This document shows positions 1 through 64,000 of a stretch of 64,000 nucleotides of DNA, piece by piece. A model generated the notes under the pieces. It worked only from the letters and a program-made list of their open reading frames with translations, did not search any database and had not been told where the DNA came from. The translations under genes and the position numbers were made by a program. Origin of the DNA: Polyporus tsugae (Eukaryota > Basidiomycota > Agaricomycetes > Polyporales > Polyporaceae). The first letter of the stretch is position 1. Each line of letters starts with the position of its first letter. The stretch lies in contig JAHRBS010000010.1 of assembly GCA_024305745.1 (NCBI GenBank), forward strand, positions 937,501 to 1,001,500, written 5' to 3'.

Positions 1-1609
1 AAGCTCTCTTCGAAGACCTCAAGATTCCTGCGAACTATAGAAAATACGACGAGACCACCGAAACGGAGATTATCATGCATCTCGAGGAGTGGAAGAGGAC
101 CGCATATGGGGTCCTGTGCAAGTTGCGCGATGATCTCTGTGCGTTGAGATTTATAAGTGCTCCGTGTCAAGCAGAGATTGTTTACTACACCTCCCCATTC
201 GATGCCGATGGACCGTGGGTGCTGGACTCGAGTCGAGAGGTCGCCAGAGGCGAGTCACCAGTCTAAACTTTCTTAGTATCTCTCCTGACTGAGTTCTTAG
301 ATATTTTGACCACGTATGCGACACCGGCCGCTGACTTGCAGGAGCGCGTTCTTCGCAACTTCGTCAAACCTATCTTTCAGCGTAACCCCCACCCGTCGGT
401 CAATGTCGAGACAGGTCGCAAGCTTCCCCGCGCGGCCGGCGGTCCCCTTGGCCACCTAGATTACATGGAGGGACAGGAGTGGAAGAATCACCCAGGGGTA
501 TCGAGTGTCATGTCATGGTGCCTTTCGCATGCCGATGTACGCCATGTTTTATTGAATTCCTCGCCGTTGCCTGCTTATGCTTTCTCAACGTAGACATCAA
601 CCGTGGAAAAACTATGGCATCTCTTCGTTCCCCCAATCATGACTTTGCTTGACGACTACGAGGCAAAATACAAGTTACGGGGTGTCCAACTCGTATCGCA
701 ACTGCTCGAGGCGTCCCCCCCTGACTTGTTGCGACGCACAGGGATCGATAGTCTGATCCTCAACGTAAGTTCCGTCCAGCCCCCATGATGGGTTCAATGT
801 GCTCATCCCCCATGGTTGCAGTCGCTTAAGACTTGCATGGCATTCCTCCAGCATCGCGAGACCCCGAACCTCATTCGCGCCGCAGTACCGACAAGTGTAC
901 GACTCACTCTCCTCACGACAGCAGAAGGCTCTGCGGTTCGCTTTGACCAGCTCTGTGCCCTCCTGGGGGACGACATCATAGGCAATATATGGATATATGC
1001 TTCGAGGGATCCAGACGCCTTACAAGCATCCATGGACGCCATTCCTACTATCGTTAAGGCTTTAGGTGTCGGCACCTCACGCTACGTCAAGGTGAGTTAG
1101 CAAAGGCTCGTAGACGATTCCGGTTTCATACCTAATCTATCAGGGTTTGATACCGCAACTCGTGTTCCCCCTAATACCCGCACCGGATAATGGGGCTTCC
1201 ATCGGGTACAAGCTGTCGTCCCTTGAAGCCCTCTGTGTAGTCATAAAGGCTTGTGCGCCGAGAATTCACAAGTGGCAGGGCACGATTTTAGAGGCTATCC
1301 TCAAGTGTTGGGTCGACATCCCGGACAGCGGTGTCAAACCAGAAGGTGACTATGGATGCTTGTGAAATGATGAGTCGCTAACTAATACCAATCGTATGCA
1401 GAACAAGCTCGGTTGAGAGACCGATGCCGCTCTGTATGCGCTCTACTGGCGAGGGTCTGTGAGCCCACGGTCCATGTGCGTTCACAGCTCCATGTACACT
1501 CCATGAACCAAGCCTTACGTCAACTCAGAAGGACTACCAACGCATTCTCTCGCTCGATCCAGCCCTCTTTGGGCCACTTCTGCAGATAGAGATAGAAACC
1601 TCGGCGTAA
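1..1609 (+). CDS. tti2: TTI2 (Tel2-interacting protein 2 family), 3' part, 5' truncated by window edge
   Basis: TTI2 works with Tel2 and Tti1 in the TTT/ASTRA cochaperone complex that stabilises PIKK kinases (ATM, ATR, TOR relatives). Seen here: a chain of exons whose joined translation carries family hallmarks, RNPHPSVN..TGRKLPRAAGGPL, LWHLFVPPIMTLLDDYE, YKLRGVQL, and GLIPQLVFPLIP near the C-terminus. Exons I can place are about 342-536, 594-764, 822-1091, 1144-1345, 1402-1475 and 1529-1609, all joining in frame; the last ends ..LQIEIETSA and a TAA at 1607-1609. The first exon runs from the window edge to about 240 and its donor looks non-standard (GC-type, near 241), so that junction is the least certain. 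The protein start lies outside the window. I see no break in the part present. Family assignment is from remembered motifs and is confident. Confidence 0.85.
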
Positions 1610-1988
1610 TCGGAGGCGTAACGCAAGGCATCTCTGTTGCAATTTGGTCCACCAAATGTCGCTCATCACTTGGGGGATGGATGCAGAATAGGTGAGTAGC
1701 AAACAACCACTACGATAGTTGTGGCTACCGCCTCAATGGCGACAGTACAGAAGTATGACCTGTTGATTCGGATTTGTCATTACCCATTCGGCGACAGCAT
1801 CAATGCAAACAAGATCGACTGAGATATGTGGCTGTGTACCGTACTTGTTCGTGGCATAGGAGATCTGGGCAAGGACCGCGCTCATGTAACACGACTCGAT
1901 GAATTTGCGTAAGGCAACCCTTAAAAGCCGTCCAGTCGCCGCGGCCGTTGCATATCCCCTCTGCTCCTCACCATACACCGTCAAAGAC
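1610..1988. other. Spacer between TTI2 and a reductase relic
   Basis: About 380 bases with no supported gene. It should contain the TTI2 terminator and whatever remains of the promoter of the following reductase relic. An open frame on the minus strand (1733-2041) is the antisense of the relic's first exon and is not counted. Confidence 0.5.
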
Positions 1989-2999
1989 ATGGTCAAGGCA
2001 GCGAAGCTGGGAGGTACCGCGGCAGATGTGGTGGTAGCCACAGTAGCATTGTTCTGATGGGCCAGTGGGATTCCGACGCGAGTCTTCCTTCACACTCGAG
2101 ACGTTAACGCACGAAATGAGGTAGAGCTGGCTATAGCATGCGTGGTGGAGTTTCTGACGAGCAAGCTTTCCAGTCCATCAAGAGTGGTGTGGATGCCCCA
2201 CCTGCGGGCTTTAAGATGATGGTGAACAGCGGTCTGTTTTTTCCATGCCTAGTCCCTCGCGATTTCGCTGATGCAGAATCCCCAGCTGAATTCTACAGTC
2301 CAGGTGGTTCGCTAGGAAACTTGGAGCTGCTTCCTTTCACTTCTTCGAGAAGTACCCAGGCTACGCGGACACGACATTCCTATCTGTCAAAGTACGGTTT
2401 ATCTTAGTCGCTCTGTCGAACATCAATTTCAGACTCTCAGACCCGTACCACAGGGCTTTGTCTCCGGAGTTGCTGGTGGCATGTACGCGACTGCGGTGTC
2501 AACTCTGGCCCTTGTGCCTATTGGCAACCGATAAATTGCGTAGACGAGAGGAGGCACGACACAGTGTAGACAGGTCCATCAATACGCTTTGTGGGACAAA
2601 GGCGATTCACTTGTTTCCGCAAGCCCGGTTGGGTCACTGCAAAGAGGAGGTGGGTCGTCATTGTACACGGTGTCGCCCCGAGCTAACCCCCAACCCAGAA
2701 TTTCCAATTCAATCGGCAGCGACGGCCGCACAAAACGGGTGCCCTTGCCAAATTGAGCATTTCCTGGATCAGAGAGGTCATTGCCCTTCCTGGGTCATCG
2801 TGAGTGCTCCTACTTACTACATCATCGACACATCATTATTTTCACAATTATGAGAAGGGAAAGAAAAACCCCGGAGAACTTCCTCAGTAGGGACATCACC
2901 CTCACGGCGGATGACTTGGACGAGATCGTACAAGCCCTGGAAACGAACCCTGTACACGGTGACCGCTACTTTGGTACAGACGTTGACGTGAGCCTATGA
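1989..2999 (+). pseudogene. Aldo/keto reductase relic 1
   Basis: Fragments of an NADPH-dependent aldo/keto reductase of the pyridoxal-reductase-like type, in the right order but in different frames. The start resembles MVKAAKLGGTAADVVVATVA (1989 onward), matching the N-terminus of the better copy at 56.7 kb. Next come QAFQSIKSGVDAPP (about 2160), SPAEFYS..LGNLELL (about 2280-2330), the beta-strand piece FFEKYPGYADTTFLSVK after a frame change (about 2345-2393), a piece like SVDRSINTLCGTKAIHLF (about 2550), and the C-terminal TADDLDEIVQALETNPVHGDRYF (about 2920-2975). Frames change several times between pieces with no splice sites that repair them, so the gene is dead. Two related relics lie at 33 and 57 kb. 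Confidence 0.75.
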
Positions 3000-3185
3000 T
3001 GGAACACGCTGTATCGGGGCTACAGAAATCACATACTACATACGAAAAGTCCATGGCACACGGCGGACCGGGCGCATAAATACATGTGGGAGACAACGAG
3101 ACGTCTGACGCCGCGAATAAGTTGCTGGCCATCGTTCAAACCGGCATCATGGTGACGGAGCCATTGGGGCGGGAGAGTAAGGATG

Positions 3186-4144
3186 TTACAAAATCTGACC
3201 ACGGATGAGACGGTTGTGGCAAAAGATTACTAGACTCGACTTACTTTCGATTGCCGCGTACGTACTCTGCATGCCGGGCGGCATGTTATAATTGGAATAG
3301 ACTCGCAAAATGCTCCTATACTGTGCAGTCTGGTCAATGGTATCCTGGTTGATGAGCCGTCGCTCTACATTACGACGAGGAACCGCGATCAGGATAGGTC
3401 AAGATAAGCTTAAAGATGTAGCTCACCTGGGACTTCGACAGCAGCATTAGGAGGGATAGGAAGCATCTCAACGCCATTACTAGTCACAGTCTGGGTCGGT
3501 TCAGGGACTGGGTTAGTATTACCACCAACTTGTCGCGCAGCACGGTTGCGCTGTGTTTTACGATACTTCTTAGTTGTATTCTGCGACACGTCAGACAAAT
3601 GATATGATAGGAGATATAGACCGAGAATGTGCTACCCACGTTATAATCGCGGTCCAAGGTCTGGATATCATCGCAGAGGTCGTTGTATTCCCGGGACAAC
3701 CCGGTCATTACAGGCAGGTACCGAGTCCATCGGTTGCGGCGCAGGTCAACCTTGAACTCCTCAAGGCGCTCTTCGTATCTGTATGAGCACGAGGGAGGTT
3801 AGATGCGTGCTGTGTGGCAACATGTGGACCGGGGTTGACACGCACTCGCCAATAGACTCCAACATACCATCAAACTCGCCCGGATGGTCGATCTCGAATC
3901 GAGCCTTTTGCTCCGGCTCTAGATTATCCAGAACACGTCTCCACGACTTCAGGATCTTGCGCAGTTCCTTGACGTTATTCTCGGTGGGACAATATGAGGC
4001 ATAGACTGGTGCGACTGCGTAGACCCCGGCTAGTTGAATGAGATTGAAGACATTGACGACAAAACCAAAGTTGTCCTTGGCGCTAGTGGTATGGTAGGGA
4101 GCAGCCATGCCCAAGCCTTGTAACCCGCCGGTCTGCGATTCCAT
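3186..4144 (-). CDS. S-family small membrane-type protein, copy A (five exons, about 244 aa)
   Basis: No named domain recognised. Five exons (4144-3846, 3778-3640, 3580-3427, 3364-3266, 3229-3186) join with phases 2, 0, 1, 1, the same phases as copies B (15.1-16.0 kb) and C (31.3-32.1 kb), which is the main support for the model. The N-terminal exon has a hydrophobic stretch (FGFVVNVFNLIQLAGVYAVA, about residues 27-46) that could span a membrane, followed by a family signature YxSYCxT...L..SW....L.P.Q...F....PGEF. The middle is charged (EYEERLEEFKVDLRRNRW) and may be helical; exon 3 is basic then Pro-rich. The short last exon reads IIFCHN.., like VIVHN in copy C. The last intron would be only 36 nt, so the final exon is less sure; without splicing after exon 3 the frame would stop at 3410. 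Transcribed away from kinase-like gene K1. Function unknown. Confidence 0.6.
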
Positions 4145-4959
4145 CGTGGAATGCTAAACTGAATACAAAACACCGTCAGTACACATGTAAGTAGGAGGAA
4201 TCATACTGGCAACTCGGAAGCTCACATTGTGAGGGGGGATGGTGTAGAGGAGATAGCGTTGGACGGTGACCGAGGAAAGTTACTCGAGAGGACAGATTAA
4301 TGCGCGATGGGGGACGGAGTGCCTGGTCATATGCATGTTCAACCATTTATATGCCGGCGTTGTGTGTTCTTGGGAGTTAGGGTGCCTAAATCAGGAGTCA
4401 AGAAGCGATGTAGGTGTCCAGGCGCGAGGATACCTGAGAAACAGTGAGGAGGGTGTGTGCAATGCGGAAGCGGGGGGTAGGCAACGTGGACAGCCGGCCG
4501 CTAAAGGAGCTTGAGGTGCCAAAAATTCGCATGCGTCCACAGACACTTACGTATCACCTGGATACTTTGACGTGACGGGCGCGGAGTGGGCTTCTTCAAC
4601 GACATGGGCGAATCGCCGGGGTACAATGAATACAATGGCTACCGCGTCCGGAGCCTGAGGGTTGCAGTGATCGTGAGTTGTGTATCGACCATCGACCAAA
4701 TACTCTCAACTGTAGCGTGGGCGCAAGTAGGTCCAGAATACAAACTCCGGGAACTCCAGAGGCGCCAGTGTCGCCGTCGGAGTGCTATCGGAGATGGTTT
4801 TGTTTTTGTTCTGAGATCGAATTTCAAATGCACCCAGTGGCAACTCCCACGAAATAAACGCGGGTCCTCCGAGTCCAACCTCGTGGTGATGATGAATAGG
4901 TCGAGGACTCCCGACCCCCACCATACCCTTCTCCCGCACCCATCACCCTAGTCCCTACT
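4145..4959. promoter_or_regulatory. Shared divergent promoter region, S-A / K1
   Basis: About 815 bases separate the start codons of S-A (minus) and K1 (plus). No coding sequence is supported inside. A stretch near 4735-4760 (TACAAACTCCGGGAA) recurs before K2 at about 16590-16605, and a partial match to the K-gene promoter box (TTGTTCTGA...TTTCAAA) lies at about 4806-4828. This suggests both genes are driven from a duplicated intergenic region. Confidence 0.5.
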
Positions 4960-6344
4960 ATGTCAGAGGGCACCTCCGACTCACCCAAGCCAGATATCTA
5001 TGCAAGACTTGCTGCCGTCGAGATTGCCTGGAGGGACCGGCAGCAGTACTTAGAGTCCCGTGGCTATGTGCTCCGGCGCCGTTACCGACCCGACTGGCAA
5101 CCGTCTTGGAAGCTAGACCCGACAATACGAGCCAGGCATGCTGAAGACTCTTTATCAACTCATGTGAGTAAAGCTAAACTCTAATGGCTGTTTGGAGCCC
5201 TCAATGTTCGTAGATGCTGCGGTCGAGTCTCATGGACGCAACAAGAGTCGCAGACGGCAAGCTCGTACTGCTCAAGCGCATTCGCACAGATTCGACGGAG
5301 TTGACCATTGCCAGACAACTGTCTTCCTCGGAGTATCGCTCTGATCCCCGCAACCATTGCGTACCTATTCTGGACGTTATTCCGGACGCGGACGACCCCG
5401 CGAGGTCGTACATTGTAATGCCCTTCCTACGCTACGTGGACAACCCTCCCTTCAGATCTGTCGAGAACATCCTCGAATGCGTTGATCAGCTGCTTGAGGT
5501 TTTTTCTTTTTCTTTCTCTTAATGCTTAGAGGTGCTAACGTCAGCATCCAAGGGCCTCGTATTCCTGCACGACCATGGCGTTGCTCATCGGTAAGCACTA
5601 TGAGGTCCATGAGTTCACCATGATAATAGACCGGCCTCACCACAGGGACTGTGCTTACAAGAACCTGATGATGGATGCAACACTGTTATATCCTGACGGG
5701 TTCCATCCTATGCGCCTCAATTCTCTGCCCCAGCGGATCACGCGTCCCGCTACCCTTCTGTCACGCAACTACGTGCCAGTTACCTACTACTACGTCGATT
5801 TCGGTATCTCTACGTGGCTGAAGCCGGAAGACACGGACAGATATGTCGTGGGCTCGGACGGTCTGGACCAGGACGTCCCTGAGCTTTCCGACGACGTTCC
5901 CTATGACCCGTTTAAGGTCGACATTTTTGTTCTCGGAAATTTCTTCCGTCAGCACTTTATACAGGTGTGTTTGACAGGTCATCCATGAGACGTTGTTGAC
6001 CGGTTACCGTAGCGTTACTCCAATGTGGATGTCCTTGAACCGCTGGTCAGCCAAATGACCCGTAGCAACCCTGCTCATCGTCCGACCGCCGCAGATGCGC
6101 TCCATCATTGGACAGCCTTGCGGCGCAACATCTGGAGCGTGCAGCGGTTCTGGAGGCCTCGTCCACGCGGGGAGCCTCTAGTAATCAAAGCGTTCTCTGA
6201 CGTATTTTCCTTGGTAAGTTTTTTTGTCCCGTGCTCACGTATCTCGAGGCGTTAATTCTTGACCACATAGCTTTATCTTGTCTATAGGTTCCTACACTTG
6301 TTGCGGTGATGGGCTCAAACACTCGCAGTCACTCGTTACCTTGA
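4960..6344 (+). CDS. Kinase-like protein K1 (six exons, 367 aa, intact)
   Basis: Protein-kinase-like family common in Agaricomycetes. Exons 4960-5163, 5214-5498, 5553-5590, 5646-5964, 6013-6213 and 6288-6344 join without stops. N-terminal signature: WRDRQQYLESRGY.LR.RYRP.W..SWK. A VAIK-like lysine is in LVLLKRI. The catalytic loop is HRDCAYKN, made across the 38-nt exon 3/exon 4 junction, with the aspartate and asparagine present but alanine where most kinases have the loop lysine. A DFG follows (YYYVDFGIS), then a DIFVLG helix-F motif and a PAHRPTAADAL helix near the end. No clear glycine-rich loop is visible. This is not the FunK1 type by its catalytic loop. It shares exon sizes 285, 38, 319 and 201 with K2 and K3. 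Likely cytosolic; substrate unknown. Divergent partner is S-A. Confidence 0.82.
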
Positions 6345-7020
6345 TTATTCGTCCTTCGTCCTGCTGTCATCGCTTCCTTACATGCTATCCTTCTCATGTA
6401 CTGTAACCCTCGTTGATTGACCGGCTTCGAGTTCTCGTGACATTACATAACTTCCATCTATGTAACAAAGGTTATACTCACACGACCATTTGCCATGGGG
6501 CCATTGTGAATCTATGGTTGCTAGGCTCCTTGAATGGTAACTTCGAGCTCGAGATGCCTGTCGATCGCTCAGCAGGGCAATCGTGGAAAACAACTTGAAC
6601 GCATCGATTGCACAGGTGCTTCAGCAGGCTTATATCCCGCTCTACATCCACATCCCGACCTGTTTCTCATCGGGATTTGAACAATTGCGAACACAACCAA
6701 CGTAGATAAGTGCCCTTAGTGACTAGCCTTCGCGATCGCATGAGCCTGCCACAAGAGGTACTAGAGGTTACGTACAACAGCAGTGACCGCTCAACGTGTT
6801 TGCTGATTTGAAGGGTGGCATGCGAGTAACGCGCGCGAGTATCAGACGGGGATGGATCGCCACGACGGGCACCTGGTTCGACGCGAGGTATTGTGCCTGA
6901 CTCTTGAAAAGTGCGGCAGTATCAGTGGAAATGATACTGGTTGAAAACAATAGCACACCAGCCGACACGATCAACATCCCAATCAATAGTACCGACGCGA
7001 TCAACTACTAAAGTCCTGGT
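6345..7020. other. Spacer downstream of K1
   Basis: 3' flank of K1. Several short open frames on both strands, none resembling a known family and none matching the flank of K2 well enough to call. I see nothing to annotate. Confidence 0.4.
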
Positions 7021-7960
7021 GTTCGTTTCAGATTCGCCTTGTCTCCAGGGACAACGGCCACCCTTCGCGTCCACAGCTTCTTCGGGCGCAGTTAATGCGC
7101 AGCATCCTTTGTACGAAGCTCCGGACATTATTATCCTTGCGTGATCCATGGACCATCATTCAATTCAGAAGAGTCGCCCTGGAATTCGAGCGGTGCCTCA
7201 AGGCGAAATGTCAGCTCGAAATTACCCCCAGGCCACATCGACGAATTTGAAAGTTACGATACGCCCAGTCGGGTCACGACAACACCGCAAACTTCAAGAT
7301 GACGGATATGGGTTAACCCTGGCTTACGGCTTCATCCCACGAGCCCATCACCGGCAAGTGGAACGATGTACTTAGCCCCGAAATCTATGCAGCCGAACGT
7401 GAGGCTTTCCAAGCCAGTGGCAATATGGAGGGGTCTAAACGAGCAGTGGGATTACATGAACAACGACGGGTATATCAGCAATGCGAACGGCTCAAAGCTC
7501 GAAGACATCTTCTCACCTGCAGGGCCGTGGGGTTCAGCAGATGCGATGTCCCCAATATGAGCATCATCACGGTGGGATGAGCCGCTGGGACGCCATGCGG
7601 GTGTGGGGCGTTACCCGGTAACCGCTCGCCTTGTACCGCTGAAAACGAAGCAGGGTCCGCGATGGGAGCCATTTAGATGGCAGTTCCTAATTGTTCGCCA
7701 GACAGTATTGCGATGTAACGGCGAGATCCCGAGGAGTGACACCTTGTTATGTACGTTAGTCGGTGGCTTGACTCTATGTCATCCGGGGGGCATGTCCTGT
7801 TCTGAAACGGGAATGGCAACGTAATGAGCTTGAGCGACAGGAGGTTACTGACGAATACATGTAACGTACATGCATCTTCTTATTGCACGCGCGACGGTCC
7901 CTTGTGTGAATCTGGCCTGTTGGGTTGGAATTTGAAAAATGGCAGTGGGAGACCGACATT
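7021..7960 (+). pseudogene. X1: degenerate coding-like segment, duplicated at 18.5-19.2 kb
   Basis: Unrecognised. Short pieces look like decayed coding sequence on the plus strand: a piece ending QHPLYEAPDIII at about 7104-7140, a piece PITGKWNDVLSPEIYAAERE near 7340-7400, charged continuation with EQRRVYQQCERLKARR (about 7450-7510), and KREWQRNELERQEVTDEYM near 7806-7862. Frames change between pieces and stops intervene. Two blocks recur downstream of K2: TTTGTACGAAGCTCC-like DNA (7109 here, about 18543 there), and the stretch around GTCCCTTGTGTGAA (about 7898 here, about 19132 there). This shows that the segment was part of the duplicated unit. No function proposed. Confidence 0.4.
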
Positions 7961-8671
7961 TGAACACGAGAATGCCAGGCTCCCTTCCCAAACTTTCGGA
8001 TATATCGAGGACTAGTTTCGTAGTGGGCGGAGAGCGGAATCGTGAAAGCACTGGAACGAAGTCCCTGTCCTGACTGTGGTGAGAATCATGGCAGTGGGGG
8101 AGAAGAGGAGTTCAAGTTGCCAACCCAGGATTTTACGTTAACAGAGTGAGTTGTGGAAGCATAATTCTCGAGAACGTGTATTGAGCTCGGAAGGACAAAG
8201 AGGTGGACGTAGCTATGGGTACCTCTATGTAGTTACGAACTCCAGTACTGGGCCACAGTAAACCATTACGTTTCGGATATAGCCGAAAGTGGATCGGCAT
8301 TTGCCGTAGGGGCACGCAGCCACTGAGCTTGTTCGCAACGCAACTGGTGCTGCTTCTGCCACCTGCTGGAATATTAATGCGTCACTTCACCTTCGTCTTC
8401 CCACTATAAGGCTTTGACTTCACTCCATTGTCCAGCATACCCAGCATATCCAACTATCTTCTGGGGAGGAAACAAAGTTAGGACCATCGGCGGCGCGGCA
8501 GCATGAGGGATGACGCAGATGATGAAAGGAGATACCTCTTGGGTCTTGCCCAACATGGACAGCAGCGTACGTCACCCACATAATCGACCATCTCCTCAAA
8601 CCCACCCCGCTTGAACCGTTGCCACTGCCTTCCCCAGTACTAGACTCATCCGTTGTTCGTAAATACGATCA
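7961..8671. other. Spacer and promoter region of Q1
   Basis: No gene supported. The last 110 bases hold the 5' flank of Q1, including a 17-base block shared with Q2 (listed separately). Confidence 0.45.
8563..8579 (+). promoter_or_regulatory. Conserved Q-promoter box, copy 1
   Basis: CAGCGTACGTCACCCAC occurs 93 bases before the Q1 start codon and again, identical over all 17 bases, 120 bases before Q2 (12309-12325). It contains TACGTCA, close to a CRE-type bZIP half site. The flanks are less alike, so the box is better conserved than its surroundings. Role as a binding site is inference. Confidence 0.5.
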
Positions 8672-10711
8672 ATGGGCCAGAGACACCAAGCTTTCCTCAT
8701 CGCCCATGTTCGCCCTCACGGTGCTCAGTCTGGCAATCCCGGACAAAGACGTTGCATAGCAGGATTCCACCACCAGTGGTGTTGTGGCAGTCTCCCGCTG
8801 CTCGCCATGTGTCGTCTCATCACATTGGTGAGCCACCCAGAGAACGCCGCCATGGTCCGTGCCGAAATACGGACCATTGACGGACAATACAAATATGGCT
8901 ACGAAGAGCCCGAAATTCCAGGCATTCCCTGCCCCTATACCGCGTCTCTCTTGGGCTCGGCGTGGACGACGGATCTGGAGGCCGGTCAGACGGTGTACGC
9001 TTCCGGTTGGACTTTGGAAAACGCTGTTTTGCGTGCTTGGATGGGTTGTTGGGATGAAGGTGAGTAGCTGCGGCCTATTCAGTTCGATTGTTCCTGATCA
9101 CACTCCCTGGAATCACTCAGACAACAACGATGGCATCTCTATCCTCGATATCACTGAACACGACCGCCCCGCGTACTGTTTCCTACAAGCCAAAGATGTT
9201 CTTGATGCATACGAGTACCTGAGCACATACTATTCCATCGGTAAGTACCAACCTTCACCGCCTGTGGGCAGCAGCACGAAGAGGGATGAAGGTGTAGATG
9301 AGACCAATACTGAAACCGAAAGCGACGAGGATCGTGAGTCCTTATTCAATGTATCTCGGGTAGATATTAAGACGCGGCCGATTCAGAGTATTCTCATCCC
9401 TCCAATAGATTATCACGGGCCATCGAGGGTCTCAAGGACGTTCCCGTCATCAGCGCAGACCTCCTACGAGAGGCTTGGCCCCACGTTCGTTTTCGGGACC
9501 TTCGACATTCGCCCGCCTCCTCAACGACAATGACAGAGGTCGCATCCGTTGTTCCTTCCTTGGTGGCATTGACCTTCGATGCCGCCGTGAAGCACTCTCT
9601 TGACACCGCGGACACAAGGGACCTCGAGCGACTCATCTGGCTCCCGGGGAAGGCTGAAGAGGTCAAGAAGATTCTCCGCGACCTTAACCCGTTCCCTGAT
9701 TTTGGCGCCCAACTACTCGTTCGCGTGCTGTCGGAGTTGAAGGAGAACACTAGAGTCAACCTCTCGGACTTCCAGCTCTCGGGCACACAGCTTCTCGAGG
9801 TTCTGTCTGGCTGTGGCGAAATTGCGTTTCTGGATGTATTGTTCAATAGTATCCTCGTTGCGGACGATGTCCTGAAACTGCTTGAGGCAGCTCCTACCCT
9901 TCGCCGTCTCGTGATGATCGGGTGCTCCTCCATCACCGACGCACATATACTCGCCCTTGTGCAAAACGAGCCATCTCGCTTCAAGTCTCTGGAAGGCCTC
10001 ATCCATCCTGCATTCCTCACCGTCGAGAAGCCGGACCCCTACCCTACTGTCTTCACATTTGTCAACGGGATGGACAACCGCAAACTAGCGTGCGCCTCCA
10101 TGCCCTTCTTCACCCCAGCGCAAGTCATCCAGGCGCTGATCGACGTTCTCCCATGGAAGAATGCACAGGAGGATTACGACCAGAGAGGCTCATCTTACCC
10201 TATGATGGGATTTTCCGCATTCCACGGGGGAGTTCGCGCGCCGGACGAGAAGTTCGGTCAATGACCGGTGGTGTCTGTGCCGTTCCTTACGCCCCTGATC
10301 CCTCGCGGCCAAAAGGACTTCTGGGCGTTCATCGTGTCTCGCGCGTCCCCGTTTCCTTTCTCCAAAAACCAGAAGAACATGTGGGGTTTCGTGCACTTCA
10401 CGTCTGAAGAAGAGTCTGGTACCAGCGACGCCGTTCCAGCGACCGAAAGCGCTGTGACAGGATGGAGGGAGCCGGTTCGGAAGCTCGGCACGGGCCAGTT
10501 GTACGACGTGCGCGGCTTCTTGGAGTGTATGGCGAGCGATGGGCGGCCGATGCCGTCAGAGGCTGCGGTGAAGGAGTTAGAACGCGTCTTGTACAAGAAG
10601 CATGGCAGGACAGGCGAGTTCTACTGCCCGTTCATGCGGGAGGAGGACGTGAAGGAGATTGAGCAGTTTCGGAGCGACGGGTACTATTCCGGCGAGCGGT
10701 ATAGGATGTGA
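8672..10711 (+). CDS. Q1: MGQRHQAF-family protein with LRR-like middle and in-frame TGA
   Basis: Belongs to an uncharacterised Agaricomycete family that starts MGQRHQAF. Exons 8672-9059, 9121-9333 and 9387-10711. Residues 1-130 hold the family N-terminal part (FHHQWC.GSLPL..., SHPENA); exon 2 begins with NNDGISILDITE and ends in an acidic linker; exon 3 carries a leucine-rich, LRR-like stretch (LRRLVMIGCSSITDAHI) and LIDVLPWK. Codon 493 is TGA (10262-10264, after KFGQ), yet the same frame stays open for 148 more codons to a stop at 10709-10711 and includes FWAF..SRAS, GFVHFTS, LYD.RGFLECMAS.GRPMPSEAAVKELE and FYCPFM. Q2 has a TGA at the identical codon. The product is therefore 492 aa, or 641 residues if TGA is read through. 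Function unknown; F-box-type LRR proteins are one comparison, but I see no F-box. Confidence 0.7.
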
Positions 10712-12444
10712 ATGGTAACAACGGATTGTGATGGTGATTTGTTGCTGCTCCCTGTTCGCATTTTTGTATGTTGTCTGTTTGGTCAGCACAGATAGCTGGA
10801 TGTGTACGGCTCGGGTTTCTTGTCAGAAGTCGACGGTGCATTGTCTCGTGGTGTCGTACTACGCAGTGTGTATATATGATAATGTGTAAGCAGTCGTGTT
10901 CCAAGTCGACTTCAAGTGAACGTCGGGCCAAGCAGTGTGTCCAGCTTAGGTATTTCCCGCCGTCACCGAAGTCAGTCATATTTTCAATGTTATAATCTTC
11001 TAGCTCACTGGGTGTAAGTATCAACGAATTGGCTCGGTATATTTCAATTGTCGAAGCCTGAACCAGCAGAAGCTGGTAGGGCGCCTGCGCAAAACATACT
11101 CCGTCGAGATGGTTTGGAGGGTCTGGCACTGGCAGCCTTCGAACTGTAGTGTCGCGCAGTCACACTTCATGTCGGCCGTGGCACGCGACCGCACAGACCA
11201 GGGATTGTACCCTCGAGATTCAAAACTCGGTGACTATTTTAACTCCCTGCCAGCATATCGGCGTGTAGATATGGACGGGAAGGAGAGTAATGCTAAAGCT
11301 AGGGGGCGATACCCAATGTTATAAGGTGGGGGAGAAAACGGTATGAAACGGGGCCAGAAATTATCAAACAAAACCTTGAAGCGCGACAAAGTTGCTCGGG
11401 CACTCGCTGCCATTTGTGAGCTGCGTGGAGACACCGTGGTGACGACGCGCCTGTGTCCGGATCCACCCACGAGTTTGCTTTCGGCGCCGCCGCCGCCGTG
11501 CAGGACCAGTATCTGGTGATTCATAGGGATCATCGCGATGTGTCACCACTGGGTGCTGCGTCCGACCCTTGGGTTCCTGGACACCTACACAACCGCTGCC
11601 TGCCGGGGGATCGCACCGCGTGACGTCAGCACGGATGTGCATGCGCACTCTTCCGGGATGAGGATGCGAGTGCGCCATCTAGCTATCGCATATTATTATA
11701 CCTGGGTCCGGCGGAAATGGCGAGTATGCGCCATTTTGCGATAAGGACTGTGCGATTGTAGAATAACAGGGCTTCAGAGGGGTAGATGAGTGTGAATGCA
11801 ATGCCGTACAGGTGTAGCACATTGATCCACCGTGGTGCCAGAGATGTGACCGCCGGTGCGGGTACTACGCTGGGATTTTCCGTATGGTAGTCCAAATTGA
11901 AGATCCAAGCGGTCAAAATGCGTAGCCGTTTGTGCTCCGAAGAGCACGAGAGAGGTCCTTGGAAGAGATGCGTTCGGTTTGTCGAAACCACTATTGCTAC
12001 TACTAGTACTGGCCGCGGCAAACCCATTGGCTGTGCCTTCGGATATAGGCTCGGCGTTTGCCGCAACCTTTGACAGTGGAGCACTCAGCGGCCGCGTCTG
12101 TCTGGTGTTTGACTTACCCTCCTTGACTGCAGCAATGCTCCTCTGCCTTTCTCCTATGAGCCTTTGACCTGGCCCGTTATCTCTGAAGCCCAGGATGTGC
12201 AACTACCATTTGGAGAGCAAGCACCGTTCGGACCATTGGCACGGCGGGACGATCAATGAAAGTAGTACTGTAGAGGAGGTTCTTGCCCAAACACAGACAA
12301 CAATCGAGCAGCGTACGTCACCCACGTATAATCGTGATTCCCTCTCGAAGTTGACCTTGAGCTTGAAAGCTTGGACCTTTGAACCACCATCATCCCTATC
12401 GCCAGTCCCTTTCACCACCACCCACTCATCAGTAACAGACCTCG
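10712..12444. other. Spacer between Q1 and Q2
   Basis: The first 250 bases are the Q1 3' flank and are similar to the Q2 3' flank (shared GCTCGGGTTTCTTG and GAAGTCGACGGTGCATTGTC blocks near 10808-10845 and 14623-14668). The minus strand at 11774-12202 has a 142-codon open frame rich in Ser/Ala (KVAANAEPISEGTANGF), overlapped by another minus frame with a hydrophobic piece; I do not recognise either and do not call a gene. The remainder shows nothing. Confidence 0.4.
12309..12325 (+). promoter_or_regulatory. Conserved Q-promoter box, copy 2
   Basis: Identical 17-base copy of the block at 8563-8579, 120 bases before the Q2 start codon, containing TACGTCA. Confidence 0.5.
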
Positions 12445-14550
12445 ATGGGCCAGAGGCACCAAGCTTTCCTCATCGCCCGTGTTCGCCCCCACGGTGCTCA
12501 GCCCAGCGATCCAGGACAGAGACGTTGCATAGCAGCTTTCCACCACCAGTGGTGCTATGGCAGTCTCCCGCTGCTCGCCATGCATCGCCTCATCACGCTC
12601 ATCAGCCACCCAGAGAATGCCGCTGTGGTTCGTGCTGAGGTCCGGGCAATTGACGGGCAATACGGCCGGCATGGTGCACAGAACCCCCAAATTCCTGACG
12701 TCCCTTGCCCGTACGCTGCGTCTCTCTTGGGCTCGGCGTGGACTACGGATTTGGAGGCTGGTCAGGAGATGTACACCTCTGGGGTAACGTTGGAACAAGC
12801 TCTTTTGCCCGCTTGGTTGGGCTGCTGGGATGGACGTGAGTGATGAAGGCCCTTTCAGCCCGATTGTTGCTGATCAGAGTCGCCGGACCCACGCAGACAA
12901 CGACGACGGCATCTCCATACTAGACATCACTGAGCCTGACCACCCCGCCTACTGCTTCCTCCGCCGGTCCGAAGGTGTTCTAGACGCATATGGATACCTA
13001 AGTGCATACTATCCCGTCGGCAAGTATAAAGCCTCTCTGCCTACGGGCAGCGTAAATGAGAGTGCAAGGAAGGCTGAGGACGTCGGTGAGGATGATACCG
13101 AAGGCGAAGGTGATAGTGAAGACGGTGAGTACTTCTTCTTCGGCGGAATGCGAGTCAATATTGAAACGTGGCCAACCCAGAGTCTTACTATCAACGCAAC
13201 GAGGAAGTGCACGAGCGACACAGGTTACAGTTCATCCAAGCTCTTGAAGGTGTTCCCTACATCAGTGCAGACCTCTTACGCGAGGCTTGGCCCAATGTTC
13301 GCTTCCGGGACTCCCGACGTTCTCTTGCCCCTTCGACAACGATAGGAGTTGCAGAGGTGAACACACTGTCTGGTCCTCCATCCCTTGTCGACTTGACCCT
13401 GGACATCGCCGTGAAATGCTCCCTTGACACTGAGGATGCAAGTGACGTGGAGCGACTCATCTTACTCCCGGGGAAGGCGCCAGAAATCAAGAATGTCCTC
13501 CGCAGCCTCAACCCGTTTCCTGATTCTGGCACCCAGCTCCTCGTCCGCGTACTGTCGGAGCTGAAGGAGGGTGTTCGAGTCAACCTCTCCAACTTCCAGC
13601 TCTCTGGCACCCAACTTATCGAGGTTCTGTCTGGCTGTGCAGAAGTCGGATTTCTGGATATATTGTTCAACAGTATCCTCGTTGTGGACGATGTCCTGAA
13701 ACTGCTTGATGCAGCTCCTACCCTTCGCCGTCTCGTGATGATCGGGTGCTCCTCTATCGCTGACGCGCATATACTCGCTCTAGTGCAAGACAAGCTGTCT
13801 CGCTTCAAATCTCTGGAAGGCCTCTTCCACCCTGCATTCCTCACCGTCGAGAAGCCGGACCCCTACCCTACTGCCTTCACGTTCGTGAACGCGAGGGACA
13901 GCGGCAACCTAGCCTGCGCTTCCCTACCATTCTTCATCCCAGCGCAAGTCATCCAGGTGCTGATCGACGTCCTCCCATGGAAGGATGCAAAGGAGAACCG
14001 CTACATCATGGACGCCTCTTTGCCCTTGGTGGGGTTTTCCGCGTTTCATGGCGGAACGCGCACGCCGGACGAAAAGTTTGGTCAATGAGCGGTCGTATCC
14101 ATGCCGTTCCTTTCCATCCGAATCCCTTGCGGCCAAAAGGACTTCTGGGTATTCGTCTTGTCCCGCGCCTCCAAGTTTTGTTTCACCAGGAAGAAGAACA
14201 CGTGGGGCTTCGTGCACTTCACTAGGTCTGAAGAAGAACCCAGTGGCGACGCACCGAGTCCGGTGACCGAAAACGCTCCGACGCGACAGAGGATGCAAGT
14301 CCAAAAGCTCGGATGCTCGGGTCGTCTCTACGACCTGCGAGGCTTCTTGGAGTGCATGGCGAGCGAGGGGCGCCCGATGCCGTCCGAGGCTGCGGTGAAG
14401 GAGCTGGAATGCATCTTGTACAAGAAGCATCGCAAGACGGGCAAGTTCTACTGCCCGCTCATGCAGGAGGAGGATGCGCAGGAGATAGAGCCGACGGGGA
14501 GCAATCGTCGTTTTGGTGAGCGGTATGATGAGATGGGATTCAGATTGTGA
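12445..14550 (+). CDS. Q2: MGQRHQAF-family protein, paralogue of Q1, same in-frame TGA
   Basis: Second full copy of the Q family. Exons 12445-12835, 12897-13124 and 13181-14550, with intron phases equal to Q1 (phase 1 at both). N-terminal MGQRHQAFLIARVRPHGAQ, acidic linker longer than in Q1, LRR-like middle (PTLRRLVMIGCSSIADAHI) and the conserved C-terminal part (GFLECMASEGRPMPSEAAVK, FYCPLM). Codon 509 is TGA (14086-14088), again directly after KFGQ, and the frame stays open in phase for a further 153 codons to the TGA at 14548-14550. An ATG at 14101 could start a separate short product, but Q1 has GTG at that place, so this start is not conserved. Protein is 508 aa, or 662 residues with readthrough. 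Function unknown. Confidence 0.7.
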
Positions 14551-15092
14551 TCTGTGGCTCCCCGGACGTACGCGTCTCTGCGTTTTGTCCGTTTGCTCAG
14601 TAGGGATAGCCGTGTGTGTTCGGCTCGGGTTTCTTGCCATCTTATGTCTGAAGTCGACGGTGCATTGTCTTGTGGTGTCATGTGCACATCGTACTACAGA
14701 TGATGATGTATGTACACTAGTCGTGTCAATAAAAGTCGGCTGTGAGCGAACATCGAATTATCCAAGGTACCCCATGAGGAAGACAAGGACGAGCCCTCTG
14801 GAAAATCTACCAGTTCAGTGTCAAGTTGCCACCGATTGCCCCAAATTTATTTGCAAATTTGAACCAACAACGTGGTAGATGATTGATGTGTTGACAAAGT
14901 GTGTCGAACCCTTGTTCGGGGTGGCGGGTGTTGTTTGCGATGATTACCCGCGTGTGGTGCGTTACACCTGTGTTACACAGCACGGACATGACACATGAGC
15001 GATCACCTATGGAGTACAGCTGTGCACACATTATAGAATACACCTCGACTGTGTTGACAGCCACCAACCACAATACTATGCCATGGCAACAT
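14551..15092. other. Converging 3' flanks of Q2 and S-B
   Basis: About 540 bases between the ends of two convergent genes. The first half matches the Q1 3' flank; a polyadenylation-like AATAAAA is at about 14737. No gene seen. Confidence 0.5.
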
Positions 15093-16017
15093 CTACATGC
15101 TTCTGTCAAACAGCTGGGAAACGATAATATCTGTGAATCGTGATCGATAGTGAGCCTCATGACACAAGCAGATGATGATCAGTCTTACCTCCCAGCCCAT
15201 CCACGATTCCCTTCAAATCCGGTACGCGAGTCCTCATAGCAGTCAACCATCTGAGAGCCCTGCTCCTATCTATCGGAGGGACCGCTTGTCTGCCTGAAGC
15301 TTGGATGAATAAAGGGCCCGGAACATTTATGACGAAGTGGACAATGCATACCTGCAGTGGGAACTGCTGTTGGCAACGCCTGGGCTGCTTCGTCGCGGGC
15401 TCTGGGCTTCTGTGTCCGACGCACCGCCTCGGTTGAACTCTGAGAACAAGTTCATGAGTACAGTATTCAGTTAGAGTAGAACTCCAGACAACTCACATAG
15501 AAATCTTTGTTCTTCGCCTGGACGATCTTATCGAAATCGCGGAACTCCCCACAAACATCGGTGCATGGGAAGTACCGCGACCACTTCTGGTTATGCAACT
15601 CCACGTCCATGGCAGACGCCCCACTCCGGCACCTATGGGGACAAGCTTCACGTTATGACGGTGTTTATGTAGCCCAACGGATATGCATTCAACTCACTCC
15701 TGAATTTTGTCCTTCATGCGATTCAACTCTCCAGGTTGGACGCGCTCGAAGTAGTCTCGCTGTTGCGGGGTGAGGCTTGTAATGTACTTCTCCCAGGAGT
15801 CCAGGACAGCGATTAATGTGTTATACCGGGCAGGGGTTGCGCAGTAGGAAGTGTACACCGCGGTTGCAGCCACGCCTACGGTGCTAAGGGTAAAGGAGAA
15901 GAGGGTGAGGATATTGGTGGTGGAGCCCACCGGATCCGAGACGATTGACATGACCTCAACCTCAGGCTGAAGGAGATGCTTCGCATGAGTATTTGGAATG
16001 AGCGACGGACTTCCCAT
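15093..16017 (-). CDS. S-family small membrane-type protein, copy B (five exons, 230 aa, intact)
   Basis: Paralogue of S-A. Exons 16017-15698, 15632-15497, 15439-15352, 15299-15189 and 15130-15093 join in frame with phases 2, 0, 1, 1 and no stop, which validates the shared gene structure. The first exon encodes a hydrophobic segment (ILTLFSFTLSTVGVAATAVY, about residues 38-57), then the signature YTSYCATPARYNTL..LDSWEKYITSLTPQQ...F....PGELNRM. The later exons are polar and Arg-rich; exon 4 ends VPDLKGIVDGLG, like TLKGIVNTLKG in copy C. The ATG at 16017 is chosen; a GTG lies two codons earlier. Divergent partner is K2, which is broken. Function unknown; a membrane-anchored or channel-like small protein is possible, but only hydrophobicity supports that. 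Confidence 0.65.
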
Positions 16018-16792
16018 TGACACACCTCAAGTAAAGAGTGGTGCAAAAACGAGAGTGGACGTAGTAAAACAATGGCAGGCAGTAGAGAGAGCTCGGTTCA
16101 CCGCAGTCGGAGTCGTGGCCAGCCAAGGACTGATGAGGTGCTGCCGGTTGCAGTGTACGACTTTAACATGGTTGGGCAGTCCTTATATTCAGTGGATTCT
16201 GGTAGCTGGGAAACCGAGATACCAGCTGGTATGGCACTTGGAGTTATTCGTGCGTCCGTGGAATATGCGGAGGTTACGAGCAGGGGTCCATCGCCAAGGC
16301 TGAACGCGCGCCCAACATGTCAATGTAATCTAGAATAGGCAATATGAAGCGTGCTGCTGGCTTTTTGCCGCTGGCCGTTCACATGCACCCACATGAGGTT
16401 TCGTACGACTTTGACCACCGGTGACAGCCAACGACAACAACACGAGCCTCCAGTACAATGGCGGTGATTCAGACAACAAAGGAGCATTTGTTTTGAGGAC
16501 AGGCCCTGTGCACAGTCACCGACCCGAAGTCTAGCCACGGAACAAGTTGCGAGGCCACAGAGAACTTCGTGGGTGCGCGTAGGTCCGTATTACAAACTCC
16601 GGGAAGTCGGAGTCGCCGCACATTCGCCCTCGGATGGCAACAAAGTTAGAACTCCGCTCCATTTACATTGTTCTGACTTTGAAACCGTCCTTGGCATTCA
16701 ACATGGACTCGACGATTCGTATTGTTTGATAAAACTCCCCACCCCCCTCATTCTCCTCATTTCCACATTCTCTGGCCTATTTGTTTCGTAAA
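16018..16792. promoter_or_regulatory. Shared divergent promoter region, S-B / K2
   Basis: 775 bases between divergent start codons. It contains the K promoter box at 16668-16684 and the TACAAACTCCGGGAA block near 16590 shared with the K1 flank. A TATA-like CTTATATTC lies at about 16182. No coding sequence supported. Confidence 0.5.
16668..16684 (+). promoter_or_regulatory. K-gene promoter box, K2 copy
   Basis: TTGTTCTGACTTTGAAA, 109 bases before the K2 start codon. The same 17 bases occur at 29925-29941 on the minus strand, 97 bases before the K3 start; K1 has a diverged version. ACTCCGC just upstream is also shared. Confidence 0.55.
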
Positions 16793-18161
16793 ATGGCGCA
16801 AGGGGCTGTTGAGGAGTACCACGATCTAGTTGCTCAGCTTCACCCTGTTGAGATTGCCTGGCGGGATCGTCAGCAATATCTCGAGTCACGAGGATACCTA
16901 CTCCGAGCTCGTTACCGACCAGGATGGGTCGCCTCTTGGAAGTTGGACCCGAGCATTAAACCTTACTACGCGGAAGACTTTCCGAAGGCACATGTGAGTG
17001 ACATCGTGTTCTGTAGGACAAACGAAGCACTGATCTCAAGCCAGCTGTTGCACCCCCACCTCATGGATGCGACAAGGGTGTCCGATGGCAAACTCGTTCT
17101 TATGAAGCAAATTGCTACGGAATCATTGGAGTTGAAGATAGCTACCAACTTTTCCTCTCCGACCATGCGAGAGGATCCTCGTAATCATTGCATACCCGTG
17201 TTGGATGTTTTCCCCGACGAGGACAATCCCGGTAAATCGTACCTCGTGATGCCCTTCTTGCGTTATGTGGATGAACCTTCCTTCGAATCTATTTGAAGCA
17301 TGCTCGAATGCGGCGAGCAACTTCTCGAGGTGCGTCTACTTTCATCCCCCTCGGCAACTACTGACAATACGTTAGGGCCTGGCATTCCTTCACGAGCACG
17401 GCGTGGCGCATCGGTATGTACGTCGCATTCGAACGTGTCTTAATGTTCATTTGTCTGCACGCAGGGACTGCACGTACAAGAATGTCATGATGGACGCAAC
17501 GGCTATGTATCCATTAGGCTTTCATCCCCTTCGCTTGGATCGTTTACCACACAACTTGAGGCGATGGGCACCAGTACGATCTCGTGATCAGGTGCCTGTT
17601 ACCTACTACTTCGTCGACTTTGGTATATCTTCTTGGTTTCAACCGGGCGACACGGACAGGCTCGTCGTTGGTGAATCTGGCCTAGACCAAGATGTTCCAG
17701 AGCTATCGAACGACATCTCCTACGACCCATTCAAGGTAGACATCTTCGTCCTGGGGAACCTGTTCCGTGAGCACTTCACCGACGTGAGTCCAATGCTTCT
17801 CAGCAGCTTGCATGTAGGCCTGACCAACCCGCTAGAAATTCACCAACCTTGACTTCTTGGCCCCACTGCTTCGGCAGATGACCAACAACGAACCCACACT
17901 CCGTCCGACCGCCGCTGAGGCACTCCAACGCTGGAAGACATTGTGTAGCGGCACGTGGGGTTTGCAGCGTCTCTGGCGACCTCGGCCTCGCGACGCCAAC
18001 TTTGCCGTTCAGATGGCTGCTGATGTTTTCTCCTTGGTGAGTTCCACTTCTCGTCACCCGGAGCTGCTGATCACCATGTGTTGATCCCTAACTTAGCTCT
18101 GTATGATCTACAGGTTTCTGTTCTCAGTGCTTCTCTAAGCCGGGGTGCTGGTCATTCCTGA
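16793..18161 (+). pseudogene. Kinase-like K2, broken by a nonsense codon in exon 2
   Basis: Paralogue of K1 and K3 with identical exon plan: 16793-16993, 17045-17329, 17376-17413, 17465-17783, 17836-18036 and 18114-18161. N-terminal WRDRQQYLESRGYLLRARYR, lysine in LVLMKQI, HRDCTYKN catalytic loop across exons 3 and 4, FVDFGIS, and RPTAAEAL are all kept. At 17294-17296 the codon aligned with CAA (Gln) of K3 is TGA, within ..PSFESI-stop-SMLECGEQLLE. Everything after it remains in frame and well conserved, so the damage is a single recent lesion. Intron 1 is 51 nt without a stop, so retention would not alter the frame. If the stop is real, the product is about 150 aa and lacks the catalytic loop. 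A base-call error cannot be excluded from sequence alone. Confidence 0.75.
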
Positions 18162-18490
18162 TGTTGCTCTACTACATACTCGCTATCTTTACTGCTCGTC
18201 GTCTGTTGTTCTGATGTAGATTGATACGTTGTAACATCATTGTTTGCTGAATATCGCAGAACTTGCCACACAAGTAGTGTTGATTCTGCTAATGGGCACA
18301 GCACGTGGACACATCACAACTTAAAGGACGAGAACGGGACGGGGGGTGGGGAGAAAACAAGTTCATTGGATGGTTCGAGCACAATGGCGATTCGCTCGTG
18401 CCGTCAGTATTACATACAATCGATACAGTCGAGCATAGTCCCGGCGGTGCGGTGGGAGGTCTCGTCTACAGTGAGTGAATTCTCAGCACG
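18162..18490. other. 3' flank of K2
   Basis: No gene seen; the stretch should hold the K2 terminator. Short frames on both strands have no recognisable similarity. Confidence 0.4.
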
Positions 18491-19210
18491 GCTTCTCTTC
18501 GCGTCCACAGCCCTTTCGGCAACGACTATCACGTGGCATCCCTTGTACGAAGCTCCACCATGCGATTGTCATTGTTGGGTGATGCACGGGACGTCACCCG
18601 GAAGAGAAGCCTGGGACTCGGGCGGTCGGCGCGTCCCTAGGCGAGATGTCAGTTTGAAAGCATCTATGGCCGCAAATTTCAAACGTACCGCGATCAGATG
18701 GCCACGAAGCGTGAATAGGACACCGGAGAGGTTTTCGCGCTCGCTTGTGGTTTTGGTGAGCCGAACAGTCGTCGTGCATAGCCTGGAATAACGTATCCCT
18801 GATACTATGCTTTATAAGACGCCGCGAGGCTAGCCCAAGGCAGAGCGGCAACAATCGGATCCAAATGGTGCTCATGCGGACATCGTGCGATGAGATGCAG
18901 GGCGTAAGGATGTGTGTAATGCTTGAGACTCCTGCTCGAGCGCGCTGAGCACCGCTACTTGCCAACAGAGCACAGGGTGCCCTATACATTGCGTTCCTGT
19001 GGCAACTCGGCCGACAATAAGTAAGTAGCAGATCTTTCACGCGAATTGGCCGCCCTTCCGAGTTAGTTTCAGCCGTGACGGAGAAGTCAGACATGGATAA
19101 CGTACGTGCGTGTTCTTCTTATGCGCGTGGCCGTCCCTTGTGCGAACCTGGAGGCTTTGATTACAGCGGGTGGGTATTTGAACGAACTTGCTCCCATACG
19201 TACACATCGG
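18491..19210 (+). pseudogene. X2: degenerate segment matching X1
   Basis: Second copy of the X segment, in the same position relative to its kinase gene as X1. Shared landmarks are CGCGTCCACAGC (about 18511), TTGTACGAAGCTCC (about 18544) with the reading HPLYEAP, a decayed stretch around 18600-18660 aligning with ARCQ/KCQLE of X1, and GTCCCTTGTGCGAACCTGG near 19132. No continuous frame; frames and stops differ from X1. Origin unknown. Confidence 0.4.
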
Positions 19211-22200
19211 GGACAATGAGCGGGGCCATCGGAGGCTGTTGGATAGGGTCCGCGGCGCCAGGTGCATTCGCCAGAGGACATCGTCACTCCGGACATTAGT
19301 AACTGGAGAGATAAACGTACACTGTCAAACGTGATTCGCTCGGATGACCTTCGACTCGAATGCTAGAGCCTCAGGCAGAGGACAGGTCACCGCCGCAGGC
19401 GGCACCGAAGGCTGTCGTCACGAAGTTGGAAGGCACCCTGAACATTTCAGTTCACAGCTAGATGTCCGAGTGGTAGATGCGGGCTTTCAGGGAGGCGTGG
19501 TTATCGCTCGAGATCGAAAGGACGCGCAAAGAGAGGTTACAGCCAAGAGGAGGAGTTGGCCAAAACCGTTTTCGGATACTGCTATGTTTTGTAGTTAACT
19601 GTCACGAGGAAGAAGGTGTTCTGCTTGAGTGCATCCAAGGCTAGAATTTCCCACAAAACTCTCGCACCCTCGACTTCTCGCCAAATAGCTATTTAATGGT
19701 GAATGAGCTTTCGCAAACCCGCTCCTAATTGGACCCATTGACAAACGCACCTTCCGCCAACGACCTCGAGCCATAATTAATTTGTGGACTGGTTCTTGTG
19801 CCCTGGGACGCAACCGTCGACCGACGACGACATCTGGAATCACAGCGACAAGCCGGGTTTGAGTCCGAGCGGCGAGGAAGGTCAACCCATGGCCCAGGCT
19901 GCCATCGAGAACCATTCTCTGGAGAGGCTGGAGTTGATTCTGCAAAGGTTTACAAACAGCGCAGTTCGAACGAGATTAGCCTGAGATTCGAGAAAGGCCG
20001 CGGCCGCTGAATGGCTCGTAAACATAAGCGTCAGCGACAACAGAAACAACTCGCCCGCCCGCGTTGGTGCAGACTCGGCAATGGCCGTGATCGGCGATGT
20101 CACGACAGGAAACGTGTGGCGCCAGCGAAGTCTTGTCCAGATCCGAGGTGCACATGTTTCTCCTCAGGACCTCAGATAACTTGTATCCTCCGAAACTAAA
20201 CTATCCGCCTACGACTCCCAGTGGGCACGAGTCCACGCAGGTCGACTTTATGCGCAGAAGATCTTGGAAGTTTTATGTGGACCTCTCGAGCCTGTCTCAG
20301 AGCGCGGCGGACGAGTGGGACGTGTCGCTGTCATGATCAGCGGTGTCCACGTCCCTGACGGCCTTCGGAAATCCTCAAGCGGACCAATTCGACGTTCCGC
20401 CGCCGGGACCGCACGTCCGCATACGTGCCTCCGAGAATGGCTCTCAGTGCTGCGGTCCGCAGGCGACTTGGGGACAACTTACAAGCCTGAGACTCGCGCC
20501 GTTGTTCCGACTACTTCCATACATGTACTTAGTACTTGGACGTCGCTTCGCGAGCGCTCGGAAGGCAACTGGAAGGTTAGCTCCGCCTCCCGAGCTCGGT
20601 GCCAGAGGGGTGCCGGTGCTGGTCCACGGACTCATGGAGCTCTCGAGGTTGGGAACACGAAGGTCGGGCGGTTCCGTATCGCGACAACACAAGCTACCGA
20701 GCATTGATACTGATATGGGTACTGCCGGATGGTAAGTACTTATACCGGAGGCCCTCGGGAGCACGGGTGGCACGGGCACTAGCTACTTAGTGGGATCTGA
20801 GAGGAGTCGTAAGTAGACTACGGTGGCAGAAACGAGTGCCTGGTCGTCCTCGAAGTCGAGCTAGTCAAGCTAAGTAGTCAAGCTATCACGAGCCTGGAGA
20901 TTGAATGAACTGTCCGCACTAACGTCTGCAGGCGGCGCCGGCACTCTCCAAGGTGCTCAACGTCGACTTGGCATGGTCGTCCCGGACAAGCCGACGCGCT
21001 TGTCGCAGCCAAGGCACCGACTCGCGACTCGCCGAGCGTCCCGGTGAGCGTCTTCCGACAGTACACTGTACCTAGTACTCACTTATAACTCAGTACTGTA
21101 TGTACCCAGCGAGACGCGGTGAGAACCTCGACCGCACAGGCCGGCGCTCGGGACTTCGGGAAGCTCGAATCCCGTCGACGCCGACGCCGCATTCAAGTGG
21201 AAGAACTTGAAGATGCAGCGGTGGCGCGGGGGAATTCGACAAAGAAGTCATCCGGCGTCCTATGTAGGATCTGGCGGCAACCCATATGTACCATATGACC
21301 TCTGAACGGACAGCTGAAACGCCTTCTGCGCGGGTTCGCTGAGCTTGGACTGCTTGGTTCATCCACTTGCAGGTGCGGATCGGAGGGAGGAGCACGCTGT
21401 CGTGAGCGTCCCGGGCTGGTCATCTGCGCGGAGATGGTTGAGCTCCCGCTAATGCGTCCGACATCGTCTGCGGGCGTGCAATGGTGAGTCTAGCGTCCCA
21501 TGAAGGTGAACAGTTTCGTCGAGGAACTGTTACTTGGGGTTCTCATTGTACGACATCGATACGAATGGGGGGCAGGAGAAACTCTGCTCGTAGCCCTGGA
21601 AGATAATGCCATGGAGATTATGGATCACGATCATACGAACCCCGTGGAGGAGAAATCATGCAGGAAGAAGATCCAGGATGTCATGCTTATTGAGAGCGGA
21701 GACGTGTATGGCAGGGCGGCGTGTGAGCGGGGTGTGCTGGTGGGAAACAACATTGAATGATTCTCGGAGCATGTGTGTGGAATATATAGATGTGCGTGTG
21801 ATATGAGCGAGAGTCCGACACGGCGTGATACGGGGCGCAGCAAAGGCGGAAGCCTGTAGGGAAGCAGAAGGGAAGACCATGATTCAGGACGGCGCGCTGG
21901 TATGCAGTTGCGAGGGGAAGCGAAACTAAGGGTGGGGGCGTTGCGTACAGTACTTTGAGTGGAGTCAAAGTCAAAGTTACCACAATCAGAGAACGGAACA
22001 TACACTTTCCAGTTTAAAAACACAACACGATGATAGAAGTCAAGGTATGTGAGATGGATGGAGGGGATGTCTGGGGAACGAAGGAGCCAGATGATGAGTT
22101 TGAGGCAATGAGGCTTTTAGAACGCAAAACCCCGACAGTCCGTAAGTATGCGAAGCAAGCCCCAAGACCAGTGCAGCAGTGTCAAATGACGAGAGACTGC

Positions 22201-22631
22201 CCCAGCGTCGCGAGGATGAGATGGGCCGAGGTGACCCTACACAGTGCAAAAAGCACCGCGATCCACAACAGGCGCCAGCACCGACCTCGCAATCAGCAAT
22301 TCCGCACTGCCCTGCCTCCAGACTTCCATCGCGGCGTCGCCCGGCTCCATTCCCCCCGCGAGAACTACGCTCGGCACTCTCCCGGGAGGGGGTTGTCGCT
22401 AGGGGCGCGATGGGCGCGATGCATCGTCGTCGGGGCCCGGGGGAAGAGTCCGCGGAGAAAGAGATGGTGGTATAAGCGTCGAGCGTCGCCGTGTCGTTTG
22501 TAAGTTGTGCGAATGATGATTAGGTTATGATAGTGATACACTGATAGTACACTGGTGAGGTGATGTCGATGAGGGGTGGGCATTGCTTCTGTGATATGTA
22601 TGAAGGGGACGTTGTGGCGTGCGGAGCGCAC
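19211..22631. other. Gene-poor stretch
   Basis: Three and a half kilobases with many short, mutually overlapping open frames on both strands and no recognisable family. Between 20.5 and 21.1 kb the motif AGTACT and close variants recur (for example about 20526-20536, 20742-20750, 21070-21100), which may mark an old element. A plus-strand frame at 21500-21760 (86 codons, acidic) and a minus frame at 21631-22023 overlap each other; neither is convincing. The last part is the 3' flank of the next gene. Confidence 0.4.
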
Positions 22632-23413
22632 TCATGAAGTGAACGCCGCGGCGGTCACCGCGAACATGTTGTGGTGCGGCTGGTGGTCGGGAGGCAAGGC
22701 CTGGAAACCATGGCCGAACGCGCTGTACTGCATGTGGTGCATGAGGAAGGGCGAATGGGCGGCCGGACGTGCGGCTTGCGCGAAAACCGACGTCGAAGGC
22801 GCGTAGCTGAGCCCGTTCTGTAGCGACGCGAGGTAGAAGGGGTCCGTGGTGGCGAAAAGGGAGGTGTTGGGAGAGGGAAGCTCGTAGTGCGAGTGATCAA
22901 GGGGAATCATGTGCACCGAGAGGCTTGTTTTGCGCGGGCGGTATGCCGACGAGGATGCGGGGGCATGGACACCTGACACGGAGGTCTGTGGCGTGCGTGC
23001 GGGGCTCGATGGGGATGTTGGGGAGGTGAGGAGGTCCTCGACCATGCGCTCGTCCTCGTCCATCATCTCGTCGGCCTCCTGAGTCTCGTCGATCGAGCAC
23101 CTCATTCTGGTGCTCGAAACGCTCGTATGTCGGGCCCATACGACCTCGGCGGGGTCAAGAGAAATGCTCGCAGACGGCGCACGAAGAACAGGGGAGTTCA
23201 GAGGACCGCCTCGCGAGGCACCAGGGGACATGTGAGAGGACATCTGCTGAGCAAGAAGGGTTTGCTGGAGTTGCGCCTGCGATTCCCTTTGTGAATCGCT
23301 TGCATGGAGGACTGTGGCGGGGCGGCACACACCTGGAGAGCTGCAAGCTCCATTGCTTCTTGGCCAATGTGATTGGCGTTGAGGGAGGCGACGAGGTCAT
23401 CGACAGAGCTCAT
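22632..23413 (-). CDS. Hypothetical low-complexity protein, two exons, 241 aa
   Basis: Not assigned to a named family. Exon 1 is 23413-23333 (MSSVDDLVASLNANHIGQEA then MELAALQ) and exon 2 is 23276-22632, with a 56-nt intron starting GTGTGT and ending GCAG; the join gives a Gln-rich helix (AALQ-AQLQQTLLAQQ). The rest is Ser/Pro-rich and probably disordered, with an acidic patch EADEMMDEDERMVEDLL (about residues 98-114) and a His/Met/Phe-rich end (HHMQYSAFGHGFQALPPD). Without the intron the frame would shift, so the splice is needed. The compact helical N-terminus followed by disorder suggests a regulatory or adaptor protein, but no activity can be read from the sequence. No membrane segment. 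Confidence 0.65.
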
Positions 23414-23796
23414 GATGCGGGGGAAGAGAGATGGTGTATGGTCGTGGGGGGGAGAGGGGTATGCGGGATGTGCGAGAGGGGAAAGACGGGGAAGGTGCTC
23501 AAATACTGGTGCAGATCTCGCTCAGATCTCAATCACGGTCCGGCCCAGCTACCATATACGGGATTATCGTTCCGGCAGTCGACGCCACTCATGCGTGGCC
23601 GCGCCGCTGGTCGCTCTTGGCCTTACGCTTTCTGGCTCTTGCTCCCTTCTGCAGGCAGGCCATCTTCCTCGCCCATGCCGTGCAGATCGAATTCTGCTCT
23701 TACCATAGGCCCTGGATGATGATCTCACGCTGGGACAGCGTTTCTCCGAGGTAACGCAAACCGTCTCACCCTGGTCTCACCTCACGGATATCAACT

Positions 23797-24117
23797 CTAT
23801 CGTGCCTCCGTTATTAGGCGCGGCGGCAGGAACGACATGGATGAAAGTAAGTATGTATACGGATAAGGATAAGGTACGGACGGGGCACGCACGACAGACC
23901 ACTGGCAGTAGACCAGCACGCACCTTCCGCCCTCGGCATGGTCCTCAATTCTTCTCGCCCAGATGATGCTGATCCTCTGTCCAATTCGTGCTCCCAGTCC
24001 AGTCAGCCTACGCTTCCTCTTCTTGTTCCCATCCTCCCTTGCTTTCTCATACTCCGAGCGCCCCTCGATGACGAGGATCTGCATCCCCCTCCTGGTCTCG
24101 GCCGTCGAGTTCGCCAT
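23797..24117 (-). CDS. Possible small basic protein, 106 codons
   Basis: A minus-strand open frame starts MANSTAETRRGMQILVIEGR and has a strongly basic middle (GNKKRKRRLTGLGARIGQR). The amino-acid mix looks more protein-like than that of the opposite strand, but no family is recognised and the downstream part becomes less plausible, so a splice after about residue 66 is possible. Low confidence. Confidence 0.25.
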   Translation of the reverse strand: MANSTAETRRGMQILVIEGRSEYEKAREDGNKKRKRRLTGLGARIGQRISIIWARRIEDHAEGGRCVLVYCQWSVVRAPSVPYPYPYTYLLSSMSFLPPRLITEAR

Positions 24118-26384
24118 GAGCTACCCAACTGGAGTGCTTATTTCTGGGCGGTGAGCAGGATCTTCCGAGAGGCGAGACTGCGCTTGGATCAGACGACCAG
24201 TGTGCCTCATGTGATAACGGTTCTGGCTGGTAACTGATATACTTACCAGGATATGCCTCCGGATATCTTCTCAGCCTTCTAGAAGTTCCGTGTGGCAGCC
24301 GGCGAGCTGGGCAGAGACTATCGCAGACGGCAGAACGTCGTCGTATATGGCACCGGTTCCATGCCCAGCTGAGCATCTCCCTCCCAGGCTCCGCGTCGCA
24401 TCTCCTCCGACCGCGTTGCATTCCATTCCTGCCTCAGGCTGCGCATGCCGTCTCTGTGCCGTCCACTCGGAGCTCCCCCCATTTGTGTTCGGTGATACGG
24501 CGCACGACTGCGGACGTCATTGCGGTCACGAACAACGGCGACGTCTCATAGCCTCATGCCTTCCTGGGCACCGTCCCCACACCTTGTCGTCGGACTCGCA
24601 ACTCAAAAGCAGCCCCGACGTCGACGCTCCTGCCCACCTGGGAGGGCCTTCGCCCTGCGCTAGTCTCCACCTGGCTGGTTGCCCGCTTCCGCTTCCTGCA
24701 ATAAGGCTCTTCGCGCTCCGATCGAGGGACCCCTTGCAGCTTTCCTTAAGGCCCACTGGTCGTCGCTGGAGCTCACTATAACCTCCGCTATCGGGATGCT
24801 CCTTCCGCGGAGCATCTTCGATTGACCGAGGTGCGTGTGGGGCCTGGCCCGCCGCGGCCCGCGCGGGCGTGCGATCAACCCCGAGCACCTACCTTCCATA
24901 CGGGGGCGCGACACGCCCATGGACGAGCGGAATTCGAGCGGCCGGAATGTGCAGCGCGTTCTAGGCCGCCAGCAACAGTCCCGACCGTATTCCTTGCAGA
25001 CGTTCGTCGCTTCTCCAGAAGTCGAAGCTGCCACGCTACAGTCCATACCCAAGGCGTGGCGCAGGCGCACCGTCCTGCAACTTGGGGCTTTTGCTGGTCA
25101 CTGGGTGCGCCCTATCACCGTCTGCTCCGCAATTTGGAAGGGTCGCGAGGGGAGGACGCGAGGGTCCGCTTAGCCGGTGAGTTGCCGCAAGCCCCTGGAA
25201 TGCCGTTGGGCGAAGGAGGGTGCACGTTGCGTAACGCCAACGCGCTCCGGGCTCGCTGATCCTCCGCGCGAATGTGAAAGCCGGACGGGTCTAGGCTATG
25301 TTCAGCGGAGCGCTTCGGTGGTGCCGACGAGCTGGTGATCCGTCCTTCTCCTGGCTTGTTCCATGCAATGCTCCTTAAACCGGCTCTGCAGGTACAGTAG
25401 ACGTCGCACACCTGTTTGCGTTGGACGTAGGTCTGGCGAAGTCATGCCCACGGGGAAAGATGTACTAGTCATAGAACAGATGGGGAATGCAAATCACTTT
25501 CACGCAATCGCAGGCGATCCTCCGACGGGCGGCGCGACGATTCAGAAGTCGTCGACATCTACTCCTCGTAAGTATCGGCACAGAACGTTCTCTGCACTCG
25601 TCGCCGACCGGAATCCCCAAATAAGCCTCGGGCGATCTGCGATGGTCTGGGTTCTCGATACGGACGCGATGCGTTGTAGATCGGGTCAGGCGAGGCCTCG
25701 ACTCCTTGATCAGCCAATGTCACACTCAGCCGTAGCCTTCTCATCTTCCTTCGACGTTTCCACGTATCGTTCCGCTACCTTCTTTCAACTGAGTCATTTC
25801 CCAGTCTTTCATCGTGATCGCCAGAGGATGCTCAGCGGACCAGCATATTCCTTACTCTTGCCCGCCTGGCCACACCTCTGCCGCCCGTGTCCGCCGCGGC
25901 GGTTGAGAAGCCTCGGCGCCGGCGTTCAGCTCGACATTTCGCCCACCTTCGACGCCCTTTTGTCAAAAATGGGGGGGACGCATCCACAAAGATGCTCAAG
26001 AAGAAGTTCTCCGTTGCTCCCAAGACACCAAGGCGATGTGCTTTTAACAGGCGAACGCACCCGCTGCAGAACTTTTGAGCTTCCAAGGAGAGCTGGAGCC
26101 GGAGCTGTCTGTAGTGCTGCTCCCCCATCTGCGGCTCTAGGGGGAGATGTTCCCTCCGCTCCTTTTTGGTCTTGTCTCCAGCGCTGTCTTTTCTATTCGC
26201 TTAGACTCTCAGCACGCGTGGATGAACGTGGACATTCTTCACGCCCCGTTTGTGTCGAAACTCACAATCGCGTCTCCAGATGTTCAACAGCAGGGGACAA
26301 AGCCCCTGCTTGGTCGCCGCGTACCTCTCGGTTCCGTGTGTAGGCGACACAGGTAGGCTCTAGGAAGGCTATGCTCTGGTAGTT
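24118..26384. other. No gene recognised
   Basis: Many overlapping frames occur on both strands, including a 326-codon plus frame at 25363-26343 and a 145-codon plus frame at 24822-25259. Their composition (high Arg, Ser, Pro, Cys, changing character along the frame) looks like GC-rich non-coding DNA or decayed genes rather than one protein. I do not support any of them. Confidence 0.35.
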
Positions 26385-27603
26385 GCGCTTCTCACCGTCG
26401 TCCTAGCAACTATCACTATCCCGTTGGACGACCCCGGCCAATTCTACGATGAACCTCTCTTCGAGCCTGACGAACGCTCGTGCAACACGGTCATGGATTC
26501 GATAGTCGAGGATTGCCAGTTTTGACAGTTCGACAGCGCCGGAGGACCTCAGGCGTGAGTAACTTGATGATTCGAAACACATGGTAGATCTAACTTGTAT
26601 CCTTTACACGATGTAGCTCTGGGGCGTGGTCAAGGAACAGTACGACGACGAAAACAGGATCGTGAGTCTGATTGTTGCGTTTCCAGCATCGGCATATGTC
26701 GATGTAGTTGTGAGTACTGTTGTGCCGTCTCGGGTTTCCCTCTACTCGATTAGTAGGGCCCTTTGCTCACAGTTCTACAGAAAGCGGACAGATTCAACGA
26801 AACCGCCACTCGGCTGGTGCCAGCCGCACGTGAGTCTCGTCCTGCCACCACGGCGAAAGGGGGAGACAGTCGATGCTGATTCGCAACCTCATCCTCCCAG
26901 ATGTTGCCGAATCGACGGCCGTCTCGAGCTCATCGACGTCGACAACAATAACAATCGCAATCACGTTCTCGACCGATTCGACAACTTCACAATCCGCCAG
27001 CGGCGCCACATCTAGCCAACCGACCGCCATGGGCGTCGACGCTGCAGTCGGTTCCGACTCCCACAAATCGGACCCCAAAGGGCCACTCGTCGGTGGCGTC
27101 CTGGGTCTCCTTTTCCGACTCGGGGCTCTCGTCTTCCACGTCCTGCTCCGCCACCGCAGGCTCACCGGAGCAGCACATGCACAACCTGAATCCGGGCACG
27201 CCGCCTTTTCGGCCGAGGGGACGATATCGGCACGCAACGGCACCGTGACCCCCGGGACCGTACGGACCCGCTCCTGCGCTGAAGGGTAAGATGACGTCGC
27301 CGACGGACTCAGCGGTCTACGTTTCTGCGTTTTCTCCTGCTCTGCCCCATGGTCTTTCGAACGTTCGAACTCGAGCTCACAACTTGCGACCGTTCGTGTT
27401 CCGTCTGGCAGGACCCGGATGACCCGCGCACGTTCCCGCTCGAGCGCCCGACGATCGGGTGGATGGGGACGGCGACGATGGGTGGCTCAGTCAAGGGACG
27501 TATGCGCGAGACGAGCTTTTCCCCGGGATACGGTTCGAGTCTGGGGTACCACCCGAGCGTGGTGGGTTTAGTATACCGCGGCGCGCCGGAGGTGTTGCCC
27601 TGA
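26385..27603 (+). pseudogene. Broken gene for a Ser/Thr-rich single-pass membrane protein
   Basis: The pieces are in the order usual for the large Agaricomycete family of Mid2/WSC-like surface proteins. A signal-peptide-like stretch VVALLTVVLATITIPLDDPG starts near 26393 but lacks an in-frame ATG (an ATG at 26383 is one base out of frame). An ectodomain piece with DERSCNTVMDSIVEDCQF is followed by TGA (about 26522-26524) and then QFDSAGGPQA, a donor, and a later piece LWGVVKEQYDDENRI (about 26622). A Ser/Thr-rich stalk follows (26900-27000), then a transmembrane segment GPLVGGVLGLLFRLGALVFH with basic stop RHRR (27079-27160), and a tail piece with DPDDPRTFP (27416 onward) ending YRGAPEVLP and a TGA at 27601-27603. 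Damaged start and internal stop suggest a pseudogene, but unrecognised introns could rescue part of it. Confidence 0.55.
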
Positions 27604-28038
27604 TTGAGAGCCCAGAATGAGAGATGCCGGAATGGGACGGAGAGACGGAGCAGCGGCAGGGTGCGGTCACTGTCGTGTACCTGTATTCTTCCATGCGTCA
27701 GAGCCCCACGCGAACAGGCTTTGAACTCAGAACAATAGGATATGTTGCCAACGGAAACAAACTCCGCGCCTGCCCCTAACATGGTGGTTTGGGGACCGAA
27801 ACTCTCATACACGCCCCCTCGAAACGCGACATTATCAAAGCGGTCGGAACGTCGGACGAGGCTACACACATATGATGATTTGCGATACACTGTATACAAT
27901 CGAGTCCGACACCATGAGCCGATTCAGCATCGACTCCCGAGACAATATGAGCCGTGCTTCCCCTAAGGAGCATAACGAGAACATACAAAACCTCGGACAC
28001 ATGCGCATGCCACAAATAAGGATCTCAATCCATCCTTA
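27604..28038. other. Spacer
   Basis: 435 bases. A minus-strand open frame of 196 codons (27309-27899) is mostly antisense to the membrane-protein relic and has no recognisable features. Nothing else seen. Confidence 0.4.
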
Positions 28039-28116
28039 TTATATCTCTCGAGTCAGTGAGGCCGGCTCGATCCCTATCTCCCGCATGTCCTCCCCCCGCA
28101 TGAACGGGCAGTAGAA
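28039..28116 (-). pseudogene. Q3: C-terminal fragment of a third Q-family gene
   Basis: A short minus-strand stretch reads EFYCPFMRGEDMREIG and ends with a TAA at 28039-28041. It matches the end of Q1 (EFYCPFMREEDVKEIE) and Q2 (KFYCPLMQEEDAQEIE). The sequence before it does not match the rest of Q, so only about 25 codons survive. It lies just beyond the 3' end of K3, as expected if an S-K-X-Q unit was copied in inverted orientation and then eroded. Confidence 0.6.
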
Positions 28117-28456
28117 CTCCGAGCCCTTTCAAGCACAAATGGCATTACACCGGAAGTTTGAAATCTGCATCTACAACTTGGACTTCTAACCGTGTGAACC
28201 GAACACCTCAGGGTGGGTGGCGGCTGCTGTAGGACTGGGTTCGAGCTCGCCCTCACTGACATGGCCAAGTCTCCTCCAGCGTACGGTCGAAGGCTATCCG
28301 AGCGAGTCACCTGAATCCTCCATCCGTGAATGGTGGTCCACTGATGTGTCGGTGGATCGGAACTTCGCAGGATCGATGACTATGCTAGGTTCTATGGTAT
28401 TCGACACACGGTTACTGTTACAGCACATACTATGTACATGTCTAGATAACAAACGA
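28117..28456. other. Spacer between the Q3 fragment and K3
   Basis: 340 bases, 3' flank of K3 on the minus strand. No match to the X segment was found here and no gene is supported. Confidence 0.4.
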
Positions 28457-29827
28457 CTAGGGTGACATCGGGTACGCACAGGAATCTCTGCGATGACCAG
28501 AACCACGGCTGATAGATGCACCCAGAATAGAGACCTGAAGAACTCGGCATGGGTCTCCTTGGAGGACGAGAAGTGGAACTCACCAAGGAGAAAGCATCGG
28601 AAACGGCCTGAACAACGAAGTTTGCATCGCGTGGCCGGGGTCGCCAGAGACGCTGCAAACCCCACGTATCATGACGCAGCATTTTCCACCGTTGGAGTGC
28701 TTCCCCTGCCGTTGGGCGCAGTGCAGGATCCTCGTTGGTCATTTGGCAAAGTAGCGAAGTTAAGAAGTCAAGGTTGGTGTATTTCTAGCGCACTGGTCAG
28801 CTCGAAAATGATACAGAAGAATGTTTACTCACGGCGGTGAAGTTCTCACGGAACATGTTTCCAAGAACAAAAATGTCTACCTTGAACGGGTCGTAAGGAA
28901 CCTCGTTCGATAGCTCCGGAACGTCTTGATCGAGGCCAGAGGTACCCAGAACTAGTCTCTCGGTTTCGTCCGGATGAAACCATGAAGAAATTCCGAAATC
29001 GACAAAGTAATAGGTAACGGGTACCTGATCACGAGATAGCACTGGCGCAGGTCGTTGTAGGTCGTGTGGTAGGAAGTCCGAACGAATGGGATGAAACCCT
29101 TGGGGATACATAGCTGTGGGGTCCATCATAACGTTCTTGTACGCACAGTCCCTGTATACTTGTGAACGGTGAGATCTGGTTGAACATGGCGGATATCATA
29201 CCTATGCGCGACCCCTTGCTCGTGTAGGAACACCAGGGCCTGAAGAATCATGAGTAATCGTCCATGGGAGACAAGAACAGCGTACCTCAAGAAGTTGTTC
29301 GCCACAATCAAGCATGCTTTGAATGGATTCGAATGGGGGATCATCCACGTAACGCATGAACGGCATTACGAGGTAGGATTTACTAGGGTCGTCCTTGTCA
29401 GGAAAGACGTCCAATACGGGTACACAATGGTTGCGAGGGTCCTCCCGCATCTCCCGAGAGGAAAGATGTGTGGCAATCTTCAATTCTTGCGATTCTGTAG
29501 GGACCTGCTTCAAAAGGACGAGCTTGCCATCCGACACCCTCGTTGCATCCATGAGCGAGGGTCGCAACAACTGGTTCGAATTCAGTAAAAATTAGCCAAG
29601 CAATTAGCTGCTTAGCTTACATGTGCCATCGGGAAGTCTTCAGCATAGAAAGGTTTAATGCTCGGGTCCGACTTCCAGGAAGCGATCCATCCCGGTCTGT
29701 AACGAGATCGCAGCAAATACCCTCGGGACGCTAGGTGTTCCTGACGATCCCGCCAGACGACCTCAACGGGATCGAGCTGGGCCACGCGATTGTAGTAATC
29801 TTCAAGATCAAAAGCTGCTTGAGCCAT
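28457..29827 (-). CDS. Kinase-like protein K3 (six exons, 375 aa, intact)
   Basis: Intact third paralogue, in inverted orientation. Exons 29827-29621, 29570-29286, 29239-29202, 29151-28833, 28784-28584 and 28534-28457. Exon sizes 285, 38, 319 and 201 equal those in K1 and K2. Motifs: N-terminal WRDRQEHLASRGYLLRSRYR; lysine in LVLLKQV; HRDCAYKN; YYFVDFGISSW; DPFKVDIFVLGNMF; RPTAGEALQRW; and a short final exon VSILGASISRGSGHR that resembles the K2 end (VSVLSASLSRGAGHS). Active-site Asp, Asn and DFG are kept; the loop lysine is replaced by Ala as in K1. ATG at 29827 matches the MAQ start of K2. Divergent partner is S-C, which carries a nonsense codon. Likely an active or semi-active kinase of the Agaricomycete HRD-type expansion; substrate unknown. 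Confidence 0.85.
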
Positions 29828-31265
29828 GATATAGAATAGAGAAGCGGGGGGAGGGGGGAGGGGGGTATCGAACGGTAGGAGGCAAGCTGGAGAGTTTGTG
29901 GCGATGCAGACCCCCTCAGCTTGATTTCAAAGTCAGAACAACACAAATTCGGCGGAGTTTTAATCGGTACTTACTGCTCACTGTACTTCACTACTTGCAT
30001 ACACAAAGTCGTTCGGGCCCTGGAGCCTGATGCCGCTGTAAGTACATGCCATGCGGGCGCAGCTTCTGTGGTTTGATTGGGCGCTCACTGAATGGATCTG
30101 GTACCCTCAAGGGGTCGTGGTACCGGAACACGGCGTCCCGCCTCAATTGTTGCTGAGTCCAGAGTCCAAGGAGCGCACACATTTGCCGGGGATCGGAGTC
30201 TCCAGAACCGCAATCGCAGGTTCGACTGGTCAACAGCCTGAGAAACTCTCGCGGAGAATCCAGGGACCTCAGGCTTCTGTGGTTGGGCGCGCACCAACTT
30301 CAGATGTTCATTTTGGTATCGTATCAGAATAGCACCAACGGTTATCAACTCCCGGTCTGCTTTGTATTGAACTGCTGTCGACTGCGCACCATGCGGCGTC
30401 CTCTCCCCGGCCTGCCGCAAGTATCACACACTACCGCCGCCGGACGTTAACAACTTGAACTGGATTCCGCAGCTCGGGCCTGGCAGACAATAGCGGGATG
30501 TTGTTCCAGATCCGGGATGCGCAGATCGGGATGTTAGAAGGTATCAGGCTTCTACTATAGCATACCATTCCAGGTCAGCCTGAGCCCCGAGTCCCCCCGA
30601 GTCGACATGCCTATCATTAAGGAGGAGGAGCGGCTCGGGAAAAGGCGCAATAATGCTCGATGAGCCTCATTGGTGAGGACCATATAGCTGCAGATTGTCA
30701 CACATGTGTTCAGTAGAGATACTATAGATTCACGATTACGGTATTTCCAAAACTACTACATGTCACGGTGTGGTTAGATACGCCGCCGGGAGGCTTGCAG
30801 CGAGGTCTTCTAGCTTGACACTTATTCCCTTTTTGGACGGGCAACTTGAATAAGAAGCGGTCTGGTGACAAGACTAGTAGTAGTACGTAACCTCCGATTG
30901 TGTGTGTATGTGAACCAGGGTCAGGCGGCGCATGCACTCGCATCGTTCCTTGTTTCGAATGACGCTTCTCCGAGCGCACCAGTGCACCGGGCCGGGGGGA
31001 TGGGTAGCAACCGGCGACGTCTGCTCGAAACTTTCGTAAGCTCCACGACGGCGTGAATTTCTGTACCCGCTATTCTGGCAGGTGCCTCTCCGAGTCTTCA
31101 AGCCAAATTTCTCAGCATATAAGAAGATCATGCTCATGAACTTGTTCTACATCTCCTCATCAGCCTTCCTTCGCCCTGTACTCCTACCGTGCCAGTGAGC
31201 CCAACTTCGCTTCGTACATCTCATTTCTCTCGAGACTTATACCATTCACCCCGTTCAAGCTCACG
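29828..31265. promoter_or_regulatory. Enlarged divergent promoter region, K3 / S-C
   Basis: 1438 bases between start codons, nearly twice the length in pairs 1 and 2, so an insertion is likely in the middle. A minus-strand frame at 30085-30420 (111 codons, protein-like stretch LITVGAILIRYQNEHLKLVR) may belong to inserted DNA; I do not recognise it. A TATA-like CATATAAG at about 31117 lies some 150 bases before the S-C start. Confidence 0.45.
29925..29941 (-). promoter_or_regulatory. K-gene promoter box, K3 copy
   Basis: Reverse complement reads TTGTTCTGACTTTGAAA, identical to 16668-16684 before K2, at nearly the same distance from the start codon (97 versus 108 intervening bases). Confidence 0.55.
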
Positions 31266-32052
31266 ATGGAGTCGGTTATCAAGGTCGCTACTATCGCCTC
31301 CCTAACCTACAAGGCCGTAAAGTGGGCCGCGCAATACACTTCCATCTGGGCAACTCAAACCCGGTACAATGCGGTTATGAGTGCCTTGAACTACTGGGAT
31401 ACGTTCTTTGGGAGCATGACTCCGCAGCAGATTGCACAATTTGACCGGGACCAGGGGGCTCAAGGCGCATACCGTGCCATGAAGGGGCAGATTTAAATGT
31501 AGGACGGACGGTCAGGTTCTGCCACATTCATCGTAATTGACGTCCAACGTTGTAGGCTCAAAAGGGATGCAGCATACATAGGCGTGGAGTTGCAACAGCA
31601 CTCAGTCGTCGCGCGATGCAATCCCAGGTCCAACATTTCTACGCAGATGAAGGCTTGGGACAAGCAATGCAACGCGCATCTCAAAGACTTCGAAGTGAGT
31701 CTGATTGTGATTTCTCCGCCGCGAACACGCTTGGTTACATGGATCTATTCTCAGAAGTCAACCAACAACTTCCGTCGCCAGAAGCAACAGGGTATGCGGT
31801 CACCCTTTCCAACTTTAAGACATCCGTACTCACTGTATATTTCGGCACGCGAACAGAACTTGCGAGAGCTCAGACCGAGGCCAACGTTATCCGAACCGGG
31901 TTAGATAACGTGAGGGACCGCGTATCGAATGTTACACTGAAGGGAATCGTGAATACGCTGAAGGGTAAGATCGATTGTCATCAGCTAGTATGCCATACTC
32001 ACATTCCACAGTCATTGTCCACAACCCCGAGCCAGAGCGATCGGCCGTGTAG
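31266..32052 (+). pseudogene. S-family protein, copy C, broken by a nonsense codon at the end of exon 1
   Basis: Third S paralogue. Exons 31266-31498, 31556-31694, 31755-31791, 31857-31964 and 32012-32052 keep phases 2, 0, 1, 1 exactly as in S-B. The first exon reads YTSIWATQTRYNAVMSALNY and MTPQQIAQFDRDQG, matching the family signature, but codon 31494-31496, aligned with CAG of S-B, is TAA, one codon before the donor. Downstream exons stay in frame (TLKGIVNTLKG; VIVHNPEPERSAV). As it stands the product is 76 aa; repaired length would be 185 residues. Exon 3 is shorter than in A and B. The N-terminal hydrophobic segment is weaker than in the other copies. Confidence 0.65.
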
Positions 32053-33072
32053 ACGCTGGATGGCTTGAGGCTTGAGCAATACTACGTCTTGATTCGCAGC
32101 CATCAAGACGGGCGAGTTGTACCCTTTGGTGCGCGCAAGTGTATCCCATGCATGGTCGTTCATTATGTCATGAGCGTGGTTGTGTAACGTATTGTATGTC
32201 GGTAGTGATGGCATGTCATAACCTGAGAGGTGTTTCAATCATTCACAACACATCAATTGTAGAGCGTCACGGTTAGTTTACAGGAACAAATAAATTCGGG
32301 GCCATTGGTGGTAACACGCACACGATGCTTTGTTAAAGGGGCCCTTCCTCAACTTGTACAACCGCACGCATCTTTCAAACCGGGCAATGGATAAGATGAC
32401 AATTCAGCGGCGGTTTTATTCCGACAGACACATAGATATCAGCACCGAAGTGGGGCTCATTCCGCAGGCTTTGTGTACACGATACGCGCCACCTAGTTAA
32501 CGTAATCCATGAAAAGAAAGACGTCTCCGTCATGGGAATTCTTCATAATTCGCCCTCTCCTGCTTGCGTTCGTTGGGTCAGTGATCCCTTCATGAAGAGC
32601 ATGTGTCGACTTACGATGGGCCGAGGACGCTCAGGACCTGCTCTCCAATCGCGCTGGCCTAAGCAATGCTCAATTGTGCATGGTCATCAACGCATCGACT
32701 AGACCCTGATTGGATTGGAAATTCTAGGTGAGGGTTCAGCTCGTGGCGACACCTCCGAGTCGGATGTGCAATGGCGACCGCCTCGTTGAGCGAGACATAT
32801 ACTTGGACTGGATATCCGCTGGGGAATAATGTCGTTCGCGTATTGGGTGCTGAGCGGGTGAAAGTGATGACCCGGAAGGTCGTTGAGAGTTTTGATTGTT
32901 CCTGCAGTCAAACCATGTCCAAGAGGCTTAAAGCAGTAACCCATTTAACGACCCTTTGCGCACGAGGTTGACAGAGAGAAGACTGACGAGTGCGCAGAAA
33001 TCCACATTGAGAGCAGCAGTAGCTGGCACTAACATATGTGGCGCGAGTTAGCGAGGATCTATGTTGGGCGGT
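32053..33072. other. Spacer
   Basis: About 1 kb with only short frames on both strands. No gene, RNA or repeat recognised. Confidence 0.4.
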
Positions 33073-33670
33073 CTACGTAACACTAACCTCTCTCCGCTTC
33101 TTCTTCAACCGACATTCGACTGACCTCGATCTTGGCGGTGGATATCGGGCACACCTGGGTGTATTGAGCTGCCGTAACATGTTAGAGTTTATAACGTACC
33201 CATGACGCAACGGCTCCGCACGACCCTCTGAAAGACCAATATGATCCGACTTTCGCTTCTGAGGAAGCTCTACAAGAGCTCCGACGATGTCCTCGACTGA
33301 CACCGAGCGGTCAGGCCGGACAGACTGGCACAGGTTGGTCGTCTTCGTCTCACAAAGTGCAGTGATGCACTTGTCGACACAACGCCGGGCCCCGGCTCGT
33401 CTGCGCAATATATAGCTGGTGATAGGAACACACCGCAACGTTGAAACTTTACTTGCGTCCATGTCGCCACCAGCTGCGGAGATGAAGGACTGAAGGACGG
33501 AATCTGAGAATGAGTAAATTTGTTCGGAAGAGTGACAACGCCAATCGTACCTTGACATATAGTGGGCTCCTGTTCGCATAGCCAGGGTACTTCTCCAAGA
33601 AGCACGGACGAGCTCCAAGTTTCCGAGTCAACCGTCTTGTCCGTAAAATACGGCTGGGGATTCTACATTA
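33073..33670 (-). pseudogene. Aldo/keto reductase relic 2
   Basis: Minus-strand pieces of the same reductase family as at 2 and 57 kb. From high to low coordinate: VFYGQDG-stop-LGNLELVR, then KYPGYANRSPLYVKV in another frame, then CVDKCITALCETKT.NLCQSVRPDRSVSVEDIVGALVEL (about 33390-33270 region), then KSDHIGLSEGRAEPLRHG. The internal stop and frame change show it is dead. The N-terminal and C-terminal thirds are missing. Confidence 0.75.
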
Positions 33671-34814
33671 GCAGTGTATATCACTGAGAGGGGCGTCCGG
33701 GGCTTTGTCGGTGTATCTTGGCATTGCCACAGTAGGAAGGAAGTGCAGAGGTGAGGCAGATGACGGGAGGACGGCGATGAGAGTCGGATGAGCGCAGGAC
33801 ACAGTATTTTATAGACGCCCGCGGTCCAACGCCGACTAGTCGCCGACTTCGCATGCCACGCTCACGCATTCACTACCACAGCCTGCCGGCAGGCTATCAT
33901 TTAACAGATTCCTACCAAGTTTGAACAAAATTGGTGGAGAGATTTGGGAGAGATGCCCGAGATACATAGTACCGATTTTCGCCGGGCAGGATTTCAACGT
34001 CAACGTCAACCCATAGGCGCAATAAGCGTTCGCCGAGTGAGCGAGGGCAGGCGAGCGTCTAGTATGGTTTCACTTAACTTGAATTCGGCCGTTGTCTCAG
34101 GTTTATGTTTTGCATGAATTCAACCGAGTCTGCATTTGCATTGAGTTCTTGTTTGAACTACTTCAAGAGGCCAGATCAACCCCATCGCAGAAGGTGCGTC
34201 TTAGTAATGCTTTGGCTTGATTTCTAATGAGGATGCTCAAAGGAATGCATGCACGGTCCGGCTGATCAGCGTACGCGTGGGCTGTTCATATCTCATATCT
34301 TGGCACCTACTCTCACATTCGCCTACTCGTGACCAGCACGCCCGACCGACTCTCGGAAATTCTTGTCTCAGTTACCGATACTTATCTGCAGAGGTTAAGA
34401 GCGCAAGCTGACGCCTCGAGCCTCGAGCAGGGGGCAGCTTATCGCCAGTGACTCGTGCGAGGTGGTCAGCCGAAGGACGGAGCTCCTTCCCGTGCGCCAT
34501 GGCCGTTATATGGAGCTGAAGCTGGCGTGAATGCGCAACACAACGCCTCGCTCACCTTCCAACTCGTTCTCCAGGACGATCTCCTCTCTTCGGGCGACGA
34601 TCTCTGGGGACTATCGCATCCACACGGTGTGGGTGGACGCCTCGAGACTCGAGCTTGCGATTAGCTGGATCGGAGCGTACTGTATAGCTTTATCGATCGC
34701 TGGTCGTCCGCACTCAGATACTTCCGCTCTCCCCACTGCGATCGCTCGCAATCCTTTTACAGTTGCAAATTGGAATACCCCGCACGGCTTGAACGGGCCT
34801 AGCACGAGTCAACT
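33671..34814. other. Spacer upstream of the DUF3445 gene
   Basis: No gene supported. A 16-base perfect palindrome lies at 33880-33895 (listed). An open plus frame at 34531-35175 overlaps the first exon of the next gene in a different phase and is rejected. Confidence 0.4.
33880..33895. repeat. 16-base perfect palindrome
   Basis: AGCCTGCCGGCAGGCT reads the same on both strands. It stands alone in a gene-free stretch; it could be a dimeric factor site or a scar, with no further support. Confidence 0.4.
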
Positions 34815-36791
34815 ATGGATCTGCAGATATCGATCATCACCGCCAGGAAGGATTTGCCCCTCCTTGCAGGCCTCTTCATATCCCTCTTCATCTACGCAGG
34901 CTACAGAGCCTGGGCGAGGCGCAATGCTTCACGCGGTCGGGGCACGACCCCACTCGTCAAGTCGCTCAGTAATACCACCAGCGAAAAGGCAAGCTTGGCG
35001 AAGGCGAAGGAGCGCGCACTCGGAGGTATGTTACGCAGTCCCTCTCGGTTTCAATCCAACGCCACGCTTCTATTCACCGCGCATGCGCGTGTGCTACTAC
35101 TATTTACGTCCTCCCCATATCGTTTTCGGGTTGCTCACGTTCGCTCCCCCCTCCACGCAGAATGGCACGCCGTGAAGTTCGACTACCCGCGCGTAGCGCC
35201 CAGCGCGACGCCCTTCAGCACCCTCAAGCCAATCCCGTACCGTCCGTTCCGATGGGGCGAGTACCAGTGAGCCTTTACAGCCCCCTCCCCCCCACCGCGC
35301 ATGACTAAGAATGACGCGCGCGCGCACTGGTAAGCGTGACGATGGGCATTAGGAATATGCTCTGGGACGAATGGATCGAGCTCGACCGCGACTTCGCGCA
35401 GACACACAGGGTGTGCGAGCACCGTATACGGACACGCGGGGAGAAGCTCGTGCAGGTTCACCCCGCGCAGCCGGGCGTGGTCGAATCGGGACATGCTGCG
35501 GGTACGTTATCCCATTCGTCAGGGCCATGTACCTCAAGGTCATTGCGCTGACCCTCTTTGTCTCTCGACATTGACAGCTGAGGAGCTCCTCTATGAGCTG
35601 GCTGAATACCTCTCACGCAGCTACCCGGATGTATATCGCGTTACGCGATATCCTGTTTCGACGCGGGAAGACGAGAACGGCTGGTATGGCGAGGGCAGAA
35701 TCAAGACGATCACGATCGTACCGTTCCAGGAGACTCATGATTTAGAGAAGGAAGAACCTCTGAAGGCGGCGCGTTCGTTGTGAGTCCTGGGAGCGATGCA
35801 ATGGGGTTTTCCAGGCTCTAATTGAATGATTGGTCACGGTGTTTAGGATACAGGAAGATTTCACGATCATGCTGGAGGGGTCGGATGGACGCTACTATCT
35901 CCAGGCCGGTGCCGTATGCATTGCAGGTGCATCCCAGCTTCGAAAGCTTTCGCCAGAGCATTATCCTGATTAGAAACAACCACAGGCTCGTGGCGGCTCG
36001 ACGACAAGATGGGCATGCCGCTCGAAGACATCCACACGTCCGGCCACGTCCCCAAATGTAAGTGAATCGACCGATCAATGGGCACGTTGTCCTCCATTAC
36101 CGAGCTCGGCTCTCACGCCTTCCACGCGCGTCACTGTCAGACAAGGACAAACTCCAAATGAGCATGGAGCGCTACTTCCGGCGAATGTCCGTCGACAAGC
36201 CGGTCGTGCGCAACAACTACGCCTTCCAGGTTGTGGCCCCGCCCGAGATGCGGGGTGCGGCGCCGCCCCCTGGCTCGCTGCTGGACGTCGACCCGGAGGA
36301 GCTCGCGTGGGCGGTGACGATGAACGGCGACGAAGAGACATCCGAGTTTGAGCGTGCGAGACACATCAACGACCAATACGAGGACGACGGCGTCCCTGCA
36401 TTGCTCCCCCTCCGACTGGCCAAGGTCGAGACCCCAGCGACATCTGAGACGTTGTACTTGAGGACTGAGAGGCAGACACTGCGGAGGCTGCCGCATACTG
36501 GAGCGATCGTGTTTACGATCAGGGTGTACCAGACGCGGCTGGACGAGCTGGTCAAGGAACCAGGCGTACCTGGTCGTATTGCGAGTGCGATTCGCAGCTG
36601 GCCGGAGGACGTGGCAAAGTGAGTGGCACCTTGCATTCCGAACGCGATGAGTTGAAGATCGATTTGGGTGCAGATACAAAGCGCGCGGGGCCTACGAGAG
36701 TATCCTACCATACCTGGATGAGTGCCATGCCGAGCAGGTGGAGAGAGGGATCATCGGCGAGGAAGACAAGAAGGCGAACTTCCCGTTCTAA
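34815..36791 (+). CDS. DUF3445 family protein (HODM-like haem-dependent N-demethylase), 477 aa
   Basis: Fungal member of the DUF3445 family, which includes haem-dependent oxidative N-demethylases. Eight exons: 34815-35025, 35161-35266, 35335-35501, 35578-35779, 35847-35926, 35986-36057, 36141-36618 and 36674-36791; phases all fit and no stop interrupts. An N-terminal hydrophobic segment (LPLLAGLFISLFIYAGY, about residues 14-30) suggests a membrane anchor. Family motifs: MGIRNMLWDEWIELDRDF, ELLYELAEYLSRSYPD, DFTIMLEGSDGRYYLQAGA, SWRLDDKMGMPLEDIHTSGH, KPVVRNNYAFQV, and LRTERQTLRRLPHTGAIVFT followed by TIRVYQT. The enzyme is expected to remove methyl groups from small amines; the actual substrate cannot be read from sequence. 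The acceptor of intron 2 (TAAG before 35335) follows a CG-rich tract and is the least typical site. Confidence 0.85.
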
Positions 36792-37461
36792 TGCGGGGGC
36801 GGCGTAGATGAACCACAGAGTATAGTGTTCTCACATCCAACTGTAGCGGTAGAGTTGTCGAAATTATTGCGCTCTGTGCCGCGTGGCATATAGTCGTGGC
36901 GCGAGCGACGATCTCGAGTGGCAGGGGCCAAAGTCTGTGGACAGGGAGCACGCCAGGATGACGTCGGGGACCTGAGCTTGCATACATGGCAGGGAAGATT
37001 TCCATCCACGCGGGGCATGCGGCTCATGCGGACCTGGTTGGGTGCGAGTCTGCTTCGATTTCTCCCTCGCATGCGGCGAGTTCCCTGGACAGGGTGAGTA
37101 TAAAGACGAGGGAGTGGCAGACGGGTGTTTCTCCGTTTCCCCGCCGCAGCTTTGTGCGTTCTTCCCTCCCTCTGCGGTCGTCGCGTACGCGTTGAGGACG
37201 TCGATCGCTGACGTCTGCGGCACCTTAGGCGAGATCGAAGGCGCATATTGCGAGCCATATCGGGAGCGAGAGCAGTGCACCGGCGGCAGTGTGGGAGACT
37301 GTGGGAGATCTCGCGGAGCAGCCCCGGCAATGGTCCCGCCCACGGTGGACGCATGGCAGGCTCAGAGCCCAGCTCGGCCTGCTCGCTCTTCTCAACGGCC
37401 TGCTGGCCGTGGTCATATACACTCGTCATCACACCGCCCTTCATCACCACCGCCCTCGACG
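36792..37461. other. Spacer / promoter of the MDR gene
   Basis: 670 bases between two same-strand genes. Open frames on both strands run through it, including one continuous with the first exon of the next gene from 37042; the first Met with convincing composition is at 37462. Nothing else seen. Confidence 0.4.
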
Positions 37462-40400
37462 ATGCCCAAGCCGACCCTCATCCAGTCCATCCTCAACAGA
37501 CCATCCCAGTCATACCAGCACCCCACCCAGCGCGACTACCATTCCGCCCGTGGGGAACTCTTCAGACTCGCCCACGCCACAGCAAAAATCATTCCCGGCC
37601 AGTTTGACGACTCTGGTCTTGACACTTCTACTCCCGGAAACTCTGACACCGAGACCTACCACTCATCTGCCACCTTCGATCGCTCTTCCCAACGACCATC
37701 GTCCAAGTCGCGAGCTCTGTCGAGCCACTCTGGTTCAGATGTCTCTCAGTCGCAGCGAACAACAGAGGTGAGCACTCTACTCCACTCCGCCTGGGGGTTT
37801 TTCGGTTATTTTTGGCCGACGGGGCTTATCGGTATACCGTGCGGTGAATAGCCCAAACGCAACCCCGCCCACTCTATCGCATCAACCTCTTCCTTCGTAT
37901 CAGTCAAGAATCCAGACGACAGCCGCTCCCACACTCGCAAGTCCTCCTCTAACGCCCCCTCCTATCAGTCCCGCTCCAGCTCCAGCAGGGATCCCTCCAC
38001 CAAGGGGAATGAGGGAGACGTCGAAGAGAGCACCGACGAGGACGAGGACGGCACCGACATCTTCTACACCCCTCGCACCTCCCTCGCTTCGTCATCAGCC
38101 TTATCCAGAGCGTCTGCCCTCGCCATGCTCGAGACCCCCGTGCTACCGTCCGCTCTTCTCCCCCTCCATACCAAGTCAAATCCCGTCTCCGCACCTAATC
38201 CGCTAAATGACGACACACCTCCGGTCTCACGAACGCCGTCGGGCTCGTCATTATCATCTGTGGCATCATCGACCAGCGGCGGTGACGACTCTCCTTCGCT
38301 ATTCTCGGACCCGTCGCGCGGCACGTCCACACGGCCCACGACTGCGGGCAGCTCCGAGCGTGGGGCCAAGCACGCCGCGAGCTCTGTGGAGACCATAACT
38401 ATCGCATCGTCCAACTCGCGCCCCCGTACACTGTCCGCAGGAGCCAAGTCTGCCGGCTCATCGTCCTCCGCGCGCTCGGGCGCAAGCACCATCCGCAAAC
38501 ACCGCGAAGAGGCCGGCAAGCTGACGTACACCGATGAAGACTGGGCCAAGGACATCCGGTGGCTCACGCCGCCGAAAATGCCGGCTGCGTCCAACGGCCG
38601 CCGGAGCTCGAGGACGCTCCCGCCCGACCTTCCGAGCCTCGACAACGACTTGTCTGGCCGTCGGAGACCGGGGCATGCAAATCCGAGGGGGAAGGGCGAC
38701 AGGCGGAGCAAACGCTCGCGCCATTCGCGCGGACGGATGTCTGCGCTCTGGGAAGAGGACGAGAGCGAGGATGGCAGCACGGACTTCACGAGCTCTGAGG
38801 CGAGTCGCTCAACCACGCCCATACCGGACACCCCACCGCATTCCATAACTTCTTCCCCCCTCGCGAAAATAACGACCCTCCCGCTGTCCGCGGAGCCACA
38901 AGAGGAAAGCGCGCCATCCGAATCCACGCATTCTGAGAGCACGCCGGACGTACGCTTGGAGAAGTATGCGCGAGGGCACCGGCGGACATACTCGACAACG
39001 TCGTCTCTCTTCCGTCCTGGCGGGTCGTCAAATGCGCATTTACCGACACACCCACTCCCAAATCCCGTTCCTTCATCATCGGCTACCTCCACTCGGAATG
39101 GCTTCACCGGCCTCACCCTCCCTCATGCCGGATACTCAAACGCCAAAGGCAAAGCAACCGCGGAGGGCCATATCGACCTCGTTCGCTCAGGCGTCGCGCA
39201 AAGCAGCATGGCAACGATCGAAGTCATCCGCGGTGTTGCAGCAACGATCTCAAATGGCACACTACCACTCTCCACAAACAACTCCTCATCATCGAAACCC
39301 CGTCGAACACTATCATTTTCCCTCGGCCGCTCGTTCACGTTCAACTTCAAGGGCAAGAAGCGCGAAAGCGCCACGCCAGTGCACCTCCGCGGCGGCCTCC
39401 CCCTGCCCGTGGCGTTCACGGCGCACGTCGCACCGCCCTCGTTCGTGCCCGAGTCGCATGTCCTTGTGCAGGTGCACGCCGTCGGCCTCGATACCCTCGA
39501 TTCGTTGATCGTGCACGACAAGGCAGGCATGAACGGCAACGGCGGCGGGTTGACGGGCGGGAAGGGCATCGGCGGCGGGAAGGCGGGCTTCATCCCCGGG
39601 CGGAGCTTCGCAGGGAAGGTCATCGAGTGCGGCTGGGCCGTGCGCGAGGAGGTGTGCAGGCGGGGTGAATGGGTCGTGGGGCTGCTGGACGTGAAGAAGG
39701 TACGTTACCATCGCTTGTATATCTACACCCCCAATACGAATGCAGCCTTCGGGCCCGAATTCGAATTTGAATGTGCGTGCACTGACGCTGTTGACCCCAG
39801 TGCGGCGCGCTCGCAGAGTTCATCCTCGTCGAGCGCCATCGTGTCCACCGAGCGCCGCAACCCCGCCCGCGTACCCCGGCACCGCTGTTCCAGGCGCGAA
39901 GGCGGATGCACCTCCGGAGCGCGTCCCTTCCCCCCAACGGCCATTCGTATGCGTCCTCGCCTCTCGCGCCTGCCGCGCTGACAGTTGAGGAGCTTGCGTT
40001 GTTGCCATTATGTGGCGTCCCGGCCCATCGCGCTATCCGCACGTTCGCAGACGTCCTCACCCCGCCGCTGGGCACCAAGTCCTCTGATCCGCCAAACAAA
40101 TCGGACAAGCGAGCCCTGATCCTCAGAGGCCACGATGGCGCGGGCGCGCTCGCCGTGCAGATGCTCCACGAGCGCGGCGTCCGCGTCGCCGTCCAGGTCC
40201 CCGAATCCGCGATGCTCGACGACGATCAGCCATCAGCAGCAGAAGAACCAGCCCCGGCGCAGAACGGGAACGGGAACGGGAACGCGAATGGGCACGGGCG
40301 TAAAATCTCGCTCGACCTCGTCCGCCCGTCGCCGTCGAAGTCCGACAAGGACAAGGGGAAGGGGAAGGAGGGCCAGAAGCCGAAGCTGAGCAAGCAGGCG

Positions 40401-41168
40401 CGGTCCGAGGGGCGCCTGCGCGGGTGGGGCGTCGAGGACATCTTCGTCGGGGAGCCGCTGGACGTCCTCCGGCAACTCGCAGAGGACGGCCAGTCGTTCG
40501 ACATGGTCCTCGACACCGTCGGCGGCACCGCGGTCTGGGAGGCCGGACAGAGGCTGCTCACCACGGACTGGACCGCCGCCGCCTCGCGCTCGTCGGCCTC
40601 TCTAGGGCGGGGCGAGGGCTCGCGCAACGCGTCGCTCGACGTCGACCTCGGCGCGGACCCCGCCGCGATGGGTGCGAACGCCGAGAGCGCCGCGAAACTG
40701 AAGCGGGGCCGGAGCACGTCTAGGAGCAGGCCCATGATCACCCACGCGCAGTTCACGACCATCGTCGGGGACACGCCGCACCGCCCGATCCCGACCGCGC
40801 AGGACAACCTCAAGGGCGGGCTGCGCTCGCTCCGGCGCGCGACATCGACGACGGCCAAGTCCTCGCCCGCCGTGCTCACTCGTGGGGCCAGCAAGCGCGA
40901 GAAGCGGCTCGTCGGATACGCATGGCTCAGTGTCGCGGCCGACGTCGATATGGAGGGCGAGGACGTGCGCGACTCGCTTGGCGCGGTCGTGCGCATGGCC
41001 GAGGGCGGCTGGCTCAGGCCGCCGTGCGTCGACGCGGAGGGCGAGGCGGAGGAGGCCGGCAAGATCGTGCTGTTTGAGAACGCCCCCGAGGTGTTCAGGC
41101 GGGGCGTCGTCGGCCCGCTGGGCGTGTTGGCGGACGGGGGAACGTGCGCGGTCCGGATCGTAGGGTAA
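37462..41168 (+). CDS. Large MDR-superfamily oxidoreductase-like protein with disordered N-terminus, 1173 aa
   Basis: Exons 37462-37767, 37852-39699 and 39801-41168. Residues 1-500 are Ser/Thr/Pro-rich and probably disordered. From about residue 580 a medium-chain dehydrogenase/reductase (GroES-fold plus Rossmann) begins: HVLVQVHAVGLDTLDSLIVH, GFIPGRSFAGKVIECGWAV, GEWVVGLLDVKKCGALAEFI, then ALTVEELALLPLCGVPAHRA, followed by a nucleotide-binding-like strand ALILRGHDGAGALAVQMLHE and FDMVLDTVGGTAVWEAG. The glycine pattern (RGHDGAG) differs from the usual GxGxxG/A. Two low-complexity insertions interrupt the Rossmann part: one with NGNGNGNANGHG and Lys-rich DKDKGKGKEGQKPK, another Ser/Arg-rich. 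Ordinary MDR enzymes are 320-400 aa, so this is about three times longer. It may be a scaffold or signalling protein with a degenerate enzyme fold. No zinc-ligand pattern was clear. Confidence 0.75.
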
Positions 41169-41645
41169 GATTGGCTCGAGACGTCGTTGTGTATATTGTG
41201 AACGGCGAAGACGACAGAGATATGAATGGCTTCTAGGAGACCGTCGACGGTATCTTGTAGGTGTGCTTCCTCGTTCTAATCATTTGGTTTGGTTTGGTTC
41301 ATTTTTCGATTTCCACTTGCACTGCGGACTACTGCTCGTGATTGACATCGGGACAGTGTGTATGTACCCGTAGAAATATTATTGTGACTTCCGAAGCTTC
41401 ATGGTATCGTACGTTGTTGTGTATGATCTAGCGGCATTTGTATTTTCCTCTCCATCGATACGTACATTGCGCATTGACTCCGTTCACGCACCGCACGCAC
41501 TAATAACGATGATGTTGCACCAGTATCCTCACATCACGTATCGTGTGTGCGTCGGGAACGGCAAGTAAACCTGGTTTGCCGGGGTGATTGACAACAGAAG
41601 ATCTACATGGTATAATAGAATACATCCGCATCTTGCACAGCGATC
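41169..41645. other. Converging 3' flanks
   Basis: 477 bases between the ends of two convergent genes. No feature beyond T-rich stretches near 41283-41315. Confidence 0.5.
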
Positions 41646-44094
41646 TTAGAAGAACTGCTTGAAGTCATACGCGACCTCCCCGTTCTTCGGCGCCGACGCA
41701 GCGCTCTTCTTCGAGGAGGCAGCGTTCGCGACCTTCTTCGGAGCAGCAACCTTTGGCGCGGCTTTCGTGGCTGCCTTCCCAGGCTTTTTGGCGGCCCTGG
41801 ACGCAGGATTGGCCGGCTTCGCGTTGAGCTTTGCCTTCGAAGCAGGCATGGCGGCGCCTTTCGCACCAGCAGCAGACCGAGCCTGCTTCGTACCCTTCGG
41901 CTCTGGCGCAAAAGCAACCCTTTTGGCGGGTCGTGCGGGGGCCGTAGCGAGGGCCCGTTTCCGCTTGCCGCGGGGCGGTGAGGACTCAAGCTCGTCGACC
42001 TCTTCTTCATCTTCGTCCTCGTCCTCATCCTCGTCTCCCTCGTCCTCCCCGTCATCACTGCCTTCTTCCGCGTCACTGCCCTCACTCTTGTCCCCACTCA
42101 GTCCAACCTCATCTACGTCGTCGACCGCGCCGCCATCCTCCTCGTCGGCGTCGTCAGAGGGCGAGACGAAATAGCCCGCGTCAAGCATGCCTTTGCGCAC
42201 GTCGATCTCTCCGGTGCTGAGCTTGACGAGCCCGCCCGATTTGCGCAGCTCCTTGCGGGTCGACAGCTTGGAGAGCACAGACGCGTCCTTAGCATAGACG
42301 TCCGCGAGCGACTGATCGGAGGAGTTGCTACACGAAGGGGTTGGGTTGGAAGGGGCGGTGTAGCGGACGAACTTGCCGCTGCTCCAGTCGCGGAGGACAG
42401 TGCGCGCGGCGCCTGTCAGGTCGGGGTTGCCCTTCTGTTGGACAAAAGCGATGGATATATCAGAAGGGGATTTGGATGTGGGCTATACAAGATGTGGCGA
42501 ACCTTCTTGATAAAGCCGTTCGCACGGGCGAGGCTGGAGAGGAATGCGGTTGCGTCTCCTTCCATGAAGATCGGCAGGTTGTACATGAGCATGAGGTCCT
42601 CCCTGCTAGAGCGGGAGACTAGCTCCGACACTGATCATGTCGTTAGCATACACGAAGTAGCGACGCACGACATAGACCAAGCACTCACTGACTGCAGAGG
42701 GATCCTTCAAACGCTCTATGTGTCCCCTGTTCCGCAAGAGGATGTCGCGCGCACGTATCCGAATCGCATCCCCGTCCGACAAGTCTTCCGCATAGTGCCA
42801 CAGAACCCCTGGAGTGTCAATAATGCGAAGTGACTTCCCGCCCTCGAGGTCGACAGTGACTTCTTGAGGATGGGTCGTGGTAGTCGGCGAAAAGTCGTTC
42901 GTGGAAGACGCGAGCTTGTACGTCTGCAGTGCAGCCTTGCGGAGAAGGGAGTTGACGAACGACGTCTTGCCGGCATTTGTCACGCCGACCACAGCAAGTG
43001 TCAGTGGCTCGTCGCCCTTCTTCTCCGTCGCCCATTGCCGGAGGAGAGCGGTCAAGGAATCCAAGCCCCACGCATCGTCGGCACGCTCGCGCTCCTTGCC
43101 CTTTCCTTTGCTCCACGTGTCCGCGGTAGACACGGGCAGACAAGCGGTCGACGACCTGAATAGAACCGTAGGATAATCCTGCCTCAGCGTCGCCGCCCAT
43201 GCTTCGACAGCCTCCCTGGGACACGCGTCTGCAATGAGACAACGAACGATGTTAATACTCGACGCGGCACATCTATGTATGCGCGAATCACAAGAGGTAT
43301 ACGCACCAATTTTGTTGAGCACCAGCAGCACCTTCTTCCCCAGCTCTCTAGCGACCTCCTCCAGATGCGCACTCCGGCACGAGGGTGGATCCCGAGCATC
43401 GAGGACCTCGACCACCACGTCGGCCGCATCGAGCACGACCTTCAGGTTCGGTAAGTCCGGATTGATGAGCACCGGCACGTCGTCCTCGTCTTCGTCTACG
43501 TCCATCTCCTCGTCTTCCTCATCTTCAGCTTCCACAGCGCGCTGTGCCGCGATGGCCTTGACGCCGTCGAACGTGTTCTCATCTTCGTCCTCGTCCTCGC
43601 CGTCTTCTGCGGCTTGCGACTTAGCCGCCTTCTTCTCGTCCTTGCGCCGCTGCTTCTCCTCCGCAGCCTGTCCCCAATGCAAACCCACCCGTACCCGTCA
43701 GCGTCAGACACACAACACAGACGGACTATGCACGCACCGCACGACGCTGCTCGGCGACCTCGGCGAGGATCTGGTCCTTGTACGGGAAGTTGTTCGGGAT
43801 GCCCGGGTCCTTCGCGTGCTCTAGCATTCACATCCACATCCACACCCACATCCACACGCTGAGTCCTCTCAACCTCCCCAGCATAGAAACGAGACACGCA
43901 CTGCTCTTCCACTGGGGATTCTTCTTGGCCACCTTGCTCTTCTTCCGCCTCGTCTCCTTCACCTTCTTCTTCACCTTCTCCCGCCGGTGTATCGCGACCC
44001 GCTTGCTCGTCTCTGCGGCGACAACGCACGTCAGTAATCCGCAACCCCAGGCAAGGCGTTCCGTGCCCCACTCACTTTTGCGTATTCGAGGCAT
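41646..44094 (-). CDS. nug1: Nucleostemin/Grn1/Nug1-type circularly permuted nucleolar GTPase
   Basis: GTPase of the nucleostemin (GNL3) group, needed for 60S ribosomal subunit maturation and export. A 19-nt first exon (44094-44076) gives MPRIRK and joins a basic N-terminal domain, TSKRVAIHRREKVKKKVKE, as in Grn1/GNL3. An acidic linker follows (42-43.6 kb region), then the permuted G motifs: G4 NKID (formed across an intron at about 43310), G1 GVTNAGKTS (about 42985), and G3 DTPG (about 42810). The G4-before-G1 order is diagnostic. The C-terminal part is acidic (DEDEDEDEDEEEVDELE), then Lys/Ala-rich (KKPGKAATKAAPKVAAPKK), ending DFKQFF with TAG at 41646-41648. At least seven exons. Yeast Nug1 and fission yeast Grn1 are the closest named relatives I can cite; which one is orthologous I cannot decide. 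Expected in the nucleolus. Confidence 0.88.
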
Positions 44095-44184
44095 GACTGG
44101 CTACGAGAGAGAGAGGGGGGGAGAGAACTTGGACAACGCTCCGGGCCGCGCAACTTTTCCCGCCCAACGATCATTTTCAAAACG

Positions 44185-44213
44185 ACAAGCGCCCATATTG
44201 TATGGGCGCTTGT
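44185..44213. repeat. Perfect inverted repeat, 13-base arms, 3-base loop
   Basis: Left arm ACAAGCGCCCATA (44185-44197), loop TTG, right arm TATGGGCGCTTGT (44201-44213); arms are exact reverse complements. It lies 91 bases before the start codon of the GTPase gene. Could be a 5' UTR hairpin or a dimer binding site. Confidence 0.7.
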
Positions 44214-44854
44214 CCAGCCATAAGCGTCACCGCAGCTAGCGCTCGCCAGAGCTTGAGTGGCAAACTCCTCGGACATGCGATTGCGACATATCAGAGGCAA
44301 GTCAGACGACCCCGAAATTTTAGCAGGCCAGCTCGGGCTCCATCCCACGCATGCAGCGGAGCGATGGTGCGCAGCTGTCTTCTATCAAGTGACAAAGACC
44401 TAGGCCAATGTATGTATGTAAAGTCACCCGAGGTCGACGACTCGACGTCGTCATGGGCCATGGCCATTGGCATGTTACGACATTGACATAGCATCAGTTA
44501 ACGAAACGCGGCGATAAAATTGAACGCGCGCACGGACGTAAAGCAGCGGACAAACACTACAACGTTGACATGTATAATGTGTATACTGCTGAACGGGATG
44601 ATGTACGTACGTATAATTCCCGCCTCTGGTCCCCTACATGTGGCTCCGGTTAAGTATCATTGCGCGTCCCTATCCGACGACGCGCGCATACGCGTAAGCC
44701 AGTACAAGCTATATGCAAGACTGAATGAGAAGGAAGCGCAGACCCTCTTTCCTACCTACAACGTACAACAGCAACATGTAAGTACAACAAACGCGGTGTC
44801 ACGTCATACGTCCTATGTAAAGAAAACAACCTACGTATACACGGCCCCCCAATC

Positions 44855-44874
44855 GATGATGATGATGATGATGC
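44855..44874. repeat. Short GAT/ATG microsatellite
   Basis: About six to seven tandem copies of a GAT trinucleotide in non-coding DNA downstream of the bZIP gene. Confidence 0.7.
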
Positions 44875-45185
44875 GTTAAGTGACCAGGTCCGTGTCCGTA
44901 TGTACACCCACGCACGACAGCGACGTGTGCGTCCACGGATGAGAGACTTCTTGACATCGGCAACGTACGCTGCCGCTGCACGACGCATAACGCGTCGCCG
45001 ACGGGAACGAGCCGACTTGTATACGGCACCGTCGACGACGTTCATCGCCAATCGCCAACCATCAACCTTCCACACCTGCCATCCACAGCTTGGCGTGCTA
45101 TCTTCATCGGCGTCGATCGTCTCCCCACGCAGGCCAGCCAAGAACGGGAGAGGTCGAAACCAGAGCCACAGGAATGCAAAACAGC

Positions 45186-46894
45186 CTAATAGCCGTAGCC
45201 CCTACCGCCCCCACCGACCATCGCGACCGCGCTCTTGCCCTGTGGCGGCAAACTGACGTTCACGCTCACCGGAGGGCCTCCCGGGCCCCCAACTCCGTTC
45301 ACACCGGGCCCGACGCCCACCCCGGGACCGACGGTCATGTTTCCGCCGCCGGAGACTGGCATGGGCACTGGCTGCCCGACCGAGGCGGCACCGACGAGGG
45401 CCGAAAGGCGAGCGATCTCCTCTCGCGAGGCGACGAGCGCGGACGTGAGCCGCTCGTTCTCGTTCGATAGGTACTCGACCTTGGCCTGGAGCTGCGAGAG
45501 CCACGCCTTCTTCCGCTGACGGCACTTGAGCGCGGCTGGGAGCAGACGAGAAAAGAACAGAGGCAGTATGAGAGAACGGGACGACGATTAAGGGAGGACG
45601 TAGCAGCGAAAATTTTACCTTGCCGATTTCGCTCGAGGAAGTTTCGCCGTTTCTCCTCCTCGGTCTCGGGCTTTTTCGCACCGCCCTTCTTCGCGTTCGA
45701 AGGGGAAGCCAGCGCGAAAACGTCGTCGTCGTCTTCCTCCTCTTCCTCGATGCTCTCCGATCTTCCCCGCTTCCCTCGGCCATTCGTGCTCGTGCTGGCC
45801 GTGGTGCTCGAGCGCGTCCGCTTCGAGTTCCCCTTCGCTGCTGCTGGCTGCGACGCGAGCTCAGAGTTCTCCGCGACCGGTGACGACTCCTCATAAGTGC
45901 TCTTCCTCTTTGTCCCCCGCTTGCCGTTGGCTGCCGCCGCACCACCACCGTTTGTCTGCGCGCTCGCGGCGGCAGCCTTCTCCTGTTGCTCGCGCTTAGT
46001 AAGCTCTTGATGGGCCTGCGAAAGAAGGAAAAGGCCATTCGTGGACGAAGACGCCGCCTCTGCAGCCGAAGTGACGTAGGAGCCGTTTGGGGGCTGATTG
46101 TCACCACGCGTTTGATTCGAGTACGCCGCGGTATGAGACATGGACAAGGGCGAGGGATTGGTGGGCGAGGTGCTGTTGTGGTGGTTGGCGGTGGGGTTGG
46201 TCGCAGGAAGCGCGCCGGTAATGGCGGAGAGGGTGTTCGGGGTGATGGTCGCGACATTCGAGAGGGAAGGCGCACCGTTTGTATTCATGAGGTTGATCCA
46301 GGCCGCGGTGCCGGGGGACGGAGGGGGGAATACGGAACCGATGATAGGCGTGAGGCCTGTACCAGGGGTGAGGCCGGTGCGCGGAGTGAGGCCAGTGCGG
46401 AAGGAGGCTGGGTCGAAGCTGGAGAGGGGTTGCTCGTTGTTGCTGTTTACCTGGGGGCCAGCGAGCATGGCAGGGGACAGGGGCCCCGACCTGAGGGAGT
46501 TTGAGAGCCCTGCAGACGGGAAGCCCCATGCGTAGGTTGAATCCGAAGGAGAACTGATGGCATCTATGGGAGGGAGAGTGGTCTTCGCATTGTCGTCGCG
46601 GTCATGGGATTTTGAGGCGGGGCGGGAGTCGTCGCGGGTGGGGTGGGATGCGGAGGAGCGGGTGGAGGAGTCGGGGCTCTTTTGTTGGGTGCGAAGGGAG
46701 GAGTCGTTCGTGGGGCGGGCGAAGGATTGCTCGAATGGATTGGGCTCGAGATCAAAGTTGCTTCGCTTTGGGTTCTGGGCGGGGCGCTGCTGTGAGTTGT
46801 TCTGGTGGTGGGCGGGAGGCGGGGAGGGATCGTCGTTGAGCGGGATGACGTTGTCGGACGGGATGTTGTGCTGAGGGCTGGCTGGAGAGGCCAT
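45186..46894 (-). CDS. atf1: Atf1-type bZIP transcription factor, 541 aa
   Basis: Stress-response ATF/CREB factor, relative of fission yeast Atf1, expected to bind TGACGT sites in the nucleus downstream of a Sty1/Hog1-type MAP kinase. Exons 46894-45619 and 45535-45186. N-terminal part: NPFEQSFARP and the Aft1 regulatory-type region STYAWGFPSAGLSNSLRSGP followed by LSPAMLAGP. The middle is Ser/Asn/Thr-rich with short repeats (TGLTP three times). The bZIP basic region spans the only intron: EEKRRNFLERNRQ then AALKCRQRKKAWLSQLQ, followed by the leucine zipper VEYLSNENERLTSALVASRE. The tail is Gly/Pro/Val-rich, ending GRGYGY. Both halves of the basic region are only joined by splicing. SP/TP sites in the N-terminal half fit MAPK control. 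TGACGTC occurs at 46894-46900 and 46998-47004, so self-regulation is possible. Confidence 0.9.
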
Positions 46895-49800
46895 GACGTC
46901 CGCCTGGGAGAGGATGCTGTTCGGGAGAGGATGACGACGAGAGCAGAGTTGCGTGTGCCGTCAAGTCACCAGCTCCCCTGATCCCAATGACGAACGCTGA
47001 CGTCGTTATGTACACCAGAACATCAGCGGAGTCCAAACCCTCTTCTTTTTCCCCAGCCCCCCGCCACCCTCCGTCTCCGGGGTCCCTCACCCGAAACAAC
47101 GTCATGGTGGAGAAGGTTTGCGTTGCCCCTTGCGCCATCCTCCTGTCGCCCGTAACTTACTACTACTACATGGCCCCCATCGCCCCGCCCCATCGGCACA
47201 TCGTCAGTCTCGCCCTCGCAAAGAGATGCGCAAAGTCCTCGCTCCACTCCGTTGATGTGAACAGTCAAATTTTGACTCCCTCGGGCAACCCTTGGCCATT
47301 CTCGTGATCGGGTCTAGCCCCGTCTGTCTGTTGTTTACCCTTTTGCCCCAGCCACGGCTCGATGCGGATGGCACCTTCCCCTCCTAGGAGTCTCGCCGTG
47401 AACCCAGCGACCTCTTCTCTTTTCCGCCCGCCCGTGTGTCCTCGTTGCTTCCCGCCCTCTGCGCTGGGCCACCTCAGGTTCGTTTCGAATCTTCTTCCCC
47501 GTCCGCGACTTTCCATCGATCTCCCTCTCTTGATCCGCCTCGGCCTCTACCACTCTCCCCCATCCCCCATGACCTCCTCCGCTCCGTCCCTCCGCGCCTC
47601 CCATTCTCCATCGCGACAACATTTCACTCCTCTTCATTGCCTATGTACTACTTCATACCACATCGCAACTCTCCAACCATACAAACCACCAGCTGCGTCG
47701 CAATGATGTCGATTCCTTTCTCATGCAGATCTCTCATCGGCCATCGTGTCAATGATGGGACCATCAATCCATATTTGCCAAAGTAAGTAAAGCGTTAGCC
47801 TGGCCTTGCAATGCCCGTCTTTCTCGTCTCGGTCCTTGCAACAGACGTCCTTCCACGTGCATCGTCACGTTACGCTTGCCTGGTGCTCTTATCCCACCGC
47901 CTATCTGCCATGCGACCATCGTCGTTCCCGTTCTGCTGCCATCGGCAAGCTTAACCACAATGCTTTGATAGTGCGTGATACGTCAGTCATCCAAGGATCG
48001 TCCCTCCCTATCTCGGATCGCTCCCGCCCACGCGTGTGCACGCCATCCTCGCTGTCTGCGCATGCATGCATTGCTAGCCATAACAAACGGAGAAACACGC
48101 GAGCTACTCAAGAAGGCTCTCACGTGTACTTTGGTATCCCGAGGATGCGTTCAAAATGACGCCCACGTTGTGCAGTATCGTCTTCTCGCAATTTCTAGAC
48201 ATGCTCGACCCCGCACGTTGGGCGTCATCGATTAGCCTGGCCGTGAATTCAGAGTTTCCCTATTCATTTCCTGCTCATTTCATTGGCTACGGAGCTCAAC
48301 ATTGCACGCAGCCCCGGGCTTAGGATGCCAGCTTCCTGTTCCTGGGCTCCCAGTGCGGGCGTCGTTCCCCACCGTGTCCATTCCGTAATTCGCTGCAGGA
48401 CCTCTCGACTCCCGGTCACAGTGGGCTCCCTTCGGGTCCGCCGTGACCGTGGGTGGTCCCGGCGCAGATCCAATCCATCGCACTGGACGTCCGGGGGTGG
48501 CGCATGCTACACAGATGTGGATGGAGGCATGCAAACTCTAATAACTGCATCCATCCGTGTACCAATACCAGTATCCCTGGTCTGGGTTCTAGCCTGGTGG
48601 CAATAGCAGTCGTCACGCGTTCTATCTCCTCCGAGATGCTCGACTCCGACCTCTTCGCGTACACACTTCCCTCATAGAACCACCTGTCCAGGTGGGGCTC
48701 TACCGAGCTAGACCCCCGTGTTGCGCGAAGGATGCTCGCACGTAAAAGCATCGCGACGCTGCCAGGAGGCCAGCCAATCGCCACCTCACCCGGCCGGTCG
48801 AGTCCCAACCGTTTCGCGCAAACATGTACCCTTACGGTGCTCCAGCGCTTCAGCTTCAGTCATACGCGCAATGCTCGGTTATTTGGATCTCAGCGATGGG
48901 ACGACCCAGTAGGCCCTCCGGAGTCCGGCTACTTGTCTGATCAGGCTCGTCAGAACGACGACAATGATCCTCAATGACCTCATTCCTCAAACTTGCCAGT
49001 TCGTTCTCTCAAAATACGCACAGAACCGCCGCGCGCGCGCACTCTAATCGATACATAATCTGTCCACTCCAGCCATCTGATCCCTGAGCCAGATGCTCGT
49101 TACTTATCGTCCCTCCCCTTCCCTCCGAGTCCGAGTCGGCGAGCTCGAGGGGGACCAGGCCCAGCGCTACCGTCGAGTCGACATCCACGTGCCGGGGAGG
49201 CTTCTGTGCAGAACGTGCGCGAAACACGGCCGACGTTCGACTGCGAACGTCGAAGACGCGCTCTGCAGCGCGTGCACACGCGCACGACGGCACCATCCAG
49301 ACGTGCAGCGCTTCGCGTGGGAGCGCGCCGAGGGGGGCGTGGGCCGCGTTCTCCAGAGTCCATGGAAGGGAACCCAGGACTGAGGAAGCTCTAACTTGAA
49401 GCTTGAAGGCGGCCAAGGCCAAGGGCCTGTCGGTTAACGTTACAGTTTAGTGCACCCTCCGGCCGAGCTTGGCTTTGGAAGGCAGTATGCTTACCTCTTG
49501 GATGCGTTGGATTCTTGCAGCCTGTATGCAAATGTATCGTGGTCCAGATCCGCTCGCTGATCATATCATCCTCCCAAAATGTTCGGAGCGCCCGTGCATT
49601 CCGACTCGAGCTCCTGTTACCAACCTGTTACCGTCCTCGGAGTCCAGGAATTGATTCATATTGGCATCCAGGTACCGTATCGCGCGCAGCCTCCGAGCCC
49701 CATGTTCCGTGAAATTTGTTGTCGACCGTAGGGTTACTCAGTTTCGACCGTTCCGCGTCGATTTCTTCTTGCTGACACGGGATATCGAGGACGATAGGTC

Positions 49801-52800
49801 AAAGAAGTTCACTTGCGCCCCGAGCGCCTGCCTGCAAACCTCAAATGGCTGCGATTACGGGACGGCGCCCGATAGAGATTTGTCTTCTATCAACGAGGCT
49901 AGTCGCGACGACAGACCCGTGATCATATAGATATAGTACACGAACGTGTCACGGTGTCAGAACCTCTTCCTCGGAGCGACTCTGGTCGGGTCCACCGCAC
50001 TGCAAGTTCCTCGAGGACTCCAACTCTCGGCAGAGGTGTGGGACGTCACCCTACATGAATATGAATGCCATTCGGTGTTCGACACTTGATCGACATCTCT
50101 AGCATGAGATGATTGCGGTCACGTCGACAATTAAACAACATGTGAGGTTTGGGCGTTCTACATGTCTCGATCGCACCCTGAGGCTGTCAGAATGACACGA
50201 AAGGCGGATCTTTCGCCCGGTTGCATTGACATTGACAACTAGATCATAGTAGATGGTGCGGCTTGGCCAAGACAGATAGGAGAACTTTGTTAGATCTCGG
50301 GGTAACATCCGTTCACTCGTGATTTTTGGGGAGCAGCCACCGTCCACCTCTATTCCATCACGAAGATGTGGAAGAACAGAATTTGAAGCGCTGTTGTTGA
50401 CATATTGAGTGGTTAGCGGTTGGACCTACCCCACCTTCCGTCGAATGATACAGCACCTGGCACTAGTACCATGACTAGAAGACAGTAGAAGATCTGTGCG
50501 ATCGAAAAAAGGGTGTCCGATCTGCCTATTAGGTGATCCCCACTTGCGGAACAGCAGCGGGCGCGGCCAAAGTGAAGAGAGGCGTCCGACTCTTGCGGCG
50601 CCGCGGGACCCAGGCATGGTGACGGGGCCGTCGTACGTTCCAATTGCAAGATGCACAGCACGGTTACACAGCCGAACGTTTGAACGGCGGGGAGAGATAG
50701 GCTGATCGGCATCCTCGGTGTCAGTACCGTCGGTACCTGTAGGCTACTATAATAAGTATGTACTGTACTGTGGCCGGCAGAAAGTCAGTCAAAGAGCCCG
50801 CGGCCGTCAGCTCGCACCTTCGCCACACCAATGTGAGCGAATCCCCACTTGGAATGAGACCCCGCACGCCAGATGCAGGGTGCTTCGCGCATCTCGCGGT
50901 TCGCTGTCCGTTAGACTATCGTGCCAGCGTCAGCACGTCGCCATGTTACCACGCGCAACTGCATTGGCTGCCCAGAAAGACGTACCCACCGACGTTATTT
51001 GAGGACAAGGTGCGTGGCGCGGTGAAGTATCAGCTGCACGTTCGTCGTTCGTGACCCGTCGTGTTAACTAGTCGAACGGATATCCCCGCGACCCTGGCCT
51101 GGCCCCGTCATCGTGCCGTACAGAGGCCATCGTATGTAAGTACATAGAATCTGCCACACCGTCGCAATGAAATTTGTGAGTGAAGCGCGGGTGCAGTGGG
51201 GGAAGAGCGCAGATGCACCCACGCGAGAGACGCTGACTGGGAGCGAGAACGGGGAGATAGAAGGGAAGGTCGTACGTCGTCTGCTTATCTCGTCCATCTC
51301 AGTGCGCACGAGCGATCTGCCGTGCGCCGCGTCTTCTCCAGTTATACCTCATCGGACCCTGACTTTATACCGGCGACTTGGTTCGTCGCAGCATTAATTA
51401 TACTGACCTCTCCCCATTGACGTAGCCGCGCACACTCCAGGATCCCCGCATGCAGTTGTCGTCTAGCGGGCATAGCGCGCGGGGGCAGGTGCGTACACTT
51501 CTGTTCTGTATCTATTGAGACGCGTTAGCCGACCCCAATGTCGCTCTCATGCCCGCGGGTGCAGAGCACGAGAACACGCACGTCGCTTAGGATCCTGTCC
51601 CGCACTGTTGCGTGGGCCTTCGCGGGGAGCGGAGCCGGAAACCGCACACCGCTACCGAGCGTGCCAATGAGGTGCCTTCTAGATTATCGCGAACAATGCG
51701 TGTTGAGCGGAGGCTTTGTCGCGATGTTGTGGGGGATGCAACGGCGGCGTCGTATGGCATGGGTACTGGTTGGGCCTGGATCACGCGAGCCGATGTCTTC
51801 TCTGGTAAGCACGAGGGTCTCGACCAAGGGTCACGGTGGTGTTGCTGGAGAGAAGAAGGGAAGGTGACCAGCGTCTATGTCAATGTGCTGTTGTAAATCA
51901 ATAGTGGGAGACACCGCAGTCCGCAATAGCCCCGCTCCCATGGAGGAGGACTCAGGAGGTCGGCTCTTTAGGACAAAGCACTAAATTAATGCATGTTCGG
52001 CTGGGAGAGCGACACTCTTTGGACCTCGAAGCTCTAGACATCATCCCCTGTACACCAGCAGGTAATGTACGTGGCGGTGGTCAGTTGAGAACGAACCTTG
52101 ACGCGAATTACACGGTACCTCATGATCTGAAGGCTTCCGCCTTGGTTTAGAAACGAGCTACCGACACTGTGCTCCGTAATTGCGGAGGCGGGGTTCGACG
52201 CTATTAGCCTTCAAAATACGCTTGAGGACTACAGGTACCGTGAGCAGGGGTGGTATCGCAGGGTTACTGGAGAGCAAAGCGGGCTTGATGTTGTCTTCAA
52301 AGGCAGACGATTGAGGCTTGATGGCTCGTATGCCACAACTCGGAATCGTGGCCGCCTGACTAGCCCGTCAATGGGAGATTACTGGCACAACGTCCGGAAA
52401 CGGCAAAACCCGCGCATTCTGGTAGTGTTCATATATGTAAGTTGGAGTTGCGCGTGGACAAAGAGATGTAGCTTGCCTCGAACGGGGTTAGTCGATGCTT
52501 GTAGGGTGTACTTTCTTGCGTACAAGCGTTACCGGGCGCGCACGGTGGAACCGGGATGTCGGGACAGGGGCGAAAGTGCGACTAGACAAGTTTCGCAGCT
52601 TGTCAAGGTGCGTCAACGGGGCAGCAAGGTCACAAACTGCTGATTTTCCTGAATGCGCAAGAGTGTCGTTGGTATCACGGACAGGCTTGGGTGTGGTTAC
52701 GTTTGGAAGCCCGTCTGCGTAATGTGTTTTGTGGCGATGCAACTTGAGTAGTACAGTACACCGGTAAATGGTCCGATGTCAAAGATGTCTTCATGGCCTA

Positions 52801-53254
52801 AATGCACGCAGCCGTATTGTCAGTGACATGCATCAACAGCAGAGGTGCCAGTAGGACATACTTAGGTTACCGGATTACATGTGCTCTTAGGTGAACGATG
52901 GTTAAACTGGCTATAAGCTGGCCTGAACGTTGAGTTACGCATTTAGCGGATTGGAGGAAAGCTGAAGCAAAAGGGATGGCTTGTTCATGATACCAAAGGC
53001 TTGTCACACCTTGTGACAGCATTGTCGATGTGTACGAAGCGTCACGCGAAGGAGGGGGTGGCATAGGCTATAGAAAGCATGGTAAACCGTACAAGGGCCA
53101 TACAGGGAGGAGTAAACATAACAATCGTGAGGGGAGTGCGACCCTGTTCGCATGCATGATAGTTGGTACTGCCAGCCATACCCCCACGCAGGACTGACTG
53201 CTCTTCCGGCTGCCACTGCACGCCATCGACTCGGCGCCGATTTTGGAGGCAGGC
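46895..53254. other. Long gene-poor stretch
   Basis: 6.4 kb. The first part is the bZIP promoter, with pyrimidine-rich tracts at 47.3-47.65 kb. Beyond that, many short frames occur on both strands (longest about 138 codons), none with a recognisable motif, and no tRNA or rRNA was spotted by eye. A minus frame at 50099-50347 and plus frames at 50718-51054 are open but uninformative. It may hold decayed mobile elements or non-coding transcripts. Confidence 0.4.
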
Positions 53255-54051
53255 TTATACCTTGAAGCCACGCGACTTTCGGCGACCACGAGCACGCTCG
53301 AACTGGATAGCAACAGAGGTTAGATGCAAATCGAGTGTAAGGCATCGATCGAAAGCGTACTTTGCGGCCCTTCGAGGTGGTGTAGGGCTTCTTGTGCTTA
53401 TGAGGACCCATGCCGAAGTGCTTAACGGCCTCACGGGTGTTCCTCTTGCCGCGCAGCAAGACGGTGTTCGAGCCAGTTGGCGCACGAAGGGCGAGTTGGT
53501 CAAGGGTGAGGACCTCACCGCCGGCCTTCAAGATGCGTTCCTTGGCAGCGGTGGTGAACCGGAGGGCGGCAACGGAGAGCTTGGGAACCTCAAGCTGACG
53601 AACATCGTCCGTGACAGTGCCGACGATTACGATGACCTTGGAGTCACGGTCAGGGGCGTTGGCGGTCTCCTTGACAATGCGGGAAAGGGAAATGGGGGGG
53701 CGGTTGATCTTGGAGAGAAAAAGACGGTGGAGGATCGTCTATTGACAGAATACACGGTAAGTTCACTTCACCTGACGAGACTTCAGTAAATCCAAATGAC
53801 CTTGTTGAAGTCGGAGTCCGTGCGCCTGGCGAGGAAACGGTAGAGCTGCAAGATACACGTTTGAATGGCGTTGATACAGAATTGCTACTGAAGCACGCAC
53901 CTTGACCAGCAAGAGCAGGTAGGGATCCTCACTCTTGGGGGCGGTACGGTTGCCCTTCTTGACGTGGTGCTTTTTGATATCGATACCCTAGACAAATAGA
54001 CAGCAATGAGACAGAGTGAGAGGACATCGAGCAGCACAGCGAGCTCACCAT
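53255..54051 (-). CDS. rpl18: 60S ribosomal protein eL18
   Basis: Component of the large ribosomal subunit. Exons 54051-54049 (the ATG alone), 53987-53901, 53845-53801, 53738-53361 and 53302-53255 give 186 aa, the usual length. Recognisable stretches: [92 protein letters not shown], and a final [15 protein letters not shown]. The first intron begins directly after ATG (ATG|GTGAG), as often in basidiomycete ribosomal genes. Transcribed divergently from the Tra2-like gene, 182 bases between start codons. Confidence 0.95.
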
Positions 54052-54233
54052 CTTGCTGTTGCCGGGGTTGCGGTTTGGGCTGTCTGCGTCCACTGACTGG
54101 CGATGGGCGGTGACAAGCGGTGGCTGAGAACTGTACATGACCTCGAATTAAGGTTTGACGCGCGTGGCGGACTCTGAATTCCGCACGACTAAGGCACCAA
54201 ACAAGGCCAAACGCCCTGCACCAACCAACCATC
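54052..54233. promoter_or_regulatory. Compact bidirectional promoter, eL18 / Tra2-like
   Basis: 182 bases separate the two start codons, so both genes must share this promoter region. No clear TATA box was found; a pair of purine/pyrimidine tracts and GACGCG-type CpG-rich DNA are present. Confidence 0.6.
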
Positions 54234-55347
54234 ATGGTGAGTCTCACCCCTTCGCCGCCTGCCACGTCGCCCTCGCCGTCGTCCTCGTTGGGCTCATTGG
54301 TGGCTTCTATGGATTGATTTCACTGACTGGACGTTCTACACTTCCATTTTGTGTAGTATTCCGACACTGCTCCCGCCGCCGACCCGTACAACGAGGCTTA
54401 CAACACGGACCCGCCGCCGCCCGCGGCAGCGCCCGCTTCCGACTCGCGGGATCGGGACCTTCCTCCTGCGAGAGGGCGATCCCGCTCCCGGAGTCCTCAG
54501 CGGTCTTCCAGCTACCGCAGGTCGCCCCCTCCTCGTCGCCCCCCTCAGCCTCCCGTTGTTCGTATCCCTTTTAATTTCTCATGTTTACGTCATGTTTATC
54601 CGGCGAAGCAGGCGCCCAATCCCTCCAGCGTGTTGGGGGTCTTTGGCTTGAGTATTCGTACGACTGAGCGTGACTTGGACGACGAGTTCAGTCGATTTGG
54701 CCGCGTGGAGAAAGTCGTCATCGTGTACGATCAAAGGGTACGTCGTCTCGACTCGACCGACTTTGGAAGTGTGCTTATGTTGTGTCTAGTCTGACCGCTC
54801 TCGTGGTTTCGGGTTCATCTCTATGTCCACCGTCGACGAGGCAGGCAGGTGCATTAAAGAGCTCAACGGGGTGGTGCGTCTAGCTAGTCAATTCAAGTCC
54901 TTCCAAAGCTCACTGTAATGCATATAGGAACTGAATGGCCGACGGATCCGCGTCGACTACTCGGTCACTGATCGCCCACATGCCCCTACTCCTGGGGAAT
55001 ACATGGGTCACAGACGTCGTCGTGGTCGCGACACCTACTCAGGCCGGGACGGGGACCGCTCCGAACGCAATGACCGCTACGAAGACAGGGACCGCCGTGA
55101 CCGTGACCCTTACCGCAGTCGTCACGACCGTGACGACCGAGACCGCGATCATTATGGCAGGGACAACAGGGACTGGCGCGACCGCCGCAGCCCGCCTCCT
55201 CGGTCGCGCTACTCACCCGAGTACAGAAGGCGGAGGAGCTACTCGAGGAGCCCCCCGAGGGGCAGCAGCCCTACCCGCGCTAGAGACTATGACGCTCCGT
55301 CTTCCAGCGCTTTGCCTGCTAACGGCAACGGGGATTCTCGCTGGTGA
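54234..55347 (+). CDS. Tra2-like SR-type RNA-binding protein, about 276 aa
   Basis: RNA-binding splicing-regulator type with an RRM between RS-rich flanks, resembling Transformer-2. Exons 54234-54236 (ATG only), 54357 to about 54554, 54612-54737, 54790-54873 and 54928-55347. The N-terminus has [20 protein letters not shown]. The RRM starts [19 protein letters not shown] (RNP2), with RGFGFISM (RNP1) after an intron, and ends [13 protein letters not shown] followed by [11 protein letters not shown], a linker typical of Tra2 proteins. The C-terminal 110 residues are Arg/Asp-rich ([20 protein letters not shown]) then RS/SP-rich. The donor of the second coding intron is weak; 54554 or 54557 are both in phase. 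Nuclear, mRNA splicing expected. Confidence 0.85.
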
Positions 55348-56718
55348 AGCAACCGTGCGTTGACTGTCTCTCCGTGTGCTCTCCGTTGTGGCTATGCTTT
55401 GATTTCTTGGTATGAGCGGCCCGCTGTGGAAGCCCAGGGCACAGAGAAGATTGTCAAGCAGAAGGACGCTGCGGTCTCGTATCCGCAAGGCTTACGTAAC
55501 CTCAAGCTATTCCTTTCCGCGTCTCCGGACTCCGTTCCCTCTTCAATAGCACAAAAATCAACCTGTCAAGTTTGCTTTCCGTACCGCCCCCCAGTTTCCT
55601 GTACCTTCCTACGACTACATGAAAATGTTTGCAAGTGCAAGGCGTCTGGTATTTGATGGCGAAGATGGACCTGTCAAGCGCCAAGATATGAAGTTGCCAG
55701 ATGTGGATGAACGTTGCCGTCGCGCATCATCTTCGGTAAGGTTGTCCCCCAATTCGCGCACTGACCTTTACGTAGACGTTGAGAGGAAACTGTCAAGAAA
55801 CGCCATCAGTGCAGGCCTTAAGACGTATAATCGTGAGGGCAATGACTTCACTTCGAACCACACGTTTGGTCCATCGGGCGAGGCGCAGGTTGTCGCTTAG
55901 GGGTATGGGTTCACATCTACCGTGGATGGAATGTCGGGATGCAGAACAGGTGTGTGCACCGTCCTGTGAATAAATAAATGCCGCATGTCACTGTATGATA
56001 CCTGGAATATATTCCTTGCCTTTCCCGTCGTGTTGGCGTCGACGCCTTGACTTCATGTCTCCATACAACTTGCCGTTGCTCTCCGATCGAACTGTGCCTA
56101 TATAACCGAGCTTATGCTGCGGCCATCGTCAGTGTACCTTCGCTGCGGGACTAGGTAAGTACCTTGCAGGCGAGTAGTTGTGCTTGTTGCGATTGAAAAA
56201 AAGTACTGCAGGTTTCCAAACGGACCCGTTCCCTGCTATGGCAAGGGAGTCTGTCGCTGCTGGAGGCTGGTTCGGTACAGCCCCCTGCGCTTTCCGTAAG
56301 TCAATCGGCTAGGTTCGTGACCAAACCCCCCGCATTCCACGCGGCATGCGGACAGTCTCGGTGCGAGACTAGGAACGTGTTGCCTTTCGGAATCCGGGCT
56401 GCTTTGATACACATGATCAGACAAACCGTCTCAATCGAAGGACCATCCCTTTCGGCGACGTCTGAGCAGTTCTACCATGCCGAAGGTAGAGCCCCTTCCG
56501 GCGGACCTGTGCCGCACTCGAAGTCCCGGTCGGAGGGCACGTTCTTGGCTGCGAATTTTGAACCATGCCCTTCGGAGATCCCTGTGGGTCCTCGAGGTGT
56601 TCTGGCTGTCATTGGCTCCAGCCGACGCCTCATAGTCCTGTCGGGACTATAGAGTCCTCTGCGAGGCTCTGTACCTCAAGCTCGCGCCCCCATTAGCTTC
56701 CAACTCCACCGCTGAACT
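55348..56718. other. Spacer with one possible exon
   Basis: After the Tra2-like 3' flank, a plus-strand stretch at about 55559-55736 reads smoothly (PVKFAFRTAPQFPVPSYDYM, then KMFASARRLVFDGEDG) and ends at a donor GTAAGG; it is preceded by a stop and I find no convincing partner exons. It may be a relic. From about 55.98 to 56.7 kb I see nothing. Confidence 0.35.
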
Positions 56719-58331
56719 ATGGCCACCACCACCGAACTCGGAGGCACGGCGGCAAGCGTCGTCGTCGCCAAAGTTGCCGTAAGTTTCATACATATAGAGG
56801 ACCAAATACAGAGTGGCTTACTGGTGACGGTGTTCGGACAGCATGGACTTATGCATATGGGTATGACGTGCGTCTTCTCATCGACATCGCCGACGAGTGT
56901 TGCTTTTCTGACATTCCTGTGAATACTACAGGAGCTCTACATCCGTCCCGGACGGGCAGGCCTTCGAGTCTATCAAGAGCGGCATCGATGTGCTCCCGGA
57001 AGGGGTGAAGATGATGTTGAACTCCGGTCAACTTACCTAGCTATGCGTCCGCTTACTGGAAAAGACTCATTGTATGCGCTAAGCTGAATTCTATGGCCAT
57101 GGATGGACGACTGGTAAGCTCGAACTTTTGGCACGCTTCTTCGATAAACACTAGGACTATGTAGACAAAACTTTCCTCTCGGTCAAGATAGGTCCTCTTG
57201 TGCTGGTATTTGCTACCGATTCTGACTTAGGCTATTGACCCCAAGGAGGGGCCGTAGGGTTCGGGAAGATGAGCGGCAAGTACGCACGCGTTCACTTCTT
57301 CAAGTTTGAGGAAGTACAACCAAGGTATGCAGGGCCGACGGTCTCCGCAGAAGTGTCGACAAGTCGCCCGCGGCGCTCCGGGGCACGAAGAAGATCGACA
57401 TGTTCGTGCCCAGTGCCCGCGTCGATCCCGAGGTGCCCATCGAGGATACAGTGCGCTACCTTGTAGAGCTCCTCCGGGAGGGTAAGTTTGACCACATCGG
57501 GCTCTCTGAGTGCCGTGCGGACACGATGTGGTGTGATCATGCTGTAGGGATTTTCGCGATCGGAATGCTCGCCCGTGCTGACCCTAGTCATAGGTCTACC
57601 CCATCTCCGTCGTCGAAATCGAAATCAATCCCATGTCGTACGAAGTGGAGACGAAGAAAGGTGTGTTTAAAAACCCTCTATTGTTCTTAGAGTTACCAAT
57701 TGACCGATCCACAGTCCTCGCCGCTTCTGCGGAACTCGGCATCGCGGGCCTCAGTTTGAAATGTAGTTGACCAACTTGTAACCTGTCCCAGTTCTCTTGG
57801 GCACGGTCTTATTACTGGTAAGATTAGGGGCGTCGACGATCTACCCGGTACGCACATGCTATTGCCATCGCGCCGTACTCTCAAACTCACGCTATTCGTC
57901 CGCTGTCAGCTGGTAGCTGGATGCGCGATCTGACTCGACTCAAGGACGAAGTACGTCTGCCACGATAACACTCCATTCTCATGGACGGCCAATGTTAGAA
58001 CTTGCCGTCCAACCTGCGTCTCATCGATGCGCTCCACACCATGGCCGCCAAGAAGAACTGTACCCCCGGCCAGCTCAGCATCGCGTGGGTTGGTGCCCTC
58101 GGCGAGAGGGTCATTCCCCTCCCTGGATCCGCGTGCGTAGATTTGCTTCTTGTCCTTGGAGAGGTCGACTGGTACTAACATAGCTGTGGGGCATAGTCGG
58201 AAAGAGCACACTCTGAGAAACTTCAGGGAGGCGACATCGCGCTTTCCAAGCAAGACATCGAGGAGATCGCTCAGATCCTGGAGGCAAGTCCTGTGAAAGG
58301 AGACCGATACTATACTTCGGGAATGCCGTAG
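56719..58331 (+). pseudogene. Aldo/keto reductase (pyridoxal-reductase-like), copy 3, mostly complete but broken
   Basis: The best preserved of three reductase copies. In order: MATTTELGGTAASVVVAKVA, a micro-exon HGLMHM, PDGQAFESIKSGIDVLPEGV, AEFYGHGWTTGKLELLARFF, TFLSVK, VDKSPAALRGTKKIDMF, KFDHIGLSECRADTM, ISVVEIEINPMSYEVETKK, VLAASAELGIA, GHGLITGKIRGVDDLP, LIDALHTMAAKKNCTPGQLS followed by IAWVGALGERVIPLPGS, and near the end a stretch matching DIALSKQDIEEIAQILEASP. The family reduces carbonyls such as pyridoxal with NADPH. A TAG at about 57155 lies within the conserved FFDKH-stop-DYVDKTFL, and the micro-exon junction appears one base out of phase, so the gene is judged broken. Family introns remain visible. 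Confidence 0.75.
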
Positions 58332-58915
58332 ACTTGGCTGTGGGGTTGAGCCAGCAACATAGAGTCCAGAACAAACACAAGTCTGTAGTGAATGATGTAA
58401 CGCAACAAGGGCTGAATCGTCTAGGTACCAATTCGTGTATGGTTGAGCAACTCAGATGATTGCCCGTCAGCGCTGAGTTCCTGAGGCTTTGATGAAGACA
58501 AGGGTGGTTGGCGCTGTCTTGAGCAGGAACAAATTTTATTCGAACCCTATAGCGGTGATTGTAGTCACAAACACGAAGACCCACAATTCGGAGGACCATC
58601 CGTCGAGCAGTGGATGACGGGCGGTTCCCGGAAATGTCGAGCACAATTTTCTTTGCCCACGTTATCTGTTACGATACGATTCTTACGATTAGTAATACCA
58701 CCTGTAACGACATGTACGACCTGCCCTGAAGCACCTGGTCCGTGCACAGGTTCCAGTACAATATATAAACCCCTCGGTAGCTGCGGTAATTCCCCAGCTT
58801 CGAGTTGGTCTTTAGTCCCCCAGTCCTTCGCTTATTGCTAGCGTGAGGTCTGACCTTATCATAACTCGAAGCTGCCCTTTCCTCGACCTATGGCGCACCG
58901 TCTTCGTTGCCAACC
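58332..58915. promoter_or_regulatory. Left part of the LTR retrotransposon (probable LTR/leader)
   Basis: Between the reductase relic and the first element ORF. A strong TATA box (TATATAAAC, 58762-58770) with a pyrimidine-rich downstream stretch fits an LTR promoter. A possible LTR start is TGTAACGACATG near 58702. The exact LTR ends cannot be fixed because the right LTR is outside the window. Confidence 0.4.
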
Positions 58916-59482
58916 ATGGCGTCCTCATCATCCTCCACTTCTCTCCCCGTCCCAAACCCTCCGCTCGTCGTGCGTCTCGCCGACGGCACCACCCACCACC
59001 TCGTCCCTATATACACTCTCACCAACTCGTCGCCGCCGTCTCCGTCGTCGACACCACCTATCCCAATTCCGCCCCCGCACCTTCGTCACCGATCCCCAAG
59101 TCCCCTTATCAACTCAGACTCCGATTCCGACTCTGTCACCGCCGTAGACTCCGACTCTGACTCCGACTCAGACGCCGGCGTCCCCGTCCACATCGCCGTA
59201 TCCCGACACGTCAATCCCGCGCACGCCACCTTCATCCAAACAAGGGTCAACACCCCGCTGCTCCAAGGAACAGAAGTCACGGCGTACGTCCCACGCTCCC
59301 TTTACTCCGTCCTTCCTGGACACGTCATCTTCCGCTTCCCCGCCACCCCAACAACTCCCGCCTACTCTCTTTACGGCATCATCGCATCCGTACAACCCAC
59401 CTATTGGGTATTTCACATTTCCCTTATACCTTACGTTATCGACCAGACCGCTATTCTACACGTGTCCATTCCAACCGAGTAG
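58916..59482 (+). CDS. Retrotransposon 5' ORF, 188 aa, unknown
   Basis: Begins MASSSSSTSLPVPNPPLVVR just after the probable leader. Ser/Pro-rich N-terminal half, a Ser-Asp run (SDSDSDSD, twice), then a more ordered C-terminal half with HVNPAHATFIQTRVNTPLL and GHVIFRFPATP. No family recognised. It lies in the same frame as the next ORF, separated by a TAG (59480-59482) and about 126 bases. Whether it belongs to the element or is a captured gene is not known. Confidence 0.45.
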   Translation: MASSSSSTSLPVPNPPLVVRLADGTTHHLVPIYTLTNSSPPSPSSTPPIPIPPPHLRHRSPSPLINSDSDSDSVTAVDSDSDSDSDAGVPVHIAVSRHVNPAHATFIQTRVNTPLLQGTEVTAYVPRSLYSVLPGHVIFRFPATPTTPAYSLYGIIASVQPTYWVFHISLIPYVIDQTAILHVSIPTE

Positions 59483-59608
59483 TCAGTGACCACGTGTCAC
59501 AACTCGGCGCAGGAGACCCCGGTTAGCCATACCGCGGTAAAACTGCTACTATAATCTATACCTTGTCACGAACCGTACGCTTACCCACACCTTCTCTGTA
59601 TCTAGTGA

Positions 59609-60562
59609 ATGGACCCTTGGGATCTGCTGCTTGAATCGTACCCAACTCCGTCTCCATCCCCTCCACCGGTCCTCCACGCTATAAACGCGTGGGAAGATAG
59701 GGCAACACGGCTTGTGCAGGACAGCGGCACTGTCAATTCCAGAAATCAGACAACGTCCGAGTTGACGCACACATCTTCAACGACAATCTCCACCAGTGCC
59801 ACCAACAACCGTGCCCCAACCGGTACAACAGCCAGAACCCCATCGATTTCCGAACCCCGGAGTATATCCCCATCCCGCGCGAACCGCCACCGGAACCAAC
59901 AGCTCCGGTACCTGGAACAACTCACACAAGAACTCGTGCGTGTCAGCCGACCCCTGAGCCCATTGTACGCGCCGGAAGTCCATACCCACGCACCCGCCCA
60001 GAACGCCAGCGAGAACCTACCCCGCCTGTCGCACACATCCCCATCCCCGTCCAAGTCGCGGGATCCACGGAAGCGTCCCCGGTCGCCGAAAGTAGCCGAT
60101 TCGAATACCGAGAGCTCCCAGAAGAACCCTCGCCTCCAACAGACTCAGACGACAATCAGGGACCTTCCAGACGTCATAGATCTGACTCAGACGGATTTGT
60201 CCGTGCCCTCGAGAACCTCGGTCTCTGCGCTTCCCCCACGACCACAGGATCCTTACCCGCTTCCCAAAACCCCATCCAACCTCCCGTCCAAACCGCCGGC
60301 ATCAGCCAACCACCCCACGCTCATCGAGCAATGGCGCAAACATTTTCATTCAATGCGGCAACGCAAGCGTGGATCTCGGGGGAGATCGCAAACTTCATCG
60401 CGGCAACCCAACCCCAACGCGGAGGCAGGAACCATGCCCCACCTAGACTCGCCCAGCCCGAGTACTTCGACGGCCTCAGCCCAGACTTCGAACAGTGGAA
60501 GTCTGACGTCCAGGTCTACATGGCCGGCCTGGACAAAGATCCAGCAATATCTGCCGTCTTAG
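59609..60562 (+). CDS. Retrotransposon pre-gag ORF, 317 aa
   Basis: Begins MDPWDLLLESYPTPSPSPPP and is Ser/Thr/Pro-rich throughout, with a possible helix NRHRNQQLRYLEQLTQELVR (about residues 92-111) and a DVIDLTQTD motif resembling a SUMO-interacting motif. It overlaps the first 232 bases of gag, which lies in the -1 frame. It may be an N-terminal extension of Gag made by frameshifting, or a separate protein. Function unknown. Confidence 0.5.
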   Translation: MDPWDLLLESYPTPSPSPPPVLHAINAWEDRATRLVQDSGTVNSRNQTTSELTHTSSTTISTSATNNRAPTGTTARTPSISEPRSISPSRANRHRNQQLRYLEQLTQELVRVSRPLSPLYAPEVHTHAPAQNASENLPRLSHTSPSPSKSRDPRKRPRSPKVADSNTESSQKNPRLQQTQTTIRDLPDVIDLTQTDLSVPSRTSVSALPPRPQDPYPLPKTPSNLPSKPPASANHPTLIEQWRKHFHSMRQRKRGSRGRSQTSSRQPNPNAEAGTMPHLDSPSPSTSTASAQTSNSGSLTSRSTWPAWTKIQQYLPS

Positions 60563-61626
60563 GGTTGATTCGTGGTACAACTGTGAACAGATGGAAGCGT
60601 AATCTCGTAGAGGACAAGTTTGTGGCAAACAGGAATAGATGGAACTACCCGGACGTAGCAGCGTTCTGGGCCGAGTTGACAGTGAAGTTTAGACCAATAA
60701 ACTACGTTAACGACGCAATCATCGCACTCGATCAGATTCACATGGGCAATCGCCGGGCCGAAGACTTCTTTGACGAATGGGAAGATCTGACAGCCCGTGC
60801 CACGGAAAACAAAGACACAGCTAACAACATTTATCGGCTCAAAAACGCGCTACCATCCAGCTACCTAGTTGCGATCAGCACAATGCCGGTAAAACCTGTC
60901 ACCTACGCCCAGTGGAAATCTACGATCATCGCCATGGACAACAATCGCATCATCTTCAACCGCCAGATCCGTGATTTCACACGTCGACCACCCCCGCAAC
61001 AACCACCCCCACGTGCTCCACCTCAGTACCCACCACCGAATGCTCCCCCGCGCTATGGTAACCCTCCCCCACAATACCCAGGAAATGCCCCACGGTATCC
61101 GTCACGATACCCAGAATATTCCCCAGTGTTCCCTCCATCACGATATCCGCCATACGCCCCAGCGTCACAATATCCACCGCCCCGGCCATACTACCCACAA
61201 GGTCCCCAGGTCCCCACGATGCCGGGAGACAGACGCACAGGCACAGGGATCACGTATGGAGGAGCCGGACAGCCGATGGACATTGATCGGCTCAGGGCCC
61301 GACCATGCCGAAAGTGCAGCGCAAAGCAGACCGAGAAGGGCTCATGTGGAGACATGTGGCATATCCCCAACCGGACCGGTGCAGCTGCGGTACAGAAGCG
61401 CCGATGGGAAGAACGCGACAGTTGCGAGGAATTCCTTGAAGAGGTCAGACGTTTCCATCAGGAAGACCCCGAGGACTTCCTTGCACAGATTGCCGGGGTA
61501 ACGGTCCCTACCTATCACGAGGACCCAGAGCCACAGCACGCACTGGAGGAATACACGGATGGATACAACGAGATACAGCAACAGATGGACGAGTACGAGC
61601 AGCATTTTCCCTACGGTCCCACGTAA
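60331..61626 (+). CDS. gag: Retrotransposon Gag (capsid-type), 431 aa
   Basis: Structural protein of the retrotransposon particle. Residues about 40-200 resemble the retrotransposon gag domain: PEYFDGLSPDFEQWKSDVQV, AVLGLIRGTTVNRWKRNL, FWAELTVKFRPINYVNDAI, RRAEDFFDEWEDLTARA. Next is a long Pro/Tyr-rich stretch (repeats of PPQYP and PPRY), then Cys-rich CRKCSAKQTEKGSCGDMWH, which is not a standard CCHC knuckle. Ends in an acidic tail EQHFPYGPT. Pol continues in the -1 frame. Confidence 0.8.
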   Translation: MAQTFSFNAATQAWISGEIANFIAATQPQRGGRNHAPPRLAQPEYFDGLSPDFEQWKSDVQVYMAGLDKDPAISAVLGLIRGTTVNRWKRNLVEDKFVANRNRWNYPDVAAFWAELTVKFRPINYVNDAIIALDQIHMGNRRAEDFFDEWEDLTARATENKDTANNIYRLKNALPSSYLVAISTMPVKPVTYAQWKSTIIAMDNNRIIFNRQIRDFTRRPPPQQPPPRAPPQYPPPNAPPRYGNPPPQYPGNAPRYPSRYPEYSPVFPPSRYPPYAPASQYPPPRPYYPQGPQVPTMPGDRRTGTGITYGGAGQPMDIDRLRARPCRKCSAKQTEKGSCGDMWHIPNRTGAAAVQKRRWEERDSCEEFLEEVRRFHQEDPEDFLAQIAGVTVPTYHEDPEPQHALEEYTDGYNEIQQQMDEYEQHFPYGPT

Positions 61627-64000
61627 GCACACATACGCGGCGACCGTCACTTCACAATAGTTTTCAGAATCGGTTTTCTGTTTTGGACTCTGATGTACCT
61701 GTTCTGGGTTGTACGATACCTATGCCTACTTATTCACCGGACAACTCCACCATTCCCCACCCTACCCAGTTACGTACTATACTTATTAAAAATAACGAGA
61801 CGACTGTTCGTCGGAGCCAACCTACAGGCAACGATCAGCGTGGCGGGTTAGAACCCGTGCTTAATTTCTCGTCCAAAAATAACAAAAAAATTGAAAAAAC
61901 CCCTAGTGCGCCCATTAACGCCATCCGAGTAATGTCCTATGGTCCGATGTACTTCAAAGTCACACGCGGTACTGGAAGCAAACAACTAGACATACCGGTT
62001 ATGATCAAAAACCTAGAAACTCTTCAGGTTTACGACACCAAGGCTCTCTGCGACACCGGTTGTACCGGTTCGTGTGTCAATAGAAACTTCGTTCAGCGTG
62101 CAGGCCTATCACCTAAGCCATTCCCACATCCCATTGACGTGTTCAACGCCGATGGATCTCCCAACATAGGTGGTAGAATCACGCATTACGTTGACGTACA
62201 GCTACAGATCGGAGACCACGCGGAACAAATCCCGCTTCTAGTCACTGATCTTGGCAAAATGGACATATATCTTGGGCACGACTGGATTGAGCATCACAAT
62301 CCGTCGATACATTGGAAGAACAAAACCGTTGAGTTCGACCGATGCCCGAGCACTTGCCATCACATCGTCAGCGCTGGTGATCGAATCTTCTCCCTACATA
62401 CCCGATCGTGGCTTGACGCCCGATCAGTCCATATACGTGCGAAAACGTTGGTAGCAATGGAAATCGCAATCAAACAGAATGAGGCCAAGGCAGAACAAAC
62501 GTTCAAGGAAATGATCCCAGAGTACTATCAAGATTTCCGCGACGTCTTTGACGAAGCGACATTCTCTACTCTTCCTGAACGACAGCCTTATGACCACGCG
62601 ATTGAATTGACCGTGAACGCTAAACCGTATTGTGGAAAGATATACCCCATGACTCTAGACAAACAACAAGCGCTAGATGTGTTCTTAGAGGAAAACCTAT
62701 CCACAGGTCGAATTCGTCCATCGAAATCCTCGTGGGGGGCTCTGTTCTTCTTTGTCAAGAAAAAAGACGGCAAACTGCGTCCCGTTCAGGACTACCAGCA
62801 GTTAAACGCCTTGACCAAGAAAAACGTATACCTCCTTCCTCTAATGCTAGAAATCCTAGATCGGCTGAAAGGAGCCCAGTACTATACCAAGTTAGACATA
62901 CGTTGGGGATACAACAATATTCGCATAGTCGACGGCGACGAGGAAAAAGCAGCGTTTATCACGAATCGCGGCTTATACGAACCTCTCGTCATGTTTTTCG
63001 GCTTAACGAATTCCCCGGCGACTTTCCAAATGATGATGAACTCGATCTTCCAAGATCTGATTCTTCGTGGAAAGGTCATTGTGTACTTGGACGACATCAT
63101 CATCTGTACAGCCGATTTAGAGGAACACAGACGCATAGTGCGACAAGTCCTACAGATCCTTCGAGATAATCACCTTACGTGTAAACCCCAGAAGTGCGAG
63201 TTCGAAACTCAAGAAACCGAGTACTTAGGCCATATCATCACCCCCGGCAAGATCCGCATGGACCCGGGCAAGGTCAAAGGTGTCACTGATTGGCCGGTAC
63301 CCACGTGCAAACGTGATGTACAGAGTTTCCTCGGATTCGCAAACTTCTATAGACGGTTTATCAAGGACTTCTCAAAGATCGCTGGACCAATGAATCGTCT
63401 CACGGGTCTTAACGTATGGACATGGACTCCAGAGCATCAACTCGCTTTTGAAGGGATCAAGGGCGCAATCACACACGCCCCCGTGTTAGCCATACCCAAC
63501 GACACGGATCCCTTAAAAGTTGAATGCGATGCCTCAAACTTTGCGATCGGAGCCGAGCTCTCGCAGTGTCAGAACGGACTATGGAAACCTATTGCCTTCC
63601 TATCACATTCCTTAACACCCGCACAAAAAGGATACGAGATCTGGGATCGAGAAATGTTGTCGGTTATCGCCGCGTTACAAGAATGGCGTCACTTCCTCCA
63701 AAACGCACGAGAATTCGAGGTCCATAATGACCACAAAAACCTCGAATACTTCCGAAAACCACAACGGCTAAACGCGCGACAAGCGTGTTGGGCGACAACT
63801 CTCGCGAACTACCATTTCAAGTTACACCATAAACCAGGTCGTACCATGGGCAAAGTAGATGCTCTGTCTAGACGCGTGGACCACGAAACCGGTCCCGTGA
63901 TCGAAAACTTCACGTTGCTCAAGGAACACTGGTTTGCGGCTTCTCATACGATAGACGGAGCAGACAATCTAAAGAAAATGTGTCTGGAACACGTTAATCT
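61626..64000 (+). CDS. pol: Retrotransposon Pol (protease, reverse transcriptase, RNase H), incomplete at window edge
   Basis: Open without a stop from before the gag terminator to position 64000, in the -1 frame relative to gag; first ATG is at 61932. The aspartic protease motif is ALCDTGCTGSCVN (about 62043-62085). Reverse transcriptase: SSWGALFFFVKKKDGKLRPV, QYYTKLDIRWGYNNIRI, FGLTNSPATFQMMMN, catalytic YLDDIII (about 63081-63105), YLGHIITPGKIRMDP and FLGFANFYRRFIKDFSKIAG. RNase H: ECDASNFAIGAELSQ, DREMLSVIAALQEWRHFL, VHNDHKNLEYF. All catalytic aspartates I can locate are present. Domain order RT-RNaseH before integrase fits Ty3/gypsy; the integrase itself is outside the window. Confidence 0.88.

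Follow-up and report, generated by a model that had tools for sequence, protein, structure and literature searches.

Two tandem paralogues, Q1 and Q2, lie on the forward strand of the window, a stretch of 64,000 nucleotides from Polyporus tsugae, and each of them carries an in-frame TGA (positions 10262-10264 in Q1 and 14086-14088 in Q2). They have a common gene structure, composed of three exons and two short canonical introns with GTGAGT donors and CAG acceptors, with the TGA located in the third exon. In the spliced model of Q1, which is in frame from a start reading MGQRHQAF, exon 1 (8672-9059) is followed by an intron of 61 nt (GTGAGT...CAG, 9060-9120), whose length is the same in Q2 and in a further paralogue on contig C8 (hereafter the C8 copy), then by exon 2 (9121-9333), a second intron of 53 nt (GTGAGT...CAG, 9334-9386), and exon 3, which runs as far as the TGA (9387-10261). 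The spliced model of Q2 consists of exon 1 (12445-12835), a 61-nt intron (12836-12896), exon 2 (12897-13124), a 56-nt intron (13125-13180), and exon 3 up to the TGA (13181-14085). For both genes, this third exon is supported by the open frame as well as by the spliced model.

The two sides of the TGA belong to one gene, joined in frame, and the TGA is the sole stop before the natural end in both spliced models. Immediately upstream, both genes read AAG TTY GGT CAA (KFGQ). Downstream, the frame stays open for 148 codons in Q1 (former C-terminal region, 10265-10711 with its stop) and for 153 codons in Q2 (14089-14550 with its stop), each run being closed by another TGA. These former C-terminal regions, delimited by the open frames and by their mutual alignment, show 66% identity over query residues 2-146 (E = 3.4e-54), which is far beyond chance. 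The local context is CAA TGA CCG in Q1, CAA TGA GCG in Q2, and CAA CGA ACG in the full-length C8 copy. The positions of both TGA codons, the KFGQ and CAA codons preceding them, and the number of open codons that follow, as given in an earlier note based on the letters of this DNA, are all found in the sequence. The C after the TGA, which that note had recorded for Q1, is also present, Q2 having a G there instead.

Removal of the TGA by splicing was considered for all in-frame pairs of 35-200 nt, with donors located at most 120 nt before the TGA and acceptors at most 200 nt after it. Q1 has 10 GT-AG pairs spanning the TGA and Q2 has 15 (22 and 37, respectively, when GC donors are added), and three of the GT-AG pairs occur at equal offsets in both genes (-117/+53, -5/+147, and -5/+150). 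The earlier claim that no canonical in-frame intron is shared is, therefore, not strictly correct. No candidate pair uses a GTGAGT donor, however, and every pair at a shared offset would delete conserved codons, which rejects an intron over the TGA.

Selective constraint was compared before and after the TGA. Maximum-likelihood pairwise dN/dS values after the TGA are 0.265 (Q1-C8), 0.257 (Q2-C8), and 0.266 (Q1-Q2), versus 0.431, 0.295, and 0.305, respectively, before it; with three methods and three pairs taken together, the values span 0.23-0.39 past the TGA and 0.25-0.45 ahead of it. A ratio near 1 past the TGA, which the earlier note had named as a sign against its proposals, is thus not observed. 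The proposal that this region was translated after duplication is borne out by the values of 0.23-0.39 and by the relatives, which translate the region: the tail was a coding sequence during the greater part of the period following duplication. On the Q1 branch, polarised changes amount to two synonymous and two non-synonymous after the TGA (14 and 16 before), and those on the C8 branch to five and six after (28 and 30 before, inflated by a converted stretch at 9833-10048, discussed below).

At conserved protein sites, Q1 and the C8 copy differ at 0 of 65 positions after the TGA and 11 of 249 before (p = 0.13), while the comparison of Q2 with P0002, a Ganoderma leucocontextum protein, gives 4 of 78 after and 12 of 267 before (p = 0.76), both tests having few changes and low power. 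Overall identity between Q2 and P0002 is 472/508 before the TGA and 141/153 after it. This low-powered comparison of conserved sites in Q1 and Q2 yields nothing significant in the way of relaxed constraint after the TGA. Tails with no significant relaxation suggest that the stops are probably young, although at this power continued translation fits equally well, and the lack of relaxation therefore neither counts against readthrough nor favours it over young stops.

The search for other copies, at the DNA and protein levels, covered a 43.2-Mb genome assembled into 18 contigs, in which the window corresponds to C13:937501-1001500. It returned at least four places, namely Q1, Q2, and two on contig C8, counts for large families being lower bounds. 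The full-length C8 copy is marked by third-exon matches on the minus strand (C8:1689693-1690127 and 1690134-1690997), has a 451-codon open frame across the site, and, once spliced, can be read without interruption for 647 aa. It has CGA, an arginine codon, where Q1 and Q2 have TGA. CGA is also found in the second C8 copy, which is devoid of the 5' part; as this copy lies within an exact duplicate of the first C8 locus, it adds no independent evidence, and C8 counts as one witness. The duplicate on C8 is 9,908 bp long, exact, inverted, and circularly permuted.

Homologues were sought with the C8 copy, by scoring the 7993 candidates sharing most words, and at least 66 were obtained (E of the best match reported as 0), the best protein matches being those of G. 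leucocontextum. Among the 66 homologues listed, the aligned codon specifies arginine in 62, glutamine in two, serine in one, and glutamate in one, with neither tryptophan nor a gap in any; the proteins departing from arginine are P0042, P0060, P0065, and P0066. The sense codon in orthologues, which the earlier note had expected if its proposals were wrong, is hence what these 62 of 66 homologues and the CGA of the C8 copy display. In terms of conservation, the arginine column shares ranks 7 to 9 among all columns, and it is the only invariant one in the 41 of 71 proteins picked for fold prediction, a pick that omits P0042, P0060, P0065, and P0066.

Predicted proteins hide internal stops, and a counterpart bearing the TGA is expected to appear as a protein ending at this codon; none of the 66 homologues listed ends there, and all of them run through the site. 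Shortened versions in other assemblies were also searched for, using the pieces preceding the TGA (307 aa for Q2 and 297 aa for Q1). This gave six and eight matches, respectively, and five new proteins (P0067-P0071), three of which have the arginine; P0069 stops short of the site, and P0067, being out of frame there, was excluded from the counts.

A maximum-likelihood tree of 21 proteins places Q1, Q2, and the C8 copy among Ganoderma proteins. Q2 is paired with P0002 (G. leucocontextum, arginine) and Q1 is grouped with the C8 copy and P0001 (G. leucocontextum, a partial record), with a support of 100/100 in both cases; branching inside the trio is unsettled, and both the C8 copy and P0001 have arginine. 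P0001 and P0002 are probably the counterparts of Q1 and Q2, and probably form the same tandem pair in G. leucocontextum. As the nearest relatives (C8, P0001, and P0002) all have arginine, the stop entered Q1 and Q2 later than the split of their lineages. An ancestral TGA shared by all copies and later reverted in the C8 copy is rejected, since in another species the closest counterparts of Q1 as well as of Q2 carry arginine. Of the options offered in the earlier note, that of two old dead copies comes nearest to these results, but the part of it implying an old stop, shared before the split, fails, given the arginine of the nearest relatives and the tails without significant decay.

Homology along the whole protein connects these genes with a mushroom family of LRR-like proteins, annotated as 'hypothetical' or, for some homologues, as 'RNI-like'. 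Its conserved arginine is missing in Q1 and Q2, where it is replaced by TGA, and also in 4 of the 66 homologues, so it does not strictly define the family. No Pfam family was found at E <= 1 for any of the four sequences tried. A PDB sequence search with P0002 gave two weak matches, the best being an F-box/LRR protein (E = 0.034). Foldseek against the PDB returned 369 matches at E <= 10, headed by the LRR parts of TAP/NXF1 and F-box proteins, and none at E <= 0.001. The middle part of the Q1/Q2 family is LRR-like, the fold matches to leucine-rich repeats being weak.

In the AlphaFold2 model of P0002 (41 sequences, mean pLDDT 82.9, pTM 0.86), the arginine, R509, is placed in a loop between a predicted helix (488-496) and strands within 516-554, followed by helices at 592-602 and 609-619. 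Mean pLDDT per block of ten residues is 77-93 at 511-560 and 80-98 at 581-640, and is low at 561-580 and past 641. Much of the part lost past the TGA is, according to this model, confidently predicted to be folded. The shortened products of Q1 and Q2 would lack about 150 residues, and their function is probably lost.

The two TGA codons are best explained as nonsense mutations at one conserved arginine codon in tandem copies (probability of roughly 0.87), an ordinary event for which no recoding is needed. In each copy, the ancestral codon would have specified arginine, and would have been CGA judging by the C8 paralogue; for Q2, whose relative P0002 is known as a protein only, CGA is the presumed earlier codon. 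One C-to-T transition at the CpG would then have turned CGA into TGA in each copy. Ribosomes would be expected to halt at the TGA, with a loss of about 150 residues, and both copies would probably be non-functional or, at most, yield shortened proteins. The conserved look of the tails would reflect translation that, up to recent times, went on through most of their history as duplicates. The replacement of a sense codon of the relatives by a stop, which characterises nonsense pseudogenes, is seen in both Q1 and Q2.

Within this explanation, two separate young mutations, both CGA-to-TGA changes at a CpG, are most likely, and simpler than conversion. A single nonsense mutation in Q1 or Q2, passed to the other copy by a very short gene conversion, is a distinctly less probable variant, covered by the same overall confidence. 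Sequence exchange between Q1 and Q2 is suggested at 9833-10048 of Q1 (about 13657-13872 of Q2), a run dominated by sites that are the same in these two copies and different in the C8 copy; this run, however, ends about 210 bp 5' of the TGA. Around the TGA itself, Q1 equals C8 at 10249, Q2 equals C8 at 10255, and all three differ at 10265. As none of these positions has the Q1 = Q2 pattern, a conversion tract at the TGA could not exceed 15 bp.

A plain CpG transition is enough to account for each stop. On the Q1 branch, transitions affected 5 of 136 CpG sites versus 14 of 684 other G/C sites, and on the C8 branch 12 of 156 versus 24 of 693; they are thus about 2.1 times as frequent at CpG, in branch counts that include the converted stretch 9833-10048. 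In a model of nonsense opportunities, with a transition bias of 6.4 and a CpG factor of 2.1, both estimated from these genes, the codon represents 2.7% of all nonsense opportunities in Q1 and 2.5% in Q2. That the same codon was struck twice would then be a coincidence, which counts mildly but really against the preferred explanation.

Repeat-induced point mutation (RIP) does not account for this double strike, because its signature (a strong surplus of C:G to T:A changes, which in Ganoderma fall mostly on CpG) is not seen in the comparison of Q1, Q2, and the C8 copy. According to passages of PMC4457147, G. sinense methylates CpG and a RIP-like process preferring CpG acts on Ganoderma repeats. 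Here, RIP is rejected on the lack of a CpG-to-TpG excess, on the symmetry of CpG versus TpG/CpA differences between Q2 and the state common to Q1 and C8 (26 one way and 27 the other), and on an observed/expected CpG ratio of 0.85-1.18, which reveals no depletion.

The double strike has also been considered as a sign of selection, the loss of the C-terminal part giving useful shorter proteins. This reading, which shares its mutations with the preferred explanation as a variant of it and departs from it in the outcome, would fit two stops at one codon and the intact upstream frames of both copies; nevertheless, the cut is modelled in a loop that precedes confidently predicted strands and helices, and selected truncation is improbable.

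An error of sequencing or assembly at a methylated CpG, affecting both copies, is slightly less probable still. The assembly alone was examined, and passages of PMC4457147 describe CpG methylation in G. sinense; yet a systematic miscall would leave an excess of CpG-to-TpG changes, and neither Q1 nor Q2 has one.

Programmed readthrough, in which an amino acid (possibly arginine) is inserted at the TGA and full proteins are produced from both copies, has no better chance than such an error. It is consistent with tails that are open and constrained in both copies, with no significant relaxation past the TGA, with the C that follows the TGA in Q1, and with the insertion of tryptophan, arginine, cysteine, or serine at UGA, as described in part of PMC4207609; in the same source, fungi are presented as being without selenocysteine machinery. 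However, the core motif given there for fungal readthrough, UGA followed by CU(A), is missing in both copies (TGA CCG in Q1 and TGA GCG in Q2). The C8 paralogue has no stop, and since all 66 homologues listed run through the site, no conserved readthrough is seen among them. Thus, neither of the features expected of a fungal readthrough gene, the UGA-CU context and a stop with an extension conserved in relatives, is found. For both copies still to yield useful amounts of product extending beyond the TGA, arginine would have to be inserted at a UGA whose surroundings are not among the leaky contexts known from fungi, which is hardly to be expected; as part of that same reading, two independent changes from arginine to TGA would have been tolerated and kept. 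An ancestral arginine codon leaves nothing for readthrough to explain, and this option of the earlier note is superfluous in view of the open frame of the C8 copy, with its CGA, and of the arginine in 62 of 66 homologues listed.

Restoration of a sense codon by mRNA editing is the least likely reading of all, because A-to-G editing of TGA would give tryptophan, which is absent from the 66 homologues listed, while arginine could only come from U-to-C editing, and because the CGA of the C8 copy makes the proposed change from TGA to TGG unnecessary. The literature on mushroom RNA editing is conflicting: stage-specific editing is described in Coprinopsis cinerea (PMC10532568), whereas PMC9723688, which recounts claims of editing in several Polyporales including Ganoderma lucidum, casts doubt on those for G. 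lucidum and states that there is no evidence of editing in five Polyporales growing vegetatively or in C. cinerea sexual development.

The preferred explanation of nonsense mutations carries a caution, as a stop that tandem paralogues have in common, with a conserved open frame beyond it, resembles recoding. It took a further paralogue and a set of homologues to reveal the origin of the stops, after the split, at an arginine codon whose version in the paralogue includes a CpG. In addition, this site points to a strongly conserved arginine residue of an uncharacterised family of mushroom proteins.

Compared with known systems, Q1 and Q2 share an in-frame UGA and open codons after it with Ustilago maydis tpi1 and the other fungal cases of UGA-CU readthrough described in sections of PMC4207609. 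They differ from these in having no CU after the UGA and in a stop that is not conserved in relatives. Moreover, what follows the TGA in Q1 and Q2 is about 150 residues of conserved protein, whereas the UGA-CU genes of that source have a short targeting extension. Another parallel can be drawn with Ganoderma, where TGA stops can come from CpG-to-TpG conversion, as set out in part of PMC4457147. Unlike the targets of RIP and 5-methylcytosine described there, Q1 and Q2 are genes and not transposable elements, and are without a mass of C-to-T changes; like them, they have a TGA that arose within duplicated sequence out of a codon containing a CpG.

A run of sites at which Q1 and Q2 agree and the C8 copy differs was found at 9833-10048 in a three-copy comparison with C8, another contig of the same genome, which carries the full-length paralogue. 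This stretch of Q1 and its counterpart in Q2 (about 13657-13872) have probably undergone gene conversion between the two tandem paralogues. The approximately 5 kb surrounding Q1 (6209-11157) has 84.6% identity to the C8 locus, of which it is, as judged from sequence, a segmental duplicate. On the minus strand, 44-45 bp at 28074-28119 are 84-91% identical to a segment of exon 3 in Q1, in Q2 and in the copies on C8, and the BLAST comparison gave no longer match around this segment.

Gene-like open frames lie on either side of Q1 and Q2 (5017-5988 and 16733-17852). They are mutually similar (16847-16952 versus 5017-5122, 73.6% DNA identity over 106 columns), and another such piece, on the minus strand, occupies 29616-29805 (79.5% identity across 190 columns). 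None of the four gene-like frames tried had a Pfam match at E <= 0.01.

On C8, 1604407-1614314 (L014 and L015, matched stretches forming the copy) is an exact copy, 9,908 bp long, of 1680541-1690447 (L016 and L013, the original), relative to which it is circularly permuted and in inverted orientation. The point of opening corresponds to 1684834/1684835 of the original, the two ends of the original are joined at the inner joint of the copy with a 1 bp overlap, and GC occurs at both ends. This structure is consistent with duplication through a circular DNA intermediate, a type of duplication for which PMC7450558 describes a changed order accompanied by microhomologies, although the duplicate may also be an assembly artefact.
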